From Ferrovibrio sp. MS7 (GTDB lineage: Bacteria > Pseudomonadota > Alphaproteobacteria > Ferrovibrionales > Ferrovibrionaceae): 64,000 nt of DNA. The stretch covers positions 400,001-464,000 of the forward strand of contig NZ_JBBKBA010000001.1 in the NCBI RefSeq assembly GCF_038404985.1, written 5' to 3'. The position numbers were made by a program, and so were the translations under genes. The notes below the pieces were generated by a model. That model had not been told where the DNA came from and searched no databases. It worked only from the letters and a program-made list of their open reading frames with translations. Shown one piece after another: positions 1 through 64,000 of the stretch (positions within the stretch are counted from its first letter, which is position 1; each line of letters begins with the position of its first letter).

Positions 1-131
1 CGATGAATGTGCGCTTCCCCTCCGGCCGCAAGCTCGAAGGCAGCGAATACGAGCGCTTCCGCCGCCAGGTCGAGAAAATCGACGGCGAGATGCGCGGCAC
101 GCCTCTGCTGGCCCTGCTCAACCGCGACTGA
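1..131 (+). CDS. C-terminal fragment of an unrecognised protein
   Basis: An open frame enters from the left edge (first full codon at base 3) and ends at the TGA at 129-131. About 42 residues are visible, Arg/Glu-rich, ending in RGTPLLALLNRD. There is no ribosome-binding site before the ATG at base 3, so this is most likely the tail of a longer gene. I do not recognise the family. It is convergent with the LysR gene 15 bases downstream. Confidence 0.5.
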   Translation, partial: MNVRFPSGRKLEGSEYERFRRQVEKIDGEMRGTPLLALLNRD

Positions 132-145
132 TCAACCCTGGCTGC

Positions 146-1072
146 TTAACCTTGGCCGATCAGCCAGTCGCGTACCGCGCGCAGCAGTGGCCGGCGGAAA
201 TGTGCCTCCGGCGCCACCACATGATAGGCCCAGTCGGCGCGCCAGCTCTGCTGCCCCACCCGCACCAGATGGCCGCGCGCCAGCAGGTCGCCGAGATGCG
301 GGCCCCGCCCGAGCGCAACACCCTGTCCAGCCAGGGCGGCCTGCAGCAGGACTGATGAATCCGTGAAGCCTATGCCGGCGGCGGGGTCCGGCGCCTCCAA
401 CCCGGCGCGGCGATACCAGCTTGCCCAGTCGAGCCAGGGCTGCGGCGGCAGCGCGGTGCCACCCGCAGCAGTGCCGGCCAGATCGACATCATGAAGCAAT
501 TGCCCGGGCGCCAGATCGGCAAGGTCGCGGCCGCCCAGCCGCATTGCCGGACTGGCGACCGGAAACACCTCCTCGTCCATCAGGTGATAGCTGGCGAGCT
601 TCACACTGCCGAAACGCGGCGGCTGGCGTGGCCCGAAGCGGATCACCAGGTCCACGTCCTCACGATTGAAATCGGTCAGCCGCCGGTTGGTATCGAGCTT
701 CAGCGCCACACCGGGGAAGCTGCGGCGGAAATTCTCCAGCCTGGGGATCAGCCAGCCGGACGCCAATGCTGGCAGCAGGCTGATGCTGACACGGCCGCGC
801 CCCGGCGTTGCCACCCGCGCCGTGGCATCGGCCAGACGGTCCAGCCCGTCGCTCAGGCCCGGCAGATAGGCCTGGCCGGCCTCGGTCAGGGTCAGGCCGC
901 TCGGGCTGCGGCGGAACAGTTGGACTTTAAGCTGCGCCTCCAGCGCCTTGACCTGCTGGCTGACAGCGGCGGGCGTGACGTTGAGTTCCTCGGCAGCGGC
1001 GACGAAGCCGCTGTTGCGGGCGGCGGCCTCGAAGGCCCGCAGGGCATTCAGCGGCGGCAGGCGGCGCGGCAT
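146..1072 (-). CDS. LysR-family transcriptional regulator (GcvA-like)
   Basis: A 308-residue regulator, normal for LysR proteins. The N-terminal winged helix-turn-helix spans about residues 8-66, with the recognition segment at 23-45 (FVAAAEELNVTPAAVSQQVK). The rest is the periplasmic-binding-protein-like effector domain. The opening LPPLNALRAFEAAARN is typical of the GcvA subgroup. The gene is divergent from a glutathione S-transferase gene, the classic arrangement in which a LysR protein controls its neighbour, and a perfect dyad lies between them. The effector cannot be told from sequence. The ATG at 1072 gives the standard N-terminus. Confidence 0.93.
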   Translation of the reverse strand: MPRRLPPLNALRAFEAAARNSGFVAAAEELNVTPAAVSQQVKALEAQLKVQLFRRSPSGLTLTEAGQAYLPGLSDGLDRLADATARVATPGRGRVSISLLPALASGWLIPRLENFRRSFPGVALKLDTNRRLTDFNREDVDLVIRFGPRQPPRFGSVKLASYHLMDEEVFPVASPAMRLGGRDLADLAPGQLLHDVDLAGTAAGGTALPPQPWLDWASWYRRAGLEAPDPAAGIGFTDSSVLLQAALAGQGVALGRGPHLGDLLARGHLVRVGQQSWRADWAYHVVAPEAHFRRPLLRAVRDWLIGQG

Positions 1073-1100
1073 GGCTCTCTTCCTTTAAAGCATGGCTCCA

Positions 1101-1119
1101 GGCTTAGAAAATCTAAGCC
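1101..1119. promoter_or_regulatory. LysR operator (T-N11-A dyad) between the LysR and GST genes
   Basis: GGCTTAGAAAATCTAAGCC is a perfect inverted repeat, with 7-bp arms around AAAAT, and contains the T-N11-A core expected of LysR sites (TTAG...CTAA). A further CTTAG half-site follows at 1122-1126, compatible with a second dimer. It sits 29 bp from the regulator start and 77 bp from the GST start, where autoregulation and activation would both be possible. Binding is inferred. Confidence 0.7.
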
Positions 1120-1195
1120 AGCTTAGGAGAAAGTCTGGTTTGCGCCAAGCCGGGGCATCGGCTACGCCAGCCATGCCCGCCAGAAAGGACCAAGC

Positions 1196-1795
1196 ATGCT
1201 GACGCTGTATGATTATCTCGATTCCGGCAATGGCTATAAGTGCCGCCTGCTGCTGGCGCAGTTGGGCCTGCCCTACGCCCGTATCGAACTGGATATCGAC
1301 AAGGGTGAGACACGTACGCCGGATTTCCTGGCCAAGAATCCCAATGGCCGCATCCCGGCGCTCGGCCTCGAGGATGGCACGGTGCTGGCGGAATCGAACG
1401 CCATCCTGTGCTATCTCGCCGATGGCAGCGCCTATCTGCCGGACGACCGGCTGCGCAAGGCGCAGGTGATGCAATGGCTGTTCTTCGAGCAATACAGCCA
1501 CGAACCCTATGTGGCGACGCCGCGCTATATCATCCGCCACCTTGGCCGCCAGCATGCGCGCATGGCGGAACTGCCCGAGCGCCTGGCCAAGGGCTATGCC
1601 GCCTTGCGCGTGATGGAACAGCATCTCGGCGCCACGCCCTTCTTCGTCGGCGGGCAGTATTCCATCGCCGATATCGCACTTTACGCCTATACCCACCGCG
1701 CCAACGAAGCCGACATGGATCTCTCGGCTTATCCGGCGATCCGCGCCTGGCTGGCCCGTGTCGCGGCGCAGCCCGGCTACATCAAGATGCTTTAG
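1196..1795 (+). CDS. glutathione S-transferase family protein
   Basis: A 199-residue soluble protein with the two-domain GST layout: an N-terminal thioredoxin-like fold (about 1-78) and an all-helical C-terminal domain (about 85-199). The cis-proline loop (GRIPAL, Pro54) and the glutathione-binding E66-S67 pair (LAESNAIL) are present. Ser10 near the N-terminus (LYDYLDSGN) is the likely thiol-activating residue. The ATG at 1196 has GAAAGGA just upstream. It probably conjugates or reduces an electrophile; the substrate is unknown. The divergent LysR gene and the operator at 1101-1119 suggest inducible expression. Confidence 0.9.
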   Translation: MLTLYDYLDSGNGYKCRLLLAQLGLPYARIELDIDKGETRTPDFLAKNPNGRIPALGLEDGTVLAESNAILCYLADGSAYLPDDRLRKAQVMQWLFFEQYSHEPYVATPRYIIRHLGRQHARMAELPERLAKGYAALRVMEQHLGATPFFVGGQYSIADIALYAYTHRANEADMDLSAYPAIRAWLARVAAQPGYIKML

Positions 1796-1840
1796 CAAGA
1801 ATCGGATGGCGCAGCAGCCGACCTCTTCTTAGAACCATCG

Positions 1841-1967
1841 TCATGCCCGCCCGAGCCCTTCGGGCCTGTGCGCCCACGAACGCCATTCGGCGTTCGCGCG
1901 CTTACAGTGACCCGGGCATCTCTCTCCACTAACGCAAAGCCCCCGGGTCAAGCCCGGGGGTGACGAG
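1841..1967. repeat. palindromic intergenic repeat (REP-like mosaic)
   Basis: The gap between the GST and transporter genes holds repeat-like sequence: TCATGCCCGCCC near 1841, a matching CCCGGGCATCTCTC near 1911-1924, and a strong hairpin at 1940-1960 (CCCCCGGG/CCCGGGGG, 8 bp, loop TCAAG) followed by TGACGAG. An inner stem-forming tract (CGAACGCCATTCGGCGTTCG) lies at 1878-1897. This resembles the dispersed CCCGGG-type palindromes of alphaproteobacterial genomes. The hairpin could also end GST transcription. No second full copy was seen in this window. Confidence 0.6.
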
Positions 1968-1977
1968 CCTTTATTAT

Positions 1978-2898
1978 ATGACCAACATCAACCGCCCGAT
2001 GACAGCGCCGGAATGGGCGCTGCTGGTGATCCTCTCCCTGCTCTGGGGTGGCTCGTTCTTTTTCATCGGCGTGGCGGTGAAGGAGATTCCGCCGCTGACC
2101 CTGGTGACGCTGCGGGTGTCGCTCGCCGCTGCTATCCTGCTGCTGATCCTGCGCAGCCTGGGCATTGCCCTGCCGCGCGAAGCCCGGGTCTGGCGCGGCT
2201 TCCTGATCATGGGACTGCTCAACAACGCCATTCCCTTTTCGCTGATCGTCTGGGGCCAGAGCCATATCCCGAGCGGGCTGGCAGCGGTATTCAACGCCAC
2301 CACGCCGCTTTGGGCGGTGCTGCTGGCGCATGTGGTGACCGAGAATGAGAAGCTGACCCTGGCGCGGCTGGCGGGATTGCTCAGCGGCTTGGCTGGTGTC
2401 GCCGCCATGATCGGCCCGGCAGCGCTGAAAGGCCTTGGCACGGATGTCTGGGCGCAAGCGGCAATAGTGCTGGCGGCGGTCTCGTATGCTTGCGCCGGGC
2501 TCTATGGCCGCCGCTTCGCCGCCTGGGGTGTGCCGCCGATGGCGACGGCCGGCGGACAGGTGATTGGCTCAAGCATACTGCTTACGCCGCTGGCGCTGAT
2601 CATGGACCAGCCATGGCATCTGCCGCTGCCAAGTATGCACACGATCGCCGCCGTGCTCGGCCTTGCCGGCATTTCCACCGCGCTCGGCTACACGCTGTAT
2701 TTCCGCATTCTCGCCACCGCTGGCACCACCAACCTGCAACTGGTGACGTTTCTCATCCCGCCCAGCGCCATGCTGATGGGCGTGCTGTGGCTGGATGAAT
2801 CTGTCAGCGCCAGCCAATGGCTCGGGCTGGCGCTGATCGGTTTCGGACTCGCCTGCATTGATGGCCGGCTGCTGCGTTACTTCAAGGTCGCAAGGTAA
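1978..2898 (+). CDS. EamA/DMT-superfamily transporter
   Basis: A 306-residue integral membrane protein with about ten hydrophobic helices in two EamA repeats (about 10-140 and 155-300). The first repeat has the family signature LLWGGSFFFIGVAV and RVSLAAA. Drug/metabolite transporters of this type export small metabolites or amino acids; the substrate cannot be predicted. The ATG at 1978 is preferred over an in-frame GTG at 1960, which lies inside the palindromic repeat, but there is no clear ribosome-binding site and ATG 1999 is another option. The 3' end overlaps the convergent SRPBCC gene by 22 bp. Confidence 0.88.
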   Translation: MTNINRPMTAPEWALLVILSLLWGGSFFFIGVAVKEIPPLTLVTLRVSLAAAILLLILRSLGIALPREARVWRGFLIMGLLNNAIPFSLIVWGQSHIPSGLAAVFNATTPLWAVLLAHVVTENEKLTLARLAGLLSGLAGVAAMIGPAALKGLGTDVWAQAAIVLAAVSYACAGLYGRRFAAWGVPPMATAGGQVIGSSILLTPLALIMDQPWHLPLPSMHTIAAVLGLAGISTALGYTLYFRILATAGTTNLQLVTFLIPPSAMLMGVLWLDESVSASQWLGLALIGFGLACIDGRLLRYFKVAR

Positions 2899-3377
2899 TC
2901 CAGGAACTGCTCGAAAGTGCCGCCCCAGCCCTGCTCCATGCTGGCATGGCCGCCATCGAAGCAAGCCTGCTCGGCCGGCGTCGGCTCATAGGCGCTCCAG
3001 TTCACGGTGATGCGGGTCTTGCCGTCCGGCGTTTCCTCGAAAGTGGTGATGCCAAGCGTCTGCAGCGGCCAGTCCGGCCCCATCGGATGCCGCGTCACGC
3101 CCTGGTCGGGATCGGAGAAGGACACGATGCATTCCAGCAGATAGGGCGGCTCGATGCGGCGGAAGGTCCACTTGCCCCACATGTCGCCGCCACCGCCCGG
3201 AATCTGCAGGCAGTAATGGAACACGCCGCCGACGCGCAGATCCATGGTGCAATGGGTCATCGGAAAGCCCTTCGGGCCCATCCAGTTCTTCAGATGCTCG
3301 GCCTGGGTATGCAGGCGCCACACCAGCTCGCGCGGTGCATCGACAACACGGGACATAACGAAAGTGGAACCGGACAT
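2877..3377 (-). CDS. SRPBCC (AHSA1/START-like) domain protein
   Basis: A 166-residue single-domain protein of the SRPBCC fold. It starts with a typical AHSA1 strand (FVMSRVVDAPRELVWRLHTQAEHLKNWMGPKGF), continues with DLRVGGVFHYCLQIPGGG, and ends with the long C-terminal helix GGTFEQFLDYLATLK. Such proteins bind hydrophobic ligands or act as toxin-response proteins; no enzyme activity is implied. It is the last of three SRPBCC genes after an arsR gene on the same strand, and is related to the one at 4015-4518 by the shared W-x-GP(K/H)G motif. It probably belongs to the same transcription unit. Confidence 0.87.
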   Translation of the reverse strand: MSGSTFVMSRVVDAPRELVWRLHTQAEHLKNWMGPKGFPMTHCTMDLRVGGVFHYCLQIPGGGGDMWGKWTFRRIEPPYLLECIVSFSDPDQGVTRHPMGPDWPLQTLGITTFEETPDGKTRITVNWSAYEPTPAEQACFDGGHASMEQGWGGTFEQFLDYLATLK

Positions 3378-3431
3378 GATGTCTCTCTCTCCTGGAAAAT
3401 GTCTGGGGTGAAATTCAGTCGCGTTCAGCGT

Positions 3432-3953
3432 TCAGCGTTCGGCTTGCGCCTTGAGGTCGGCGAGGCCCTGGTCGAAAATCTTGTGCATCATGCTGGGGCG
3501 GCAGATCAGGCCGATCAGCTTGTGCAGATAGCCGTTGGTGCCGAACATCGCCCAGGTGACGCGGGTGGCATCGCCTTCCGGCGCCAGGGTGAATTCGGCG
3601 AAGCTGCTGGCCTTGAAGGGCCGGAGGAAGTCCAGCTTGAGCAGCAGGCGGTCCGGCACGGCCTCGAGGATTTCCATGCGGCCGGCGCCGATCTTGCGGT
3701 CGCCATCCCAGGCATAGGCGGCGCCGACGCCGCTTTCCGGCCCGGTGAAGCTGCGCTGCATGTCCGGATCCACCTTCTCCCAGGGCGACCAGGCATCCCA
3801 GCGCCGCAATTCGGCCAGATACGGCATGATCACGGCGGGCGCTGCCTTGATGCTGGTGCTGCGCTCAATGCGGAAATCATCCGGCCTTGTGGCAGCATAG
3901 AGCAGCACGGCGGCAATCAGGGCACAGAGACCAACGAGAATATAGGTCAGCAT
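3432..3953 (-). CDS. membrane-anchored SRPBCC family protein
   Basis: A 173-residue protein whose first ~22 residues form a hydrophobic segment (LTYILVGLCALIAAVLLYAATRP), probably an uncleaved anchor or signal. The rest matches polyketide-cyclase-type SRPBCC proteins: RSTSIKAAPAVIMPYLAELRRWDAWSPW, then GVGAAYAWDGDRKIGAGRMEI, then TRVTWAMFG. The family is common next to AHSA1 genes. It lies between two soluble SRPBCC genes in the operon led by the ArsR regulator. The ligand is unknown. Confidence 0.85.
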   Translation of the reverse strand: MLTYILVGLCALIAAVLLYAATRPDDFRIERSTSIKAAPAVIMPYLAELRRWDAWSPWEKVDPDMQRSFTGPESGVGAAYAWDGDRKIGAGRMEILEAVPDRLLLKLDFLRPFKASSFAEFTLAPEGDATRVTWAMFGTNGYLHKLIGLICRPSMMHKIFDQGLADLKAQAER

Positions 3954-4014
3954 CGCTTTGCTCCTTGATGCTTGCTGGGGAGGCTTCTGGGGAAAGGCTT
4001 GCAGGCTTGCAGGC

Positions 4015-4518
4015 TTACTGGCTCACCAGATCGGCGAGGCGTTCCAGGCTCTGGCCGAAGCCCTCTTCCATTCCCATGCGGGCCATGAAGGCGAGATCCT
4101 CGGCATTGCCCATGCGCGCCGTCACGGTCTGGCGCGTGCGGTTGCCGCCATCCAGGGCGGCGAAACGGATGATGTGGATGGCCGGGCGCGGCATGGTCTC
4201 GATCTCCCATTCGCCGCGGCTGTTATCGGCGCCCATGGTGTAGATCAGGCTTTCGCCAGGAATGGCTTCCAGCACTTCACCCTTGATCGGCAGGCCGACG
4301 CCATCCGGTCCCATCATCACGATGTAGATTTCGCCGCCGGGCCGGGCATCGATGCGGCAGACCGGGTTGGTGTAGCCATGCGGCCCCCACCAGCGCGCCA
4401 GATGCGCGGCATCGGTCCAGGCGCGGTAGACCAGGGCGGGCGGCGCATCGAACTCGCGCACCAGCACGATGTCGTGGCCCTGCACTGCGTGATGATCGAT
4501 GGGGTCAGTGCTGCTCAT
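4015..4518 (-). CDS. SRPBCC (AHSA1-like) domain protein
   Basis: A 167-residue START-like protein: IVLVREFDAPPALVYRAWTDAAHLARWWGPHGY is the canonical AHSA1 opening, followed by DARPGGEIYIVMMGPDG and the C-terminal helix EEGFGQSLERLADLVSQ. Its start overlaps the end of the ArsR gene by 14 bp, so the two are translationally coupled. ArsR-AHSA1 pairs are widespread; the regulator usually represses its partner. The function of the partner is not established. Confidence 0.9.
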   Translation of the reverse strand: MSSTDPIDHHAVQGHDIVLVREFDAPPALVYRAWTDAAHLARWWGPHGYTNPVCRIDARPGGEIYIVMMGPDGVGLPIKGEVLEAIPGESLIYTMGADNSRGEWEIETMPRPAIHIIRFAALDGGNRTRQTVTARMGNAEDLAFMARMGMEEGFGQSLERLADLVSQ

Positions 4519-4849
4519 CGGATTTCACCTGCTGCAATTGCTGCAGATAGGTATCGAGACGGTCGAAGCTCTGATCCCAGAAGCGCCGGTAGCCTTCCAC
4601 CCAGCCCGCCACCTCTTGCAGCGGCGAGGCTTCCAGCCGGCAGGGCCGCCACTGGGCCTCGCGGCCCTTGGCGATCAACCCGGCCTTTTCCAGCACCTTC
4701 AGATGCTTCGACACCGCCGGCAGGCTCATGGCGAAGGGCTCGGCAAGCTGTTTCACCGAACACTCGCCCTGGCTCAGCCGCGCCAGGATCGCCCGCCGGG
4801 TCGGATCGGCGAGGGCGGCCAGGGTCTGGCTGAGAGGATCGGTCGTCAC
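4505..4849 (-). CDS. ArsR-family winged-helix repressor
   Basis: A 114-residue ArsR/SmtB-type regulator. DPLSQTLAALADPTRRAILARL is the family opening and FAMSLPAVSKHLKVLEKAGLI is the recognition helix (about 42-62). No metal-binding CxC motif is visible, so it belongs with the non-metal regulators that accompany SRPBCC genes. The start codon is GTG at 4849. A weak AGG lies 7 bases upstream inside the palindrome at 4852-4885, so repressor bound there would block both transcription and ribosome access. It heads a four-gene operon with three SRPBCC genes. Confidence 0.92.
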   Translation of the reverse strand: MTTDPLSQTLAALADPTRRAILARLSQGECSVKQLAEPFAMSLPAVSKHLKVLEKAGLIAKGREAQWRPCRLEASPLQEVAGWVEGYRRFWDQSFDRLDTYLQQLQQVKSDEQH

Positions 4850-4851
4850 AA

Positions 4852-4885
4852 TTAAACCTATCGGTTAATTAACTTGATGGTTTAA
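4852..4885. promoter_or_regulatory. palindromic operator of the arsR-SRPBCC operon
   Basis: An AT-rich 34-bp imperfect palindrome: outer arms TTAAACC (4852-4858) and GGTTTAA (4879-4885), with the inner palindrome GTTAATTAAC (4864-4873) sharing the same centre. It stands out against the GC-rich surroundings and ends 2 bp before the GTG start of the ArsR gene. This is the position expected for an autoregulatory ArsR operator. Confidence 0.7.
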
Positions 4886-4931
4886 TATAAGCCGAAGCCG
4901 CGCCGGTCAACCGGAATCTTGGCCGGTGGCC

Positions 4932-4964
4932 AAAAGAAAAAGGGCGGCCTCTCAGCCGCCCTTT
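4932..4964 (-). terminator. Rho-independent terminator of clpB
   Basis: AAAGGGCGGC (4939-4948) pairs with GCCGCCCTTT (4955-4964) around a 6-base loop. Read on the minus strand, the hairpin is followed by a T-rich tract (complement of 4932-4941). It lies 25 bp after the clpB stop codon. Confidence 0.85.
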
Positions 4965-4988
4965 CCAATCAATGCGTTACGGGATGAT

Positions 4989-7571
<2,583 letters not shown>

Positions 7572-7641
7572 TGTCTACTCCTATGCAGCGGCACTTGCCG
7601 CATCCCCACCTGGGCAATGCGGGCTCGGCCCCACGGCTCAG

Positions 7642-7670
7642 ATGTGGGGAAGCCGGCACGGCGGAACAAG
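7642..7670 (-). promoter_or_regulatory. sigma-32 type heat-shock promoter for clpB
   Basis: On the minus strand a CCCCTTGTT -35 element (core at 7665-7670) is followed after 15 bp by CCCCACAT (7642-7649). This matches the heat-shock consensus CCCTTGAA-N13-15-CCCCATNT closely. The start site would be near 7635, giving a leader of about 65 nt. A heat-shock promoter is what one expects for clpB. Confidence 0.7.
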
Positions 7671-7739
7671 GGGAGGCGCACGAAAATTTCGCTGGGTTAA
7701 GGGCTGTTTTCCCTATAGCCCCGAGGGCTTTACGGTTCG

Positions 7740-7766
7740 TTGACAGCCCTGGCAGCGGGTTATAGT
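7740..7766 (+). promoter_or_regulatory. sigma-70 type promoter for etfBA-hbd
   Basis: A perfect TTGACA (7740-7745) is followed after 15 bp by TATAGT (7761-7766). The spacer is slightly short. Transcription would begin near 7773 and read a ~75-nt leader into etfB. It is the only convincing plus-strand promoter in the gap after clpB. Confidence 0.55.
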
Positions 7767-7848
7767 GTGCAGCGCGAAAAAACATGGCAAGGCCGCCCGC
7801 CGGCCAATGCCCAAGCCAATTATGTCAGCAAAATAAGGTTTGACGTCC

Positions 7849-8598
7849 ATGAAGGTTCTGGTCGCGGTCAAGCGCGTGGTGGACTACAACGTCAAGATCC
7901 GCGTCAAGGCGGACAAGACGGGAGTCGATCTCGCCAACGTCAAGATGTCGATGAATCCGTTCGATGAAATCGCCGTCGAGGAGGCCGTGCGCCTCAAGGA
8001 AGCCGGCATCGCCACCGAGGTGGTGGCCGTCTCCATCGGCCCGACGCAGGCCCAGGAAACCCTCCGTACCGCGCTCGCCATGGGCGCAGACCGCGGCATC
8101 CTGGTGAAGACCGACGCCGAAGTGCAGCCGCTGGCCGTGGCCAAGCTGCTGGCCAAGATCGCCGAGGCCGAAGGCCCGCAGCTTTTCATCGTCGGCAAGC
8201 AGGCCATCGACGACGATAGCAATCAGACCGGCCAAATGCTCTCCGCCCTGCTCAACTGGAGCCAGGGTACCTTCGCCAACAAGCTGAGCCTCGCCGACGG
8301 CAAGGCCAATGTGGTGCGTGAAGTGGACGGCGGCCTCGAGACCGTGGAACTGAAGCTGCCGGCGGTGATCACCACCGACCTGCGCCTGAATGAGCCGCGC
8401 TATGCCTCGCTGCCCAACATCATGAAGGCGAAGAAAAAGCCGATTGACGAGAAGACCCCGGAAGACCTGGGCGTGGACATCGCGCCGCGACTCAAGACGC
8501 TGAGCGTCGAGGAGCCACCGAAGCGCAAGGCCGGCATAAAGGTGCCGGACGTCGCTACCCTGGTACAGAAGCTGAAGACCGAAGCGGGAGTCATCTGA
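7849..8598 (+). CDS. etfB: electron transfer flavoprotein, beta subunit
   Basis: A 249-residue Etf[21 protein letters not shown] is the conserved start; the AMP-binding core and the signature region [27 protein letters not shown] follow, with [15 protein letters not shown]-like sequence near 185-205 ([14 protein letters not shown]), the recognition loop used by dehydrogenase partners. With EtfA it carries electrons from acyl-CoA and related dehydrogenases to ETF-ubiquinone oxidoreductase. ATG 7849 was chosen over a TTG at 7840 because AAGG lies 10 bases before it and the family begins MKVLV. First gene of etfB-etfA-hbd. Confidence 0.97.
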
Positions 8599-8599
8599 T

Positions 8600-9535
8600 A
8601 TGAGCAGCCTGGTCATTGCCGAACACGATAACGCCTCGATCAAGGCCCCGACGCTCAACACCGTGACCGCTGCCAAGGCCATCGACGCCGACGTGCATGT
8701 GCTGGTTGCCGGCCATAATGCCGGTGCCGCCGCCGCCGCCGCTGCGAAGATAGCCGGCGTGTCCAAGGTGATCCATGTCGATGCGCCGCATTACGCCAAC
8801 GGCCTCGCCGAAGCCCTGGCCCCGCTGGTAACCGGCCTGGCCAAGGGTTACGCCGCCGTGCTGGCGCCGGAAACCACCTCCGGCAAGAACGTGCTGCCGC
8901 GCGTTGCCGCGCTGCTGGACGTGGCCCAGATCTCGGGCATCATCGAGGTCAAGTCGGCCGATACCTTCGTGCGTCCGATCTATGCCGGCAATGCCATGGC
9001 CACCGTGCAGTCGTCTGACGCCATCAAGGTGATCACCGTGCGCGCCACCGGCTTTGCCGCCGCTGCTGCTGAGGGCGGTTCGGCTGCCATCGAGACCGGC
9101 GCTGCCGGTGCCGATCCGGCCGTCTCCGCCTTCAAGGGCCAGGATCTGCAGAAGTCCGACCGCCCCGAACTGACCTCGGCCAAGATCATCGTGTCGGGCG
9201 GCCGTGGCATGGGCTCGGGCGAGAATTTCAAGCTGATCGAGGCCGTGGCCGACAAGCTCGGCGCCGCCGTGGGCGCCAGCCGTGCCGCCGTCGATGCCGG
9301 CTTCGTGCCGAACGACTACCAGGTCGGCCAGACCGGCAAGATCGTCGCGCCGCAGCTTTATGTTGCGGTCGGCATCTCGGGTGCCATCCAGCATCTCGCC
9401 GGCATGAAGGACAGCAAGGTGATCGTCGCCATCAACAAGGACGAAGAGGCACCGATCTTCCAGGTCGCCGATTACGGCTTGGTCGGCGACCTGTTCAAGG
9501 TGCTGCCGGAGCTTGAAGCCGAGCTTGGCAAGTAA
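8600..9535 (+). CDS. etfA: electron transfer flavoprotein, alpha subunit
   Basis: A 311-residue EtfA, normal length. The C-terminal FAD-binding domain (about 195-311) shows [53 protein letters not shown] and [16 protein letters not shown], all diagnostic for FAD binding in EtfA. It forms the heterodimer with EtfB and lies one base after it, so the two are co-translated. The heterodimer is soluble and cytoplasmic. Confidence 0.98.
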
Positions 9536-9556
9536 CCGGCAATACGGGAAAACCGC

Positions 9557-10429
9557 ATGATCAAGACCATCGGGGTAATCGGCGCAGGGCAAATGGGCAG
9601 CGGTATCGCCCATGTCGGCGCGCTGGCCGGCTTCAATGTCCTGCTGCAGGACATCAATCCGGCGCAGCTCGAGAAGGCCGTGCAGACCATCACCGGCAAC
9701 ATGAACCGGCAGGTGGCACGCGGCAAGATCGACGAGGCGACCCGCGATGCGGCGCTGGGGCGGATCAAGACCGCCAGCGACATCAAGGTGTTCGAGGAAG
9801 CCGGCATCGTGATCGAGGCGGCAACCGAGAATGAAGCGCTGAAGAAGAAGATCCTGGTCGAACTCTGCCCGGTGCTGCCGAAGCATGTGCTGATCGCGAC
9901 GAATACTTCGTCGATTTCGGTGACGCGCCTCGGCTCGGTCACCGACCGCCCGGAAAAGTTCATGGGCATGCATTTCATGAACCCGGTGCCGGTGATGCAG
10001 CTCGTCGAGCTGATCCGCGGCATCGCCACGGAAGAGGCGACCTTCCGCGAAGTGCGCGAACTGACCGTGAAGCTCGGCAAGACCCCGGCCAATGCCGAGG
10101 ATTTCCCGGCCTTCATCGTCAACCGCATCCTGCTGCCGATGATCAACGAGGCGATCTACACGCTGTATGAAGGCGTCGGCTCGGTGGAAGCCATCGACAC
10201 CGGCATGCGGCTGGGCGCCAATCATCCGATGGGGCCGCTGCAGCTTGCCGACTTCATCGGCCTCGACACCTGCCTGTCGATCATGCAGGTGCTCTACGAG
10301 GGCCTTGCCGACTCGAAGTACCGCCCCTGCCCGCTGCTGGTGAAGTATGTCGAGGCCGGCTGGCTCGGCCGCAAGACCAACCGCGGCTTCTACGATTATC
10401 GCGGCGAGCACCCGACGCCGACGCGCTGA
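9557..10429 (+). CDS. 3-hydroxybutyryl-CoA dehydrogenase
   Basis: A 290-residue NAD(P)-dependent dehydrogenase (Hbd/PaaH type). The N-terminal Rossmann motif is [13 protein letters not shown] (about 6-18); the catalytic region has [10 protein letters not shown] and [15 protein letters not shown] with the active-site histidine, and the C-terminal helical domain has [15 protein letters not shown] and DFIGLDTCL. It oxidises (S)-3-hydroxybutyryl-CoA to acetoacetyl-CoA in fatty acid or polyhydroxybutyrate metabolism. It follows etfA in the same operon, a common pairing. A shared terminator follows. The choice between Hbd and PaaH naming is not decidable here. Confidence 0.95.
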
Positions 10430-10448
10430 GCAGTCCGCGCATGCGAAT

Positions 10449-10480
10449 AAAAAGCCCGGCAGAGATGCCGGGCTTTTTTT
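10449..10480. terminator. bidirectional terminator between hbd and the TlpA-like gene
   Basis: GCCCGGCA (10454-10461) and TGCCGGGC (10466-10473) form an 8-bp stem with a GAGA loop, flanked by an A-run on the left and a T-run on the right (10474-10480). It can terminate both converging genes; the TlpA-like gene's stop codon lies in the T-run. Confidence 0.9.
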
Positions 10481-11027
10481 ATGGCGCCAGCAGCGCCTTG
10501 ATCACCGCCACCGCTTCCGGTGCATCCCATTGCGCCTCGCCGACCAGGCGGGCGACCTCGCGGCCATCGCGGCCGATCAGGATCGTGGTGGGCAGGCCAT
10601 AGGCGCCCCAGGCGCGGCCGGATTTCATGGAAGTGTCGAGATAGGGCTTGATGCCGGGCGTATTGATCTCGGCCAGGAATTTCTCGACCTTCTCGCGCCC
10701 GCCGCGATCCTGCGCCACCGCCACCAGGGCGAAGCCGGGGTCGTTCACCAATGTCTGCAACCGCTCCAGCGACGGCATCTCGGCGCGGCAGGGGATGCAC
10801 CAGGTGGCCCAGAGATTGACCAGCACCACCTTGCCCTTGAAGGCTTCCAGGGTGATCTCGGCGCCCTTTTCATCCTGGAAAGACGCGGCCGCCACTGGTT
10901 TCGGCTGGTCCGGCACGATAAGTTTGCGCATATCGCCCTGCAGCGGCGGCAGATTGCCCGCCCAGGCCCCGTGCGGCGCCGAGGCAGCCAGCAGCAGGCA
11001 TCCGATCAACCAGGCAAGCAAGCGCAT
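10479..11027 (-). CDS. TlpA/ResA-like thiol-disulfide oxidoreductase
   Basis: A thioredoxin-fold protein of 182 residues from the ATG at 11027. It begins with a cleavable signal peptide ([23 protein letters not shown]), so it acts in the periplasm. The thioredoxin domain has the redox motif [16 protein letters not shown] (CxxC about residue 84-87), [11 protein letters not shown] and the cis-proline GLPTTILIG. Likely roles are cytochrome c maturation or reduction of periplasmic disulfides. The reading frame is open to 11162, and ATG 11039 is possible, but either start abuts or overlaps the divergent argH start. Confidence 0.9.
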
Positions 11028-11037
11028 TTCTGTCCTC

Positions 11038-12474
11038 ATGGCTCGACGCATCTCCTCAAATAAGACCCCGGCAAAGCCGAAACAAGCCGCCGCCAACGAT
11101 TTATGGGGCGGGCGTTTTGCCGCAGGCCCGGCGGCAATCATGCTGGAGATCAATGCCTCCATCGGCTTCGATCAGCGCCTCTATGCCCAGGACATCGCCG
11201 GCTCCAAAGCGCATTGCCAGATGCTGGTGAAGCAGGGCCTGATCACGCCCCGGGAAGGCAAGGCCATCCTCAAGGGCCTGGATACCATCAAGGCCGAGAT
11301 CGAAGCCGGCAGGTTCAAGATCGACCCCAGGCTGGAAGACATCCACATGCATGTGGAGACCCGGCTGAAGGAACTGATCGGCAATGCTGCCGGACGCCTG
11401 CATACCGCGCGTTCGCGCAACGACCAGGTGGCGACCGATTTCCGCCTCTGGGTGCGCGATGCCATCGACCGCACTGACGCCGGCCTCGCCGACCTGCAGC
11501 GCCGCCTGCTGGCCCGCGCCGAGGAATACGTTGACACCGTGATGCCGGGCATGACGCATCTGCAGGCCGCCCAGCCGGTGACGCTGGGCCATCATCTGCT
11601 GGCCTATGTCGAGATGCTGGGTCGCGACCGTGGCCGCTTCCAGGATGCGCGCAAGCGGCTGAATTTCAGCCCGCTGGGTGCGGCAGCCCTGGCCGGCACC
11701 TCGCTGCCCATCGACCGCCACATGACCGCCAAGGCGCTCGGCTTCTCTGGCCCCGTGCCGAATTCGCTCGATGCCGTGTCGGATCGCGATTTCGCGCTGG
11801 AATTCCTTTCGGCGGCCAGCACCTGCGCGGTGCATCTCTCGCGCTTCGCGGAAGAGATCGTGCTGTGGTGCTCGGCGCAATTCCGCTTCATATCCTTGAG
11901 CGATGCCTTCACCACCGGCTCCTCGATCATGCCGCAGAAGCGCAATCCCGATGCCGCCGAACTGGTGCGCGGCAAGGTCGGCCGCATCATCGGCGCCCAT
12001 AACGCGCTGCTGATCACGCTGAAGGGTCTGGCGCTGACCTATGGCAAGGACATGCAGGAGGACAAGGAGCCGACCTTCGACGCGGCTGACAGTCTTGAAC
12101 TCTGCATCGCAGCCACGGCCGGCATGGTCAGCGATTTCAAGGCCAACAAGCCGCGCCTGGAGCAGAGCGCCGGCGAGGGTTACACCACCGCCACCGACCT
12201 GGCCGATTGGTGCGTGCGCAAGCTGGACATGCCGTTCCGCAACGCACATCACGTCGCCGGTTCTCTGGTGAAACTGGCGGAAAGCCAGGACAAGCCTCTG
12301 GAAGAACTGACGCTGGCCGAAATGCAGAGTGTGGAGAAGCGCATCACCAAGGAAGTGTTCGCCGTGCTCGGTGTGCAGAATTCGGTGAAAAGCCGCGTCT
12401 CCTATGGCGGCACCGCGCCGAAGAATGTGCGCAAGGAAATCGCGCGCTGGCGCAAACAGCTTGGGGTGAAGTGA
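11038..12474 (+). CDS. argH: argininosuccinate lyase
   Basis: A 478-residue fumarase/aspartase-superfamily enzyme that splits argininosuccinate into arginine and fumarate, the last step of arginine synthesis. [18 protein letters not shown] opens the conserved part; [18 protein letters not shown] and the signature loop [20 protein letters not shown] (serine catalyst) are present. ATG 11038 is the only suitable start and gives a basic N-terminal extension of ~20 residues; the frame stays open further upstream, but that part is antisense to the TlpA-like gene. The next gene overlaps the stop codon. Confidence 0.97.
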
Positions 12475-12626
12475 TGCGACGCACCGTTTCGCTGCTGCTG
12501 CTGTTTGCCTGCCTTGGTGTGATCGCCGCCGGCTGTGGCCGCAAGGACATACCGGATTATCCGCAGGATGCCTCCGAGCGCCCGGCCAACCTGCCGCGGC
12601 GCGGCACGCCCGTTCCTTACAATTAA
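12474..12626 (+). CDS. small LptM-like lipoprotein
   Basis: A 50-residue protein with a hydrophobic signal and a lipobox (VIAAGCGRKD), so it should be a lipid-anchored outer-membrane protein. CGRKDIPDYP corresponds to the CGxKGPLYxP pattern of LptM (YifL), which helps mature the LPS translocon LptD. The ATG overlaps the argH stop (TGATG), and lysA follows 10 bp later; a short lipoprotein between argH and lysA is a recurring alphaproteobacterial arrangement. Assignment to LptM rests on length, lipobox and position. Confidence 0.85.
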   Translation: MRRTVSLLLLFACLGVIAAGCGRKDIPDYPQDASERPANLPRRGTPVPYN

Positions 12627-12636
12627 AGAGTCCGCC

Positions 12637-13926
12637 ATGACCGGCCAGCCTTGGTTTTCATATCGCGACGGCGTGCTGCATGCCGAAGGCGTCAGCCTCA
12701 AGACCATCGCCGAACAGGTCGGCACGCCGGTCTATGTCTACTCAACGGAAGCGTTGGAAAGCAGCTACCGGGCGCTCTCGGAAGCCTTCGCCGGCCTGCC
12801 GGCGCTGATCGCCTATGCCGTGAAGGCCAATGGCAACTTGGCTTTGCTGCGCCATCTTGGTGCGCTGGGTGCCGGCGCCGATGTGGTCTCGGCCGGCGAG
12901 ATGCAGCTTGCCATCAAGGCCGGCATCGCGCCGAGCAAGATTATCTTCGCAGGCGTCGGCAAGACCAAGGCCGAGATGGCCCAGGCGCTGAAGGCCGGCA
13001 ATACCGGCATCCTGCAGTTCAACGTCGAGTCCGAGCCGGAATTGCGCGCGCTCTCAGAAGTCGCCACCTCGCTCGGCGTCACCGCGCCAGTCGCGATCCG
13101 CGTCAATCCCGATGTGGATGCCAAGACGCACAAGAAGATCACCACCGGCAAGGCCGAGAACAAGTTCGGCATCCCGATCGAGCGGGCGCGCGAAATCTAT
13201 GCCGAGGCCGCCAAGCTGCCGGGCATCAAGCCGGTTGGCGTGCATGCCCATATCGGCAGCCAGCTCACCGATCTTGATCCCTATGATGCCACCTTCGAGC
13301 GCCTGGCCGAGCTGGTGCGCGACCTGCGTGCTGCCGGCATCAACCTCACCCGCGTCGATCTCGGCGGTGGCCTCGGCATCCGCTACAACGACGAGACGCC
13401 GCCCGATCCCAAGGCCTATGCCGACCTGGTGCGCAAGCATATCGCGCCGCTGGGCTGCGAGCTGGCGCTGGAACCGGGCCGCTTCATCGTCGGCAATGCC
13501 GGCCTGCTGCTCAGCACGGTGACGTATGTGAAGCCGGCGGAAGGCAAGCGGTTCCTGATTCTCGATGCCGGCATGAACGACCTGATCCGCCCAGCTTTGT
13601 ATGAGGCTTATCACGGCATCGTGACAGTGGATGAACCCACGGACGCGGCGCGGTTTCCCGCCGATATCGTCGGCCCGGTCTGCGAGAGCGGCGATACCTT
13701 CGCCGAAGAACGGCCGATGCCCGAGGTGAAGGATGGGGATTTGCTCGCCATTCTTTCCGCCGGTGCGTATAGTGCTGCCATGGCATCGACGTACAATGCG
13801 CGCCCGCTGGCGCCCGAGGTGATGGTGAAAGGCAGCCAGTTTGCCGTGGTCCGCCGCCGCCCTACCCTTGAGGACATGACGGCGCTGGAAAGCCCTGCCC
13901 TATGGCGAGACCCGACGACAGCCTGA
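12637..13926 (+). CDS. lysA: diaminopimelate decarboxylase
   Basis: A 429-residue fold-III PLP enzyme that decarboxylates meso-diaminopimelate to lysine. The PLP lysine lies in LIAYAVKANGN (about 52-62), followed by HAHIGSQ, the phosphate-binding glycine loop LGGGLGIRY, ALEPGRFIVGNAG and the substrate-binding PVCESGDTFAEER. ATG 12637 gives the standard N-terminus and a normal length. It is third in argH-lptM-lysA, and its last 25 bases overlap the next gene. Confidence 0.97.
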   Translation: MTGQPWFSYRDGVLHAEGVSLKTIAEQVGTPVYVYSTEALESSYRALSEAFAGLPALIAYAVKANGNLALLRHLGALGAGADVVSAGEMQLAIKAGIAPSKIIFAGVGKTKAEMAQALKAGNTGILQFNVESEPELRALSEVATSLGVTAPVAIRVNPDVDAKTHKKITTGKAENKFGIPIERAREIYAEAAKLPGIKPVGVHAHIGSQLTDLDPYDATFERLAELVRDLRAAGINLTRVDLGGGLGIRYNDETPPDPKAYADLVRKHIAPLGCELALEPGRFIVGNAGLLLSTVTYVKPAEGKRFLILDAGMNDLIRPALYEAYHGIVTVDEPTDAARFPADIVGPVCESGDTFAEERPMPEVKDGDLLAILSAGAYSAAMASTYNARPLAPEVMVKGSQFAVVRRRPTLEDMTALESPALWRDPTTA

Positions 13927-16457
13927 CGCAATCGTCCGCCCCAAGCCCCGAGACAATCCAAGCCTCGGGGACCGACCCGCTCGCCTCGCTCAATTCTCGC
14001 CTGCGCCTCAGCCTGTGGGCCGTGTTCTGGGAAAATGTCTGGCCCCGGCTGTTTCCGGCCGGCTTGGTGCTGGCCGGCTTCCTGATCCTGGTCGGCTTCG
14101 ATATCTGGCGCTACACGCCGCTGTGGCTGCATTGGCTGCTGTTGCCAGCCTTCGCCATCGGCTTCGGTGTTGCACTCTACCTGCCCTTCCGCGGCTGGCG
14201 CCGCCCCGGCGATGCCGAGGCCCTGCGCCGGCTGGAAACCACCAACGGCCTGGAGCACCGCCCGCTCGGCCAGCTTGCCGACAAGCTCGCCGCCGGGCAG
14301 CAGGACCCGATTGCCGAGGCGTTGTGGCAGGCGCATCGCCGCCGCCTGGCCGCCCGCATCGGGCAGCTCACCGTCACGCCACCGCAGGCCGGCTGGTGGC
14401 GTATCGATCATTGGGGCCTGCGCGTGGCGCTCGGCCTGCTGCTGGTGGTGGCCTGGGCAAGCCCTGGCGAGCCGCTGCAGCAGCGCTTCCGCGATGCGCT
14501 GCAGCCCGGCACGGCGACGCCGCCCGGCGCCACCCTGGCGCTGGATGCCTGGATCACGCCGCCGCTCTATACTGGCCGGCCGCCGATTTTCCTCAGCCGC
14601 GACGGCAAACCGGTGGCCAGCGCCGAAGGCCTGAACGTGCCGACCGGTAGCCTGCTCAAGCTGCGCCTGCAGGCCAGCCAGCCGATCTACGGCCTCAAGC
14701 TCGGCAATCAGGTGCATGCGCTGAAGCAGATCGACGAGCGCAATGCCGAGGTCGACCTGACGCTGAACCTCAATGAAATCGGCGGCCAGGTCACGCTGTC
14801 GCTGCTCCGCCGCGACCACAGCGTGGCCGACTGGGCGCTGAAGGTGCTGCCTGATACGGCGCCGAAGATCGCCTTCGCCGATCCGCCCAAGACCGTGGCG
14901 CCGGATCGCCGCCAGCCGCAGCTCGAGATCGCGCTGAACGCCGAGGATGATTACGGCGTGCAGAAGATCGAGGTGGAGATCCGCCACGCCAACAGCGAGG
15001 AAAGCTGGCTCGCCGACTGGCCGGCGCCGCCTGCTCTGGCCGGCGGTTTCTCCGACAAGCGGCCATTCGATTTCGTCGATCATCCGCTCGCCGGCCAGGT
15101 GGTGACGCTCAACCTGATCGCCACCGATGCGCTGGGCCAGCAGGGCCGCAGCGAGCCGGTGCAGGCGACCCTGCCGGCGCGGCGCTTCACCCATCCGGTC
15201 GCCAAGGCGCTGATCGAGCAGCGCCGCCTGCTGGCGCTGAAGCCTTCTGACGCACCACGCGTCGCCACCGCCTTGCGCGCCCTGAGCCTGGCACCGGAAA
15301 GCTACCGCGACGACACCGCCGTGCATCTCGGCCTGCGCATGGGTGCTGCCCGTTTAGGCCTCAACCGCACGCCGGAAGGCCGCGCCGAGGTTTCCGCCCT
15401 GCTGTGGCAGACCGCGTTGCGCATCGAGGACGGCAAGTCGAATCTCGCCGAACGCGATTTCCAGGCCGCCTATGACCGGCTGCAGGACGCCATGGAGCGC
15501 GGCGCCGAGGACAATGAAATCCTGCGCAAGATGCAGGAACTGCGCGAGGCGATGGAACGCCTGATGGAAGAGAAGATGCGCGAGGCGATGGAGCGTCTGG
15601 CGCGCGGCGAGGAGCCGGAGGAGTTGTCCGAGGAAGACGAGGCGATGTCGTCCGAGGATTTCCAGGACATGATGGATCAGGCCGAGCAGATGGCGCGCCA
15701 GGGTGACCGCCAGAGTGCGCAGGAAATGCTTGAGCAGATGCAGCGCATGATGGAAGCGATGAAGAACATGCGCATTGGCCGCGCGCCGCAGAACGGCAAG
15801 CAGGGCCAGCAGCAGGGGCGCCAGCAGGGCCGCCGTGGCAACGGCATGGGCCAGCAGCAGATGGGCGAACTGAACGACATGATGCGGCAGCAGCAACAGT
15901 TGCTCGACCGCTCGTTCCGCCGCAGCCAGCAATTCGGCCGTAATGGTCAGCCGGGCCAGCCCGGCGGCGACAACGAGGCCGATGCGCGCCAGCAGGAAGA
16001 CCTGCGCCGCCGGCTGGGCGAAATGATGAATCGCTTCGGCGAGCGCGGCCAGCCGATCCCGGATGCGCTGGGCCGCGCCGATCGCGCCATGCGCGATGCC
16101 CGCGAGGCGCTGCGCCGGGGCGAGCCGGGGGATGCCATGCAGGGCCAGAATGATGCGCTGGACCAGATGCGCCAGGGCATGCGCGACATGCAGAATGCCA
16201 ATCGCGGCGAACCCGGCGGCCAGGCCGATGCCGCTGACAGCCGCCAGAATAATCGCAACCGCGACAGCCGCGATCCCTTTGGCCGCCCCACCGGCGGCAT
16301 CGAGAATCCGGGCGAGTCGACCCGCGTGCCGGAAGCTGGCATGACCGCCATCGAACGCGCCCGCCGCATCCTCGAGGAATTGCAGCGCCGCGCCGGCGAC
16401 CGCGACCGCCCGGCGCTGGAGCGCGAATATCTCGACCGCCTGCTGCGCCGCTTCTAG
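13902..16457 (+). CDS. DUF4175/TIGR02302 family membrane protein
   Basis: An 851-residue protein with two or three N-terminal membrane helices (about 45-100, plus one near 170-190), a large periplasmic region, and a low-complexity C-terminal third. From about residue 520 it is rich in E, M, Q and R (MQELREAMERLMEEKMREAMERLARG), then Q/G/R/N-rich (about 620-800). This is the architecture of the alphaproteobacterial TIGR02302 family, usually found next to lysA. The function is unknown; an envelope role is plausible. The start overlaps lysA by 25 bp. Confidence 0.9.
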   Translation: MARPDDSLTQSSAPSPETIQASGTDPLASLNSRLRLSLWAVFWENVWPRLFPAGLVLAGFLILVGFDIWRYTPLWLHWLLLPAFAIGFGVALYLPFRGWRRPGDAEALRRLETTNGLEHRPLGQLADKLAAGQQDPIAEALWQAHRRRLAARIGQLTVTPPQAGWWRIDHWGLRVALGLLLVVAWASPGEPLQQRFRDALQPGTATPPGATLALDAWITPPLYTGRPPIFLSRDGKPVASAEGLNVPTGSLLKLRLQASQPIYGLKLGNQVHALKQIDERNAEVDLTLNLNEIGGQVTLSLLRRDHSVADWALKVLPDTAPKIAFADPPKTVAPDRRQPQLEIALNAEDDYGVQKIEVEIRHANSEESWLADWPAPPALAGGFSDKRPFDFVDHPLAGQVVTLNLIATDALGQQGRSEPVQATLPARRFTHPVAKALIEQRRLLALKPSDAPRVATALRALSLAPESYRDDTAVHLGLRMGAARLGLNRTPEGRAEVSALLWQTALRIEDGKSNLAERDFQAAYDRLQDAMERGAEDNEILRKMQELREAMERLMEEKMREAMERLARGEEPEELSEEDEAMSSEDFQDMMDQAEQMARQGDRQSAQEMLEQMQRMMEAMKNMRIGRAPQNGKQGQQQGRQQGRRGNGMGQQQMGELNDMMRQQQQLLDRSFRRSQQFGRNGQPGQPGGDNEADARQQEDLRRRLGEMMNRFGERGQPIPDALGRADRAMRDAREALRRGEPGDAMQGQNDALDQMRQGMRDMQNANRGEPGGQADAADSRQNNRNRDSRDPFGRPTGGIENPGESTRVPEAGMTAIERARRILEELQRRAGDRDRPALEREYLDRLLRRF

Positions 16458-16495
16458 GCGCCGGCCGCTCCTGTCTGGTCAGGCCGCCCGTTGCG

Positions 16496-16864
16496 TCAGC
16501 CCACCGGCTGGCCCAGTGCCTTATCCACGCCGGCGGAGAGATCGACCATGCTGAAGGGTTTCTGCAGCATGCCCCTGGAGAGATCGGCTAAGTCGGCGGC
16601 GCGGCGGCGTTCGACGGCATAGCCCGACATCATAAGCACCGGCAGATCGGGATAGTCGCGCGCCACTTTCAGGGCCAGCTCGAAGCCATCCATGTTCGGC
16701 ATGCTGATATCGGTGAGCAGTAGGTCGAAGCGCGCCCTGCCGAGCTTGACCAGGGCCTCGGCGCCATCGCTGACGGTGACGACTTCGTGGCCGCGCAGCT
16801 CCAGCACGCGGCGAACGAATTCCCGCACCGGCACTTCATCTTCGGCCACCAGAATACGCGCCAT
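16496..16864 (-). CDS. cpdR: CpdR-like single-domain response regulator
   Basis: A 122-residue receiver with no output domain. The acidic pair is in ILVAEDEVPVREF, the phosphoacceptor aspartate in LLLTDISMPNMDG (Asp51), the switch serine in VLMMSGYA and the conserved lysine in MLQKPFSM. The opening MARILVAEDE and the overall length match CpdR, which in Caulobacter primes substrates for ClpXP when unphosphorylated. Orthology is inferred; another CheY-like role is possible. It stands alone, with a tandem repeat upstream that may be a control site. Confidence 0.78.
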   Translation of the reverse strand: MARILVAEDEVPVREFVRRVLELRGHEVVTVSDGAEALVKLGRARFDLLLTDISMPNMDGFELALKVARDYPDLPVLMMSGYAVERRRAADLADLSRGMLQKPFSMVDLSAGVDKALGQPVG

Positions 16865-17158
16865 CTTTCCTCGCCGCCGGGCCCCTCCCTACTAGCACTT
16901 ACTGGGCTAGCACCTACTGGGCGTCGGGGCGCCACTCCCGGCTGCTCGCCGCCGGGGCTTTCTGAAAACAGCGTGGGCGCGCGGCTTTTTGCGGGTTTTC
17001 AGGCCCGATTCGGCTGCGCGCCAAGCTGATGCAGGCTAGCACCCGAGACTCGCGAATCAAGAAAAAATATTTCAATTAATGACAGCAGGCCGCAATTTAC
17101 GGGCACCGGGCCCGGTTCCGTGGCTGGAACCCGGAACCTGCTGCTGTGCCGGCCCGAT
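16865..17158. other. non-coding gap between the cpdR-like gene and the zinc-ribbon gene
   Basis: No convincing gene in 294 bp. It holds a tandem repeat next to the receiver gene (16892-16921), a third partial copy (CTAGCACC) at 17035-17042, an AT-rich patch at 17057-17082 (AAAAAATATTTCAATTAAT), and a GGTTCC/GGAACC stem at 17114-17131 just after the zinc-ribbon stop, without a T-run. It must contain the receiver promoter, which I could not pinpoint. Confidence 0.5.
16892..16921. repeat. tandem 15-bp direct repeat upstream of the cpdR-like gene
   Basis: CTAGCACTTACTGGG (16892-16906) is followed at once by CTAGCACCTACTGGG (16907-16921), differing at one base. The pair lies 27-57 bp upstream of the receiver start, where an activator or repressor would bind. 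A partial third copy occurs at 17035-17042. Confidence 0.75.
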
Positions 17159-18028
17159 CTAATGCCCCGGAAGCGGCGCGAAGGCGACTTCGAGGTCGAG
17201 CACTTCTTCCTTCTGGCCCGGCAGCTTCACCGAGAAGGTGAGGCGCGCGCCGGCGGCGACCTTGTCGTCCTCCAGCGTGAGCGTATAGGCGTTGAGTTCC
17301 TTGCCCGCCGCGCCACGCATCGAAACCCGGATCGGCGGCACCGGCCGGGTGCGGTCGGAGACGTTCACCACCTCGCCAGATACCTCGATCTTGCTCTCGC
17401 CACTATCCAGCACCACGGCGGATTTCAGGCTGTGCAATTCCACGCCCAGCCACTGCGCCGGCTCTACATGGATGCCGACCTTCTCATAGATCTTGGCCAG
17501 CGGCGGATACATCCCGACCAGTTCGGTGCGCGCGGCATAGCCACCGCCCAGCACGGCACCGAGCAGGATCAGCAGCAGCAGCCAGCCGACCCACAGCATC
17601 GGGCGCCGCTGCTTCTTCTGCGCCGAGGCGCCACGGCCCAGGCCCTGTTCGGCCAGACGGGCACGGCGGCGTTCGATGGCGGCTTCCGCCGCATCGGGCT
17701 CGCCTTCGGCATCGTCGAAGGGCGAACGGATCGGCGGCGGCTCCGGGTCCGGCTCGCTTTCCGGCAGCGCGAAGGTATCCGACGGGAACATCTGCTCCGG
17801 CGTCGGTGGCGGCGGTGGGGGTGGCGGCGGAGGCGGCGGGGGTGGTGGTGGCGGTGGGGGCGGCGGCGGTTCCGGCGGCGGCGGGGGTGCCGGCGGCTCC
17901 GGCTCAGGCAACGGCTCCTGGCGCCAGATGTGGCGGCAGACGCTGCACCTCACCTTGCGTTCCATGCCCCCGAAGGAGGCCGCATCGACGCTGAAACGCG
18001 TGGCGCAGTTTGGGCAGGTGAGGATCAT
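17159..18028 (-). CDS. MJ0042 zinc-ribbon and DUF3426-like membrane protein
   Basis: A 289-residue protein. The N-terminal zinc ribbon has two CxxC pairs (CPNCATRF and VRCSVCRHIW). A Pro/Glu linker follows with 22 consecutive prolines, then an acidic/basic stretch, one membrane helix (MLWVGWLLLLILLGAVLGGGYAA, about 150-172), and a beta-rich C-terminal domain (SGEVVNVSDRTRPVPPIRVSMR, AFAPLPGH) like DUF3426. The family is common next to ftsE in alphaproteobacteria; its function is unknown. Start at 18028 (MILTCPNC) follows the family; ATG 18037 adds three residues. It is divergent from ftsE. Confidence 0.87.
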   Translation of the reverse strand: MILTCPNCATRFSVDAASFGGMERKVRCSVCRHIWRQEPLPEPEPPAPPPPPEPPPPPPPPPPPPPPPPPPPPPPTPEQMFPSDTFALPESEPDPEPPPIRSPFDDAEGEPDAAEAAIERRRARLAEQGLGRGASAQKKQRRPMLWVGWLLLLILLGAVLGGGYAARTELVGMYPPLAKIYEKVGIHVEPAQWLGVELHSLKSAVVLDSGESKIEVSGEVVNVSDRTRPVPPIRVSMRGAAGKELNAYTLTLEDDKVAAGARLTFSVKLPGQKEEVLDLEVAFAPLPGH

Positions 18029-18156
18029 GCCATACAACTGGCCGCTTGTGCTGCGCCGTTGCCCTTTTGCGTTTTGCTATTTTCCCTTATAGGACGGACA
18101 GGTCTGCGCTTGCAAGCATAGGACCTGACCGGGTTTTTTCTGGAGATGCGGGCGCC

Positions 18157-18831
18157 GTGGTGCGGTTTCAGAATGTCGGGATGCGGTATGGGCCCGGGCC
18201 GGAGGTGCTGCGCGACGTCAGCTTTGACCTCGCGCCCGGCTCGTTCCACTTCCTGACCGGCCCCAGCGGCGCCGGCAAAACCTCGCTGCTGAAGCTGATG
18301 TATCTGGCCCACCGCCCGAGTCGCGGCCTGATAACCATGTTCGGCCAGGATGTGGCGGCAGCCGGCCGCGACACCCTGCCGCTGCTGCGCCGCCGCATCG
18401 GCGTGGTGTTTCAGGATTTCCGTCTGCTTGATCATCTGAGCGCCCTGGACAACGTGGCGTTGCCGCTGCGCATCGCCGGGGTGCCGGAAAACCGGGTTGT
18501 TGAGCATTGCACCGAGCTTTTGGCCTGGGTCGGCCTGGGCGACCGGCTGGAGGCCCGCCCGGCCACGCTTTCGGGCGGCGAGAAGCAGCGCGTCGCCATC
18601 GCCCGGGCGGTTATTGCCAGGCCAAGCCTGCTCCTGGCCGACGAGCCAACCGGCAATGTCGATCCCGACATGGCGCAGCGCCTGATGTATCTGTTCGTCG
18701 AATTGAACAAGAGCGGCACGGCGGTGGTGCTGGCGACCCACGATATTCACCTGCTGGACCGTTTCCGCTTCCCGATCCTGAAGCTGCACGGCGGCCAGGT
18801 GCAGGTGCAGCCGGTGGGGGCGGTGGCATGA
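18157..18831 (+). CDS. ftsE: cell division ATP-binding protein FtsE
   Basis: A 224-residue ABC ATPase of the FtsEX complex, which drives periplasmic murein hydrolase activators at the septum. Walker A is [12 protein letters not shown], the Q-loop [22 protein letters not shown] (an FtsE hallmark), the signature [14 protein letters not shown], Walker [14 protein letters not shown] and the H-loop ATHD. The start is GTG at 18157, with TGGAGA 10 bases upstream; the open frame further upstream lacks family similarity. ftsX overlaps its stop codon. Confidence 0.96.
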
Positions 18832-19745
18832 ACCAGGCCACGCCCAAACCCGCACCGATCAAGACCGGACGGCCGCCTTCCGATCTGCAGCTTGCAGCCG
18901 ATGCCTCGGCGCGCTTCCTGCCCTGGGCCCTGGCGGTGATGGTGTTCCTGGCTGCCCTGGCCCTGGCCGGCGCTCTGGCGCTGGACGGCACGGTGTCGTC
19001 CTGGCGCCAGGGGGTATCCAGCCGCCTCACGGTGCAGCTTGCCGACCGCCCCGGCGGTACGGCCATGGCGCAGCGCGTGGAGGCGGCGCTGGCCGCTTTG
19101 CGGGCGACGCCGGGCGTGCGCCGCGCCGAGGCCCTTGGCCGCAGCGACGTGGAAGCCCTGCTGCGCCCCTGGCTCGGCGAAGCGGCCGCCGGCGCCGGGC
19201 TGCCGCTGCCCGGCGTGATCGATGTCGAACTCGACCCCAATGCCTCGCTCTCGGTATCGGCCCTGGCCGCCCAGCTTGAGCGCGCCGCCCCCGGCGCGCG
19301 GCTCGACGACCCGAAGCCCTGGCTGGATCAACTGGTGCGGCTGGCGCGGCTGCTGCAGGGCCTGGGCCTCAGCATCGTGCTGCTGGTCGGCCTGGCGATG
19401 GCGGCCATGGTGATCTTCGCCACCCGTGCGGGCCTGGCGGCACGGCGCGGCACCATCGAACTGCTGCACCTGATCGGCGCCGAGGATGCCTATGTGGCGC
19501 GGCAATTCCAGCGCCATGTCTCGCGCCTGGCCTTCCTGGGCGGCAGCGGCGGCTGGCTGGCGGCGGCGGTGATATTGCTGCTGATCCAGGTGCTGGCGGC
19601 GAATGTCGGCAGCGGCCTGCTGCCCGGCTTCTCGCTCGCCTGGTGGCATTGGTTCCTGCTGCTGCTGCTGCCTTTGAGCGCCCAGGTGCTGGCGGTGATC
19701 ACCGCGCGCCTGACCGTGCTGGGCGATTTGAAACGGATGCTGTGA
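18828..19745 (+). CDS. ftsX: cell division protein FtsX
   Basis: A 305-residue permease-like partner of FtsE. It has a cytoplasmic N-terminus, a first membrane helix (ALAVMVFLAALALAGALAL), a periplasmic domain of ~110 residues (VEAALAALRATPGVRRAEALGR), then three more helices (IVLLVGLAMAAMVIFATRAGL; ILLLIQVLAA; FLLLLLPLSAQVLAVITARL). The cytoplasmic loop GTIELLHLIGAEDAYVARQFQ is diagnostic. ATGA overlap with ftsE means coupled translation. The periplasmic domain should contact an EnvC-like activator; a candidate is encoded at 58247-59503. Confidence 0.95.
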   Translation: MNQATPKPAPIKTGRPPSDLQLAADASARFLPWALAVMVFLAALALAGALALDGTVSSWRQGVSSRLTVQLADRPGGTAMAQRVEAALAALRATPGVRRAEALGRSDVEALLRPWLGEAAAGAGLPLPGVIDVELDPNASLSVSALAAQLERAAPGARLDDPKPWLDQLVRLARLLQGLGLSIVLLVGLAMAAMVIFATRAGLAARRGTIELLHLIGAEDAYVARQFQRHVSRLAFLGGSGGWLAAAVILLLIQVLAANVGSGLLPGFSLAWWHWFLLLLLPLSAQVLAVITARLTVLGDLKRML

Positions 19746-19746
19746 G

Positions 19747-20307
19747 ATGCTGATTCTGCTCGACCGCGATGGGGTGCTGAACGAGGACCGCGCGGACTAC
19801 GTGAAGTCACCCGCCGAATTCGTGCCGATTGTCGGCATCGGCCCGGCCATCGCCAGCTTCAATGCGCGCGGCTGGCCGGTGGTGCTGTGCACCAACCAGG
19901 CCTGCATCGGCAAGGGCATCATCGACGAAGCGATGCTGGGCCGCATCCACGATCATCTGCGCGACCACATTGCCCGGGATGGCGCGCGCATCGACCATAT
20001 CCTGTTCGCGCCGGATCCGCCCTGGGCGCAGACCGAGCGGCGCAAGCCCGGTCCCGGCATGCCGCGCGAAGCGATGGCGATGTTCCGCCACGCTGCCGCC
20101 GACACCGTGTTCATCGGCGACACCGATACCGACATGCAGGCCGCCAAGGCCGCCGGTTGCCGCCGCATCCTGGTGCGCAGCGGCAAGGGCGCCGCGACGT
20201 TGGCCAAGGGCCTGAGCGACAGCGTGCTGCCAGTGGCGGTGTTCGACAATCTGGCAGAGGCGGCGGAACGGCTGCTGGCCGAGGGAATCGAGGTGGCCCC
20301 GCTATGA
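19747..20307 (+). CDS. HAD-family phosphatase (GmhB/HisB-like)
   Basis: A 186-residue HAD-IIIA phosphatase. Motif I is LLDRDGVLNEDRADYV (Asp6 nucleophile, Asp8 acid), motif II CTNQACIGKG, motif III the lysine of RRKPGPGM and motif IV FIGDTDTDMQAA. These match D-glycero-D-manno-heptose-1,7-bisphosphate phosphatase and histidinol phosphatase; between them the LPS heptose role is plausible given the envelope neighbours, but unproven. The usual GmhB zinc-loop cysteines are not evident (only FAPDPPW). It follows ftsX by one base and overlaps ydcF. Confidence 0.87.
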   Translation: MLILLDRDGVLNEDRADYVKSPAEFVPIVGIGPAIASFNARGWPVVLCTNQACIGKGIIDEAMLGRIHDHLRDHIARDGARIDHILFAPDPPWAQTERRKPGPGMPREAMAMFRHAAADTVFIGDTDTDMQAAKAAGCRRILVRSGKGAATLAKGLSDSVLPVAVFDNLAEAAERLLAEGIEVAPL

Positions 20308-20966
20308 CCTTGATGCGCCGGCTGCTGCTTGTTGTCCTGGTGCTAGGCCTGCTGCTGGTCGGCGGCCTGATGCGCTTCGTCGATACGGTGGCCAAGCTGC
20401 CCGAACCGCCGCTGGACCAGCGCACCGATGGCATCGTGGTACTGACCGGCGGCAGCGCGCGGCTCAGCACCGCCATCCGGCTGCTTGATGCCGGCCTGGC
20501 CGAAAGGCTGCTGATTTCCGGCGTCAGCACTGGCGCCAGCAAGGCCAGTCTGGCGCAATCCTTGAGCCAGAGCCTGCCGGAGCATCTGCTGGCGCGGCCC
20601 GACCGCCCCGGCATCGACGTGCCGGCGCTGTTCGAATGCTGCGTCGATCTCGGCTTCGAGGCCACCGACACGGCCGGCAACGCGGTGGAGGCCCTGGCCT
20701 GGGCGATGGGCCGCGACATGCATTCGCTGCGGCTGGTGACGGCGAATTACCACATGCCCCGTGCCCTGGTGGAGTTCCGCCGCCTGGCCGGCAACACCAC
20801 TATCCTGCCGCATCCGGTGCGCCCGGATTTCCTGCGCGTGGAAGCCTGGTGGCGCCGCCGCGCCGACGGCCTGTTCCTGCTTGGCGAATACAGCAAATAT
20901 GTCGCTGCCCTGATCCGCATGCGCATCGAGGATCAGATCGACGACTGGCTGAAGGCGGATTCCTGA
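20304..20966 (+). CDS. YdcF/DUF218 family envelope protein
   Basis: A 220-residue protein with an N-terminal membrane anchor (MRRLLLVVLVLGLLLVGGLM), then a DUF218 domain: DGIVVLTGGSARLSTAIRLLDAG is the family nucleotide-like loop, ATDTAGNAVEALAWA and LVTANYHMPRALVEFRRL are its conserved C-terminal motifs. ElyC/SanA/YdcF relatives affect peptidoglycan or undecaprenyl-carrier metabolism in enterobacteria. It overlaps the HAD gene before it (ATGA) and plsC after it (TGATG), so all belong to the ftsEX operon. Confidence 0.9.
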   Translation: MTLMRRLLLVVLVLGLLLVGGLMRFVDTVAKLPEPPLDQRTDGIVVLTGGSARLSTAIRLLDAGLAERLLISGVSTGASKASLAQSLSQSLPEHLLARPDRPGIDVPALFECCVDLGFEATDTAGNAVEALAWAMGRDMHSLRLVTANYHMPRALVEFRRLAGNTTILPHPVRPDFLRVEAWWRRRADGLFLLGEYSKYVAALIRMRIEDQIDDWLKADS

Positions 20967-21703
20967 TGCTGCTGCTGATCCGCTCGCTGCTGTTCCAGGC
21001 CAGCTTCCTGCTGTTCACCGCCACCGTGGCGATCCTCAGCATGCCGCTGCTGGCGTTGCGCTGGCAGAGCATGGTCAAGCCGATCAGCCGGTTCTGGGCG
21101 CATGGCGTGAATGTGCTGCTCAAAATCATCGCCGGTATCGATTGCCGCTTCGAGGGCCGCGAGAACCTGCCCCAGGGGCCGTTCATCCTGGCGGCCAAGC
21201 ACCAGTCGCTGTGGGATACCTCCGTGGTTCTGGCGCTGTTCGACAATCCCTGCATCGTCATCAAGCAGGAATTGCTGCGCATCCCGGTCTATGGCTGGTT
21301 CACCAAGGTGCTGGGCATGGTGCCGGTGGACCGCGATGGCGGCGGCGCAGCCCTGAAGCAAATGCTGCGCGCCTGCCGTGCGGCTGCCGAAGCGGGCCGA
21401 GTATTGATCATCTTCCCCCAGGGCACCCGCACCCTGCCGGGCGAGGCAGCGCCCTACCAGCCCGGCGTGGTGGCGATCTACCGCGAAACCGGTTTGCCGG
21501 TGGTGCCGGCGGCGCTGAATTCCGGCTTCTTCTGGCCGAAACATGGCTGGCGCCGGCCGCCCGGCGTGATCCGGCTGCAATTCCTGGAACCGATCCCGCC
21601 CGGCCTCAAGCGCGAGGCCTTCATGGCTGAACTGACCGGCCGGATCGAGACCGCCAATGCCCGGCTGGAAGCCGAGACGCGGGAATCGTTACAGAAACAA
21701 TAA
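20966..21703 (+). CDS. plsC: 1-acyl-sn-glycerol-3-phosphate acyltransferase
   Basis: A 245-residue PlsC-type acyltransferase that makes phosphatidic acid at the inner membrane. One N-terminal hydrophobic segment (about 3-28) anchors it. The catalytic HX4D motif is KHQSLWDT (about residue 74-79), block II is MVPVDRDG, block III FPQGTRTLPGE and block IV VPAALNSG. It is the last gene of ftsE-ftsX-HAD-ydcF-plsC; the five overlap or nearly touch, so they should be co-transcribed. Confidence 0.94.
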   Translation: MLLLIRSLLFQASFLLFTATVAILSMPLLALRWQSMVKPISRFWAHGVNVLLKIIAGIDCRFEGRENLPQGPFILAAKHQSLWDTSVVLALFDNPCIVIKQELLRIPVYGWFTKVLGMVPVDRDGGGAALKQMLRACRAAAEAGRVLIIFPQGTRTLPGEAAPYQPGVVAIYRETGLPVVPAALNSGFFWPKHGWRRPPGVIRLQFLEPIPPGLKREAFMAELTGRIETANARLEAETRESLQKQ

Positions 21704-21715
21704 TAGAACATTCTG

Positions 21716-21743
21716 TTGACTCGAGGCGCCCGGGCGGTACCAT
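21716..21743 (+). promoter_or_regulatory. promoter of nrdJ, predicting a leaderless transcript
   Basis: TTGACT (21716-21721) and TACCAT (21738-21743) are separated by 16 bp. The predicted start site, about 7 bases after the -10, coincides with the A of the nrdJ ATG at 21750. No Shine-Dalgarno sequence precedes that ATG, which is consistent with a leaderless mRNA. An AACA-TTC-TGTT dyad (21708-21718) overlaps the -35. Confidence 0.5.
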
Positions 21744-21749
21744 ATCCCC

Positions 21750-24116
21750 ATGCCGCTGACCGCACCAATTTCCCAGCAGATCTGGGACATGAAATATCGC
21801 CTGAAAGGCCCGGACGGGCATCCTCTGGATCACACCATCGAGGATACCTTGCGGCGTATTGCGGCTGCCCTGGCGGTGCCGGAAGCCGATCCCAAGGCCT
21901 GGGAAGGCAGCTTCTATGAGGCGCTGTCCGATTTTCGCTTCCTGCCGGCCGGGCGCATCGTCGCCGGGGCCGGCACCGGGCGCAAGGTGACGCTGTTCAA
22001 CTGTTTCGTCATGGGCAGCATCCCGGACGACATGAGCGGCATCTTCGAGCATCTGAAGGAAGCCGCGCTGACCATGCAGCAGGGCGGTGGCATCGGCTAC
22101 GATTTCTCGACGCTCAGGCCGCGCGGCGCGCTGGTCAAGGGCGTCGGTGCCGATGCCTCGGGTCCGTTGAGCTTCATGGATGTGTGGGACGCCATGTGCC
22201 GCACCATCATGTCCGCAGGTCATCGCCGCGGCGCCATGATGGCGACGATGCGCTGCGACCATCCCGATATCGAGGCCTTCATCGCCGCCAAGCAGGAGCC
22301 GGGCCGGCTGCGCATGTTCAATCTCTCGGTGCTGGTGACCGATGCCTTCATGCAGGCGGTGCGGCAGAACCAGCCCTGGGAACTGCGTTTCAACGGCACC
22401 ACCTATAAAACCGTGCAGGCCCGCGATCTGTGGGAGCGCATCATGCGCGCCACCTACGCCTATGCCGAGCCGGGCGTGATCTTCATCGACCGCATCAACC
22501 GGCGCAACAACCTGCATTACTGCGAGACCATCAGCGCCACCAATCCCTGCGGCGAGCAGCCTTTGCCGCCCTATGGCGCCTGCCTGCTCGGCTCGCTGAA
22601 CCTGGCACGCCTGGTGCGGCAACCCTTCGAGGAAGACGCTGCGCTGGATCTCGACGAGCTGCGCCGCCTGACGGCGATTGCCGTGCGCATGATGGACAAC
22701 ACCATCGACGTGTCGAACTTTCCGCTCGAAGCCCAGGCCGCCGAGGCGCGGATGAAGCGCCGCATCGGGCTTGGCGTCACCGGGCTTGCCGATGCGCTGA
22801 TCCTCTGCGGCGCGCGCTATGGCTCGCCAAAGTCACTGGCGCTGATCGAGACCTGGCTTCGCGAAATCCGCGATGCCGCCTACCGTGCCTCGGTGGAACT
22901 GGCGCGCGAGAAAGGCCCCTTCCCGCTATTCGATGCCGAGGCCTATCTCGCCGGCGAGACGGTGAGCGAACTGCCCGACGACATCCGCGCCGGCATTCGC
23001 GCGCATGGTATTCGCAACGCGCTGCTGACCTCGATCGCGCCGACCGGCACCATCTCGCTGTTCGCCGACAACATCTCTTCGGGCCTTGAGCCGGTTTTTG
23101 CCTTCAGCTACAGCCGCAATGTGCTGATGCCGGATGGCAGCCGCCGCGAGGAGGAAGTAAGCGACTATGCCTTGCGCCTCTACCGCCAGATCAAGGGCGA
23201 GGATGCGCCGCTGACCGAAGCCTTCGTCGATGCCCAGGTGCTGCAACCCGCCGACCATGTGCGGGTGCAGGCTGTGGTGCAGAAATACATCGACAGCTCG
23301 ATTTCCAAGACCATCAACCTGCCGGAAGACATCGCCTTCGAGGCGTTCAAGGATGTCTACGCGCTGGCCTATGACAGCGGCTGCAAGGGCTGCACCACCT
23401 ATCGCCCGAATGAAGTGACCGGGTCGGTGCTGAGCGTGAAGAAGGCAACCGGCAAGGTAGCAACGAAAGCACAGCAGGCGGAACTGCCGCTGGTCCCGGC
23501 GCAGCGCCCAGCCGCCGTGGCGGCCAGCAATGCGACGCCGCCTACTGCCCTGAGCGGCAGTGGCGTGGTCTACATGACACGGCCGCTGGACCGCCCCGAG
23601 GCGCTCCCCGGCAAGACCTACAAGATCACCTGGCCGGATTCCGAGCACGCCATGTACATCACGGTGAACGACATCGTGCAGGATGGCCGCCGGCGGCCTT
23701 TCGAGATGTTCATCAATTCCAAGAATACCGAGCATTACGCCTGGACCGTGGCGTTGACCCGCATGATCTCGGCGGTGTTCCGGCGTGGCGGCGATGTCAG
23801 CTTTGTGGTCGAGGAACTGAAGGCGGTGTTCGATCCGCGCGGCGGCCACTGGATGGGCGGGCGCTACATCCCCTCGCTGCTGGCCGCCATCGGCGAGGTG
23901 ATCGAGCGCCACCTGATCGATATCGGCTTCATCAGCGGCCCGGAACAGCCGGCCGGCGACATGGTGGTGATCCCGCTGGTGGCGCAAAACACCGGCGAAG
24001 CAGCGCCGCGTTCTATGGCCGGGCTGCGGCAATGCCCAAAATGCGGCCAGCCCAGCCTGATCAAGGCCGAGGGCTGCGACACCTGCACCGCCTGCGGCTA
24101 TAGCAAGTGCGGCTGA
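21750..24116 (+). CDS. nrdJ: adenosylcobalamin-dependent (class II) ribonucleoside-diphosphate reductase
   Basis: A 788-residue vitamin B12-dependent ribonucleotide reductase. The active-site region has LFNCFVMGSIPDD (first redox cysteine), QQGGGIGYDFSTLRPRG, the substrate loop SATNPCGEQPLPPYGACLLGSLNL with the thiyl-radical cysteine, and SIAPTGTISLFADN. The C-terminus carries a cysteine-rich tail (CPKCGQPSLI...CDTCTACGYSKCG, about 760-788) that can relay electrons or bind zinc. It makes dNTP precursors without oxygen or a small subunit. No NrdB-like gene is nearby. It has its own promoter. Confidence 0.96.
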   Translation: MPLTAPISQQIWDMKYRLKGPDGHPLDHTIEDTLRRIAAALAVPEADPKAWEGSFYEALSDFRFLPAGRIVAGAGTGRKVTLFNCFVMGSIPDDMSGIFEHLKEAALTMQQGGGIGYDFSTLRPRGALVKGVGADASGPLSFMDVWDAMCRTIMSAGHRRGAMMATMRCDHPDIEAFIAAKQEPGRLRMFNLSVLVTDAFMQAVRQNQPWELRFNGTTYKTVQARDLWERIMRATYAYAEPGVIFIDRINRRNNLHYCETISATNPCGEQPLPPYGACLLGSLNLARLVRQPFEEDAALDLDELRRLTAIAVRMMDNTIDVSNFPLEAQAAEARMKRRIGLGVTGLADALILCGARYGSPKSLALIETWLREIRDAAYRASVELAREKGPFPLFDAEAYLAGETVSELPDDIRAGIRAHGIRNALLTSIAPTGTISLFADNISSGLEPVFAFSYSRNVLMPDGSRREEEVSDYALRLYRQIKGEDAPLTEAFVDAQVLQPADHVRVQAVVQKYIDSSISKTINLPEDIAFEAFKDVYALAYDSGCKGCTTYRPNEVTGSVLSVKKATGKVATKAQQAELPLVPAQRPAAVAASNATPPTALSGSGVVYMTRPLDRPEALPGKTYKITWPDSEHAMYITVNDIVQDGRRRPFEMFINSKNTEHYAWTVALTRMISAVFRRGGDVSFVVEELKAVFDPRGGHWMGGRYIPSLLAAIGEVIERHLIDIGFISGPEQPAGDMVVIPLVAQNTGEAAPRSMAGLRQCPKCGQPSLIKAEGCDTCTACGYSKCG

Positions 24117-24169
24117 CCTCGCTATAGTTGGGGCCGAGGAAACCCCAGCTTTGCCTGAAATAAGCAATC

Positions 24170-24577
24170 GTGCCTGAGATACAACGCCGCCATTTCCTGC
24201 CCGGAACGCCGATCTTCACGCAAGGGGATGAGGGCGACTGCCTTTATTTCGTCGAGGAAGGCCGCGTGCGCATCTGGCGCAGCGAGGGCGGCAAGACCGT
24301 GGTGCTGGCGGAAGTGGAGCGCGGCGGCCTGTTTGGCGAGATGGCGCTGATCGACGATCAGCCGCGTTCGGCCAATGCCACCGCCATGGACGAGACCTTC
24401 GTGCAGATGGTGCCTGGCGTGCTGCTGAAGGTGAAGCTGGAACGCGCCGATCCGTTCCTGCGCAAGCTGATCAACATCCTGACCCGCAACCTGCGCCAGA
24501 CCACTGAGCCGCTGCCCCGGCTGCTGCCACAGGACACCTTCTATTTCGACGTTTCCGGTAAGGACAAACAGGCATGA
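24170..24577 (+). CDS. cyclic-nucleotide-binding domain protein without DNA-binding domain
   Basis: A 135-residue protein made almost entirely of one CRP-like cyclic-nucleotide-binding beta-barrel (about 5-115): GTPIFTQGDEGDCLYFVEEGRVRIW and RGGLFGEMALIDDQPRSANATAMDE, the latter being the phosphate-binding cassette (GEMALIDDQPRSA). It ends soon after the barrel with no helix-turn-helix, so it is not a CRP-type activator. The start is GTG at 24170; no ATG is available upstream of the domain. It overlaps a HAD gene by 4 bp and may regulate its neighbours allosterically. Confidence 0.85.
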   Translation: MPEIQRRHFLPGTPIFTQGDEGDCLYFVEEGRVRIWRSEGGKTVVLAEVERGGLFGEMALIDDQPRSANATAMDETFVQMVPGVLLKVKLERADPFLRKLINILTRNLRQTTEPLPRLLPQDTFYFDVSGKDKQA

Positions 24578-25242
24578 CTATCCGGGCAGGCATGAGCGCG
24601 AACATCCGGGCGGTGTTGTGGGATTTCGGCGGCGTGATCCTGAGCAGCCCGTTCGAGGCCTTCCGCCGCTTCGAAGCCGAACGCGGCCTGCCCAGGGATT
24701 TCATCCGCGGCGTCAATAGCCGCAATCCCGACAGCAATGCCTGGGCCCGTTTCGAACGCGGCGAGACTGATGCCGCCGGCTTCGGTGAATTATTCCTGGC
24801 CGAGAGCACCGCCTTGGGCCACGCCCTGCATGGCAGCGAGATCCTGCCGCTGATCTCCGGCGACTTGCGCCCACGCATGGTGGCGGCGCTGAAGCAGGTG
24901 AAAACCCGCTTCAAGGTCGCCTGCCTGACCAATAACATGCCGCTGGGCCATGGCCCCGGCATGGCCTTGCGTGCCGACCGCGCCGCTGCGATTGCCGAGG
25001 TGATGACCCTGTTCGATGCCGTGGTGGAATCGAGCAAGATTGGCGTCCGCAAGCCCGAGCCGGCCTTCTACCAGGCGGCCTGCGACCTACTCGGCATCCA
25101 GCCCACGGAAGCGGTATTCCTCGACGATCTCGGTATCAACCTGAAACCGGCGGCGGCCATGGGCATGCGCACCATCAAGGTGGGCGACCCGGATGTGGCA
25201 TTGCAGGAACTCAGCCGCCATATCGGCATGGAGTTTCCATGA
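24574..25242 (+). CDS. HAD-IA family hydrolase
   Basis: A 222-residue HAD phosphatase-like enzyme. Motif I is VLWDFGGVILSSP, in which the second aspartate of DxD is replaced by glycine, as in the epoxide-hydrolase N-terminal phosphatase subgroup; motif II is CLTNN, motif III SSKIGVRKPEPAFY and motif IV VFLDDLGINLKPA. Length and motifs match EphX-N-type hydrolases. It sits between a cyclic-nucleotide-binding protein and an acyl-CoA synthetase, with 4-bp overlaps on both sides, so a role in acyl metabolism is inferred. Confidence 0.88.
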   Translation: MTIRAGMSANIRAVLWDFGGVILSSPFEAFRRFEAERGLPRDFIRGVNSRNPDSNAWARFERGETDAAGFGELFLAESTALGHALHGSEILPLISGDLRPRMVAALKQVKTRFKVACLTNNMPLGHGPGMALRADRAAAIAEVMTLFDAVVESSKIGVRKPEPAFYQAACDLLGIQPTEAVFLDDLGINLKPAAAMGMRTIKVGDPDVALQELSRHIGMEFP

Positions 25243-26786
25243 GCAGCGCCCTCGACCAGCTTAGCCGTGATTACGGCACCGTCACCGACCTGATCCGCGC
25301 CCATGCCACCGAGCGGCCGCAGCGCATCGCGCTGATCGAAGGCGAGCGGCAACTGGATTTCGCCGCGCTGGATGCACTGATGGACCGCATCGCCGCCGCG
25401 CTGCAGCGCGATGGCATCGGCCCAGGTGGCGCCATCGCCATTGCTGCCGGCACGTCGATTGAATATGCCGCCGTGTTCCTCGGTGCGCTGCGCGCTGGCG
25501 CGGCCGTGGCGCCGCTGGCGCCGTCTTCCACGCCTGAGAGTCTGGCGGCGATGACCGCCGATGCCGATGCGGCGATCCTGTTCCTTGATGGCGCCAATGA
25601 GGCAGCCATGTCTGGCGTGATGCCTCAGGTGAAGGCACGCCGCGTGCGCCTGGATACGGCTGCATTCGAGGCCTGGCTGGCACCTTTGGGCGCAAAGCCT
25701 GCAGCCGTGGACGTGCATCCCGATGCACCGTTCAACATCATCTATTCTTCCGGCACCACCGGCACGCCGAAAGGCATCATCCAGCCGCACAAGATGCGCT
25801 GGTCGCATGTGCAGCGCGCTGCGATCAACGGCTACAATACCGAGCGTACAGTGGCGCTGCTGTCCACGCCGCTCTATTCCAATACCACGCTGGTGATCTT
25901 CTTCCCGGCGCTCGGCTGGGGCGGCACCGTGGTGCTGATGCCGAAATTCGAGGTGAAGGCCTATCTCGATTTGGCGCAGCAGCATCGCGTCACCCACACC
26001 ATGCTGGTGCCGGTGCAATACAGCCGCCTGATGCAGCATCCGGATTTCGACCGCTACGATCTTTCCAGCTTCGAGGCCAAGTTCTGCACCAGCGCGCCGT
26101 TCAATGCCGCGCTGAAGGCCGATGTGGTGAAACGCTGGCCGGGCAAGCTGATCGAGTATTACGGCATGACCGAAGGCGGTGGCACCTGCATCCTGCAGGC
26201 CCATGCCTTTCCCGACAAGCTGCACACCGTCGGCCAGCCGGCGCCGGGCCACGATATCCGCCTGATCGACGAACAGGGCAACGAAGTCGCTCCCGGCGAA
26301 GTCGGCGAGATTGTCGGCCATTCCGGCACGGTCATGGTCGGCTACCACAAGCAGCCGGGCAAGACCGCCGAAGCCGAATGGTATGACAGCCAGGGCCGCC
26401 GCTTCATCCGCACCGGCGATATGGGCCGCTTCGATGCCGATGGCTTCCTGACGCTGATGGACCGCAAGAAGGACATGATCATTTCCGGCGGCTTCAACGT
26501 CTATCCGAGCGACCTTGAACTGGTGCTGCGCAGCCACGCCGATGTGGCGGAAGCCGCCGTGGTCGGCATGCCATCGGAACGCTGGGGCGAAACGCCGGTG
26601 GCCTTCGTGGTGCTGAAGCCCGGCGCCACCGCCAGCGCCGATCAGTTGCTTGCCCATGCCAATGCGCAGCTCGGCAAGACGCAGCGGCTGGCAGCGGTGG
26701 AAATCCTCGACAGCCTGCCGCGCAGTGCTATCGGCAAGGTGCTGAAGCGCGAATTGCGCGACAGCTTCAGCCGTAAACTGGCCTAG
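25239..26786 (+). CDS. AMP-binding acyl-CoA synthetase
   Basis: A 515-residue ANL-superfamily ligase activating a carboxylic acid to acyl-AMP and then acyl-CoA. The P-loop is IIYSSGTTGTPKGI, A5 motif YYGMTEGGG, then TGDMGRFDADGFLTLMDRKKDMIISGGFNVYPSDLE (hinge and C-domain) and the catalytic lysine near the end, SAIGKVLKRELRD. Substrate specificity cannot be set from sequence. It ends the CNB-HAD-synthetase operon; a GCCC-TTC-GGGC stem and a CCGGCA/TGCCGG stem follow, without a T-run. Confidence 0.93.
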   Translation: MSSALDQLSRDYGTVTDLIRAHATERPQRIALIEGERQLDFAALDALMDRIAAALQRDGIGPGGAIAIAAGTSIEYAAVFLGALRAGAAVAPLAPSSTPESLAAMTADADAAILFLDGANEAAMSGVMPQVKARRVRLDTAAFEAWLAPLGAKPAAVDVHPDAPFNIIYSSGTTGTPKGIIQPHKMRWSHVQRAAINGYNTERTVALLSTPLYSNTTLVIFFPALGWGGTVVLMPKFEVKAYLDLAQQHRVTHTMLVPVQYSRLMQHPDFDRYDLSSFEAKFCTSAPFNAALKADVVKRWPGKLIEYYGMTEGGGTCILQAHAFPDKLHTVGQPAPGHDIRLIDEQGNEVAPGEVGEIVGHSGTVMVGYHKQPGKTAEAEWYDSQGRRFIRTGDMGRFDADGFLTLMDRKKDMIISGGFNVYPSDLELVLRSHADVAEAAVVGMPSERWGETPVAFVVLKPGATASADQLLAHANAQLGKTQRLAAVEILDSLPRSAIGKVLKRELRDSFSRKLA

Positions 26787-26859
26787 ACCATCCCCGCCCT
26801 TCGGGCTGCTGCTGCCGGCATTTTGCCGGGCAAAGCTGCATACGCCCATACTATCGTAA

Positions 26860-26870
26860 TATAATATAAT
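26860..26870 (+). promoter_or_regulatory. AT-rich promoter region of the ferritin-MNIO operon
   Basis: Two overlapping perfect TATAAT hexamers (26860-26865 and 26865-26870) lie in an AT-rich island (about 26845-26890) that contrasts with the GC-rich flanks. No good TTGACA is found at 16-18 bp upstream, so the element may need an activator or another sigma factor. The leader to the ATG at 26956 would be about 80 nt, ending in a strong GGGAGGA ribosome-binding site. Confidence 0.5.
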
Positions 26871-26955
26871 TTCTCTTTAAACACACCAAATACTAGTGTC
26901 TACTGGTTGTGTATCCATTTTCTTGGCAACTTTTCATCCATTACGGGAGGAATCC

Positions 26956-29043
26956 ATGTCCACCAGCCCCACCGGCACCGGCAAACCCTCTTCCGGCTTC
27001 GGCGCCCTGCCGCCGGTTCCCGTGCCGATCATCAACCGCCCGCTGTCCAACCTCGCGGCCGATACTGCCGCCGCCAAGGCAATGGCCCAGGCGGCAATCA
27101 ATGTCGAACTGTTCACCATCCCGCTCTATATGGCGGCGATGACCTCGCTGCAGGGCGTGCATGAGATCAATGCCAGCGGCATTTCCTACTACGAAGGCCG
27201 CGCCTGGCCGGGCATGAGCACGTCGGCCACCGCCACGACGCCAAACCAGCAGGCCTATAATGCCATCTTCGCGGTGTTCATCGAGGAGATGCTGCATCTC
27301 CAGCTCGCCGCCAATATCGCTTCCGCGCTCGGCGTGCAGCCGAGTTTCACCAGCGCGGCTTTGCAGACCAGCAATGGCGGCTGGACCTGCTATGGCGCCA
27401 GCAACACCGTGATTCCGCATATCGTGAACCTCACCGACCTGGTGGCGCCCTATAACACCCTGGCGGTGAATCTGGCGGCGCTGACCGTGCCGCAGACGCA
27501 GCTTTTCGAACTGATCGAGCAGGATCACGCGACGGCGCTGAACAATATCCAGCCGGCGGCGCGCACGAAGTATTTCCCCACCGCGCCTTTCGCCGGCTGG
27601 ACCGCGACGATGACCGAGCAGGACCTGCCGCTCTTCGGCACCATCGGCTGGATGTACTACTGCTACATGCAGTACATCACCATGGTCTATACCGATGGCC
27701 AGACGCTGTTCGAGAAGATGTTCGTGGCCGGCAGCGTGCAGCAGGACATGTTCAACAGCACCAGCACGTCGCATCACGCGGAATATCCGCTGATGTCGGC
27801 CACGGTGAGCGCCTCTCAGCCGCTCGCCGCGCTGGCCCAGGCGGTGGACATGATCCTGGGCATCACCAGCCAGGGCGAAGGTGCCGGCCAGAGCGGCGCC
27901 AGCCTGGCCCGCCTGCTGCCACCGAAGGCGCGCGCCGCGCTACGCAGCGTGAAGGCGCCGCAGGATGATGGCGGCGTCGATCCGGTATTCCAGCCCGACG
28001 AACAGAACCTCGCCTTCGACTATCCGTCCTACAATTCCGATGGCAGCCAGGCACCGCAATCGGCCGATGCCACGGCGCGCGGCACCTGGGGCGCCACCAC
28101 GCATTTCGAAATCTTCACCCAGTTGCAGAGTCTGGTGGCGGCCGGCGGCGTGGTCACCTTCCCGGCCTGGTTCGCCGCCGGCAATAGCTGGACAGCGGCC
28201 TTGCTCACCACCACACCGCCCAATCCCAGCCCGCCGACCAATATCCCGAGCACGCAACAGGTGGCCGATGCGCTGAACGCGCTGAGCGGCGAGGCCAGCC
28301 TGCTCAATACCGTGGTCACCGGCGCCATCGCCGGCGTTACCATGGGCCTGAACCTCTACTGGCAGAGCCAGTCCGCTGGCTTCCCCTATCCGGCGATGGT
28401 CGGCGCCGGCGACCGCATGACCATGTGCTGGGCGGCAAACAGCGAGCCTAATCTCTCGCAGGGCCTGACGCCGACGCCCGAACCGGGCCGCTCGCCCAGC
28501 GCCTGCCAGGGCCTCAACTACCAGAGCCCGCCGGCCAACCCGAGCTGCGGCACTGTCTCGGTGTTCCATTCCTGTCGCGGCACCAATGCCTGTTCCGGCC
28601 AGGGCGGCTGTGGCTTCGCGCAGCCGGATACCGGCAGCCCGCAGACCTGTTCCGCCGTGGCGGCGCGGCGTGTGCGCAAGCCGCGCATGTCGGCACGGCC
28701 TGCTGCCTGCGGCAGCCCGGTGGGCGGCACCTGTGGCGGCCCGACACCGCCACCGCCAGGACCGACGGTGTATTCAGCGCCGGGCGACAATGCCTGCCAG
28801 ACACTGGGCGGCTGCGCCGTGCCGATCTCGGCCTCGCAGCTCTATCCGGAATCCGGCACCATGCAGGTCTACAACCTGTTTGGCGACACGCCGCAGAAGC
28901 TCGGCACGATTCCCTTCGCGTTGGGCGACGCGGTGTTCGACATCGCCTGGGAAGCCTATTCCCAGGTGATGCAGACCAAGGGCATCACACCGACCAAGCC
29001 GGCGCCCTCGAACCTGCGTGTGGCGCTGCCTCCCTCGACCTGA
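26956..29043 (+). CDS. ferritin-like (VioB-type) protein with C-terminal cysteine-rich, bufferin-like domain
   Basis: A 695-residue protein. The N-terminal part (about 30-330) is a ferritin-like fold of the type found in VioB and iminophenyl-pyruvate dimer synthases: carboxylate/histidine ligands appear as E51 in INVELFTIPLY, E111-x-x-H114 in FIEEMLHLQL, and E185/E188 in LFELIEQDH. A linker and a second helical part follow (about 330-510). Residues 517-620 hold ten cysteines, including HSCRGTNACSGQGGCG and GDNACQTLGGCAVP, a pattern known from substrates of DUF692 oxygenases. No signal peptide is visible. ATG 26956 has a strong GGGAGGA. The next gene, the oxygenase, overlaps the stop codon. 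Confidence 0.85.
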   Translation: MSTSPTGTGKPSSGFGALPPVPVPIINRPLSNLAADTAAAKAMAQAAINVELFTIPLYMAAMTSLQGVHEINASGISYYEGRAWPGMSTSATATTPNQQAYNAIFAVFIEEMLHLQLAANIASALGVQPSFTSAALQTSNGGWTCYGASNTVIPHIVNLTDLVAPYNTLAVNLAALTVPQTQLFELIEQDHATALNNIQPAARTKYFPTAPFAGWTATMTEQDLPLFGTIGWMYYCYMQYITMVYTDGQTLFEKMFVAGSVQQDMFNSTSTSHHAEYPLMSATVSASQPLAALAQAVDMILGITSQGEGAGQSGASLARLLPPKARAALRSVKAPQDDGGVDPVFQPDEQNLAFDYPSYNSDGSQAPQSADATARGTWGATTHFEIFTQLQSLVAAGGVVTFPAWFAAGNSWTAALLTTTPPNPSPPTNIPSTQQVADALNALSGEASLLNTVVTGAIAGVTMGLNLYWQSQSAGFPYPAMVGAGDRMTMCWAANSEPNLSQGLTPTPEPGRSPSACQGLNYQSPPANPSCGTVSVFHSCRGTNACSGQGGCGFAQPDTGSPQTCSAVAARRVRKPRMSARPAACGSPVGGTCGGPTPPPPGPTVYSAPGDNACQTLGGCAVPISASQLYPESGTMQVYNLFGDTPQKLGTIPFALGDAVFDIAWEAYSQVMQTKGITPTKPAPSNLRVALPPST

Positions 29044-29867
29044 TGCGGGCTGTCTCTCCCAGACTGGGCCTGCCGCAGCTCGGCTATGGCCTCGGCCTGC
29101 GCCAGGAGCATCTACCGGCCATCATGGCCAAGGGTGCCCGGGTCGACTGGTTCGAGGTCATCACCGAGAATCTGCTCGGGCATCGCGGCTATCTCCGCCA
29201 GGCGGTCAACCGCCTGGCGGAGACCACGCCGATTGTGCTGCATGGCGTGACGCTGTCGATCGGCGGCAGCGATCCACTCGATCTCGAATACCTGCGCGAC
29301 GTGAAACGGCTGGCGGCCGAACTGCACGCACCATGGGTTTCCGATCATCTCTGCTGGACCAGCCTGGGCGGCCATAACAGCCATGACCTGCTGCCACTCC
29401 CGCTCACCGAAGCCTCGCTGCGCCATGTCACCGCGCGGGTAGCCGAAGCTCAGGATGTGCTGGGCCAGCGCCTGGTGCTTGAGAATCCCAGCAGCTACCT
29501 GCGTTTCCGCCAGGACAGCATGCCGGAATGGGAATTTCTTGCCCGGCTGGCGGAAGCCGCCGATTGCGGCCTGCTGCTGGATGTCAACAACGTCTATGTC
29601 TCGGGCCGCAATCATGGCTTCGATCCAGAAGGTTACATCCGTGCCCTGCCGTCGGCGCGCATCGTGCAACTGCATCTCGCCGGCGCCACCGATTGCGGCA
29701 CGCATCTGATCGATACCCATGACCATCCGGTGCGCGATGAGGTCTGGACGCTCTACCGCCTGGCGCAACAGCTTACCGGCGGCGTCGCCACCTTGCTGGA
29801 ATGGGATGCGCAGCTGCCGAGCTATGACGACCTGCTGGCGGAACTCGCCAAGGCCTGGGCGGCCTGA
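29043..29867 (+). CDS. DUF692 multinuclear non-heme iron oxygenase (MNIO, BufB-like)
   Basis: A 274-residue TIM-barrel protein of the MNIO family (MbnB, TglH, ChrH, BufB), which modify cysteines of ribosomally made peptides using a mixed-valent iron cluster. The expected ligand motifs are all present: H67 in VLHGVTLSIG, D101-H102 in VSDHLCW, E147 in LVLENPSSY, D180-V-N-N in LLLDVNNVYVS, H211 in QLHLAG, D224/H226/H228 in IDTHDHPV and the final LLEWD. The ATG overlaps the stop of the ferritin-like gene (TGATG), and the DUF2063 gene follows directly. The cysteine-rich tail encoded upstream is the obvious substrate. Confidence 0.93.
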   Translation: MRAVSPRLGLPQLGYGLGLRQEHLPAIMAKGARVDWFEVITENLLGHRGYLRQAVNRLAETTPIVLHGVTLSIGGSDPLDLEYLRDVKRLAAELHAPWVSDHLCWTSLGGHNSHDLLPLPLTEASLRHVTARVAEAQDVLGQRLVLENPSSYLRFRQDSMPEWEFLARLAEAADCGLLLDVNNVYVSGRNHGFDPEGYIRALPSARIVQLHLAGATDCGTHLIDTHDHPVRDEVWTLYRLAQQLTGGVATLLEWDAQLPSYDDLLAELAKAWAA

Positions 29868-30674
29868 ATGACACCGGATCTGGCCCAGCTTCAGCATTGG
29901 TTCCTGCTGCGGCTGCTGCGGCCCGACATCACGCTGCAGCCAGACACCGCCGAGATCGTGGCACCGCCACCGGCTGGTGATGCCGAGACACGCCTGGAAA
30001 TCTATGTCGATGCCTACCGGCTGCGGCTGCTGCAATGCCTGCAAGCGGATCATCCCGGCCTGGCGCGGCTGCTGGGCGAGGCATTGTTCAACCAGCTTGC
30101 CGAAGCCTATATCCGCAGCATGCCGCCGCGCGCCCATAGCCTCTATGCGCTCGGCGCCGCTTTCCCCGGCTTCCTGCGCAAGACGCAGCGTGGCCAGCGG
30201 CGCGATGCCTCCCTCACGCTGGCGCTCGACCTCGCCCGTTTCGAGCGGCACTGGAACGAAGCTATGCGTGCCGAGGGCCTGGAGGATATCCGGGCGAAAA
30301 CCATCACCGCGCATCCCGCCATGCTGCTGCATCTACCGCCCAGCACGCGACCGCTGCTGCTGCGCCAGCCGCTGGCAGTGCTGCAAAGCTGGATCGCCGC
30401 CGCGCCGGATGGCGACAGCCGCATTGCCACCTCACATAACGCGCCGCTGCATTACGCCATGATCGCGCGCCGCGACTGGCGGCTGGCGGCGCATGAGATC
30501 GAGGATTGGGCTTTCCATGCCCTGCGTGCCGCGCAAAGCGGGCCGCGCAGCCTGCATGATTGTGCCGTGATCGCCGGCCGCCGGCTCAGGCGCGAGCCGG
30601 CCGCGATCCTGGCGAAGCTGCTGCTGTGGGCGCCGCTGGCGCAGCAGGCGCAGATACTGGCCCTGCGCGATTAG
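29868..30674 (+). CDS. DUF2063 MNIO partner protein (BufC-like)
   Basis: A 268-residue protein. The N-terminal half is a DUF2063 domain (RLEIYVDAYRLRLLQCLQADHPGLARLLGEALFNQLAEAYI, then PPRAHSLYALGAAFPGFL). In MNIO operons such proteins bring the substrate peptide to the oxygenase, recognising its leader or core. The C-terminal half is a beta-rich extension followed by helices, as in BufC. It starts directly after the MNIO stop codon, and the three genes form one transcription unit. The next gene is on the opposite strand, which marks the operon end. Confidence 0.9.
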   Translation: MTPDLAQLQHWFLLRLLRPDITLQPDTAEIVAPPPAGDAETRLEIYVDAYRLRLLQCLQADHPGLARLLGEALFNQLAEAYIRSMPPRAHSLYALGAAFPGFLRKTQRGQRRDASLTLALDLARFERHWNEAMRAEGLEDIRAKTITAHPAMLLHLPPSTRPLLLRQPLAVLQSWIAAAPDGDSRIATSHNAPLHYAMIARRDWRLAAHEIEDWAFHALRAAQSGPRSLHDCAVIAGRRLRREPAAILAKLLLWAPLAQQAQILALRD

Positions 30675-30684
30675 AACGTCGCGC

Positions 30685-31056
30685 TTACCAGCGCAGCAGG
30701 TCGAAGCGCACCAGGCGGTAGGGCATCGGGGCTAGGCCGTTCTTCAGCCGCAGTGGATGTTCAATCATCTGCACCAGGGCCATCGCGGCGAAAGCGCCGA
30801 TGAATGACAGTGCCAGATTGGCCAGCATGGCGATGGAGGTCCAGAAGCTGGCAAGGTCTTCCGGCAGATAGGCCGGCAGCGCCCCGGCGACACCCTGGCC
30901 CAGGCCGAAGCCGCAGACCAGCGCCAGCACGTTGCAGCCATAGCGCGCCAGCCGGCGGCCCTCGCTGGGGCCGGTTTCATAGCGCACCGCCGTGATGGCG
31001 CCGAACAGCGAGAACAGCAATGTGCCGGCCAGCAGTGCGAGATTCACTTCCTGCAT
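30685..31056 (-). CDS. small integral membrane protein of unknown function
   Basis: A 123-residue protein with three to four hydrophobic segments (about 5-24, 41-62, 70-105), a short loop containing ALPAYLPEDLASF, and a basic C-terminus ending RLVRFDLLRW. I do not recognise a family. ATG 31056 was chosen over upstream in-frame starts because GGGAGCG precedes it at a suitable distance and the extra N-terminus looks non-coding. It is convergent with the MNIO operon, 10 bp away, and upstream of the aldo/keto reductase's stop on the same strand. Confidence 0.65.
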   Translation of the reverse strand: MQEVNLALLAGTLLFSLFGAITAVRYETGPSEGRRLARYGCNVLALVCGFGLGQGVAGALPAYLPEDLASFWTSIAMLANLALSFIGAFAAMALVQMIEHPLRLKNGLAPMPYRLVRFDLLRW

Positions 31057-31078
31057 TATAGACGCTCCCGCTTCGGCA

Positions 31079-32059
31079 TCACGAATGCCCCAGCACCGGG
31101 TGCGGCTTGTACGGCTCTTCCAGGAAGGCCATCTCATCAGCGCTCAAGGTGATTTTCAGCGCCGCCAGCGCATCGTCGAAATGGCCCGGCTTGCTGGCGC
31201 CGATGATCGGCGCGGTGACGCCGGGCCTGCCCAGCAGCCAGGCCAGAGCCACCGATGCCGGCTTGGCGCCGCGCTTCTGCGCCAGTTCCGACACGCGCTC
31301 GGCGATGGTGAAATCACCCGGCTGGTAATACATGCGCTGCGCGATGTCGTCGGTCTTGGCGCGTTCGGTATCACCCCAGCCCTGCTTCAGGCGGTTGCCG
31401 GCGAGGAAGCCGCGCGCCAGCGGCGACCACGGAATGACGCCGATACCGTTGGCGCGGCAGAGCGGCAGCATCTCGCGCTCCTCCTCGCGGTAGACCAGAT
31501 TGTAATGGTTCTGCATCGCCACGAACCGCGCCCAGCCATTCGCCTTCTGGCGATGCAGTGCATCCATGAACTGCCAAGCATACATCGAGGAGGCGCCGAT
31601 ATAGAGCGCCTTGCCGGCGCGCACCACATCGTTTAGCGCCTCCAGCGTCTCGTCGATCGGCGTGTTTGGATCGTAGCGGTGGATCTGGTAGAGATCGACA
31701 TAATCGGTGCCAAGCCGTTTCAGCGAGGCATCGATGGCCGCCATGATATGCTTGCGCGACAGGCCGCGGCGGTTCGGGCCGGAGCCCATCGGGTTATACA
31801 CCTTTGTCGCCAGCACGGTTTCGCTGCGCTTGGTGAATTTCTTCAGCATGCGGCCGGTGATTTCCTCCGACACACCGATGGAATAGACATCCGCCGTATC
31901 GAAGAAATTGATGCCGGCTTCCACCGCCTGGCGGAAGAACGGCTCGCTTTCCGCCTCCGGCAATACCCAGGAGCGCCATTTCGGATCGCCATAGGTCATG
32001 CAGCCGAGGCAGAGGCGCGACACCATCATGCCGGTGGTTCCAAGGCGCAGCATATCCAT
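31079..32059 (-). CDS. aldo/keto reductase
   Basis: A 326-residue NADPH-dependent TIM-barrel reductase. The catalytic tetrad is visible: Asp in FFDTADVYSIG with its Tyr, Lys in LATKVYNP, and His in DLYQIHRYDPNTP. NADPH-binding elements include IPWSPLARGFL and APIIGASKPGHFDDALAAL. It resembles the YajO/general stress protein 69 group that reduces carbonyls; the true substrate is unknown. It is followed by a ChaC gene on the same strand (3-bp gap) and a transporter gene. Confidence 0.93.
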   Translation of the reverse strand: MDMLRLGTTGMMVSRLCLGCMTYGDPKWRSWVLPEAESEPFFRQAVEAGINFFDTADVYSIGVSEEITGRMLKKFTKRSETVLATKVYNPMGSGPNRRGLSRKHIMAAIDASLKRLGTDYVDLYQIHRYDPNTPIDETLEALNDVVRAGKALYIGASSMYAWQFMDALHRQKANGWARFVAMQNHYNLVYREEEREMLPLCRANGIGVIPWSPLARGFLAGNRLKQGWGDTERAKTDDIAQRMYYQPGDFTIAERVSELAQKRGAKPASVALAWLLGRPGVTAPIIGASKPGHFDDALAALKITLSADEMAFLEEPYKPHPVLGHS

Positions 32060-32062
32060 CGG

Positions 32063-32716
32063 TCAGGTTCCCTTCGTTTTCGCCAGATTCGTTTTAGTCT
32101 GGCGGGCGCAGAGCTTCTGCACATCCTGCTGCAGTAAATGCAGCGGCCCGTCATTTATGCCCAGCGCATCGAGATGCGCCACGGTGTTGCGCAGGTAATC
32201 GGCATTGGGGCCGCGCTGGCCGCAGGATTGCGCGATGACGCGTGCCGCCTGTTTCTCGCTTAAGCGCCCGGCATATTGCACATGGTGCGGATCGGCGACA
32301 AAGGCCAGCACGCGGCGGCGCTCGCCATTGATTGCCGCATTATGGAAGCCGGGCCGGTAGACGCCGGTGAGCATCTCGCGGCGGTAGAGATAGTCGATCA
32401 CCGGGGCCTCGTCGGCCTTGCGCACGCGAAAGGCACGGCCGACACAGGAGCCGCCGGGCTTCAGCCCCAGCACCAGGCCCGGCGCTTCCGGCGTGCCGCG
32501 ATAGCGGTGCGACCAGACGCAGAAGGCGCGGTGATAACCCCAGAGCCGCGCCGTCACCGCATCGAGATGCGGAAAGCCTGGATCCCACATCAGCGAGCCA
32601 TAGCCGAACACCCACAGGGCCTCGCCCTTCGGCACGCTGACACGCGGAAAGGCCGGCGCCGTTTCGCCCGGCAGCGGCGGTTCGGCATCGAAGGGGATGG
32701 CAGGACGTTTCGGCAT
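32063..32716 (-). CDS. ChaC-type gamma-glutamylcyclotransferase
   Basis: A 217-residue protein with the gamma-glutamyl binding loop WVFGYGSLMWDPGF, the conserved FCVWSHRYRGTPEAPGLVLGL, the catalytic glutamate in YLYRREMLTGVY, and the C-terminal GPNADYLRNTVAHL typical of ChaC. Such enzymes break glutathione into 5-oxoproline and Cys-Gly in the cytoplasm. The start overlaps the stop of the upstream EamA gene (ATGA), so the pair is translationally coupled. Confidence 0.93.
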   Translation of the reverse strand: MPKRPAIPFDAEPPLPGETAPAFPRVSVPKGEALWVFGYGSLMWDPGFPHLDAVTARLWGYHRAFCVWSHRYRGTPEAPGLVLGLKPGGSCVGRAFRVRKADEAPVIDYLYRREMLTGVYRPGFHNAAINGERRRVLAFVADPHHVQYAGRLSEKQAARVIAQSCGQRGPNADYLRNTVAHLDALGINDGPLHLLQQDVQKLCARQTKTNLAKTKGT

Positions 32717-33624
32717 CAGCGTTTCAGATTCACCAGAGCGACGCCGAGCATGGTAACGCCCATGCCGAACAGGGCCAACAGGCTGAGCGTCTCACCGAAC
32801 AGGAAATATGCCACCACCGCCGTGCAGGGCGGCACCAGGAAGAACAGGCTGGAGACCTGGGCGGCGGCACCGCGCCGGATCAGCACAAACAGCAGCGAAA
32901 TGGCGCCGAGCGACAGCACGATGCAGAGCCAGCCGAGCGCGAACAGGAATTCTCCGCTCCAGATCACCTGCCGCGTCTCGAAGGCCAGCGCGAACGGCGC
33001 CAGCGCCAGGGTGGTGACGGCATACTGGATGGCATTGCCGCTACGCAGGTCGAGCCGCGGGCAGAAGCGTTTCTGATACAGCGTGCCGAGCGTGATACCC
33101 AGCAGGCCCAGTACCGAGAGGCCGTAGCCGAGCGCGCTGCCGACCCCAAGATCGAGCTTGGTCCAGACCACCAGCACCACGCCACCCAAGCCCAGCACCA
33201 GGCCGGCCCATTGCCGCGCCGTCACCTGCTCACCCAGGAACGGCCCTGCGGCGGCGGCCACCAGCAGCGGCTGGATACCGACAATCAGCGCCGAAATACC
33301 GGCCGGCACGCCGTGATGGATCGAGGCAAAAACGCCGCCGAGATAGACCGCCTGCAGCAGCAGCCCGGCCAGCGCGATATGGCCGGCCTCGGCCCAGCTT
33401 TTCGGCCAGGGCGCGCGGGTGACAGCCGCGAACAAGGCCAGCAGCACGGTGACGCTGGCGAAACGGATGATCAGGAACGTGATCGGCTCGGCATAGGGCA
33501 GACCGAGCTTGGCGCCGATGAAACCGGTGGACCACAGCAGCACGAACACGGCAGGCATGGCGGCAAGCGCCAAGGTAGCAACAGACCCGGTGGCGACCGT
33601 GCCATTTGTACGGGAACTGGTCAT
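32716..33624 (-). CDS. EamA/DMT-superfamily transporter
   Basis: A 302-residue permease with about ten membrane helices in two EamA repeats. FVLLWSTGFIGAKLGLPYAEPITFLIIRF is the first-repeat signature, and SLFFLVPPCTAVVAYFLFGE that of the second. ATG 33624 is favoured: AAGGAAA lies upstream and the longer frame adds a charged, non-family N-terminus. Being coupled to chaC it may move an amino acid or thiol-related metabolite, but this is only inferred. Confidence 0.88.
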   Translation of the reverse strand: MTSSRTNGTVATGSVATLALAAMPAVFVLLWSTGFIGAKLGLPYAEPITFLIIRFASVTVLLALFAAVTRAPWPKSWAEAGHIALAGLLLQAVYLGGVFASIHHGVPAGISALIVGIQPLLVAAAAGPFLGEQVTARQWAGLVLGLGGVVLVVWTKLDLGVGSALGYGLSVLGLLGITLGTLYQKRFCPRLDLRSGNAIQYAVTTLALAPFALAFETRQVIWSGEFLFALGWLCIVLSLGAISLLFVLIRRGAAAQVSSLFFLVPPCTAVVAYFLFGETLSLLALFGMGVTMLGVALVNLKR

Positions 33625-33723
33625 GAGGGCGAGGCGTTTCCTTGAGTTTTGCCGGATCATCGCGCCGATATGCCGCGCCCGCAAGCCATGGAGGCAGCAG
33701 GGCAGCGCGGCTATACTGCGACC

Positions 33724-34743
33724 ATGCGCCTACGCTTCGTTTTCCTCGCCGGTGCCATCCTTGGCGGCCTGCTCGGCTATTACGCGGTCTGGAGCCTGCT
33801 GATCGGCCGCGTCGAGGCCGGCGTGCAGGCTTTCCAGGCGGCACAGCGCGCCCAGGGCCGCGATTTCACCTATGCCTCGATGCAGCGCGGCGGCTTCCCC
33901 TATCGCCTCAGCCTGCGGCTGGATGGCATCAGCTTGACCGAGCCAAAGCCGGCGGGCTGGCGCGTCGAAGCGGAAACGCTAGTGGCGCATCAGCAATTGT
34001 GGAGCAGCCAGCATATCGTGTTCGAGTTGTTCGGCCGCCAGGCTTTCACCTGGCGTGACGGCAGCGGCAGCCATGTGCTGAGCCTGGTGCCGGAGCGCGG
34101 CCGCGCCAGCCTGGTGCTGGATGGCGCCGACCGCTGGCTGCGTTTCGCCGCCGACATCCAGGGCGCGCGTTTCGGCGATGCCTTGCAGGGTTTCGAGGCA
34201 CAGCGGCTGCAGGTGCATCTGCGCCAGGCCGGCAATGTGCCGCCAATGCAGGATGTGGCGTTGCAGGTCAACGGCCTGACGCTGCCGGCAAGCTTCGATG
34301 GCCCGCTTGGCCGCAGCGTGCAGGAACTCAATCTGGTAGGCCGCCAGACCGGCCCCTGGGTCGGCAACAGCCTGGAAGATACCCTGGCCGGCTGGCGCGA
34401 TGCCGGCGGCGTCATCGAGTTCAACACCGTGGTGCTGAACTGGAATGCCGTGAAGCTGAGCGGCGACGGCTCGCTGACCATCGACAAGCAATTCCGTCCG
34501 CTCGGCGCCATGGGCGGCAAGCTGCTGGGCGCCCCCGCCGGCATCGACGCGCTGGTGGCCGCAGGCAAGATGCAGCCGCGCGAGGCAGCCGCGGCCAAGG
34601 CCGCCCTGGTGGCTTTGCACAAGCGGGACCCGGCGGGCACCGAGCCTTATCTGCCGCTGCCGCTGACCGCACAGGACGGCAGATTGAGCATTGCCAATGT
34701 GCCGCTGTTTCCGCTGGAGCCGCTTCTCAATACGAAGAAATAG
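33724..34743 (+). CDS. DUF2125 family protein
   Basis: A 339-residue protein with an N-terminal signal-anchor (LRFVFLAGAILGGLLGYYAVWSLLIG) and a large beta-rich domain rich in repeated short strands (FPYRLSLRLDGISL, LQVHLRQAG, LSGDGSLTIDKQFRPLGAM). The pattern agrees with DUF2125, a periplasmic or inner-membrane-anchored family usual beside tyrC in alphaproteobacteria. Function unknown. It is convergent with tyrC, whose stop is one base away. Confidence 0.85.
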   Translation: MRLRFVFLAGAILGGLLGYYAVWSLLIGRVEAGVQAFQAAQRAQGRDFTYASMQRGGFPYRLSLRLDGISLTEPKPAGWRVEAETLVAHQQLWSSQHIVFELFGRQAFTWRDGSGSHVLSLVPERGRASLVLDGADRWLRFAADIQGARFGDALQGFEAQRLQVHLRQAGNVPPMQDVALQVNGLTLPASFDGPLGRSVQELNLVGRQTGPWVGNSLEDTLAGWRDAGGVIEFNTVVLNWNAVKLSGDGSLTIDKQFRPLGAMGGKLLGAPAGIDALVAAGKMQPREAAAAKAALVALHKRDPAGTEPYLPLPLTAQDGRLSIANVPLFPLEPLLNTKK

Positions 34744-34744
34744 C

Positions 34745-35680
34745 CTACTTCTTGTCCGCTGAACCGGTGCGGCCGAAATCTGGCGCGTTGGTTTCCTGGC
34801 CGGCATCGATGATGGCGCGGCGGATGGCGCGGGTGCGGCTGAACAGCTTGAACAGCGTATCGCCATCATCCCAGCGGATCGCGCGCTGCAGCGCGGTGAG
34901 ATCCTCGGTGAAGCGTTGCAGCATGTCGAGCACCGCTTCCTTGTTGTTGAGGAAGACGTCGCGCCACATGGTGGGATCGGACGCCGCGATGCGGGTGAAG
35001 TCGCGGAAGCCGCCGGCGGAATATTTGATCACTTCCGACTGCGTCACCATCTGCAGGTCATCGGCGGTGCCGACGATATTGTAGGCGATCAGATGCGGCA
35101 CATGGCTGGTGATCGCCAGCACCAGGTCATGGTGCCGCGCATCCATCACTTCCACCTTGCTGCCGAAGGCCGACCAGAAACTGGAGAGCCTGGCCAGCGC
35201 CGCCGCGTCGCTGCCCTCTGGCGGCGTCAGGATGCACCAGCGGCCCTTGAACAGGGCGGCGAAACCGGCGGCGGGACCGGAATGCTCGGTGCCAGCCACC
35301 GGATGGCCGGGAATGAACTGCACGCCGGCGGGCAGATGCGGCGCTACATCGCGGATCACCGACTGCTTCGAGGAACCGACATCGGAAACGATGCAGCCGG
35401 CAGAGAGGCCCGGCGCCATCGCTTGCGCCACGCCGGCATAGGCGCCAAGCGGCACGCAGATGATCACCAGATCGGCGCCGCGCACCGCTTCCGCCGCATC
35501 GGCATAAGCCTCGTCGACCACGCCAAGCTGCAGTGCCTGCTCGCGATGTTGCGCCGATTGATCGGCGGTGACGATGCGCTCGGCCTGGCCAAACTCACGC
35601 GCCGCGCGGGCAATGGAGGAACCGATCAGGCCGATGCCGATGATCGCGAGACGCTTGAACGGCAGAGCAGCCTGGCTCAT
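34745..35680 (-). CDS. tyrC: prephenate/arogenate dehydrogenase
   Basis: A 311-residue TyrA-type enzyme making 4-hydroxyphenylpyruvate (or tyrosine from arogenate). The Rossmann motif is LAIIGIGLIGSSIARA; then IVSDVGSSKQSV, the catalytic GHPVAGTEHSGP (His in the active site), and ITSHVPHLIAYNIVGTA in the helical domain. There is no fused chorismate mutase or ACT domain, as in monofunctional TyrC. It overlaps hisC by 4 bp in a chorismate mutase-hisC-tyrC operon. Cyclohexadienyl versus prephenate specificity is undetermined. Confidence 0.95.
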   Translation of the reverse strand: MSQAALPFKRLAIIGIGLIGSSIARAAREFGQAERIVTADQSAQHREQALQLGVVDEAYADAAEAVRGADLVIICVPLGAYAGVAQAMAPGLSAGCIVSDVGSSKQSVIRDVAPHLPAGVQFIPGHPVAGTEHSGPAAGFAALFKGRWCILTPPEGSDAAALARLSSFWSAFGSKVEVMDARHHDLVLAITSHVPHLIAYNIVGTADDLQMVTQSEVIKYSAGGFRDFTRIAASDPTMWRDVFLNNKEAVLDMLQRFTEDLTALQRAIRWDDGDTLFKLFSRTRAIRRAIIDAGQETNAPDFGRTGSADKK

Positions 35681-36762
35681 TTCACGAAATCGGCCAGCGC
35701 CGCCAGCACGCGGTCATTCTCTTCCACGGTGCCGAGCGTGAGGCGCAGGCAATCGGCCAGGCCATAGCCGGCCATGGCGCGCAGGATCAGGCCACGGCCG
35801 CGCAGGAATTCATCCGCCTGCTTGGCTTGCTCCACGCCCTTGGGGAAACGCATCAGCAGGAAGTTGCCGACGCTCGGCACCACCTTGAGGCCAATGGCTT
35901 CCAGACCCTTGGTGACGCGCGGCAATTCGGTGTCGTTATGGGCACGGGCCTTGTCGATATGCGCCATATCGGAGAGCGCGGCGGCGCCGGCGGCCTGGGC
36001 CGGGGCGTTGACGTTGAACGGGCCGCGCACCCGGTTCAGCACCGAGATGATGCTTTCCGGCGCATAGGCCCAGCCGAGCCGCAGAGCGGCAAGGCCGTAG
36101 ATCTTCGAGAAGGTGCGGGTCATGATGGTGTCATCGCGCTCGCGCACCAGTTCCTCGCCCGAGGAATAGTCGTTGCGGCTGACATATTCGGCATAGGCCG
36201 CATCCACCACCAGCAGCACACCATCGGGCAGCCCTTCGCGCAGGCGGCGCAGTTCGGCCGCCGAGATATAGGTGCCGGTCGGGTTGTTCGGATTGGCGAG
36301 GAAGACGATGCGGGTGCGCGGGCTGACCTTGGCGAGCAGCGCATCGACATTGGTGGTGAGGTTGGTTTCCTCTGCCGTCACCGGCGTGGCGCCGCGCGCC
36401 ATGGCGGCAATCGGATACATCAGGAAGCCGTGGCGGGAATACAGAACCTCGTCGCCCGGGCCGCAATAGGCATTGCAGATCAGCGCGATCAGCTCGTCCG
36501 AACCATTCGAGCAGATGATATTATCGGCCGGCAGGCCATGATGCTGCGCAATCGCCTGGCGCAGCTTGTCGACGGCGCCATCGGGATAGCGGTGCAGTTC
36601 ATCGGCCACCGCCTTGTAGGCGGCAATCGCCTTCGGGCTCGGCCCGAGCGGGGTTTCGTTGGACGACAGCTTGCGCACATCGGTCACGCCCGCCACGGCG
36701 GCTTCGCCGCCCTTGTAGGGGGTGATATTGAGGATGCCGGCATTGGGCTTGGGCGCGGTCAC
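35677..36762 (-). CDS. hisC: histidinol-phosphate / aromatic aminotransferase
   Basis: A 361-residue PLP-dependent fold-I aminotransferase of the HisC family. LSSNETPLGPSPKAIAAY is the N-terminal signature; CSNGSDELI, FLANPNNPTGTYISA, VVDAAYAEY and the PLP lysine in TRTFSKIYGLAALRLGWAY follow, with LMRFPKG near the end. HisC works in histidine synthesis, but located between chorismate mutase and tyrC it probably also or mainly aminates phenylpyruvate and 4-hydroxyphenylpyruvate. Confidence 0.95.
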   Translation of the reverse strand: MTAPKPNAGILNITPYKGGEAAVAGVTDVRKLSSNETPLGPSPKAIAAYKAVADELHRYPDGAVDKLRQAIAQHHGLPADNIICSNGSDELIALICNAYCGPGDEVLYSRHGFLMYPIAAMARGATPVTAEETNLTTNVDALLAKVSPRTRIVFLANPNNPTGTYISAAELRRLREGLPDGVLLVVDAAYAEYVSRNDYSSGEELVRERDDTIMTRTFSKIYGLAALRLGWAYAPESIISVLNRVRGPFNVNAPAQAAGAAALSDMAHIDKARAHNDTELPRVTKGLEAIGLKVVPSVGNFLLMRFPKGVEQAKQADEFLRGRGLILRAMAGYGLADCLRLTLGTVEENDRVLAALADFVK

Positions 36763-36774
36763 GGGCTCACTCCT

Positions 36775-37647
36775 TCACGCAACTGGTTCCGCCATCGGCA
36801 CCGCATAGGCGCCGATCACGGTGAGATCCTGGATCATATCCGGCGCGGCGGCACGCAAGCCCGCCAGCGCCGTGCTGGTTTCATCGTGGAATCCGGCGAT
36901 ATCCAGCAGCAGGCGGGCATCCTGGCCGCCGCTGGTCTGCTGCGCCAGCACCTGGCCGGCAATGCCAGCCTGGGTCAGCAGACTGCCGAGCCGCGCCAGG
37001 CTGAGGCCGGCGCCAATCATCTGCAACACCACCAGGCTGCGGTCGTCGCCCGAAGCCTCCGGCGGACAGCGGCCAATCACCAGCGCCTTGAGGTCTGCCA
37101 GCCGGCCGCGCGGATTGGGCAGGAAGGGCAGCTTGGCCAGCACGCGCGGGGTTTCGGCGCCATTGTTGGCCAGCATCGGCCACCACGGGTCCTTTTCGCC
37201 ATCTTCCGGCAGCGGCATCACGCCAATGGTGGCGGCCTGGGCGGAAATCTCGCGCATCGCCGAGGTGGCGGTGGCGCAAAGCAGCATCGGCACGGTGGAG
37301 CCGTAATGGTCGCGGGCGAGATCCCAGCGCGCCACCGACTTGTTCGGCGCCAGCACCGCCACGCGCACCGCCGCCTGCAGGTCGTAGAGCGCGCCGATCA
37401 ATTCGCGGTTGATGCGCACCAGGGCCTGACCGGGCAACGGCCCATGCTGGCGTGCCAGCAGCCGGCGCAGAATCTGCGCCTCGCGGCCGCAACGCAGGAA
37501 GAAGCGGTTGTCGCCGCCGCTGGCCCGCTTGGTCACCGCCACCTTCTCAACGGCTTCGGCGCGGCGCCGCAACAGGTCCTGGATCTGGTCGTCCAGGACA
37601 TCGATCTCGTGCCTCAGGTCGGCGAGGCTGGCGATATGCTCGGTCAT
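36775..37647 (-). CDS. chorismate mutase with degenerate prephenate-dehydratase-like and ACT-like regions
   Basis: A 290-residue protein. Residues 1-90 form an AroQ chorismate mutase (LADLRHEIDVLDDQIQDLLRRRAEAVEKV, LRRLLARQHGPLP, INRELIGALYDLQ). A segment of ~100 residues then resembles half of a prephenate dehydratase (RVAVLAPNKSVARWDLARDHYG; TIGVMPLPEDGEKDPWW), without the catalytic TRF motif; the final ~90 residues look ACT-like (SLVVLQMIGAGLSLARLGSLL; DARLLLDIAGF; VIGAYAVP). It heads the operon with hisC and tyrC. The annotated extent stops at ATG 37647; the longer open frame is antisense to metX. Confidence 0.88.
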   Translation of the reverse strand: MTEHIASLADLRHEIDVLDDQIQDLLRRRAEAVEKVAVTKRASGGDNRFFLRCGREAQILRRLLARQHGPLPGQALVRINRELIGALYDLQAAVRVAVLAPNKSVARWDLARDHYGSTVPMLLCATATSAMREISAQAATIGVMPLPEDGEKDPWWPMLANNGAETPRVLAKLPFLPNPRGRLADLKALVIGRCPPEASGDDRSLVVLQMIGAGLSLARLGSLLTQAGIAGQVLAQQTSGGQDARLLLDIAGFHDETSTALAGLRAAAPDMIQDLTVIGAYAVPMAEPVA

Positions 37648-37728
37648 AGGGAAACTTTGGTGAACAACATGGGGGGTCAAAAAGCCGGATAGTCTTATTC
37701 GCTGCCCGCCCCAAATGCAAAGAAAACA

Positions 37729-37821
37729 TTGACAGTACATGCCATTGTTCTTAAGCATCCCCCTCCGCGCCGACCGTGGCGCGGTCCCCTGGAATTTCCA
37801 GCACTTATTGGTTGGAAGGCG
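37729..37821 (+). promoter_or_regulatory. promoter and structured leader of metX
   Basis: A perfect TTGACA (37729-37734), with no good -10 partner, begins a stretch that can fold into a CCGCGCC/GGCGCGG stem (37765-37771 with 37778-37784, loop GACCGT) and a CTGGAA/TTCCAG stem (37789-37801 region), followed by GGAAGG just before the ATG. A stem-rich leader before a methionine gene suggests control by folding. It does not match the SAM-II consensus that I recall for alphaproteobacterial metA/metX leaders. Confidence 0.4.
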
Positions 37822-38997
37822 ATGACGGCGGAAGCTTCCCAGATTACCAGGCCCGACCCGGTCGGCCCTGGTCACCAGGTGTCGCTTGGCGAGACGCTGC
37901 CACTCAAGCTCGATTGCGGTATCGAGCTGGGGCCGTTCACGCTCGCCTACACCACCTATGGCCGGCTGAATGCCGACAAGTCGAATGCCATCCTGATCTG
38001 CCACGCGCTGACCGGCGACCAGCATGTCGCCAACACGCACCCGATCACCGGCAAGCCCGGCTGGTGGCTGACACTGGTCGGCCCCGGCAAGGTGATCGAT
38101 ACCGACCGCTTTTTCGTCATCTGCTCCAACGTGCTTGGCGGCTGCATCGGCTCGTCCGGGCCGGCCGAGATCGATCCCGCGACCGGCAAGCCCTGGGGCC
38201 TGCGCTTCCCGCTGATCACCATCCGCGACATGGTGAATGCCCAGGCGATGCTGATCGACCATCTCGGCATCCGCGACCTGTTCGCGGTGATCGGCGGCTC
38301 GATGGGCGGCATGCAGGTGCTGCAATGGGCTGCGAGCTACCCCGACCGCGTGTTCGCGGCGTTGCCGATCGCCTGTGCCGCGCGCCATTCGGCGCAGAAC
38401 ATCGCCTTCCACGAAGTCGGCCGCCAGGCGATCTATTCCGACCCCGACTGGCGCAACGGCGCCTATCACGACCATGGCACCACGCCGGCCGCCGGCCTGG
38501 CGGTGGCGCGCATGGCAGCGCATATCACCTATCTCTCGGAAGCAGCTTTGCACCGCAAGTTCGGCCGCAACCTGCAGAACCGCGAGCAGATCACCTATGG
38601 CTTCGAGGCCGAGTTCCAGGTGGAAAGCTACCTGCGCCACCAGGGCTCGACTTTCGTGGAGCGTTTCGACGCCAATTCCTATCTCTACATCACCCGAGCG
38701 ATGGATTATTTCGACCTCGCGGCCCAGGCCGGCGGCAACCTCGCCGCCGTCTACCAGGGCAGCAAGACGCGCTTCTGCGTTGTCTCCTTCACCTCCGACT
38801 GGCTGTTCCCGACCTCCGAGAACAAGGAAATCGTGCGCGCGCTCAATGCCGCCGCCGCCAATGTCAGCTTTGTCGAGATCGAGACCGACAAGGGCCACGA
38901 TGCCTTCCTGCTGGATGAGCCGGAGATGTTCCGCACGCTCAAGGGCTTCATCGATGGCTGCGCCGAGACACGCGGCCTCAACGGGGTACGGTCATGA
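37822..38997 (+). CDS. metX: homoserine O-acetyltransferase / O-succinyltransferase (MetX family)
   Basis: A 391-residue alpha/beta-hydrolase acyltransferase of methionine synthesis. [12 protein letters not shown] holds the conserved [17 protein letters not shown] is the nucleophile elbow (catalytic Ser), [12 protein letters not shown] gives the aspartate and [13 protein letters not shown] the histidine. ATG 37822 is preferred to the frame-open TTG 37729, which would include the leader. Followed by metW with a 4-bp overlap, a usual alphaproteobacterial pair. Acetyl versus succinyl donor is not decided by these motifs alone. Confidence 0.95.
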
Positions 38998-39647
38998 GCG
39001 CCGCGCCTGACAAGGCGATTCCCGCCGCCCGCACCCGCGATATCCGCCGCGACCTGCTGCTGATCGCCGAGATGGTGGCACCGCAGAGCCGCGTGCTCGA
39101 TGTCGGCTGCGGCGATGGCATGCTGCTGGAATATCTCTCGCGCGAAAAGAAGGTGGATGCGCGCGGCATCGAGGTGCGGCAATCGGGCGTCAATGCCTGC
39201 GTGGCGCGCGGCCTGTCGGTGATCCAGGGCGATGCCGATACGGATCTCGGCGACTATCCTGATGCCGCCTTCGACTATGCCATCCTCAGCCTGACCCTGC
39301 AGGCGACGCGCAACCCGCGCCGGGTGCTGCGCGAATTGCTGCGCATCGGCAAGCATGCCATCGTGTCCTTCCCGAATTTCGCCTATTGGCGCGTGCGGCT
39401 GCAATTGCTGCTGGATGGCCGCATGCCGATGACGGCGGCGCTGGACGATCCCTGGTACGAGACGCAGAACATCCATCTCTGCACCATCCGCGACTTCGAC
39501 GAGCTGTGCCAGCGCGACGGCATCGTGGTGGAACAGCGCATTGCCGTGGATGGCCAGGGCAACCGCGAAGGCTGGCGCCTGCAGGGCGCTGCCGCCAACG
39601 TGTTCGGCGCCCAGGCGGTGTATCTGCTGCGCCGCCGCGCCGGATGA
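38994..39647 (+). CDS. metW: methionine biosynthesis protein MetW
   Basis: A 217-residue SAM-methyltransferase-fold protein. The SAM-binding motif is [16 protein letters not shown] (about 34-49), then [48 protein letters not shown] is diagnostic for MetW. MetW partners with MetX and is needed for homoserine acylation in many Proteobacteria. It overlaps metX by 4 bp and its stop codon is overlapped by the next gene. Confidence 0.95.
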
Positions 39648-40906
39648 GCAGCGCGCATAACCAAGCGCTGGCTCAAGCCCTGGCGCTGCATCAGGCCGGG
39701 CGCCTGACCGAAGCCGAAACTGCCTACCGCGCAGCACTCGAACAGCCCGGCGTGCCGCGCACCGAGGCGCTGAAGAATTACGGCTTCCTGCTGCACCGCC
39801 TGCACCGCTTCCGCGAGGCGGTGGCGATTTTAAGCGAAGCCGTGAAGCTGAACCCCCAGGATGCCCCCCAGGATCCCGACGTACTGCTGGCCTTGGGCCA
39901 TTGCGCCCGAGAAGCCAACGACCACCGCACGGCAATGACTGCCTTGCGCGCGGCGGCGAAAGTGGCGCCGGAACGGCAGGATATCGCCGAGGCGCTCTCG
40001 GCTTACTTGAGCCGCCTGATCCCGGCCTGGCATTTTCCGATGCTGGCCGACACGGCACGCAACCAGGCTTACGAAAAGGCCATCGCGAAAGCCGCGAGCG
40101 GGGCGGAACGCGTGCTGGATATCGGCACCGGCTCCAGCCTGTTGAGCCTGTTCGCGGCCCGCGCCGGCGCGAAAAGCGTCACCGCCTGCGAAGCGCATCC
40201 GATGATCGCCGAAACGGCGGCCGAGATCGTGGCACGCAACAACCTCGCCGACCGTATCCGCATCATCGCCAAGCGCTCCACTGAACTGGATGCCGTGCGC
40301 GACCTCGGCGGCATGGCCGATCTGGTCGTCTCGGAAGTACTCGATGCCGGCTTGCTCGGCGAAGGCGTGCTGGCGACACTCCGCGATGCGCTGAAGCGCC
40401 TGGCCAAACCCGGCGCCAAGGTGATCCCGGCCTATGCCGATGTGCATGTCCAGGCACTCGAGATTCCGCAGCAGCGGACCGTGCAGCCGCTGCGCTCCAT
40501 TGCCGGCTTCGATCTTTCGCCCTTCGACCGTTTCCGCAACCGCGCCGGCCATAGCACGCTGCGGCTGGAGCAGGTGGCGCATGGCGCGCTCAGCGCGCCG
40601 GCGACACTGACGCGCGTCGATTTCCGCACTCCGCCCGATTGGTCAACGCCGGATATACGCCGCGTGACGCTGCCGATCACCGCGCCGGGCAAGCTGCAGG
40701 CCTTCGCGCTGTGGTTCACGCTGTGGGTGGATGAGGAAACCCCGGTCTCGACAGGGCCGGCGCATCTGAGCAACGGTCTGCCCTGCATGGATCACTGGGG
40801 CCAGGCGATCCTGTGGCAGGCGGAAGACCGTGCGGTGACGGCTGGCGACAGCATCGAAGCCGACTTCACCTGCGCCGATACGTTTTTCGATCTAAAGCTC
40901 GTCTAG
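39644..40906 (+). CDS. TPR protein with PRMT-like (protein arginine methyltransferase) domain
   Basis: A 420-residue protein. Residues 5-120 are helical TPR-like repeats (ALHQAGRLTEAETAYRAAL; FREAVAILSEAVKLNPQ; HRTAMTALRAAAKVAPE). Then comes a PRMT-type methyltransferase: WHFPMLADTARNQAYEKAI (128-147), motif I LDIGTGSSLLSLFAA (158-172), E183, a double-E loop with E231 and E240 (VVSEVLDAGLLGEG), and a THW-like loop MDHWGQ (382-387). This resembles the PRMT7/PRMT9 type known in animals. The start overlaps metW (ATGA). Its target is unknown; PRMT activity is inferred from motifs. Confidence 0.85.
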   Translation: MSSAHNQALAQALALHQAGRLTEAETAYRAALEQPGVPRTEALKNYGFLLHRLHRFREAVAILSEAVKLNPQDAPQDPDVLLALGHCAREANDHRTAMTALRAAAKVAPERQDIAEALSAYLSRLIPAWHFPMLADTARNQAYEKAIAKAASGAERVLDIGTGSSLLSLFAARAGAKSVTACEAHPMIAETAAEIVARNNLADRIRIIAKRSTELDAVRDLGGMADLVVSEVLDAGLLGEGVLATLRDALKRLAKPGAKVIPAYADVHVQALEIPQQRTVQPLRSIAGFDLSPFDRFRNRAGHSTLRLEQVAHGALSAPATLTRVDFRTPPDWSTPDIRRVTLPITAPGKLQAFALWFTLWVDEETPVSTGPAHLSNGLPCMDHWGQAILWQAEDRAVTAGDSIEADFTCADTFFDLKLV

Positions 40907-41656
40907 CGTCTGGCGAGCGGTAGATGGCTGCGGCTGCAGCACAAAGCTGCGCTGGCGCACGCGCTGCCTTTTCAGCATCGCCGGCAGGATCACCTGCTTT
41001 TCGGCTTCCAGCAACAGCACGCCGGAAAACCGCGACCACAGCCATTCTCCGGTCGCTTCCCAAGCTGGCACGGTACGCAGCATGAAGCTGCGTTCGGAGG
41101 GCGGGAACCATAGCGCGCCCCGGCTTTGCAGCGGCGAGAATTGCGCATCGCGCATCAGCCGGGTGAGCTGCGGCGGTGTGTAGGGATGGCCATGGCCGAA
41201 CGGCGTGGCATCGATATGCGCCCACAGCCCGCGCCGGTTCGGCACCACCACCAGCAGCCTGCCCTGCGGTGTCAGCACGCGCCACACCTCGCGCAGCATG
41301 GCGCCGACATTGTCGGCATTCTCCAGCGCATGCACCAGCAGGATGCGGTCGACGCTGGCATCGGGCAGCGGCAACTCCTCCTCATCCACCAGCATGACAC
41401 GGCCGGGTGTCGGCTGGCCGGGCAGGCCGCGCGGCCAGCGCACCACGCCCTGCGGACCCGGCATTGCCGCCAATACACGTTCGGCCTCGGCCTCGAACAG
41501 CCGCAGATACGGCGTGGCATAGCCCAGACCGAGCAGCCGCAAACCGCGAATATCTGGCCACAGCGCCCGCAGGCGCTGACGCAGCAGGCGGCGCACCGCC
41601 TGGCCGAGCCGGCTGCCATAGAATTCGCGCAGGTCGATCACATCGGGGCGCAGCAT
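40892..41656 (-). CDS. class I SAM-dependent methyltransferase (methyltransf_11)
   Basis: A 254-residue protein. The SAM fold is present but motif I is unusual (LRLLGLGYATPYLRLF rather than a glycine-rich GxGxG), followed by MLVDEEELPLPDASVDRILLVHALENADNVGAMLREVWRVLTPQGRLLVVVPNR, the signature of methyltransf_11. The C-terminus is basic. Homologues beside gloB are common in alphaproteobacteria, and substrate is unknown. It is divergent from gloB (59-bp gap) and its end overlaps the TPR-PRMT gene by 15 bp. Confidence 0.87.
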   Translation of the reverse strand: MLRPDVIDLREFYGSRLGQAVRRLLRQRLRALWPDIRGLRLLGLGYATPYLRLFEAEAERVLAAMPGPQGVVRWPRGLPGQPTPGRVMLVDEEELPLPDASVDRILLVHALENADNVGAMLREVWRVLTPQGRLLVVVPNRRGLWAHIDATPFGHGHPYTPPQLTRLMRDAQFSPLQSRGALWFPPSERSFMLRTVPAWEATGEWLWSRFSGVLLLEAEKQVILPAMLKRQRVRQRSFVLQPQPSTARQTLDEL

Positions 41657-41715
41657 GAAGGCACTTTAGCACGAAGGCACTTCAGCACGGGAGCCTTCCG
41701 GCATAGAATGGCATC

Positions 41716-42489
41716 ATGACACTCGAAATCGTGCAAATTCCCGTCCTTAACGACAATTACGTTTACCTGCTGCGCGACAACGCCAGCGGCAAGACCGCCG
41801 TTGTCGATCCCGCCGTGCCGGAACCGGTGCTGGCGGCACTGCAACAGCGCGGCTGGACGCTCGATGTGGTGCTGAACACGCATCACCACGGCGATCATGT
41901 CGGCGGCAACCTGGCTTTGCAGGCGGCTACCGGCTGCGCCATCGTCGGGCCGCGCGCCGAAGCACCGCGCATCCCCGGCATCGCCTTGCAGCTTGGCGAG
42001 GGTGACAGCTATGCGCTCGGCGACAGCGTGGCGCAGGTATTCGATGTGCCGGGCCACACTGCCGGCCATATCGCCTATTGGTTCACGGCAGCCGGCGCGC
42101 TGTTCTGCGGCGACACGCTGTTCGCGCTCGGCTGCGGCCGGCTGTTCGAGGGCACCGCGGCGCAGATGTGGACCAGCCTGTCGAAATTCCTCAGTCTCCC
42201 GGATGCGACGCGGATCTATTGCGCGCATGAATACACCGAGAGCAATGCGCGCTTCGCCGTCACCGTGGAACCGGGCAACGGCGCCCTGCTGGCGCGCTAT
42301 GATGCGATCAAGGCCACGCGCGCCAAGGGATTGCCGACCGTGCCATCGACCTTGGGCGAGGAGCGCGCCACCAATCCCTTCCTGCGGCCGATGAGTGCCA
42401 ATCTGCGCACCACCCTGGGCCTTGAAAGTGCCGACGACGTGGCGGTGTTCGCCGAGACACGCAAGCGCAAGGACGGATTCCGCGGCTGA
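41716..42489 (+). CDS. gloB: hydroxyacylglutathione hydrolase (glyoxalase II)
   Basis: A 257-residue metallo-beta-lactamase-fold enzyme that hydrolyses S-D-lactoylglutathione. The metal motif THHHGDHVGGN (HxHxDH, about residue 55-64), H in PGHTAGHI, D in FCGDTLFALGCGRLFEG and H in YCAHEYTESNARFA are in place; the C-terminal domain ends NPFLRP and ETRKRKDGFRG as in GloB. It starts with an ATG at 41716. Confidence 0.96.
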   Translation: MTLEIVQIPVLNDNYVYLLRDNASGKTAVVDPAVPEPVLAALQQRGWTLDVVLNTHHHGDHVGGNLALQAATGCAIVGPRAEAPRIPGIALQLGEGDSYALGDSVAQVFDVPGHTAGHIAYWFTAAGALFCGDTLFALGCGRLFEGTAAQMWTSLSKFLSLPDATRIYCAHEYTESNARFAVTVEPGNGALLARYDAIKATRAKGLPTVPSTLGEERATNPFLRPMSANLRTTLGLESADDVAVFAETRKRKDGFRG

Positions 42490-42510
42490 ACACTGGCGCG
42501 GCTAAGCCGG

Positions 42511-43281
42511 CTATTCCAGGTATTTCGGCAGCAGCCGGGCATAGCTGGCATCGCGCATAGTCGTCATGCGGTGCCACAGGGCCTCCACCTTGTCGCTATG
42601 GCGCGCATAATATGCTGGCGCCACCGGCATGTAGAAATCTGCTTCTTCCAAGGCAGGCTGCAGCTTTTCGATGCGGCGGCCGTTGACGTTGCCGGCGAAA
42701 CTGTCGCCGATCACATCCAGCGTCGCCACGGCGCTGAAACGGCCAGCCGCCAACATGCTGAAAAGCTGCTTCGTCGTGGAAAATTCCAACACCTCGGCGC
42801 CGAGATCGCGCAGCAGACTGCCCATCGCCATGCCACTCGGCATACCCACCGTGGCGCCAGCCGGACTCAGGCGCCGACCATCCCATTGCAGCGCACCGCC
42901 TTCGAGGCGATAGAAGGACTGCGTCAGCCGCACCAGCCAGCGATCCGGATCGATGGCGCCATTGCGCATCGGGAAACGCAGATCGGCCAGGCGTTCCGGC
43001 GTCACGCGCATGCCAAGGATGACATCGGCGCGGCCGAAACGCACTTCGTCGATGATGCGCCGCGCGGTGATGCGGCGGAAGCTGAGTTGGAAATCATTCC
43101 CGGCGGCTTCGCGCAACAGGTCAATGACAAGGCCGGGCGGCTTTGCCATCTCTGATCCGCTGCCCATCAGATAGGGTGGTGCGCTGGTGTCGAGATAGAC
43201 AGCACGCAATTCCTCTGCCACCGCCGGCCCGATGCCAAGGCAAAACAGAAAAGCAGAAAGAATAAAAAACAGCCGCTGCAT
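42511..43281 (-). CDS. periplasmic substrate-binding protein (SBP_bac_3-like)
   Basis: A 256-residue protein with a signal peptide (MQRLFFILSAFLFCLGIGPAVA). The mature part has an amino-acid-binding-protein fold: LRAVYLDTSAPPYLM and PPGLVIDLLREAAGNDFQLSFRRI, then RITARRIIDEVRFGRADVILGM, and VGMPSGMAMGSLLRDLG and GRFSAVATLDVIGDSFAG. No permease or ATPase gene is nearby, so it may be an orphan sensor or binding protein. Ligand unknown. Confidence 0.85.
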   Translation of the reverse strand: MQRLFFILSAFLFCLGIGPAVAEELRAVYLDTSAPPYLMGSGSEMAKPPGLVIDLLREAAGNDFQLSFRRITARRIIDEVRFGRADVILGMRVTPERLADLRFPMRNGAIDPDRWLVRLTQSFYRLEGGALQWDGRRLSPAGATVGMPSGMAMGSLLRDLGAEVLEFSTTKQLFSMLAAGRFSAVATLDVIGDSFAGNVNGRRIEKLQPALEEADFYMPVAPAYYARHSDKVEALWHRMTTMRDASYARLLPKYLE

Positions 43282-43390
43282 TGCCGTCCGTGCGTTTCAC
43301 CCCGGCTGTGAGTGTAGAACCGGCAGCAGGTAAATTAAAGCGGGCGGCGCCCATGAGCTTCACAGCGGGCAGCGCAGCGCCCCCCGGGCG

Positions 43391-43987
43391 TCACAATGGG
43401 CGACGCGCTTTCAGCGCGGCGCCCAGGGTTCCATCATCGAGATAGTCGAGTTCGCCACCCACCGGCACGCCATGGGCGAGCCGGGTAACAGAAACACCCG
43501 CCGGCACCAGGCGGTCGGTGAGATAATGCGCCGTGGTCTGACCTTCCACCGTCGCATTGGTGGCAATGATCACCTCGCGCACCCGGCTTGAGCCGCCGAC
43601 GCGGGCCAGCAGGCCATCGATATTGAGATCATTGGGGCCGCGGCCATCCAGCGCCGAGAGGGTGCCGCCGAGTACATGATAGCGGCCGCGAAACACGCCG
43701 GAGCGTTCCAGCGCCCAGAGATCGGCGACGCTTTCGACAACACAAAGCAAAGCCTCGTCGCGGCGCTGATCGTTGCAGATGGCACAAGGGTCGTGGCTAT
43801 CGAGATTGCCGCAGACCGAGCAGGCCTTCACGCTCTCGGATACTGCCTGCATCGCCTGGGTCAGCGGTCGCAGCAGGGCATCAGGCTTGTTCAGCATGTG
43901 CAGGGCAGCACGGCGGGCAGAGCGCGGCCCCAATCCAGGCAGGCGCGCCAGAAGCTGAATCAGCCGCTCGATTTCCGCGCCAGCCAT
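43391..43987 (-). CDS. recR: recombination mediator RecR
   Basis: A 198-residue RecR, which loads RecA with RecFO at gaps in [27 protein letters not shown] is the helix-hairpin-helix, [16 protein letters not shown] the four-cysteine zinc finger, and [29 protein letters not shown] plus [19 protein letters not shown] the Toprim domain. It is the third gene of dnaX-ybaB-recR, the usual order in bacteria. Confidence 0.97.
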
Positions 43988-43996
43988 ACAGAAGTG

Positions 43997-44323
43997 TTAG
44001 CCGAAAGGCAGCTTGAAGCCCGGCGGCAGCGGCAGGCCGGCGGTGAGCTTCTGCATCTGCTCCTGGGTCTCGCGCTCGACCCGCGCCTTGGCATCGGCAT
44101 GGGCGGCTTTCAGCAGATCTTCCAGCACTTCGGCCTCATCCGGCACCAGCAGGCTGGGGTCGATCTTGACGCCGCGCAGCTCGCCCTTGCCGTTCAGCAC
44201 CAGGCTGACCATGCCGCCGCCGGCCGAGCCGGAAACCTCGCGGCGCTCCAGTTCGGCTTGCATTTCCGCCATGCGGCCTTGCATTTCCTGCGCCTGCTTC
44301 AGCATCTGGCCGAGATTTTTCAT
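43997..44323 (-). CDS. YbaB/EbfC nucleoid-associated protein
   Basis: A 108-residue protein with the YbaB pattern: LGQMLKQAQEMQGRMAEMQAELERREVSGSAGGGMVSLVLNGKGELRGVKIDPSLL, then EVLEDLLKAAHADAKARV. YbaB dimers bind DNA; the gene lies between dnaX and recR in most bacteria. The start codon ATG at 44323 lies 25 bp after the dnaX stop. Confidence 0.95.
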   Translation of the reverse strand: MKNLGQMLKQAQEMQGRMAEMQAELERREVSGSAGGGMVSLVLNGKGELRGVKIDPSLLVPDEAEVLEDLLKAAHADAKARVERETQEQMQKLTAGLPLPPGFKLPFG

Positions 44324-44348
44324 AGCGTCGCCTTAATCCAGCTCATCC

Positions 44349-46142
44349 CTAATCCAGCTCATCAAGCGGATCGATATCGTTGTCACTCATATAGGCCGGA
44401 CCGTCCGCTTCACCAGGGGTGTCAGCCACGACTTCCTGCACCGGCGGCCGGGCCAGACTGACTTTCAGTTCCGCGCCCGGAAACGCCGCCAGCACTGCCT
44501 GCACCAGCGGATGCGCCTCGGCCTGGGCACGGCGCGCGGAAGCGGCATGCGATGCCTTCTCCGCCAGAGTCGGTTCGCCGGGCTGGTTCGACAACGCGAT
44601 GATCCAGCGTTCGCCGGTCCAATATTGCAGCTTCTCGGCCACCTGGGCGGCGAGATTGCGCGCGGCCAGCGGCTGCTGGCGCCATTCAATGCGGCCCGGC
44701 TCGAAATGCACCGGATGCACATAGTTTTCCAGTTCGGCGCCAAGCAGGCCTTCACGCATCTCGCCGAACAGGGCGACCAGGGCGGCGAAAGTCTGCGGCA
44801 TCGCCGCCAGGGCAACACTCTGATTCTGCTGCGCCTGCGCCAGCGGGCCGGTCACCGGGTTGGGTTGGGCCGCTGGCGACACGGCCTGTGCCGCCATCGC
44901 CGAGGCGCCGCCGCCATTGGCTCCGCCGCGCGAAACCGGCGTCATGCCGGCACCGCCCCCGGAACCACCCCCGGCGCCACCCTTGTCGCGCCATTCCTTC
45001 ACCAGCTCGCCGGGGCTTGGCAGGTCGGCGGCATAGCCAAGCCGCACCAGCACCATTTCGGCGGCAGCCAAAGGTGCGGGTGCACCGCGCACTTCCTGCA
45101 AACCCTTCAACAGCATCTGCCAGGTGCGCGCCAGCACCGGCATGCCGAGCTTGGCCGCCAGTTCCTTGCCGCGTCGGCGCTGTTCCTCCGGCAGGGTGAT
45201 GTCATCGGCGGATTCGCCAACCACTTTAAGCCGCGTCAGCCAATGGCTGAGTTCGAGTAGATCCTGGATCACCACCGCCGGATCGGCACCAAGCGCGTAT
45301 TGCTGCGCCAGATTCTCCAGGGCGTCGGGCAGCCGGCCGTGCAGCAGATGCTCCAGCAGCACGAAAACCTGGCCACGATCGGCAAGGCCCAGCATGTCGC
45401 GCACCAAGGCGGCATCGGCCTGGCCGGCGCCATGGGCTATCGCCTGATCGAGCAGCGAGAGGCCGTCGCGCACCGAGCCTTCGGCGGCGCGCGAGATCAG
45501 CGTCAGCGCCTCGTCGGTGAGGCTGGCTTCTTCCTTCGCCGCAATGCCCTTGAAATGCTCGGCCAGCACCGCGATTTCGACGCGCTTCAAGTCGAAACGC
45601 TGGCAGCGCGACAGCACCGTTACCGGCACCTTGCGGATCTCGGTGGTGGCAAAGACGAATTTCACATGCGGCGGCGGCTCCTCCAGGGTCTTGAGCAGGC
45701 CATTGAAGGCCGCCGTGGAGAGCATGTGGACTTCGTCGATGATGTAGACCTTGTAGCGCGCCATGGCCGGCGCGTAGCGCACCGCCTCGATGATCTCGCG
45801 GATATCGCCGATGCCGGTGCGCGAGGCGGCGTCCATTTCCAGGATATCGGGGTGGCGGTCCTCGGCGATGGCGCGGCAATTGTCGCAGACGCCGCAGGGG
45901 TTCACCGTCGGGCCGCCCTGGCCGTCCGGCCCGGTGCAGTTCAGCGCACGGGCGATGATGCGGGCGGTGGTGGTCTTGCCGACACCGCGCACGCCGGTGA
46001 GGATGAAGGCCTGGGCGATGCGGCCGGTGGCGATGGCGTTGGAAAGGGTGCGGACCAGGGCATCCTGGCCGATCATCTCGGCGAAGTTGCTGGGCCGGTA
46101 TTTCCGCGCCAGCACGCGATAGGGGGCCGGATTGCTCGACAT
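44349..46142 (-). CDS. dnaX: DNA polymerase III subunits gamma/tau
   Basis: A 597-residue clamp-loader ATPase. RVLARKYRPSNFAEMIGQDALVRTLSNAI is the N-terminus, Walker A is GVRGVGKTTTARI, the zinc module is CGVCDNCRAIAEDRHPDILEMDAASRTGI, Walker B VYIIDEVHMLS and sensor 1 FATTEIRKVPVTVLSRCQ. After a Gly/Ala-rich linker (about 395-450) comes a tau C-terminal domain (from about 480, FAALVALFGEMREGL). ATG 46142 (MSSNPAPYRVL) was chosen; a TTG at 46181 would lie inside the SRP RNA. Leads the dnaX-ybaB-recR operon. Confidence 0.96.
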   Translation of the reverse strand: MSSNPAPYRVLARKYRPSNFAEMIGQDALVRTLSNAIATGRIAQAFILTGVRGVGKTTTARIIARALNCTGPDGQGGPTVNPCGVCDNCRAIAEDRHPDILEMDAASRTGIGDIREIIEAVRYAPAMARYKVYIIDEVHMLSTAAFNGLLKTLEEPPPHVKFVFATTEIRKVPVTVLSRCQRFDLKRVEIAVLAEHFKGIAAKEEASLTDEALTLISRAAEGSVRDGLSLLDQAIAHGAGQADAALVRDMLGLADRGQVFVLLEHLLHGRLPDALENLAQQYALGADPAVVIQDLLELSHWLTRLKVVGESADDITLPEEQRRRGKELAAKLGMPVLARTWQMLLKGLQEVRGAPAPLAAAEMVLVRLGYAADLPSPGELVKEWRDKGGAGGGSGGGAGMTPVSRGGANGGGASAMAAQAVSPAAQPNPVTGPLAQAQQNQSVALAAMPQTFAALVALFGEMREGLLGAELENYVHPVHFEPGRIEWRQQPLAARNLAAQVAEKLQYWTGERWIIALSNQPGEPTLAEKASHAASARRAQAEAHPLVQAVLAAFPGAELKVSLARPPVQEVVADTPGEADGPAYMSDNDIDPLDELD

Positions 46143-46167
46143 GCGTGCCTGGACTATGGCGGAGGGT

Positions 46168-46263
46168 GGGAGGCTGGACAACGACCCGAGCGGAAACTCG
46201 TTGCGGCTGCTTCCTTCCGGACCTGACCGGGTTGGCGAGGCGCCCGTCCGCCGCCAACCTCCC
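46168..46263 (-). ncRNA. ffs: signal recognition particle RNA, small bacterial (4.5S) type
   Basis: On the minus strand the sequence contains the universal SRP element GTCCGGAAGGAAGCAGCC. The ends pair: 5' GGGAGGTTGG (46263-46254) with 3' CCAGCCTCCC (46177-46168), a 10-bp closing stem with one G-U. The predicted length of ~96 nt is right for the Ffh-binding hairpin. Position just upstream of dnaX is usual in alphaproteobacteria. A promoter at the expected distance supports the 5' end. Confidence 0.93.
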
Positions 46264-46269
46264 GCGCCC

Positions 46270-46298
46270 CTTATCCCGCATCAGGCCGCGTAACGCAA
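46270..46298 (-). promoter_or_regulatory. promoter of the SRP RNA
   Basis: On the minus strand TTGCGT (46298-46293) and GATAAG (46275-46270) are separated by 17 bp. A start 7 bases after the -10 falls at 46263, exactly the first G of the pairing 5' end of the SRP RNA, which supports both calls. Confidence 0.65.
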
Positions 46299-46381
46299 CA
46301 GGCAGGAAATCCTAGATCATTTGGGCGTGTAGCGGCGCCGGGGCGATTGCCGGTTCCAGGCTGATATGCCAACCTGCGCAG

Positions 46382-47302
46382 ATGGTTAGCTCTATCATTC
46401 CGTTCTCCGGCTCAGCCCTCGACCGTGCCGGCAACCACCGCCGCGATTCAGACTGGCTCAAGGCACAGCTTGGGGCCGAGAACAGCCGCTTCCTGCTGCT
46501 GCATGAGCTCAAGCCGCTGATCGCGCTGGAGGGCGGCGCCCGGCTGGCCTGGTTCCCGCAGCGCTATGCCGCCGCGCTGGCGGATTGCCCGACCCTGCTG
46601 CTGGGCCTGGAGAACGGCGTGGCGCATTTCGCCATCGACGTGGATGCGGTGCCTGGCATCGAGGGCCTGGCCGACGAGCAGAACAAATTCATCGACGTGC
46701 GCTCCATCGCGCCGCAGCTCAGCCTGCCCGAAGCCGCCATCCTGGCCCAGGCGCGCAGCATGACCGACTGGCACCGCCGCCACCGCTTCTGCGCCCAATG
46801 CGGCGCACCGAGCGTGGCGGAAGATGCCGGCTATAGCCGCCGCTGCAGCAACGAGGCCTGCAAGGCGCAGCATTTCCCCCGCACCGATCCGGTGGTGATC
46901 ATGCTGGGCGTGATGGGCGACCGCATCCTGCTCGGCCGCCAGCGCCAGTTTCTGCCCGGAGTCTATTCCGCGCTCGCCGGTTTCATGGAACCCGGCGAGA
47001 CCATCGAGGAAGCGGTGCGGCGCGAACTGGCCGAGGAAGCCGGCCTGGCCACCGCCGAGGTGCGCTACATCGCCTCGCAGCCCTGGCCGTTCCCCTCTTC
47101 ACTGATGATCGGCTGTGTCGCTGAGGCAACTTCCGATGCGTTGACCGTGGATCTTCACGAACTTGAAGACGCGCGCTGGTTCCATCGCGATGAAGTGGCG
47201 GTGATGCTGCGCGCCAGCACCGACATGAACGCGCCGTTGCGCATGCCGCCACCGCTCAGCCTGGCGCATCAGATCACCAAGCGGTTCCTCGCCGGCGCCT
47301 AA
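46382..47302 (+). CDS. nudC: NAD(H) pyrophosphatase / deNADding enzyme NudC
   Basis: A 306-residue Nudix enzyme that hydrolyses NAD(H) and removes NAD caps from RNA. After an N-terminal domain, the zinc ribbon is FCAQCG...CSNEAC (about 137-160); the Nudix box is GFMEPGETIEEAVRRELAEEAG; and SQPWPFPSS is the specific NudC signature. ATG 46382 gives a normal length. It is divergent from the SRP RNA. Confidence 0.96.
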   Translation: MVSSIIPFSGSALDRAGNHRRDSDWLKAQLGAENSRFLLLHELKPLIALEGGARLAWFPQRYAAALADCPTLLLGLENGVAHFAIDVDAVPGIEGLADEQNKFIDVRSIAPQLSLPEAAILAQARSMTDWHRRHRFCAQCGAPSVAEDAGYSRRCSNEACKAQHFPRTDPVVIMLGVMGDRILLGRQRQFLPGVYSALAGFMEPGETIEEAVRRELAEEAGLATAEVRYIASQPWPFPSSLMIGCVAEATSDALTVDLHELEDARWFHRDEVAVMLRASTDMNAPLRMPPPLSLAHQITKRFLAGA

Positions 47303-47455
47303 GCAGCACTCGCATTCCGTGCAGGAGTTCCAGCGTTATTCCCGATGAAATTTCTGAAATCTGTTTTTTTGTGACTTCCGCTGCGCTGACACTGCATTAC
47401 ACTCTCGGCAATATTATTGCCGCGCCCGATCTTGGGTTTACGCATCAGGGGATTA

Positions 47456-48610
47456 GTGTCATTGCCCGATAGCAACACCTCGCATACCGCGCTGGTCGCG
47501 CGGCTGGCGGAGGACGACGATAGTCTGCTTGAGAATCCCTCGCCGCTGATCGATGCCATGCTCATCGAGCGGCTGTTCCAGTATAGCTGGCCGACGCGTT
47601 ATCTGCCCTATGTGGTGCTGTTCGCCGGCTTTGCTGCCTTTCGCCAGGAAGTCGACTGGATCGAGGCGGTTGGCATCACCCTGCTCTACACGCTCGGCAC
47701 GTGGTGGCTGGACCATCAGCGCTATGGCTTTGCCGAGGATACCAACCGCCAGCAACGCTGGCAGTATTGGGCACAGCGCTTCACCATCGGTTCCAGCGTC
47801 ACCGGCGCCGCCTGGGGCATCTTCTTCTGGCTGCATGCCGGCACCCAGGATTATGCCCAGCAGGCGGTGCTCTGCGTCATGTGGTCGGGTCTGGCCTTGT
47901 CGAATTCCAACACCCGCGCGCCGCATCTGCCGGCTTTCTACGCCTTCTTCGTCATGCTGGCGCTACCGCTCTTCGCCCGTGTGCTAATTGATGGCGGCAC
48001 GCCGCAATATGTCATGGGGCTGTTCGGCATCGTGCTTGCCATCACGTTCTGTATCCGCGCCCATTCGACCCATCGCCAGGAACGCGTTTCCCTGGCGCTG
48101 CGGCTGCGCAATGCCGAACTGGTGGCGGATATAGACCGTGCCCGCGCCGAGGCCACCGCCGCCCATGTCGCTGCCGAGCAAGCCCTGGCGGCACGCGCCC
48201 AGAGCTACGCCACTGCCGAGCGGCTGGCCGGTTTCGGCAGTTGGGAATGGACGCTGGAAGACGATCACCTGATGTGGTCCGACAACATGTTCCGCATGCT
48301 CAACCTGTCGCCTTCGGCGGCGCCGGCGGCGGTGGACGTGCTGGTCGACTCGACGCATTTCGCCGACCGCCAGTTGGTGACGCAGTTCTTCACCACCTTG
48401 CGCCGCGAGGGCCGCCCGGCAGAAGTGGAATTCCGCGTCGGCGATCAGGAAGGGCAATATGGGCCGCGCACCTGGCGCAAGATGCGCCTGATGGGCATTG
48501 CGCGGCGCGACAGCACCGGGCGGATCGTGGCGCTTTGCGGCACGCTGCGCGACCTGCGCGAGGAAGCATCACGCCAGCCGCCGGAAAAGGCGCCCCCTGC
48601 TGTTTCGTAA
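47456..48610 (+). CDS. membrane protein with C-terminal PAS domain
   Basis: A 384-residue protein. After ~40 soluble residues come five to six membrane helices (about 50-205: YLPYVVLFAGFAAF, TLLYTLGTWWL, SVTGAAWGIFFWL, AVLCVMWSGLALS, FFVMLALPLFARVL, GLFGIVLAITFCI), a coiled coil rich in Ala/Arg/Glu (about 220-260), and a PAS fold (LAGFGSWEWTLEDDHLMWSDNMFRMLNL). No kinase, GGDEF or other output domain follows, so it is an unusual orphan PAS sensor. The start may be GTG 47456 or TTG 47462 (AGGGGA nearby). Confidence 0.8.
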   Translation: MSLPDSNTSHTALVARLAEDDDSLLENPSPLIDAMLIERLFQYSWPTRYLPYVVLFAGFAAFRQEVDWIEAVGITLLYTLGTWWLDHQRYGFAEDTNRQQRWQYWAQRFTIGSSVTGAAWGIFFWLHAGTQDYAQQAVLCVMWSGLALSNSNTRAPHLPAFYAFFVMLALPLFARVLIDGGTPQYVMGLFGIVLAITFCIRAHSTHRQERVSLALRLRNAELVADIDRARAEATAAHVAAEQALAARAQSYATAERLAGFGSWEWTLEDDHLMWSDNMFRMLNLSPSAAPAAVDVLVDSTHFADRQLVTQFFTTLRREGRPAEVEFRVGDQEGQYGPRTWRKMRLMGIARRDSTGRIVALCGTLRDLREEASRQPPEKAPPAVS

Positions 48611-48641
48611 CGAGCCGGCTGTTTCCTGATCAGTCGCCTGA

Positions 48642-49091
48642 TCAGTCGATAGCGTAGACGCTGAGCCGCACCTGATTGGCCAGGCGCTGCCCCTTGCCAT
48701 AGGCGAGCGTGCGTACCAGCCATTGCAGTTCCGGCGCCGCGCTCTCGAAACGCAGGGAGGTGCGGAAGTAATACAGCGCCGGATCCACCGGCTCGCCCGC
48801 CGCAAGTTGCGCCATCACACCGGGCGGGCCATGGCGCAGACCACGGCTCCACACCTCGATGCCGGCACCCGTTTCAGTCTGCAGCAGGTAACGTGCATCG
48901 ATATCGGCCACGCCGTCGCCGCGCAGCCATTGCCAATCGGCACCGCCGGCCAGCACTGCGCCCTTGACGCGGCCGCTGAAGCGCCCGCCGACGATCGGCA
49001 CGCAGCGGCGCTCGCCGCCGCCTGGCAAATGCCCGATGCTCTGCGGCGCGGCAAGATCGATTTCAAGCGTCAGGATCGGTGCATTGGTCAT
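48642..49091 (-). CDS. DUF3237 family protein
   Basis: A 149-residue protein whose pattern matches DUF3237: LTLEIDLAAPQSIGHLPGGGERRCVPIVGGRFSGRVKGAVLAGGADWQWLRGDGVADIDARYLLQTETGAGIEV and YYFRTSLRFESAAPELQWL. These are single beta-barrel proteins of unknown function, sometimes found near regulatory or catabolic genes. The gene is on the opposite strand from the PAS protein and precedes an unknown coiled-coil gene. Confidence 0.85.
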   Translation of the reverse strand: MTNAPILTLEIDLAAPQSIGHLPGGGERRCVPIVGGRFSGRVKGAVLAGGADWQWLRGDGVADIDARYLLQTETGAGIEVWSRGLRHGPPGVMAQLAAGEPVDPALYYFRTSLRFESAAPELQWLVRTLAYGKGQRLANQVRLSVYAID

Positions 49092-49122
49092 GCGCCATCA
49101 TGGCGTCGAGGCTGCGTGATGT

Positions 49123-49989
49123 TCAAGCCTTCACATCAACACCGATGCCGCCGAGATCAAGCGCAGCACCGCCGCTGGGCAGCGAGGCGGCATTCAGCGC
49201 CGCCAGCGCCTGCTCGGCCTCGTTGAAGGCCCTGTCGGCCTTGGCTGCATCCTTCTTGTCGGCAAGCGGATTGAACAGCGCCAACCGCGCCTTTTCCAGC
49301 AGCTTCTTGAGCTGCTTCATCAGGCCGCGCGCCTCGGCCTTGATGCTGTCGAGCGCCTGCCGCTCGGCCTGGGCTTCCTTGGCATCCTGTAGGGCGGGAT
49401 CGCTAGCCGCCGCGCTCAGCGCCTCCTTGATCATCGCGGCGGCCTGATCGGCAGCCATTTCCGGCCGGCCTTCGGCAAGCGTGCCGGTCTTGGCGGCAGG
49501 ATCGAGTTTTTCCGTGTCCTTGGGCTGTTGTGCCATGGCAATGGCACCACTACCCTGGCCGGCCTCGCGCAGCGCGCCGGCAAGATCGCGCGCCAACTGC
49601 TTCACTTCGTTGGCAATCGCCTTGGCCGCCTTGGCATCGCCGCGCGCGGCAGCAGAGGCCGCCGCCATTTCCAGCGCCTTGAGCCGGGCCTTGAGCTGCT
49701 CCAGCTTGCGCCGTGCCGCATCCAGCTTGGAGGATTTGCTGGCGCGCTTCATCGCCTGCAGCACTTCCTCGAGCTTGGTCTCGGCTTCCGAACGCGCGCG
49801 CGGCTGGCGCAGCTTTTCCAGCGCGGCTTTGCCGGCGGCGAGAACAGGGTTTTGTTCAGCAGGAGCATTCTGGGGAGCGCCACTGCTGTTGCTGGCGCTC
49901 TTGAATGCCGGGAGTTTCGATGCAGCGCCCTGCTTCCATGCTGAAGCCTGGGTGCTGCCGGTGCCGTCGACCATTCTGGCCTCCATCAT
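49123..49989 (-). CDS. Ala/Lys-rich coiled-coil protein of unknown function
   Basis: A 288-residue protein with strong coiled-coil character (about 55-150 and 195-250: LEEVLQAMKRASKSSKLDAARRKLEQLKARLKALEMAAASAA; AQAERQALDSIKAEARGLMKQLKKLLEKARLALFNPL). The N- and C-termini are Ala/Gly/Ser-rich. No signal peptide or membrane helix is seen. I do not recognise a family. A glycine-rich end LDLGGIGVDVKA is a possible contact site. It is on the minus strand with DUF3237. Confidence 0.7.
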   Translation of the reverse strand: MMEARMVDGTGSTQASAWKQGAASKLPAFKSASNSSGAPQNAPAEQNPVLAAGKAALEKLRQPRARSEAETKLEEVLQAMKRASKSSKLDAARRKLEQLKARLKALEMAAASAAARGDAKAAKAIANEVKQLARDLAGALREAGQGSGAIAMAQQPKDTEKLDPAAKTGTLAEGRPEMAADQAAAMIKEALSAAASDPALQDAKEAQAERQALDSIKAEARGLMKQLKKLLEKARLALFNPLADKKDAAKADRAFNEAEQALAALNAASLPSGGAALDLGGIGVDVKA

Positions 49990-50092
49990 CCGGTTAGCAG
50001 TGTTATGGTCCCGCTGCTTTCTGGCGGCAGGACCGGACTCCAGTCTGCAACTGGAGCGTTAAGGATAGCTTAGCGCGGATTTACCCTTCGGC

Positions 50093-50131
50093 GACAAAAA
50101 AATGGCGTGGCCGGGGTTGCCGGGCCACGCC
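50093..50131 (-). terminator. Rho-independent terminator of the 17-kDa-antigen-like gene
   Basis: GGCGTGGCC (50104-50112) pairs with GGCCACGCC (50123-50131) around a 10-base loop. On the minus strand the stem is followed by ATTTTTTTG. It lies about 95 bp after the stop codon of the lipoprotein gene. Confidence 0.85.
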
Positions 50132-50134
50132 TAG

Positions 50135-50197
50135 TCTGGGGGAAGAGAAACTAGAGGAACGCGTACTAACTCTGGGGGAAAACTGGCTCTGGGGGAA
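50135..50197. repeat. three short direct repeats TCTGGGGGAA
   Basis: TCTGGGGGAA occurs at 50135-50144, 50171-50180 and 50188-50197, the last two as TCTGGGGGAAAA. They lie between the terminator and the end of the lipoprotein gene, in the 3' untranslated region. Meaning unknown; a duplicated protein- or RNA-binding site is possible. Confidence 0.6.
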
Positions 50198-50226
50198 AAG
50201 TCAGAAGGGGACCTCTGACGGGAACG

Positions 50227-50766
50227 CTACTGGGTGATCTTCCAGGTGCCGTCCGGCTGGCGGCAGGCGGTGCCATAGCCCTGCTGGCTCTGGCCACCGA
50301 CGCTGATCGTCTGCTGGAACTCACGGCAATAATCGCCGCTGGCGGTCTGGTAAGCGGGCTGCGGCACCACGGTGCCGTAATTGCCGCTATCGGGGTTGCG
50401 CCAGGTCACGGCGGTGCCGGAACGGGCGGTTTCAAAGGCGCGCTGGTTGGCTTGGCCAAGATACTGGCGATCCGCGTTATCGAGCGACTTGCCGACCTCG
50501 GAGCCGAGCAGCGCGCCAAGCATGGTGCCGGCGGCAACGCCGACCAGACGGCCGGTGCCCTTGCCGAACTGCGCACCGGCTACCGCGCCGCCAACACCGC
50601 CAAGCACGGCACCGGCATTCTGTTTCGGACCCTGGTCGGCACAGCCAGCGGCCAGCACCGCGACGAGGCCGAGCGCCACCCACTTGCCGGCGCGACCACC
50701 TGCACGCAATGCCGGGCGGCCCGGCTGGGCGACAGCAATGGCGGGAAGGGTGGTATGGGCGGTCAT
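50227..50766 (-). CDS. lipoprotein with glycine-zipper (17 kDa surface antigen family)
   Basis: A 179-residue lipoprotein: signal and lipobox VALGLVAVLAAGCADQG (Cys42), a glycine-zipper transmembrane-like segment (GAVLGGVGGAVAGAQFGKGTGRLVGVAAGTMLGALLGSEVGKSLD, about 51-95), then a C-terminal domain with AVTWRNPDSGNYGTVVP, YCREFQQTISVGGQSQQGYGTACRQPDGTWKI. This is the Rickettsia 17 kDa outer-membrane antigen layout. ATG 50766 has AAAGGA upstream; the open frame extends further but would overlap pdxH's promoter. Divergent from pdxH. Confidence 0.9.
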   Translation of the reverse strand: MTAHTTLPAIAVAQPGRPALRAGGRAGKWVALGLVAVLAAGCADQGPKQNAGAVLGGVGGAVAGAQFGKGTGRLVGVAAGTMLGALLGSEVGKSLDNADRQYLGQANQRAFETARSGTAVTWRNPDSGNYGTVVPQPAYQTASGDYCREFQQTISVGGQSQQGYGTACRQPDGTWKITQ

Positions 50767-50875
50767 GGCTTCAGGGTCCTTTGATTTCGTTGCCCGGGGT
50801 GTTGAGTTCCGATGGGAACCGCCCTCGGGATGGCTAGGAGGTTCGGCCCGGAATACGGCGGGATTGCGGCGGGGG

Positions 50876-50904
50876 TTGGGAATTGTTGCGGCATGCGCTA
50901 CATA
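50876..50904 (+). promoter_or_regulatory. promoter of pdxH and the cation exporter
   Basis: TTGGGA (50876-50881) and TACATA (50899-50904) are 17 bp apart. The start site would fall near 50911, giving a ~43-nt leader with GAGG before the pdxH ATG. Both boxes deviate from consensus, so this is tentative. Confidence 0.4.
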
Positions 50905-50953
50905 AGCCACATGGGACTTCCGGGGGCGGAAAAGCCACTTTTTTGAGGCCAGC

Positions 50954-51541
50954 ATGGACGCGTTCACCGACCCGATTGCACATTTTGAAACCTGGTTTGC
51001 CGAAGCCAAGCTTTCCGAGCCGAACGATCCCAGTGCCATGGCGCTGGCGAGTGTGGATCAGGATGGGCTGCCGAACCTGCGCATGGTGCTGTTGAAGGAT
51101 GTCGGTGCCGATGGCGTGGTGTTCTACACCAACTTCGAAAGCGCCAAGGGCCGCGAACTGCTCGAGCATCCCAAGGCGGCTGCCCTGTTTCACTGGAAAA
51201 GCCTGCGCCGCCAGGTGCGGTTCCGCGGCCCCATAAGCGTGGTGAGCGATGCCGAGGCCGATGCCTATTTCGCCTCGCGCCCGCGCGACAGCCGCATCGG
51301 CGCCTGGGCCTCGGCGCAGTCGCGGCCTTTACAGGGCCGCTTCGAACTGGAGGCTGCCGTGGCAAAATATGCCGCCAAGTTCGCCATCGGCGAGGTTCCC
51401 CGTCCGCCGCATTGGTCCGGGTTCCGCCTGGCGCCGCAGAGTATCGAATTCTGGGCCGACCGGCCGTTCCGACTGCATGACCGGCTGGTCTATCACCGCG
51501 ACGGCAATAATGGCTGGCGCACCGAACGGCTGTATCCCTGA
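50954..51541 (+). CDS. pdxH: pyridoxamine 5'-phosphate oxidase
   Basis: A 195-residue FMN-dependent oxidase making [29 protein letters not shown] is the FMN-binding strand set; [24 protein letters not shown] follows; [14 protein letters not shown] and [11 protein letters not shown], and the end [24 protein letters not shown], are diagnostic. Its stop codon overlaps the start of the next gene (TGATG). Confidence 0.97.
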
Positions 51542-52446
51542 TGAGCAACGCCGCCAATCAGCGGCTGCTGCGGCTGGCGACCTACGCCTCTTTCAGCGTC
51601 GCACTGATCCTGGTGGCGGCGAAGGCTTTCGCCTGGTGGCAATCGGGCTCGCTGGCCTTGCTGTCCAGCCTGCTCGATTCCGGCCTCGATGCCCTGGCCT
51701 CGCTGCTGAACCTGCTGGCCGTGCGCACGGCCCTCACCCCTGCCGATCATGAACACCGCTTCGGCCACGGCAAGGCGGAAGCCTTGGCCGGTCTCGGCCA
51801 GGCAACGCTGATCGGTGGCTCTGCCTTGTACTTGGTGAGTGAAGCCGTGCAAAAACTGCGCACACCTTCGCCGCCGGAACATTCCGAAATCGGCATCGCA
51901 GTCATGGTCGGTTCTATCCTGCTGACTGCCGCACTGGTGCTGTTCCAGCGCCATGTGGTGCGCCGTACCGGCTCCCTGGCGGTAACCGCCGACCGGCTGC
52001 ATTACGTCAGCGACCTGCTCACCAACCTCACCGTCATCGCCGCTTTGGCGCTGGCCTCGCGGCCCGGTTTAGACTGGGTGGATCCCGCCGGTGCGCTGCT
52101 GGTGGCCATGGTGATCTTCAAGAGCGCCGCCGATATCGTGCGCCAGGCGCTGGATCAGTTGATGGACCGCGAACTGACCGATGCCGAGCGCGCCAGCATT
52201 CGCGACACCGTGCTGCGGCATCCGGAAGCCAAGGCGATGCACGACCTGCGCACCCGCGCCTCGGGCCAGCACACCTTCATCCAATTCCATCTTGAACTCG
52301 ATCCCGATCTCACCTTGCGCGCGGCACACCGCATCTCCGAGGAAATCATCGCCGAATTGCAGCAACTGTTTCCCGGCGCCGAGGTGATCCTGCGCCAGGA
52401 CCCGGCCGGTGTGATCGAGGACAGGCCGCATTTTGCCGGCAGCTAG
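51541..52446 (+). CDS. cation diffusion facilitator (FieF-like) exporter
   Basis: A 301-residue CDF protein. Six membrane helices occupy about 12-200; SLLDSGLDALASLLNLLAVRTAL and HRFGHGKAEALAGLGQA are family motifs, and DRLHYVSDLLTNLTVIAAL holds the second metal site (H-x3-D). The C-terminal cytoplasmic domain (about 210-290) has MHDLRTRASGQHTFIQFHLELDP with the metal-binding histidines. It would export Fe2+ or Zn2+ in exchange for protons. Coupled to pdxH. Confidence 0.93.
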   Translation: MSNAANQRLLRLATYASFSVALILVAAKAFAWWQSGSLALLSSLLDSGLDALASLLNLLAVRTALTPADHEHRFGHGKAEALAGLGQATLIGGSALYLVSEAVQKLRTPSPPEHSEIGIAVMVGSILLTAALVLFQRHVVRRTGSLAVTADRLHYVSDLLTNLTVIAALALASRPGLDWVDPAGALLVAMVIFKSAADIVRQALDQLMDRELTDAERASIRDTVLRHPEAKAMHDLRTRASGQHTFIQFHLELDPDLTLRAAHRISEEIIAELQQLFPGAEVILRQDPAGVIEDRPHFAGS

Positions 52447-52518
52447 GCCCCGCTCCTAAAGGTTGAGCCGGGCTGCCGGGGCCGTTACGCTACCGGCCAA
52501 ATCCTTGGGGGAAATCTG

Positions 52519-53943
52519 ATGCCGTACCGCCTGTTCCGCGCCGCGCCGCTGTTGCTGCTGGCCGTCACGCTCCTGTTTGCAGCCGCACCGGCGCAAGCCG
52601 CCGCCATCGATGCGCGAGGCATGAGCATCCTGTGGGTGCTGCCTTTTGCCGGCATCCTGCTTTCCATCGCGCTGCTGCCACTGCTGACGCCCAGCCTGTG
52701 GCATCATCATTTCGGCAAGATCTCCGCCTTCTGGGCGCTCTGCTTCATCCTGCCCTTCGCCTTGCGCGACGGCAGCGGCGCCACCGCCCATGTGTTGCTG
52801 GAAGTGGCCCTGCATGAATACATCCCCTTCATCATCCTGCTGCTGGCCTTGTTCACCGTGGCCGGCGGCGTGCGCATCACCGGCAACCTCAACGGCTCGC
52901 CGAGCCTCAACACCGCCATGCTGCTGGTCGGCACCGTGATCGCGAGCTGGATGGGCACCACCGGCGCTTCGATGCTGCTGATCCGGCCGCTGATCCGCGC
53001 CAACGACAACCGCAAGCATAATGTGCATGTGGTGGTGTTCTTCATCTTCCTGGTTTCGAATATCGGCGGCTCGCTCACGCCGCTTGGCGATCCGCCGCTG
53101 TTCCTCGGCTTCCTCAAGGGCGTCGATTTCTTCTGGACCACCTCGCATCTGTTCATGCCGACCCTGGTCAGCACCGTGGTGCTGCTCGGCCTGTTCTACG
53201 TCATCGACAGCTACTATTTCCGCAAGGAAGGCATCGTGCCGGCGGACCCGACACCCGACAGCCCGATCGGCATGCAGGGCGGCGTCAATCTGGTGCTGCT
53301 GGCAGCCATCGTGCTGGCGGTGCTGATGTCCGGCACCTGGAAACCCGGCGTGACCTTCAGCATCTTCGGCGTCGACGTCGAATTGCAGAACCTGGCACGC
53401 GACATCGCCCTGCTGGCCATCACCTTCGCCTCGCTGAAACTCACCGAGGCCGAAACGCGCAGCGGCAACGGTTTCTCCTGGGGCCCGATCCTGGAAGTAG
53501 CCAAGCTGTTCGCCGGCATCTTCATCACCATCATTCCAGCCATCGCCATCCTGCGCGCCGGCAAGGATGGCGCCCTGGCCGGACTGGTGGCGCTGGCCTC
53601 CAACCCGGACGGCACGCCGAACAACGCGATGTATTTCTGGCTCGCCGGCTCACTGTCCAGCTTCCTCGACAACGCGCCGACCTATCTGGTGTTCTTCAAC
53701 ATGGCGAGCGGCGACGCCGCCACGCTGATGGGGCCGCTTGGCGCCACGTTGGCGGCGATCTCGGCCGGCGCGGTGTTCATGGGTGCCAACAGCTACATCG
53801 GCAACGCGCCGAATTTCATGGTCAAGGCCATCGCGGAAGAGATGAACGTGAAAATGCCGAGTTTCTTCGGCTACATGGCCTGGAGCTGCTGTATCCTGCT
53901 GCCGCTCTTCGGGCTGCTTACCCTGCTGTTTTTCCGGTCTTGA
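52519..53943 (+). CDS. NhaD-like sodium:proton antiporter
   Basis: A 474-residue ion-transporter-superfamily membrane protein with a signal peptide-like N-terminus (LLLLAVTLLFAAAPAQA) and about 12 helices. Conserved motifs include ALHEYIPFIILLLALFTVAGGVRITGNL, MGTTGASMLLIRPLIRAN, NIGGSLTPLGDPPLFLGFLKGV and LDNAPTYLVFFN, all typical of NhaD/CitM-like antiporters. The nearly identical gene at 54005 suggests a tandem duplication. Whether the ion is Na+, Li+ or citrate is not proved. Confidence 0.9.
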   Translation: MPYRLFRAAPLLLLAVTLLFAAAPAQAAAIDARGMSILWVLPFAGILLSIALLPLLTPSLWHHHFGKISAFWALCFILPFALRDGSGATAHVLLEVALHEYIPFIILLLALFTVAGGVRITGNLNGSPSLNTAMLLVGTVIASWMGTTGASMLLIRPLIRANDNRKHNVHVVVFFIFLVSNIGGSLTPLGDPPLFLGFLKGVDFFWTTSHLFMPTLVSTVVLLGLFYVIDSYYFRKEGIVPADPTPDSPIGMQGGVNLVLLAAIVLAVLMSGTWKPGVTFSIFGVDVELQNLARDIALLAITFASLKLTEAETRSGNGFSWGPILEVAKLFAGIFITIIPAIAILRAGKDGALAGLVALASNPDGTPNNAMYFWLAGSLSSFLDNAPTYLVFFNMASGDAATLMGPLGATLAAISAGAVFMGANSYIGNAPNFMVKAIAEEMNVKMPSFFGYMAWSCCILLPLFGLLTLLFFRS

Positions 53944-54004
53944 AATGGGGATATAAATTTCCCATATACAGGGGACAAGCATAGACCAGCAAAGCGGGGG
54001 GCCG

Positions 54005-55417
54005 ATGCGCATCCGAATCACCACGGGCATCGGCCTTTCTGCCTTCAGCCTGTTCCTGGCAATGCCGGCTCAGGCGGCGGCCATTGATGGCAGCAGCCTC
54101 AGCCTGCTCTGGGGCCTGCCTTTCGCCGGCATCCTGCTTTCCATCGCCTTGCTGCCGCTGCTGGCCAGTCATTTCTGGCATCACCATTACGGCAAGATCG
54201 CCGCCTTCTGGGCGCTGGCCTTCCTGATTCCCTTCGGCCTGCGCGAAGGCATCGGCCCTGCGATGCATGCCGTGCTGGAAGTGGCCCTGCATGAATACAT
54301 TCCCTTCGTGGTGCTGCTGCTCAGCCTCTTCACCATCGCTGGCGGCGTGCGCATCACCGGTAATCTTCACGGCTCACCGGCCTTGAATACAGGCATCCTG
54401 GCGCTGGGTACCCTGCTGGCAAGCTGGATGGGCACCACCGGCGCCGCGATGCTGCTGATCCGGCCGCTGATCCGCGCCAATGACAACCGCAAGCACAATG
54501 TGCATGTCATTGTGTTCTTCATCATCCTGGTCGCCAATGTCGGCGGCGCGCTGACGCCGCTTGGCGATCCGCCGCTCTTCCTTGGCTTCCTGCTCGGCAT
54601 CAGCTTCTTCTGGACGACGCAAGCCATGCTGCTGCCGATGCTGCTGATCAGCGTGATGATGCTGGCCGTATTCTATTTCATCGACCGCCATTACTACCGC
54701 AGCGAAGGCGTGGTCCGGCGCGACCCGACGCCGGATAATCCGGTGAGCATCGAGGGCGGCATCAACATCGTGCTGCTTGGCGGCGTGGTGGCGGCGGTGC
54801 TGATGTCGGGCAGTTGGAAGCCGACGGCTTCGCTGAGCCTGTTCGGCATCAACGTGGCGCTGCAGAACCTGGCGCGTGACATCCTGCTGCTGGCGCTGGC
54901 CGGGATGTCGCTGTGGCTGACACGGTCCGAAACCCGCCGGGGCAACGGCTTCGACTGGGAACCGATCCGCGAGGTGGCGAAGCTGTTTGCCGGCATCTTC
55001 CTCACCATCGTGCCGGTGATCGCGATCCTGCGCGCCGGCGAGGCGGGCGCCTTGAAGGCAGTGATCGAACTCGCCAGCAATCCCGATGGCACGCCGCATA
55101 ACGCGATGTATTTCTGGCTCACCGGCCTGCTTTCCGCCTTCCTCGACAACGCCCCGACCTACCTGGTGTTCTTCAACATGGCTGGCGGCGATGCCCAGGC
55201 GCTGATGGGGCCGATGGCCGGCACGCTGCTGGCGATCTCGGCCGGCGCGGTGTTCTTTGGCGCCGTCACCTATATCGGCAATGCGCCGAATTTCATGGTC
55301 AAGGCCATCGCCGAACAGGCCGGCATCCGCATGCCGAGCTTCTTCGGCTACATGGCCTGGTCGCTGCCGCTGTTGCTGCTGCCCTTCCTGTTGGTCACCT
55401 GGTTCTGGTTTCTCTGA
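54005..55417 (+). CDS. NhaD-like sodium:proton antiporter, second copy
   Basis: A 470-residue paralogue of the preceding gene; both share LPFAGILLSIALLPLL, ALHEYIPF(I/V)(I/V)LLL, SWMGTTGA(S/A)MLLIRPLIRANDN, SLTPLGDPPLFLGFL and LDNAPTYLVFFNMA. It has its own signal-like N-terminus (LFLAMPAQAAA). The 61-bp gap before it contains an ATGGG/CCCAT dyad (53945-53965) in AT-rich sequence. Different N-termini and sequence divergence suggest old duplication with possible specialisation. Confidence 0.9.
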   Translation: MRIRITTGIGLSAFSLFLAMPAQAAAIDGSSLSLLWGLPFAGILLSIALLPLLASHFWHHHYGKIAAFWALAFLIPFGLREGIGPAMHAVLEVALHEYIPFVVLLLSLFTIAGGVRITGNLHGSPALNTGILALGTLLASWMGTTGAAMLLIRPLIRANDNRKHNVHVIVFFIILVANVGGALTPLGDPPLFLGFLLGISFFWTTQAMLLPMLLISVMMLAVFYFIDRHYYRSEGVVRRDPTPDNPVSIEGGINIVLLGGVVAAVLMSGSWKPTASLSLFGINVALQNLARDILLLALAGMSLWLTRSETRRGNGFDWEPIREVAKLFAGIFLTIVPVIAILRAGEAGALKAVIELASNPDGTPHNAMYFWLTGLLSAFLDNAPTYLVFFNMAGGDAQALMGPMAGTLLAISAGAVFFGAVTYIGNAPNFMVKAIAEQAGIRMPSFFGYMAWSLPLLLLPFLLVTWFWFL

Positions 55418-55424
55418 CCTGTCA

Positions 55425-55453
55425 TTGTTCAAACACCCGAGTCGGGGTATTCT
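55425..55453 (+). promoter_or_regulatory. promoter of the rsfS operon
   Basis: TTGTTC (55425-55430) and TATTCT (55448-55453) are separated by 17 bp, an adequate sigma-70 type promoter. The start site near 55460 lies after the in-frame GTG at 55454, so that GTG would not be transcribed. Confidence 0.5.
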
Positions 55454-55467
55454 GTGCCCGATTCGGA

Positions 55468-55488
55468 GCGGCGCCGAATCGGCGCCGC
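55468..55488. other. GC-rich hairpin in the rsfS leader
   Basis: GCGGCGCCG (55468-55476) and CGGCGCCGC (55480-55488) form a 9-bp stem with an AAT loop. It lies in the predicted leader of rsfS. No T-run follows, so it is not a standard terminator; attenuation or mRNA stability effects are possible. Confidence 0.6.
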
Positions 55489-55543
55489 ACTGGGTCGGAA
55501 TTGCACCCGGGCAGCCTCGCCCGGCCAGGAGGAGGGCCGCGCC

Positions 55544-56110
55544 ATAGCCACAGCATCGAAGCCGAAAAGCACCCGTAAACCGGCAGCAACCGCTGCCAAG
55601 GGCAAGATTGCCGTCCCGAAGAAGGCCGCCGCCCCCAAGGCGAAGGCTGCGGCGAAACCGAAGGCCGCTGCAAAGCCCAAAGCCCCCGCGAAGCCGAAAG
55701 CAGCCAAGCCCGCCGCCAAGGCGGTGAAGGCCGCCGACCCGAACAAGCCTACCGCGGCGGTGGAAAAGCTGCACAAGCTGATCCTGAAATCGCTGGACGA
55801 CGACAAGGCCGAGGAGATCGTTTCGATCCCGCTGGCCGGCAAATCGTCGGTGGCAGATTACATCGTGGTCGCCTCGGGCCGTTCCTCGCGCCAGGTCGGT
55901 GCCATTGCCGAGCATCTGGCGCAGCGCATCCATGAGGCCACCGGGCACAAGGCACGGGTGGAGGGCAAAGGCGTTGGCGACTGGGTGCTGATCGATGCCG
56001 GCGACATCGTGGTGCATATCTTCCGGCCCGAGGTGCGCGGCTTCTACCGGCTGGAAAAGATGTGGGGCGTGGATATCCCTGAGCCGGCGGCCGAAACCGC
56101 CGCGGCGTGA
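55544..56110 (+). CDS. rsfS: ribosomal silencing factor RsfS with Lys/Ala-rich N-terminal extension
   Basis: Residues from about 75 on form the RsfS domain: LHKLILKSLDDDKAEEIVSIPLAGKSSVADYIVVASGRSSRQVGAIAEHLAQRI, then GDWVLIDAGDIVVHIFRPEVRGFYRLEKMW. RsfS binds L14 and blocks subunit joining. The preceding ~65 residues are K/A/P repeats. The frame has no ATG. An ATA codon at 55544 has AGGAGGAGGG 8 bases upstream and would give IATASKPK; the in-frame GTG 55454 is the conventional alternative (218 residues) but precedes the likely transcription start. The first gene of rsfS-rlmH. Confidence 0.85.
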   Translation: MATASKPKSTRKPAATAAKGKIAVPKKAAAPKAKAAAKPKAAAKPKAPAKPKAAKPAAKAVKAADPNKPTAAVEKLHKLILKSLDDDKAEEIVSIPLAGKSSVADYIVVASGRSSRQVGAIAEHLAQRIHEATGHKARVEGKGVGDWVLIDAGDIVVHIFRPEVRGFYRLEKMWGVDIPEPAAETAAA

Positions 56111-56581
56111 GTGCGCATCACCATAGCCTGCGTCGGCCGAGCCGGCCGCGCCAAGCATGACGCCGCCCAGGCGCTGATCGGCAGCTACCGCGAGCGGCTG
56201 CCCTGGGCGGTGGAGATCCGCGAAGTCGAGGACAAGAAAACCGCCGGCACGGTGCTGGAGCGCAAGCAGCGCGAGGCGGACTTGCTGCGGGCCGCCTGCC
56301 CCAAGGGCGCCGTGCTGGTGGCGCTGGACGAGCATGGCAGGAACCTGACCAGCCGCGATTTCGCCGCCCAGATCGGGCAATGGCGCGACAACGGCGAGGC
56401 TGAGCTGGCCTTCCTGATCGGCGGCGCGGATGGCCTGGATGCCGCCCTGCTGGCCCAGGCGAGGCTGAAAATCGCTTTTGGCGCCATGACTTGGCCGCAT
56501 TTGCTGGCAAGAGTGCTGCTGCTGGAACAGCTTTACCGGGCCTGGAGCCTGCTGAACAATCACCCCTATCACCGAGATTGA
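56111..56581 (+). CDS. rlmH: 23S rRNA (pseudouridine1915-N3)-methyltransferase RlmH
   Basis: A 156-residue SPOUT methyltransferase. The N-terminal IACVGRAGRA, the KRKxxE-type EADLL region, LVALDEHGRNLTSRDFAAQIG, FLIGGADGLD and the C-terminal LAFGAMTWPHLLARVLLLEQLYRAWSLLNNHPYHRD-like end (SAM knot) all match. Start codon GTG 56111 follows the rsfS TGA directly; rsfS-rlmH order is conserved in most bacteria. Confidence 0.96.
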   Translation: MRITIACVGRAGRAKHDAAQALIGSYRERLPWAVEIREVEDKKTAGTVLERKQREADLLRAACPKGAVLVALDEHGRNLTSRDFAAQIGQWRDNGEAELAFLIGGADGLDAALLAQARLKIAFGAMTWPHLLARVLLLEQLYRAWSLLNNHPYHRD

Positions 56582-56670
56582 TCCGGGGATTGAGCCAGCA
56601 ATCCGTGACTAAGTTTCCCGACTGCGCTAAGTAATTGCCGATTCTGCCGGATTTTCCTGAAACTGCGACC

Positions 56671-58254
56671 ATGACCAACCCGAGCTCCCAGACCGTCCCG
56701 AAGCCCGTCGTCCTCTGCATCCTGGATGGCTGGGGGCTGCGCGACGACCCGACCGACAACGCCATTGCCCAGGCCAGCCTGCCGACCTGGCGCCGGCTGG
56801 TTTCGACCCGGCCCTTTGCCCGCGTCGGCACCTCGGGCCGCGATGTCGGCCTGCCGGATGGCCAGATGGGCAATTCGGAAGTCGGCCACATGAATATCGG
56901 CGCTGGCCGCATCGCCGTGCCGGACCTGGGACGCATCGACAATGCGGTGGCCGATGGCACGCTGGCCAATGTGCCGGCGATTGCGGAAACCATCGCCAAG
57001 CTGAAGCAGAGCGGCGGCGCGCTGCATCTGCTCGGCCTGCTCTCGCCGGGCGGCGTGCATTCGCACCAGGACCACATCGCCGCCGTGGCCAGGATCGCCG
57101 ATGCCGCCGGCGTGAAGGTGTGGCTGCACGCCTTCAGCGATGGCCGCGACACACCGCCGCGCTCCGTACTGGAATTCCTCGCCGACTTCCGCAAACTTCT
57201 CGGTGATGTGAAACAGGTGCGTTTCGCTTCCCTCTCGGGCCGCTTCTACGCCATGGACCGCGACAAGCGCTGGGATCGCGTGGCGCAGGCCTATGCCGCG
57301 ATTGCGCTGGCCAAAGGCAAGCATGCGGCGAGCGCGGAAGCTGCCGTCAACGATGCCTATGCCGCCGATTTAAGCGATGAATTCATCCTGCCGACGGTGA
57401 TCGACGGCTATGCCGGCATGCGCGATGGCGATGGCCTGATGATGGCCAATTTCCGCGCCGACCGGGCGCGCGAAATCCTGCAAAGCCTGCTGGAGCCGCA
57501 TTTCGATGCCTTCCCGCGCCCGCTGCGCCCGGCTTTTGCCGCCGCCACCGGCATGGCGGAGTATTCGACGCAGTTGAACGAATTCCTTGCCACCGCGTTC
57601 CCGCCGGTGCGCTATCCCAACACGCTTGGCGAATGGCTGGCGAAGTCGCAGCGTAAGCAGTTGCGCATTGCCGAGACCGAGAAATATGCCCACGTCACCT
57701 TCTTCATGAATGGTGGCGAGGAGCAGCCTTATGAGGGCGAGGACCGCATCCTGGTGCCGTCGCCGAAAGTGGCAACCTACGATCTGCAGCCGGAAATGTC
57801 GGCAGCCGAAGTCACCGACAAGCTGGTCGCCGCCATCGAGAGCGGGCAATACGACCAGATCACGGTGAACTACGCCAACCCGGACATGGTGGGCCATACC
57901 GGTTCGCTGCCGGCAGCGGTGAAGGCGGCGGAAACCATCGACACCTGCCTGGCGCGGCTGGAACAGGCGGTGCTGCAGGCCGGTGGCGTGCTGCTGATCA
58001 CCGCCGACCATGGCAATCTGGAAGAGATGCGCGACCCGGCTTCGGGCCAGGCCCATACCCAGCACACCACCAATCTGGTGCCGCTGGTACTGGTCGGCCG
58101 CGACGGCTACAGCTTGAGCGATGGCCGCCTCTGCGACCTGGCGCCGACCCTGCTGCATTTCCTGCAGCTGGCGCCGCCGGCCGAAATGACCGGTCAGAAC
58201 CTGGCCCTTCCCAAAGCCGCCACCGCCGCGGAGCCGCAGCAACGCCGTGCATAA
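56671..58254 (+). CDS. gpmI: 2,3-bisphosphoglycerate-independent phosphoglycerate mutase
   Basis: A 527-residue alkaline-phosphatase-superfamily enzyme interconverting 3- and 2-phosphoglycerate. CILDGWGLRDDP has the metal Asp, GNSEVGHMNIGAGR the catalytic serine, AFSDGRDTPPRS the substrate loop, and NYANPDMVGHTG, ITADHGNLEEM the second metal cluster. ATG 56671 matches the family start; an earlier frame start at 56635 has no clear ribosome-binding site. It overlaps the next gene by 8 bp. Confidence 0.96.
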   Translation: MTNPSSQTVPKPVVLCILDGWGLRDDPTDNAIAQASLPTWRRLVSTRPFARVGTSGRDVGLPDGQMGNSEVGHMNIGAGRIAVPDLGRIDNAVADGTLANVPAIAETIAKLKQSGGALHLLGLLSPGGVHSHQDHIAAVARIADAAGVKVWLHAFSDGRDTPPRSVLEFLADFRKLLGDVKQVRFASLSGRFYAMDRDKRWDRVAQAYAAIALAKGKHAASAEAAVNDAYAADLSDEFILPTVIDGYAGMRDGDGLMMANFRADRAREILQSLLEPHFDAFPRPLRPAFAAATGMAEYSTQLNEFLATAFPPVRYPNTLGEWLAKSQRKQLRIAETEKYAHVTFFMNGGEEQPYEGEDRILVPSPKVATYDLQPEMSAAEVTDKLVAAIESGQYDQITVNYANPDMVGHTGSLPAAVKAAETIDTCLARLEQAVLQAGGVLLITADHGNLEEMRDPASGQAHTQHTTNLVPLVLVGRDGYSLSDGRLCDLAPTLLHFLQLAPPAEMTGQNLALPKAATAAEPQQRRA

Positions 58255-59503
58255 ACCGCTCCGCCCCGCGCTTGCCGCCGCGCTGATCGGAACGTTGGTC
58301 GGCACTGCTCCCGCGCTGGCGGAAAGCAATGCCGCCCGGCAGCAGCAGCAACAGCTTGAGGATGTGCAGCGACAGCTTAAAGAGAGCCGCGACCGCCAGC
58401 GCGAACTCGACCGCGAGGCCGGCAAACTGGCGCAGAAGGCGCAGGAGCTGCGCCGCCGCCTGGTGCAGGCCGCGCGCAAGCTGCAGGCCCAGGAAGACGC
58501 CGTTTCGCGCAGCGAGGAACAGCTTACCCGCCTGCTGGCCGATGAAACCAAGGCCCAGGCCGCCTTCGAGGGCCGCCGCGAGGAACTGGCGGCAACGCTT
58601 TCCAGCCTCGCCCGCCTCAGCCGCCAGCCGCCGGAAGCCATGGTGCTGGCGCCGGGTTCGGCGCTCGACATGGTGCGCGCCAGCCAGCTTATCGCCGCCC
58701 TGGTGCCGGAGATCGAAAGCCGCGCCGCCGCGCTGCGGGCCGAATTGGACCGCCTGGCCGCTTTGCGTGCCGGTATCGCCGCCGAGCAGAAGGCACTGGG
58801 CCAGGCCATCGCCAAGCTGGATAGCGAACGCCGCGACCTGGAGCAGTTGCAGACGGAAACCGCCGCGGAAGTAGCGCAGACCCAGGAAGAACGTGGCGCG
58901 GAGCGCGAGCGCAGCGTGCGCCTGGCCGAGCAGGCCAAGGACCTGCGCGCCCTGGTGGACCGCCTGCTGGAGCAGGAAAGGCGCGAGGCCGAAGCCCGCG
59001 CCCGGGCGGCGAAAGAGGCGGAAAACCGGGGTAAGCGGGCACCCGGCGGCAGTCAGCCGGCGGAGAATTACGCCGCCCTTGAAGGCAGCGCCGCGCTGCC
59101 GGCACGCGGCCGCATCGTCGGCCGCTACGGCGACACCGAGGCCAGCGGCGCGGTTTCGCGCGGTTTGCGCATTGAAACCCGGGGCGGCGGCCAGGTGGTG
59201 GCGCCTGCTGACGGCAAAGTGATGTTCGCCGGCCCCTTCCGTGGCTACGGACAGCTATTGATCATCGCACATGGCGGTGGATATCATTCGTTATTGGCCG
59301 GTTTTGGCCGGATTGACCGCGCGGTTGGCCAATTCGTCCTGGCTGGCGAACCTGTAGGTCGCATGGGCGGCGATGGCTCCGGAAACGCAGCCGGGGCTGG
59401 GCATGACGACAAGCCGGTTCTATATCTTGAACTGCGTCGCAAAGGCGAGCCGGTAAATCCCCTACCATGGCTGGCGGCGGGCGACAGAAAGGTGAGCGGC
59501 TGA
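58247..59503 (+). CDS. EnvC-like murein hydrolase activator (degenerate M23 peptidase)
   Basis: A 418-residue protein with a signal peptide (LAAALIGTLVGTAPALA), a long coiled coil (about 25-260, QQQQQLEDVQRQLKESRDRQRELD), and a C-terminal LytM fold (about 300-405: GRIVGRYGDTEASGAVSRGLRIETRGGGQVVAPADGKVMFAGPF). The zinc ligands of active M23 enzymes are missing (RGL for HxGxD; YLEL for HxH), as in EnvC, which activates amidases via FtsEX. The start is GTG at 58247, overlapping gpmI. The FtsEX partners are 40 kb away. Confidence 0.9.
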   Translation: MHKPLRPALAAALIGTLVGTAPALAESNAARQQQQQLEDVQRQLKESRDRQRELDREAGKLAQKAQELRRRLVQAARKLQAQEDAVSRSEEQLTRLLADETKAQAAFEGRREELAATLSSLARLSRQPPEAMVLAPGSALDMVRASQLIAALVPEIESRAAALRAELDRLAALRAGIAAEQKALGQAIAKLDSERRDLEQLQTETAAEVAQTQEERGAERERSVRLAEQAKDLRALVDRLLEQERREAEARARAAKEAENRGKRAPGGSQPAENYAALEGSAALPARGRIVGRYGDTEASGAVSRGLRIETRGGGQVVAPADGKVMFAGPFRGYGQLLIIAHGGGYHSLLAGFGRIDRAVGQFVLAGEPVGRMGGDGSGNAAGAGHDDKPVLYLELRRKGEPVNPLPWLAAGDRKVSG

Positions 59504-59504
59504 C

Positions 59505-60827
59505 ATGCGCAATTTCCTCCTGGGTGGCGTCTGCGCCTTTGCCCTGATGGGCTCGGTGGGACTGTTCGCGGCCCCGAACAAGGTGGGCGCGCTGCAGAAC
59601 AGCGACACCTACAAGCAGCTCAATCTCTTCGGTGAGATTTTCGAGCGCGTGCGCAACGACTACTACAAGGAAACCAAGGACGAGCAGCTGATGGAGACCG
59701 CCATCAACGGCATGCTCTCCTCGCTCGATCCCTACTCCATCTACATGCCGCCGCGCAGCTTCCAGGAAGCGCGGGTGCAGACCCGTGGCGAATTCGGCGG
59801 CCTCGGCCTCGAAGTCACCATGGAGAATGGCCTGGTGAAAGTGGTGTCGCCGATCGACGACACGCCGGCACAGCGTGCCGGCCTGCTGCCGGGCGACATG
59901 ATCACCCATCTCGACGGCGACCCGGTGCTGGGCAAGACCCTGCAGGAAGCCATCGAGAAGATGCGCGGTGCGCCGAACAGCAAGATCGTGCTGACCATCC
60001 GGCGCGGCACCGATGCCACCACCAAGCCGATGGACGTGCCAGTGGTGCGCGCGGTGATCAAGACCCGCGTGGTGCGCAGCCGCCGCGAGGGCGATATCGC
60101 CTATCTGCGCGTCTCGTCGTTCAACGAGCACACCACGCAGGACATGAGCGCCGCGATCGAGAAGCTTAAGGTCGAGATCGGGCCGGAGCTGAAGGGCTAT
60201 GTGATCGACCTGCGCGACAATCCGGGCGGCCTGCTGGATCAGGCGATCTCGGTGGCCGATGCCTTCCTGAACCAGGGCGAGATCGTTTCGACGCGCTCGC
60301 TGCGCTCGAATGCCGATGAAGGCCAGCGCTTCAACGCCAAGCGCGGCGACGTCACCGATGGCAAGCCGATTGCCGTGCTGATCAATGGCGGCTCGGCATC
60401 GGCATCGGAAATTGTTGCCGGCGCGCTGCAGGATCATCGCCGCGCCGTGCTGGTGGGCAACACCACGTTCGGCAAGGGCCTGGTGCAGACCATGATTCCG
60501 CTCGGCGAATTCGGCGGCATGAAGCTGACCACGGCGGGCTACTTCACGCCGTCGGGCCGCTCCATCGACAAGACCGGCATCACGCCCGATGTGGAAGTGT
60601 GGAGCGACCGCGACCGCCAGATCGCGGCGGCGCTGAAGGCGCGGCGCGAGCTGAACGGCCAGCGCGAGGCCGACGAGGAGCCGGCAGCGAAGCCGGGCGA
60701 GACTCCGACGTCAACACCAGCCCCGGCGCCGAATACCAGCGCCAAGCCGGGCGATGGTCCTGACGTGGTGCTGCAATCGGCGCTCGAGCTGCTGCGCAGC
60801 CCGCCGAAACCGACCGCGAAGAAGTGA
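59505..60827 (+). CDS. ctpA: C-terminal processing peptidase (S41 family)
   Basis: A 440-residue carboxy-terminal protease. Signal sequence (FLLGGVCAFALMGSVGLFAA), then YYKETKDEQLMETAINGMLSSLDPYSIYM, a PDZ domain (about 92-175, EFGGLGLEVTMENGLVKVVSPI), and the catalytic core: VIDLRDNPGGLL, the nucleophile serine in GGSASASEI (Ser299) and the lysine in TFGKGLVQT (Lys324), the right 25-residue spacing. It acts in the periplasm. The Pro/Ala-rich C-terminus is a linker. Its stop overlaps the next gene's GTG. Confidence 0.95.
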   Translation: MRNFLLGGVCAFALMGSVGLFAAPNKVGALQNSDTYKQLNLFGEIFERVRNDYYKETKDEQLMETAINGMLSSLDPYSIYMPPRSFQEARVQTRGEFGGLGLEVTMENGLVKVVSPIDDTPAQRAGLLPGDMITHLDGDPVLGKTLQEAIEKMRGAPNSKIVLTIRRGTDATTKPMDVPVVRAVIKTRVVRSRREGDIAYLRVSSFNEHTTQDMSAAIEKLKVEIGPELKGYVIDLRDNPGGLLDQAISVADAFLNQGEIVSTRSLRSNADEGQRFNAKRGDVTDGKPIAVLINGGSASASEIVAGALQDHRRAVLVGNTTFGKGLVQTMIPLGEFGGMKLTTAGYFTPSGRSIDKTGITPDVEVWSDRDRQIAAALKARRELNGQREADEEPAAKPGETPTSTPAPAPNTSAKPGDGPDVVLQSALELLRSPPKPTAKK

Positions 60828-62176
60828 CGCTTCAGGCCGATCCCGACGATCGCGCCCTGCCGGCGGAGCCGAAGAAAGCCGGCCTGATGGGCCGGTTGCT
60901 GGCGCCTTTCGCCAGGCTGCGCAAGAAGCCAAAGCAACACGAAGACGAGCTGGATATCACCATGGCGGTGTCGCAACCGCCTGGTGAAGACGGCATGGCC
61001 CATGGCGACATGGAGATGATGGCAGAGGCGCCGATGATGGCGCCGCCGCCGCGCGAAGGCTTCAAGCATAAGCTGCTGCGCGTGCTCCACATCATCGGCC
61101 TGGTGCTGTGGCCGGGCTTCCTGCGTGGCGATGCCCGCACCGTCAGCCGCCGCCTGCTGGTGCTGAGCTGGGCGCTGTTCCTCGGCGGCTTCATCACCCT
61201 GATTGGCTGGCTCTCCGTCATCAACCAGAGCCTGGTGCAATTGCCCGGCTCGGAAGTGGTGATCGGCGTGGCACGCCTCACCCTGCCGCCGGAGGCCAAG
61301 CTTGCACCCGACCAGAAAGCTGGCGAGCAGAAGCCGAAGCAGATGGATACGGCGAACTACCTGCCGAGCGGCCTGCTGGTGGCGCCCGATCCGGCCCTGG
61401 TGGACAACACCAATGTCGGCCCTATGCCGAAAATCGGCAGCGATGGCCGCCAGCCCTGGCGTGCCTATGCCCGGCCCTATAACGAACCCGCCGACCGCCC
61501 GCGCATCGCCATCGTGCTGGCCAATGTGGGTTTGAGCGAAACCCTGACCACCAAGGCGGCTGACCTGCTGCCACCGGCCATCACCTTCGCCTTCAATCCC
61601 TATGCGCCGAATCTCGCGGTGCAGATCGAGTATGCGCGGCGCCAGGGCCACGAAGTGCTGCTGCAATTGCCGATGGAGCCGTTCGAGTATCCCTCCAGCG
61701 ATCCAGGGCCGTATACGTTGCTCACGTCGCTGACCGAGCCGGAGAATCTGCGCCGGCTGGATTGGTCGCTGACCCGCGTGCCGGGCTATATCGGCTTCAC
61801 CAATTTCATGGGCGCGAAATACACCTCCAGCCCTGAGCATATGCGCATCGTCGCCGAGACATTGAAGACGCGCGGCCTGATGTTTGTCGATGCGCGCACC
61901 GCGCCGCGTTCGGTGGCCGCCCGCGCCATGCGCGATGCCGGCGGCGTGTTCGCCATCTCGAACCGCCAGATCGACCAGCAGCCGACCGGGCCGGTGATCG
62001 AATCGCGGCTTGAGGAACTGGAGCGCCTGGCGCGCGGCACCGGTGTTGCCGTCGGCTTCGCGCAGCCCTATCCGGTCACGCTCGACCGCCTGCTGGCCTG
62101 GAGCAAGACCCTGGCCGGCAAGAGCTATGCCCTGGCGCCGGTTTCTGCCGTGGTGAATCGTCAAACCCCTGAATAA
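60824..62176 (+). CDS. divergent polysaccharide deacetylase family protein (YibQ-like)
   Basis: A 450-residue protein. A cytoplasmic N-terminal part with Pro/Met-rich stretches, one membrane helix (LLVLSWALFLGGFITLIGWLSVI, about 127-150), then the periplasmic domain: RPRIAIVLANVGLSETLTTKAADLLPPAITFAFNPYA, LQIEYARRQGHEVLLQLPMEPFEYP, TFNFMGAKYTS-like sequence (FTNFMGAKYTSSPEHM), LMFVDARTAPRS and GVAVGFAQPYPVTLDRL. The family is adjacent to ctpA in alphaproteobacteria. The catalytic status is doubtful. The start is GTG 60824. Confidence 0.88.
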   Translation: MTLQADPDDRALPAEPKKAGLMGRLLAPFARLRKKPKQHEDELDITMAVSQPPGEDGMAHGDMEMMAEAPMMAPPPREGFKHKLLRVLHIIGLVLWPGFLRGDARTVSRRLLVLSWALFLGGFITLIGWLSVINQSLVQLPGSEVVIGVARLTLPPEAKLAPDQKAGEQKPKQMDTANYLPSGLLVAPDPALVDNTNVGPMPKIGSDGRQPWRAYARPYNEPADRPRIAIVLANVGLSETLTTKAADLLPPAITFAFNPYAPNLAVQIEYARRQGHEVLLQLPMEPFEYPSSDPGPYTLLTSLTEPENLRRLDWSLTRVPGYIGFTNFMGAKYTSSPEHMRIVAETLKTRGLMFVDARTAPRSVAARAMRDAGGVFAISNRQIDQQPTGPVIESRLEELERLARGTGVAVGFAQPYPVTLDRLLAWSKTLAGKSYALAPVSAVVNRQTPE

Positions 62177-62196
62177 TAGCGCTGGAGTTCGCAGCC

Positions 62197-62676
62197 ATGT
62201 CCGATGAAGCCCGCCCCTACCGTCTTGGCGTCGGTGTCGCGTTGCTGAACGAGGCCGACATGGTGTTCGTCGGCCGCCGCATCGACCAGACCGCCGAAGC
62301 CTGGCAGATGCCGCAGGGCGGCATTGATCCTGGCGAGGATCCGCGCCAGACCGCCCTGCGCGAACTGGAGGAAGAGATCGGCGTGCCGCCGGCGCGCACC
62401 GCCATCATCGCCGAAAGCCGCGACTGGCTGAGTTATGACCTGCCGCCCGACATCGCCGATAAGGTTTGGAAGGGAAAATATCGCGGCCAGAAACAGAAAT
62501 GGTATCTCTGCCGCCTGATCGGCGAGGAGGACGTGATCAACATCGCCACCGCGCATCCTGAATTCGATGCCTGGAAATGGGCCCGCTTCTCCGATTTGCC
62601 GGACCTGATCGTGCCGTTCAAGCGGCCGATCTACGAAACCATCGTGGCCGAATTCCGCGGCTACGTGAAAACCTGA
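62197..62676 (+). CDS. rppH: RNA pyrophosphohydrolase RppH
   Basis: A 159-residue Nudix enzyme that removes pyrophosphate from 5' ends of mRNA and starts RNA decay. RLGVGVALLNEADMVFVGRR is the family opening; WQMPQGGIDPGEDPRQTALRELEEEIG is the Nudix box; SYDLPPDIADKVWKGKYRGQKQKWYLCRL is diagnostic for RppH (the KYRGQKQKW segment). It follows the deacetylase-like gene by 20 bp. Confidence 0.96.
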   Translation: MSDEARPYRLGVGVALLNEADMVFVGRRIDQTAEAWQMPQGGIDPGEDPRQTALRELEEEIGVPPARTAIIAESRDWLSYDLPPDIADKVWKGKYRGQKQKWYLCRLIGEEDVINIATAHPEFDAWKWARFSDLPDLIVPFKRPIYETIVAEFRGYVKT

Positions 62677-62677
62677 C

Positions 62678-63466
62678 ATGGCGCATCGCGGCGAAATCCT
62701 GCTGCTGCACGGCGCCTTTGTCGGCGGCTGGGTGTTCGAGCGTTTCCGCAGTTTCCTCAGCCATCGCGGCTGGCGCACCCATGCGCCGGACCTGCCGCTG
62801 CATGGCCCGGAACAGGCCGGCCAGCGGCCCGATAGCGACCTGGCGCGGCTTGGCCTGGCCGATTACCGCGCCGCCATGGAAGCGGAAATCGCCCGCCTGC
62901 CGTCCAAGCCGGTGCTGATCGGCCATTCGCTCGGCGGCCTGCTGGCGCAGCAATTGGCAGCCCGCGATCTCTGCCGCGGTGCCATCCTGCTGGCGCCGGT
63001 GGCACCCTGGGGCATCATGCCGCGCAGTCTGGAGGAAGTCGGCGGCGCGCTGCATCTGCTGTGGCAGGGCGGTTCGATCTGGCAGAAGCCGCTGCCGCCG
63101 GATCCGGCCATGGCGGAGCAGTTCTCGCTCGACAAGCTGCCGCCCGCGCTGCAACGCGACACGCTGGCGCGCCTGGTGCCGGAATCCGGTCGCGCGATCT
63201 TTGAATCATTGCTGTGGTGGCTGGACTGGCATGCCGCCAGCCGCGTCAGCTTCCACCGCGTGCGCTGCCCGCTGCTGGTGCTGGCTGGCAGCGACGACAA
63301 GGTGACGCCGGCGGCTTCCTGCCGCGCCGTGGCCTCGCATTATCCCGGCCGCGCGGTGTTCCGCGAGATGCCGGAGATGAGCCACTTTCTGTTCGGCGAG
63401 CCGCGGGAGGAGGAGTTGTTCCAGCTTTGCGCCGACTGGCTGGCCGACTTACCGCCGGAGCATTAG
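62678..63466 (+). CDS. alpha/beta-hydrolase
   Basis: A 262-residue hydrolase. LLLHGAFVGGWVFERF is the oxyanion-hole region, VLIGHSLGGLLAQQ the nucleophile elbow (Ser89 or so), DDKVTPAASC the acid strand and MSHFLFGEP the histidine. There is a cap domain between about 120 and 195. Substrate unknown; it starts one base after the rppH stop codon. Confidence 0.9.
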   Translation: MAHRGEILLLHGAFVGGWVFERFRSFLSHRGWRTHAPDLPLHGPEQAGQRPDSDLARLGLADYRAAMEAEIARLPSKPVLIGHSLGGLLAQQLAARDLCRGAILLAPVAPWGIMPRSLEEVGGALHLLWQGGSIWQKPLPPDPAMAEQFSLDKLPPALQRDTLARLVPESGRAIFESLLWWLDWHAASRVSFHRVRCPLLVLAGSDDKVTPAASCRAVASHYPGRAVFREMPEMSHFLFGEPREEELFQLCADWLADLPPEH

Positions 63467-63472
63467 CGCCAA

Positions 63473-64000
63473 TCAGGCCGTTGCCTGGGTCGCCAGTTGC
63501 CGGCGGCGCCATTGCAGCAGGCGCCAGCCGACTTGCGCGAAAAGCCGGCTGAACCAGCCTTGAGGCTGGAAATCGCAGGCCTTCAGCGCCATGCCGAGGC
63601 CGCGCTGGACATGGCCGAAACGATAGAGGCCGGTGGCGCGCAGGGCATAGGCAGCGCTTTCGCGGCCACGGTCATAGACCGTCTGGCGTCCATTGCCGCA
63701 CCAATAGGCCATGGCGAGTTCATCATCCGAGGTTTCGTTGATGCGGCCGAGCGCAATGCGCAGCCGCGCCAGCCGGCTCATCGGTGCGCTGGCCTGGTAG
63801 CGTTGCAGGTGATCGAGGAACAGCTTGTAATGGCGGAACTCGTCGCCGGCGATCTTGGCCGCCACCATCTTCAACACCGGCTCGTCGGTGGCATCGCGGA
63901 TGGCGCTGTAGAAACTCGATGTGCCGCATTCCACCACGCAGCGTGCCACCAGCTCGCCATTGCGGCTGCCGCGCACCGAATCTGTCGCGTCCAGCGGCAG
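63473..64000 (-). CDS. ferritin-like di-iron protein, truncated at the right edge
   Basis: The visible part is ~175 residues of a helical ferritin-like protein; the N-terminus lies beyond the window. RCVVECGTSSFYSAI and KMVAAKIAGDEFRHYKLFLDHL contain carboxylate and ExxH di-iron motifs (E in VECG, E-F-R-H). The remaining helices (YALRATGLYRFGHVQ, GWFSRLFAQVGWRLLQWRRRQ) are basic and amphipathic. A role such as desaturation or hydroxylation is possible. It is convergent with the hydrolase gene. Confidence 0.8.
   Translation of the reverse strand: MPLDATDSVRGSRNGELVARCVVECGTSSFYSAIRDATDEPVLKMVAAKIAGDEFRHYKLFLDHLQRYQASAPMSRLARLRIALGRINETSDDELAMAYWCGNGRQTVYDRGRESAAYALRATGLYRFGHVQRGLGMALKACDFQPQGWFSRLFAQVGWRLLQWRRRQLATQATA

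Follow-up and report, generated by a model that had tools for sequence, protein, structure and literature searches.

A bufferin-type MNIO operon with a tailed ferritin-like protein as its predicted substrate

Introduction

Can the chemistry of a bufferin-type MNIO be directed at a large protein that stays in the cytoplasm? This question is raised by three genes of the + strand, located within positions 26956-30674 of the window (the whole stretch of 64,000 nucleotides that was analysed) in the 4.58 Mb genome of Ferrovibrio sp. MS7. They encode, in this order, a PF12902 ferritin-like protein, a bufferin-type MNIO (DUF692) and a DUF2063 partner. The MNIO-DUF2063 (PME1) clusters characterised so far form 5-thiooxazoles on cysteines and their products generally bind copper (PMC13097082). 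A preliminary description of this DNA had proposed that the MNIO modifies the ferritin-like protein itself, through a cysteine-rich segment, and that this protein carries no signal peptide. Here, we examine the proposal by comparing the locus with its relatives, with PF12902 proteins encoded elsewhere and with known bufferin systems.

Results

A compact three-gene unit

The three genes lie where the preliminary description had placed them, as borne out by the sequence and by matches to PF12902, PF05114 and PF09836 (Table 1). Genes 1 and 2 overlap by one base (TGATG, the ATG of gene 2 lying on the stop of gene 1), and there is zero gap between genes 2 and 3. The PF12902 Ferritin-like match covers residues 45-313 of the first protein (E 4e-17; 63.3 bits for a gathering cut-off of 22.3). 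The second protein matches PF05114 (E 1.3e-102) and the NCBIfam model MNIO_BufB (334.5 bits for a cut-off of 310), and the third matches PF09836, DUF2063 (E 1.9e-19; 70.2 bits for a cut-off of 27.2). The layout is thus that of an MNIO-DUF2063 (PME-type 1) cluster, with an MNIO gene whose iron-site residues are intact, a DUF2063 gene directly after it and a cysteine-bearing gene directly before it.

Table 1. Positions of the features of the locus in the window
Feature	Position	Strand	Evidence or remarks
Upstream region	26787..26955	+	AT-rich stretch 26855-26900; Shine-Dalgarno of gene 1, GGGAGGA, 26945-26951
Gene 1: ferritin-like protein, predicted MNIO substrate, 695 aa	26956..29043	+	PF12902; relatives in seven lineages; ATG 26956, stop 29041-29043
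Ferritin-like core, residues 30-485	27043..28410	+	Putative dimetal residues; fold match 3hl1
Cysteine tail, residues 511-625, ten cysteines, motif CRGTNACSGQGGCG	28486..28830	+	Conserved cysteines, Buf2-like motif
Small C-terminal domain, residues 626-695	28831..29040	+	Two strands, helix, strand (AlphaFold2)
Gene 2: MNIO (DUF692, BufB-type) maturase, 274 aa	29043..29867	+	PF05114, NF050167 above cut-off
Gene 3: DUF2063 partner (PME-type 1), 268 aa	29868..30674	+	PF09836; weak HvfC match
Short extra ORF	30685-31137	reverse	

A ferritin-like core without signal peptide

The structure model of the ferritin-like protein is poor outside the core (mean pLDDT 51). The predicted core aligns with CC_0557 of Caulobacter (PDB 3hl1, PF12902) over 264 residues with a Z-score of 23.4 and 24% identity. 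Manganese catalases were also matched, over about 145 residues and with a Z-score of about 8, a level that helical bundles can reach by chance and that therefore carries little meaning. Residues E51, E111, H114, E188 and H383 are found in 22/22 aligned PF12902 proteins and E308 in 21/22, and all of the tail-bearing proteins keep them. The carboxylate/histidine set of ferritin-like dimetal proteins is therefore conserved here and, judging from this residue pattern, the six residues are putative dimetal ligands. The core cysteines (145, 236 and 491) are not conserved in all relatives. Finally, a crude hydrophobicity test agrees with the proposed lack of a signal peptide for all relatives: a hydrophobic N-terminal stretch is absent in 10/10, unlike in the BufA1 and BufA2 controls.

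A conserved cysteine tail followed by a small domain

The count of ten cysteines within residues 517-620 given in the preliminary description is exact (517, 531, 540, 546, 552, 565, 585, 593, 614 and 620). It had erred in taking this segment for the end of the protein, since a further 75 residues come after it, the greater part of which lie within a small folded domain. AlphaFold2 modelling of the 96-residue C-terminal end gave a mean pLDDT of 74, and a search with the fold of the small domain returned no clear structural match (best Z 3.5). For the tail itself, disorder is predicted (pLDDT about 20). Its cysteines are more conserved than its other positions (mean 5.3 of 7 lineages vs 2.8, p 0.002). 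C517, C540, C552, C614 and C620 are found in 10/10 relatives, C546 in 9/10 (with a His in its place in L077) and C531 in 8/10. Fourteen positions of the tail are invariant across the seven lineages in which the locus was found (see below): C517, G519, H538, C540, N544, C552, G553, A608, P609, N612, C614, C620, P623 and I624.

The tail motif CRGTNACSGQGGC resembles those of Buf2 bufferins, e.g. CMGVNACKGQSAC, a CxGxNxC-type motif being common to both. Indeed, BufA2 is the only NCBIfam model that matches the protein of the window, with 10.3 bits and E 0.64, which is below significance alone and does not reach the cut-off of 60 bits of this model (NF050166). Among relatives, the best match to the BufA2 model has E 0.17, and in one of them a model of the Cys-rich protein CdeC scores about equally. 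A custom BufA2 profile ranks the tails above most shuffled versions of equal composition: of 2000 shuffles, 3 to 79 attain the real score, and none do for L018. Some tails stand only moderately above their shuffles. We read this resemblance as pointing to a short shared motif, which does not make the ferritin-like protein a bufferin. A profile of the tail run over 200 genomes of the phylum matched in ferritin-like carriers only.

Tail and MNIO occur together in seven lineages

Relatives were collected by whole-protein, PF12902 and profile searches. The three-gene order is present in seven lineages of three classes, and the ferritin-like protein is tailed in each of them. Besides the window, these loci are those of two Ferrovibrio-group genomes (L005/L007 and L006/L008), of two further families within the same class (L013 and L017), of two Pseudoalteromonas megaplasmids (L011 and L012), of two genomes from another class of the phylum (L076 and L077) and of one genome from a further class (L018). 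A Ferrovibrio MAG among the relatives has the same locus. The L018 ferritin-like protein is only 23-24% identical to that of the window, yet it too bears a cysteine tail of its own and is encoded with an MNIO (E 4.6e-90) and a DUF2063 protein. Two weak matches, in G205 and G396, were inspected and are not relatives. No relative was found in phage records. On plasmids, the search with the window protein matched only the two Pseudoalteromonas megaplasmids and the search with the L018 tail alone gave no match; with the full L018 protein, at most half of the query is covered among the matches listed, within the ferritin-like part.

As controls, we used 14 PF12902 proteins, from the family search (L040-L050) and from the profile search (L078, L079 and L105). 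Three proteins of bacterioferritin-type appearance (L051-L053) were left out of this set. None of the 14 has such a cysteine tail, and no MNIO is encoded at any of the 14 loci in the flanking DNA read, which reached at most about 6 kb per side, three of these loci (L042, L050 and L078) being cut by contig ends. With each lineage counted once, seven cases have both tail and MNIO, and both are missing in 14 (Fisher p 8.6e-6). As the window protein itself had served as query for part of the relatives, a fairer figure is that of the PF12902 family search alone, in which three cases have both and 11 have neither (p = 1/364, Fisher test). The case that would speak against the proposal, a tailless ferritin-like gene beside a DUF692 gene, was sought among the relatives and the 14 control loci and was not found. 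The recurrence in seven lineages and the 14 invariant tail positions place this gene order beyond chance.

Among congeners, the operon behaves as one block at a fixed site, either complete or missing. In the window and in two congeners, its three genes lie between an AMP-ligase gene and an aldo-keto reductase gene, while in three congeners without the operon these two genes are adjacent, with 85, 15 and 106 bp between them. The window has the short reverse-strand ORF at 30685-31137 in addition. Upstream of the operon, the blocks ATACT..TGGTTG..ATTTTCT are common to the window and two congeners. Searches for regulatory signals of the operon returned neither a copper-type ECF promoter nor a SigF-type promoter, the latter being present before the Buf1 operon of the same genome, and no copper genes were seen adjoining the operon.

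With this Buf1 operon in the genome, the ferritin-like protein might instead act as a helper that supplies the MNIO with iron or oxidant, the true substrate being a Cys-rich peptide encoded elsewhere, such as the Buf1 precursor. A dimetal protein could indeed provide iron to an iron enzyme, and the Buf1 operon is complete. However, it already has its own MNIO and partner. In addition, the upstream region is too short to hold a separate precursor gene, and no small Cys-rich or other precursor ORF was found in the block or at its edges. Moreover, a helper would have no need for a conserved bufferin-like tail, which is absent from all examined PF12902 proteins without an MNIO. We thus regard a helper role as improbable.

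A single clade of ferritin-associated MNIOs

The conserved residues of the MNIO include H67, H102, E147, N183, H211, D224, H226 and E253. Iron-site positions were matched via 3bww and the HvfB residues given in PMC13419390. The residues at known iron-site positions are invariant. For the remaining positions, the assignment follows MbnB. Among the DUF2063 partners, 8/8 scanned proteins of the relatives match PF09836 above the gathering score.

In a tree of 31 rows, the ten ferritin-associated MNIOs, L018 included, cluster in one clade (support 96/97), which suggests that a single MNIO lineage is dedicated to the tailed ferritin-like substrate. A larger clade (100/99) encloses them together with the Buf2 maturases and a single Buf1 row (L058); the remaining Buf1 maturases fall outside. 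The Ferrovibrio MNIOs group with that of G790, from another class (95/90), and not with other MNIOs of their own class, which suggests horizontal transfer.

These data also bear on whether the tail is modified at all. Clustered cysteines can bind metals as they are, and the tail could be an unmodified zinc, iron-sulphur or disulphide segment next to an MNIO that is there for another reason. Yet the tail co-occurs strictly with one MNIO clade in seven lineages, and the iron-site residues of these MNIOs are intact, so that we give very little weight to an unmodified tail. Taken together, the co-occurrence of tail and MNIO, the single MNIO clade, the all-or-none block and the Buf2-like motif favour the central proposal of the preliminary description: comparison lends good support to the ferritin-like protein as the predicted substrate of the MNIO, by way of its cysteine tail. 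Its further idea was that a metal may pass between the modified tail and a di-iron site; of this, the comparison shows the conservation of the putative dimetal residues.

Discussion

A proposed role for the tailed ferritin-like protein

On balance, we favour, as somewhat probable, an MNIO/DUF2063 unit that matures a cytosolic ferritin-like protein, with thiooxazoles in the tail for the handling of copper or another metal. First, the protein would be translated with no signal peptide, and the PF12902 core would hold a dinuclear iron or manganese site through E51, E111, H114, E188, H383 and perhaps E308, residues whose conservation comes from our comparisons. Then, in line with the literature on these families, the DUF2063/RRE partner would dock the ferritin-like protein on the MNIO, which would oxidise cysteines in the disordered tail, 5-thiooxazoles being the most likely products. 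As this is the chemistry of the characterised MNIO-DUF2063 clusters, the same conversion on the tail is the most economical reading, and we consider that it probably takes place. Finally, the modified tail may bind a thiophilic metal next to the dimetal core, with Cu(I) as the most likely one, and the outcome could be an intracellular metal-handling oxidase, catalase or sink. Copper is favoured because the known MNIO-DUF2063 products bind it. In general terms, the modified tail would probably be a thiophilic-metal (probably copper) or redox module.

A redox or catalytic role deserves to be weighed as a serious rival, because of what is found in other PF12902 proteins. At the place of the tail, two of them have C-terminal CDGSH and Fer4_19 iron-sulphur modules, and another adjoins genes for LodA and an FAD oxidoreductase. 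The tail could then be modified to act as a protein-derived cofactor or relay for the dimetal core, whose residues are kept in all tail proteins, and not as a copper sink. Against this, the known MNIO-DUF2063 products are copper binders, and we hold such a role to be rather unlikely. More broadly, that the protein is a cytosolic dimetal enzyme matured by the MNIO, in which the tail thiooxazoles form a protein-derived cofactor or a metal relay, is an idea that we put forward tentatively; if true, it would extend MNIO chemistry from exported peptides to enzymes.

The favoured reading, that of an MNIO/DUF2063 unit maturing a metal-handling cytosolic protein, has several consequences. The characterised MNIO-DUF2063 products are small copper-binding peptides, mostly exported. 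Our results suggest that bufferin chemistry, so far described on such peptides, is also used on a large cytoplasmic protein. If this is true, MNIO chemistry also serves as a protein modification, and the operon offers a tractable system for the interplay of thiooxazoles with a dimetal site. For some members of PF12902, a little-studied family, it gives a clue to function. In the openly available papers and the main text of a survey of these systems, we found no relevant literature joining MNIO or DUF692 with ferritin, and this novelty is provisional; in particular, the survey main text does not mention ferritin among bufferin-domain fusions (PMC12452194).

Comparison with known systems

CC_0557 (3hl1) has the same core fold and about 300 residues; the alignment is restricted to the core, and the length of the solved chain leaves no room for the tail and the C-terminal domain.

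According to the survey, DUF2063 (PME-type 1) partners are associated with precursors exported by Sec, and precursors that lack a signal peptide are accompanied by PME-type 2 (PMC12452194). With its clear DUF2063 partner and no visible signal peptide, the operon studied here would, if our reading is true, be an exception to this correlation. Among the families named in that text, TIGR04222 and adjamnio-I to -IV are also signal-less proteins encoded before MNIO genes, but those with named partners mostly have PME-type 2, whereas the partner here is clearly DUF2063 (PMC12452194). The large bufferin-domain fusions described there (MerC-Buf1/Buf2, Buf1-cytochrome c-FGE-sulfatase and Buf_EGKCG-EF-hand) join, as here, an MNIO-associated cysteine domain to a larger protein; unlike the ferritin-like protein, they are signal-peptide or membrane proteins whose bufferin part is predicted to lie outside the cytoplasm (PMC12452194).

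Finally, the Bufferin 2 systems (BufA2, MNIO BufB and DUF2063 BufC; 'Cys-Lys' captophorins) have the same precursor-MNIO-DUF2063 order, an MNIO from the same clade and the same type of cysteine motif. In contrast to BufA2, the precursor here has 695 residues and a ferritin-like core, scores below the BufA2 cut-off and has no Sec signal peptide in the crude hydrophobicity test.

Related loci in the genome and among relatives

Elsewhere in the genome of Ferrovibrio sp. MS7, we found a complete Buf1 operon, which encodes a BufA1 with a signal peptide, an MNIO, a DUF2063 protein and a DoxX-like protein; ECF sigma and anti-sigma genes are divergent from it, and GTAACG-N16-CGAA at this operon matches a SigF-type promoter. 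The third MNIO of the genome is accompanied by DUF2063 and DoxX-like genes, with no obvious Cys-rich precursor ORF immediately ahead of it.

The gap between the three-gene block and the aldo-keto reductase gene holds a short ORF that has hydrophobic stretches and is absent from both congeners that carry the block. In the relative L077, a histidine replaces the otherwise conserved tail cysteine C546 (window numbering; NLHKGQGGC). This natural variant can be of use for telling which tail cysteines matter.

Coordinates of the features (locus numbering, or window numbering for the ORF)
Locus	Feature	Position	Strand
L020 (G000:C1:918000-930000)	Buf1 operon	2762-6559	
L021 (G000:C1:1482000-1494000)	Third MNIO with DUF2063 and DoxX-like genes	4052-6206	minus
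Window	Short ORF	30685-31137	minus
L077	C546-to-His variant	5207-7174	minus
L048	PF12902 fusion	5991-7973	
L105	PF12902 fusion	5900-7591	
L079	PF12902, LodA-type oxidase and LodB-like genes	5881-10086	

Among the PF12902 control loci, CDGSH and Fer4_19 iron-sulphur modules are fused C-terminally to PF12902 in two lineages (L048 and L105); the PF12902 core seems to have repeatedly gained metal/redox modules at its C-terminus. In L079, the PF12902 protein gene is followed directly by those of a LodA-type oxidase and a LodB-like FAD oxidoreductase, an arrangement that recalls the ferritin-like genes found near lodA in fungi (PMC4417212).
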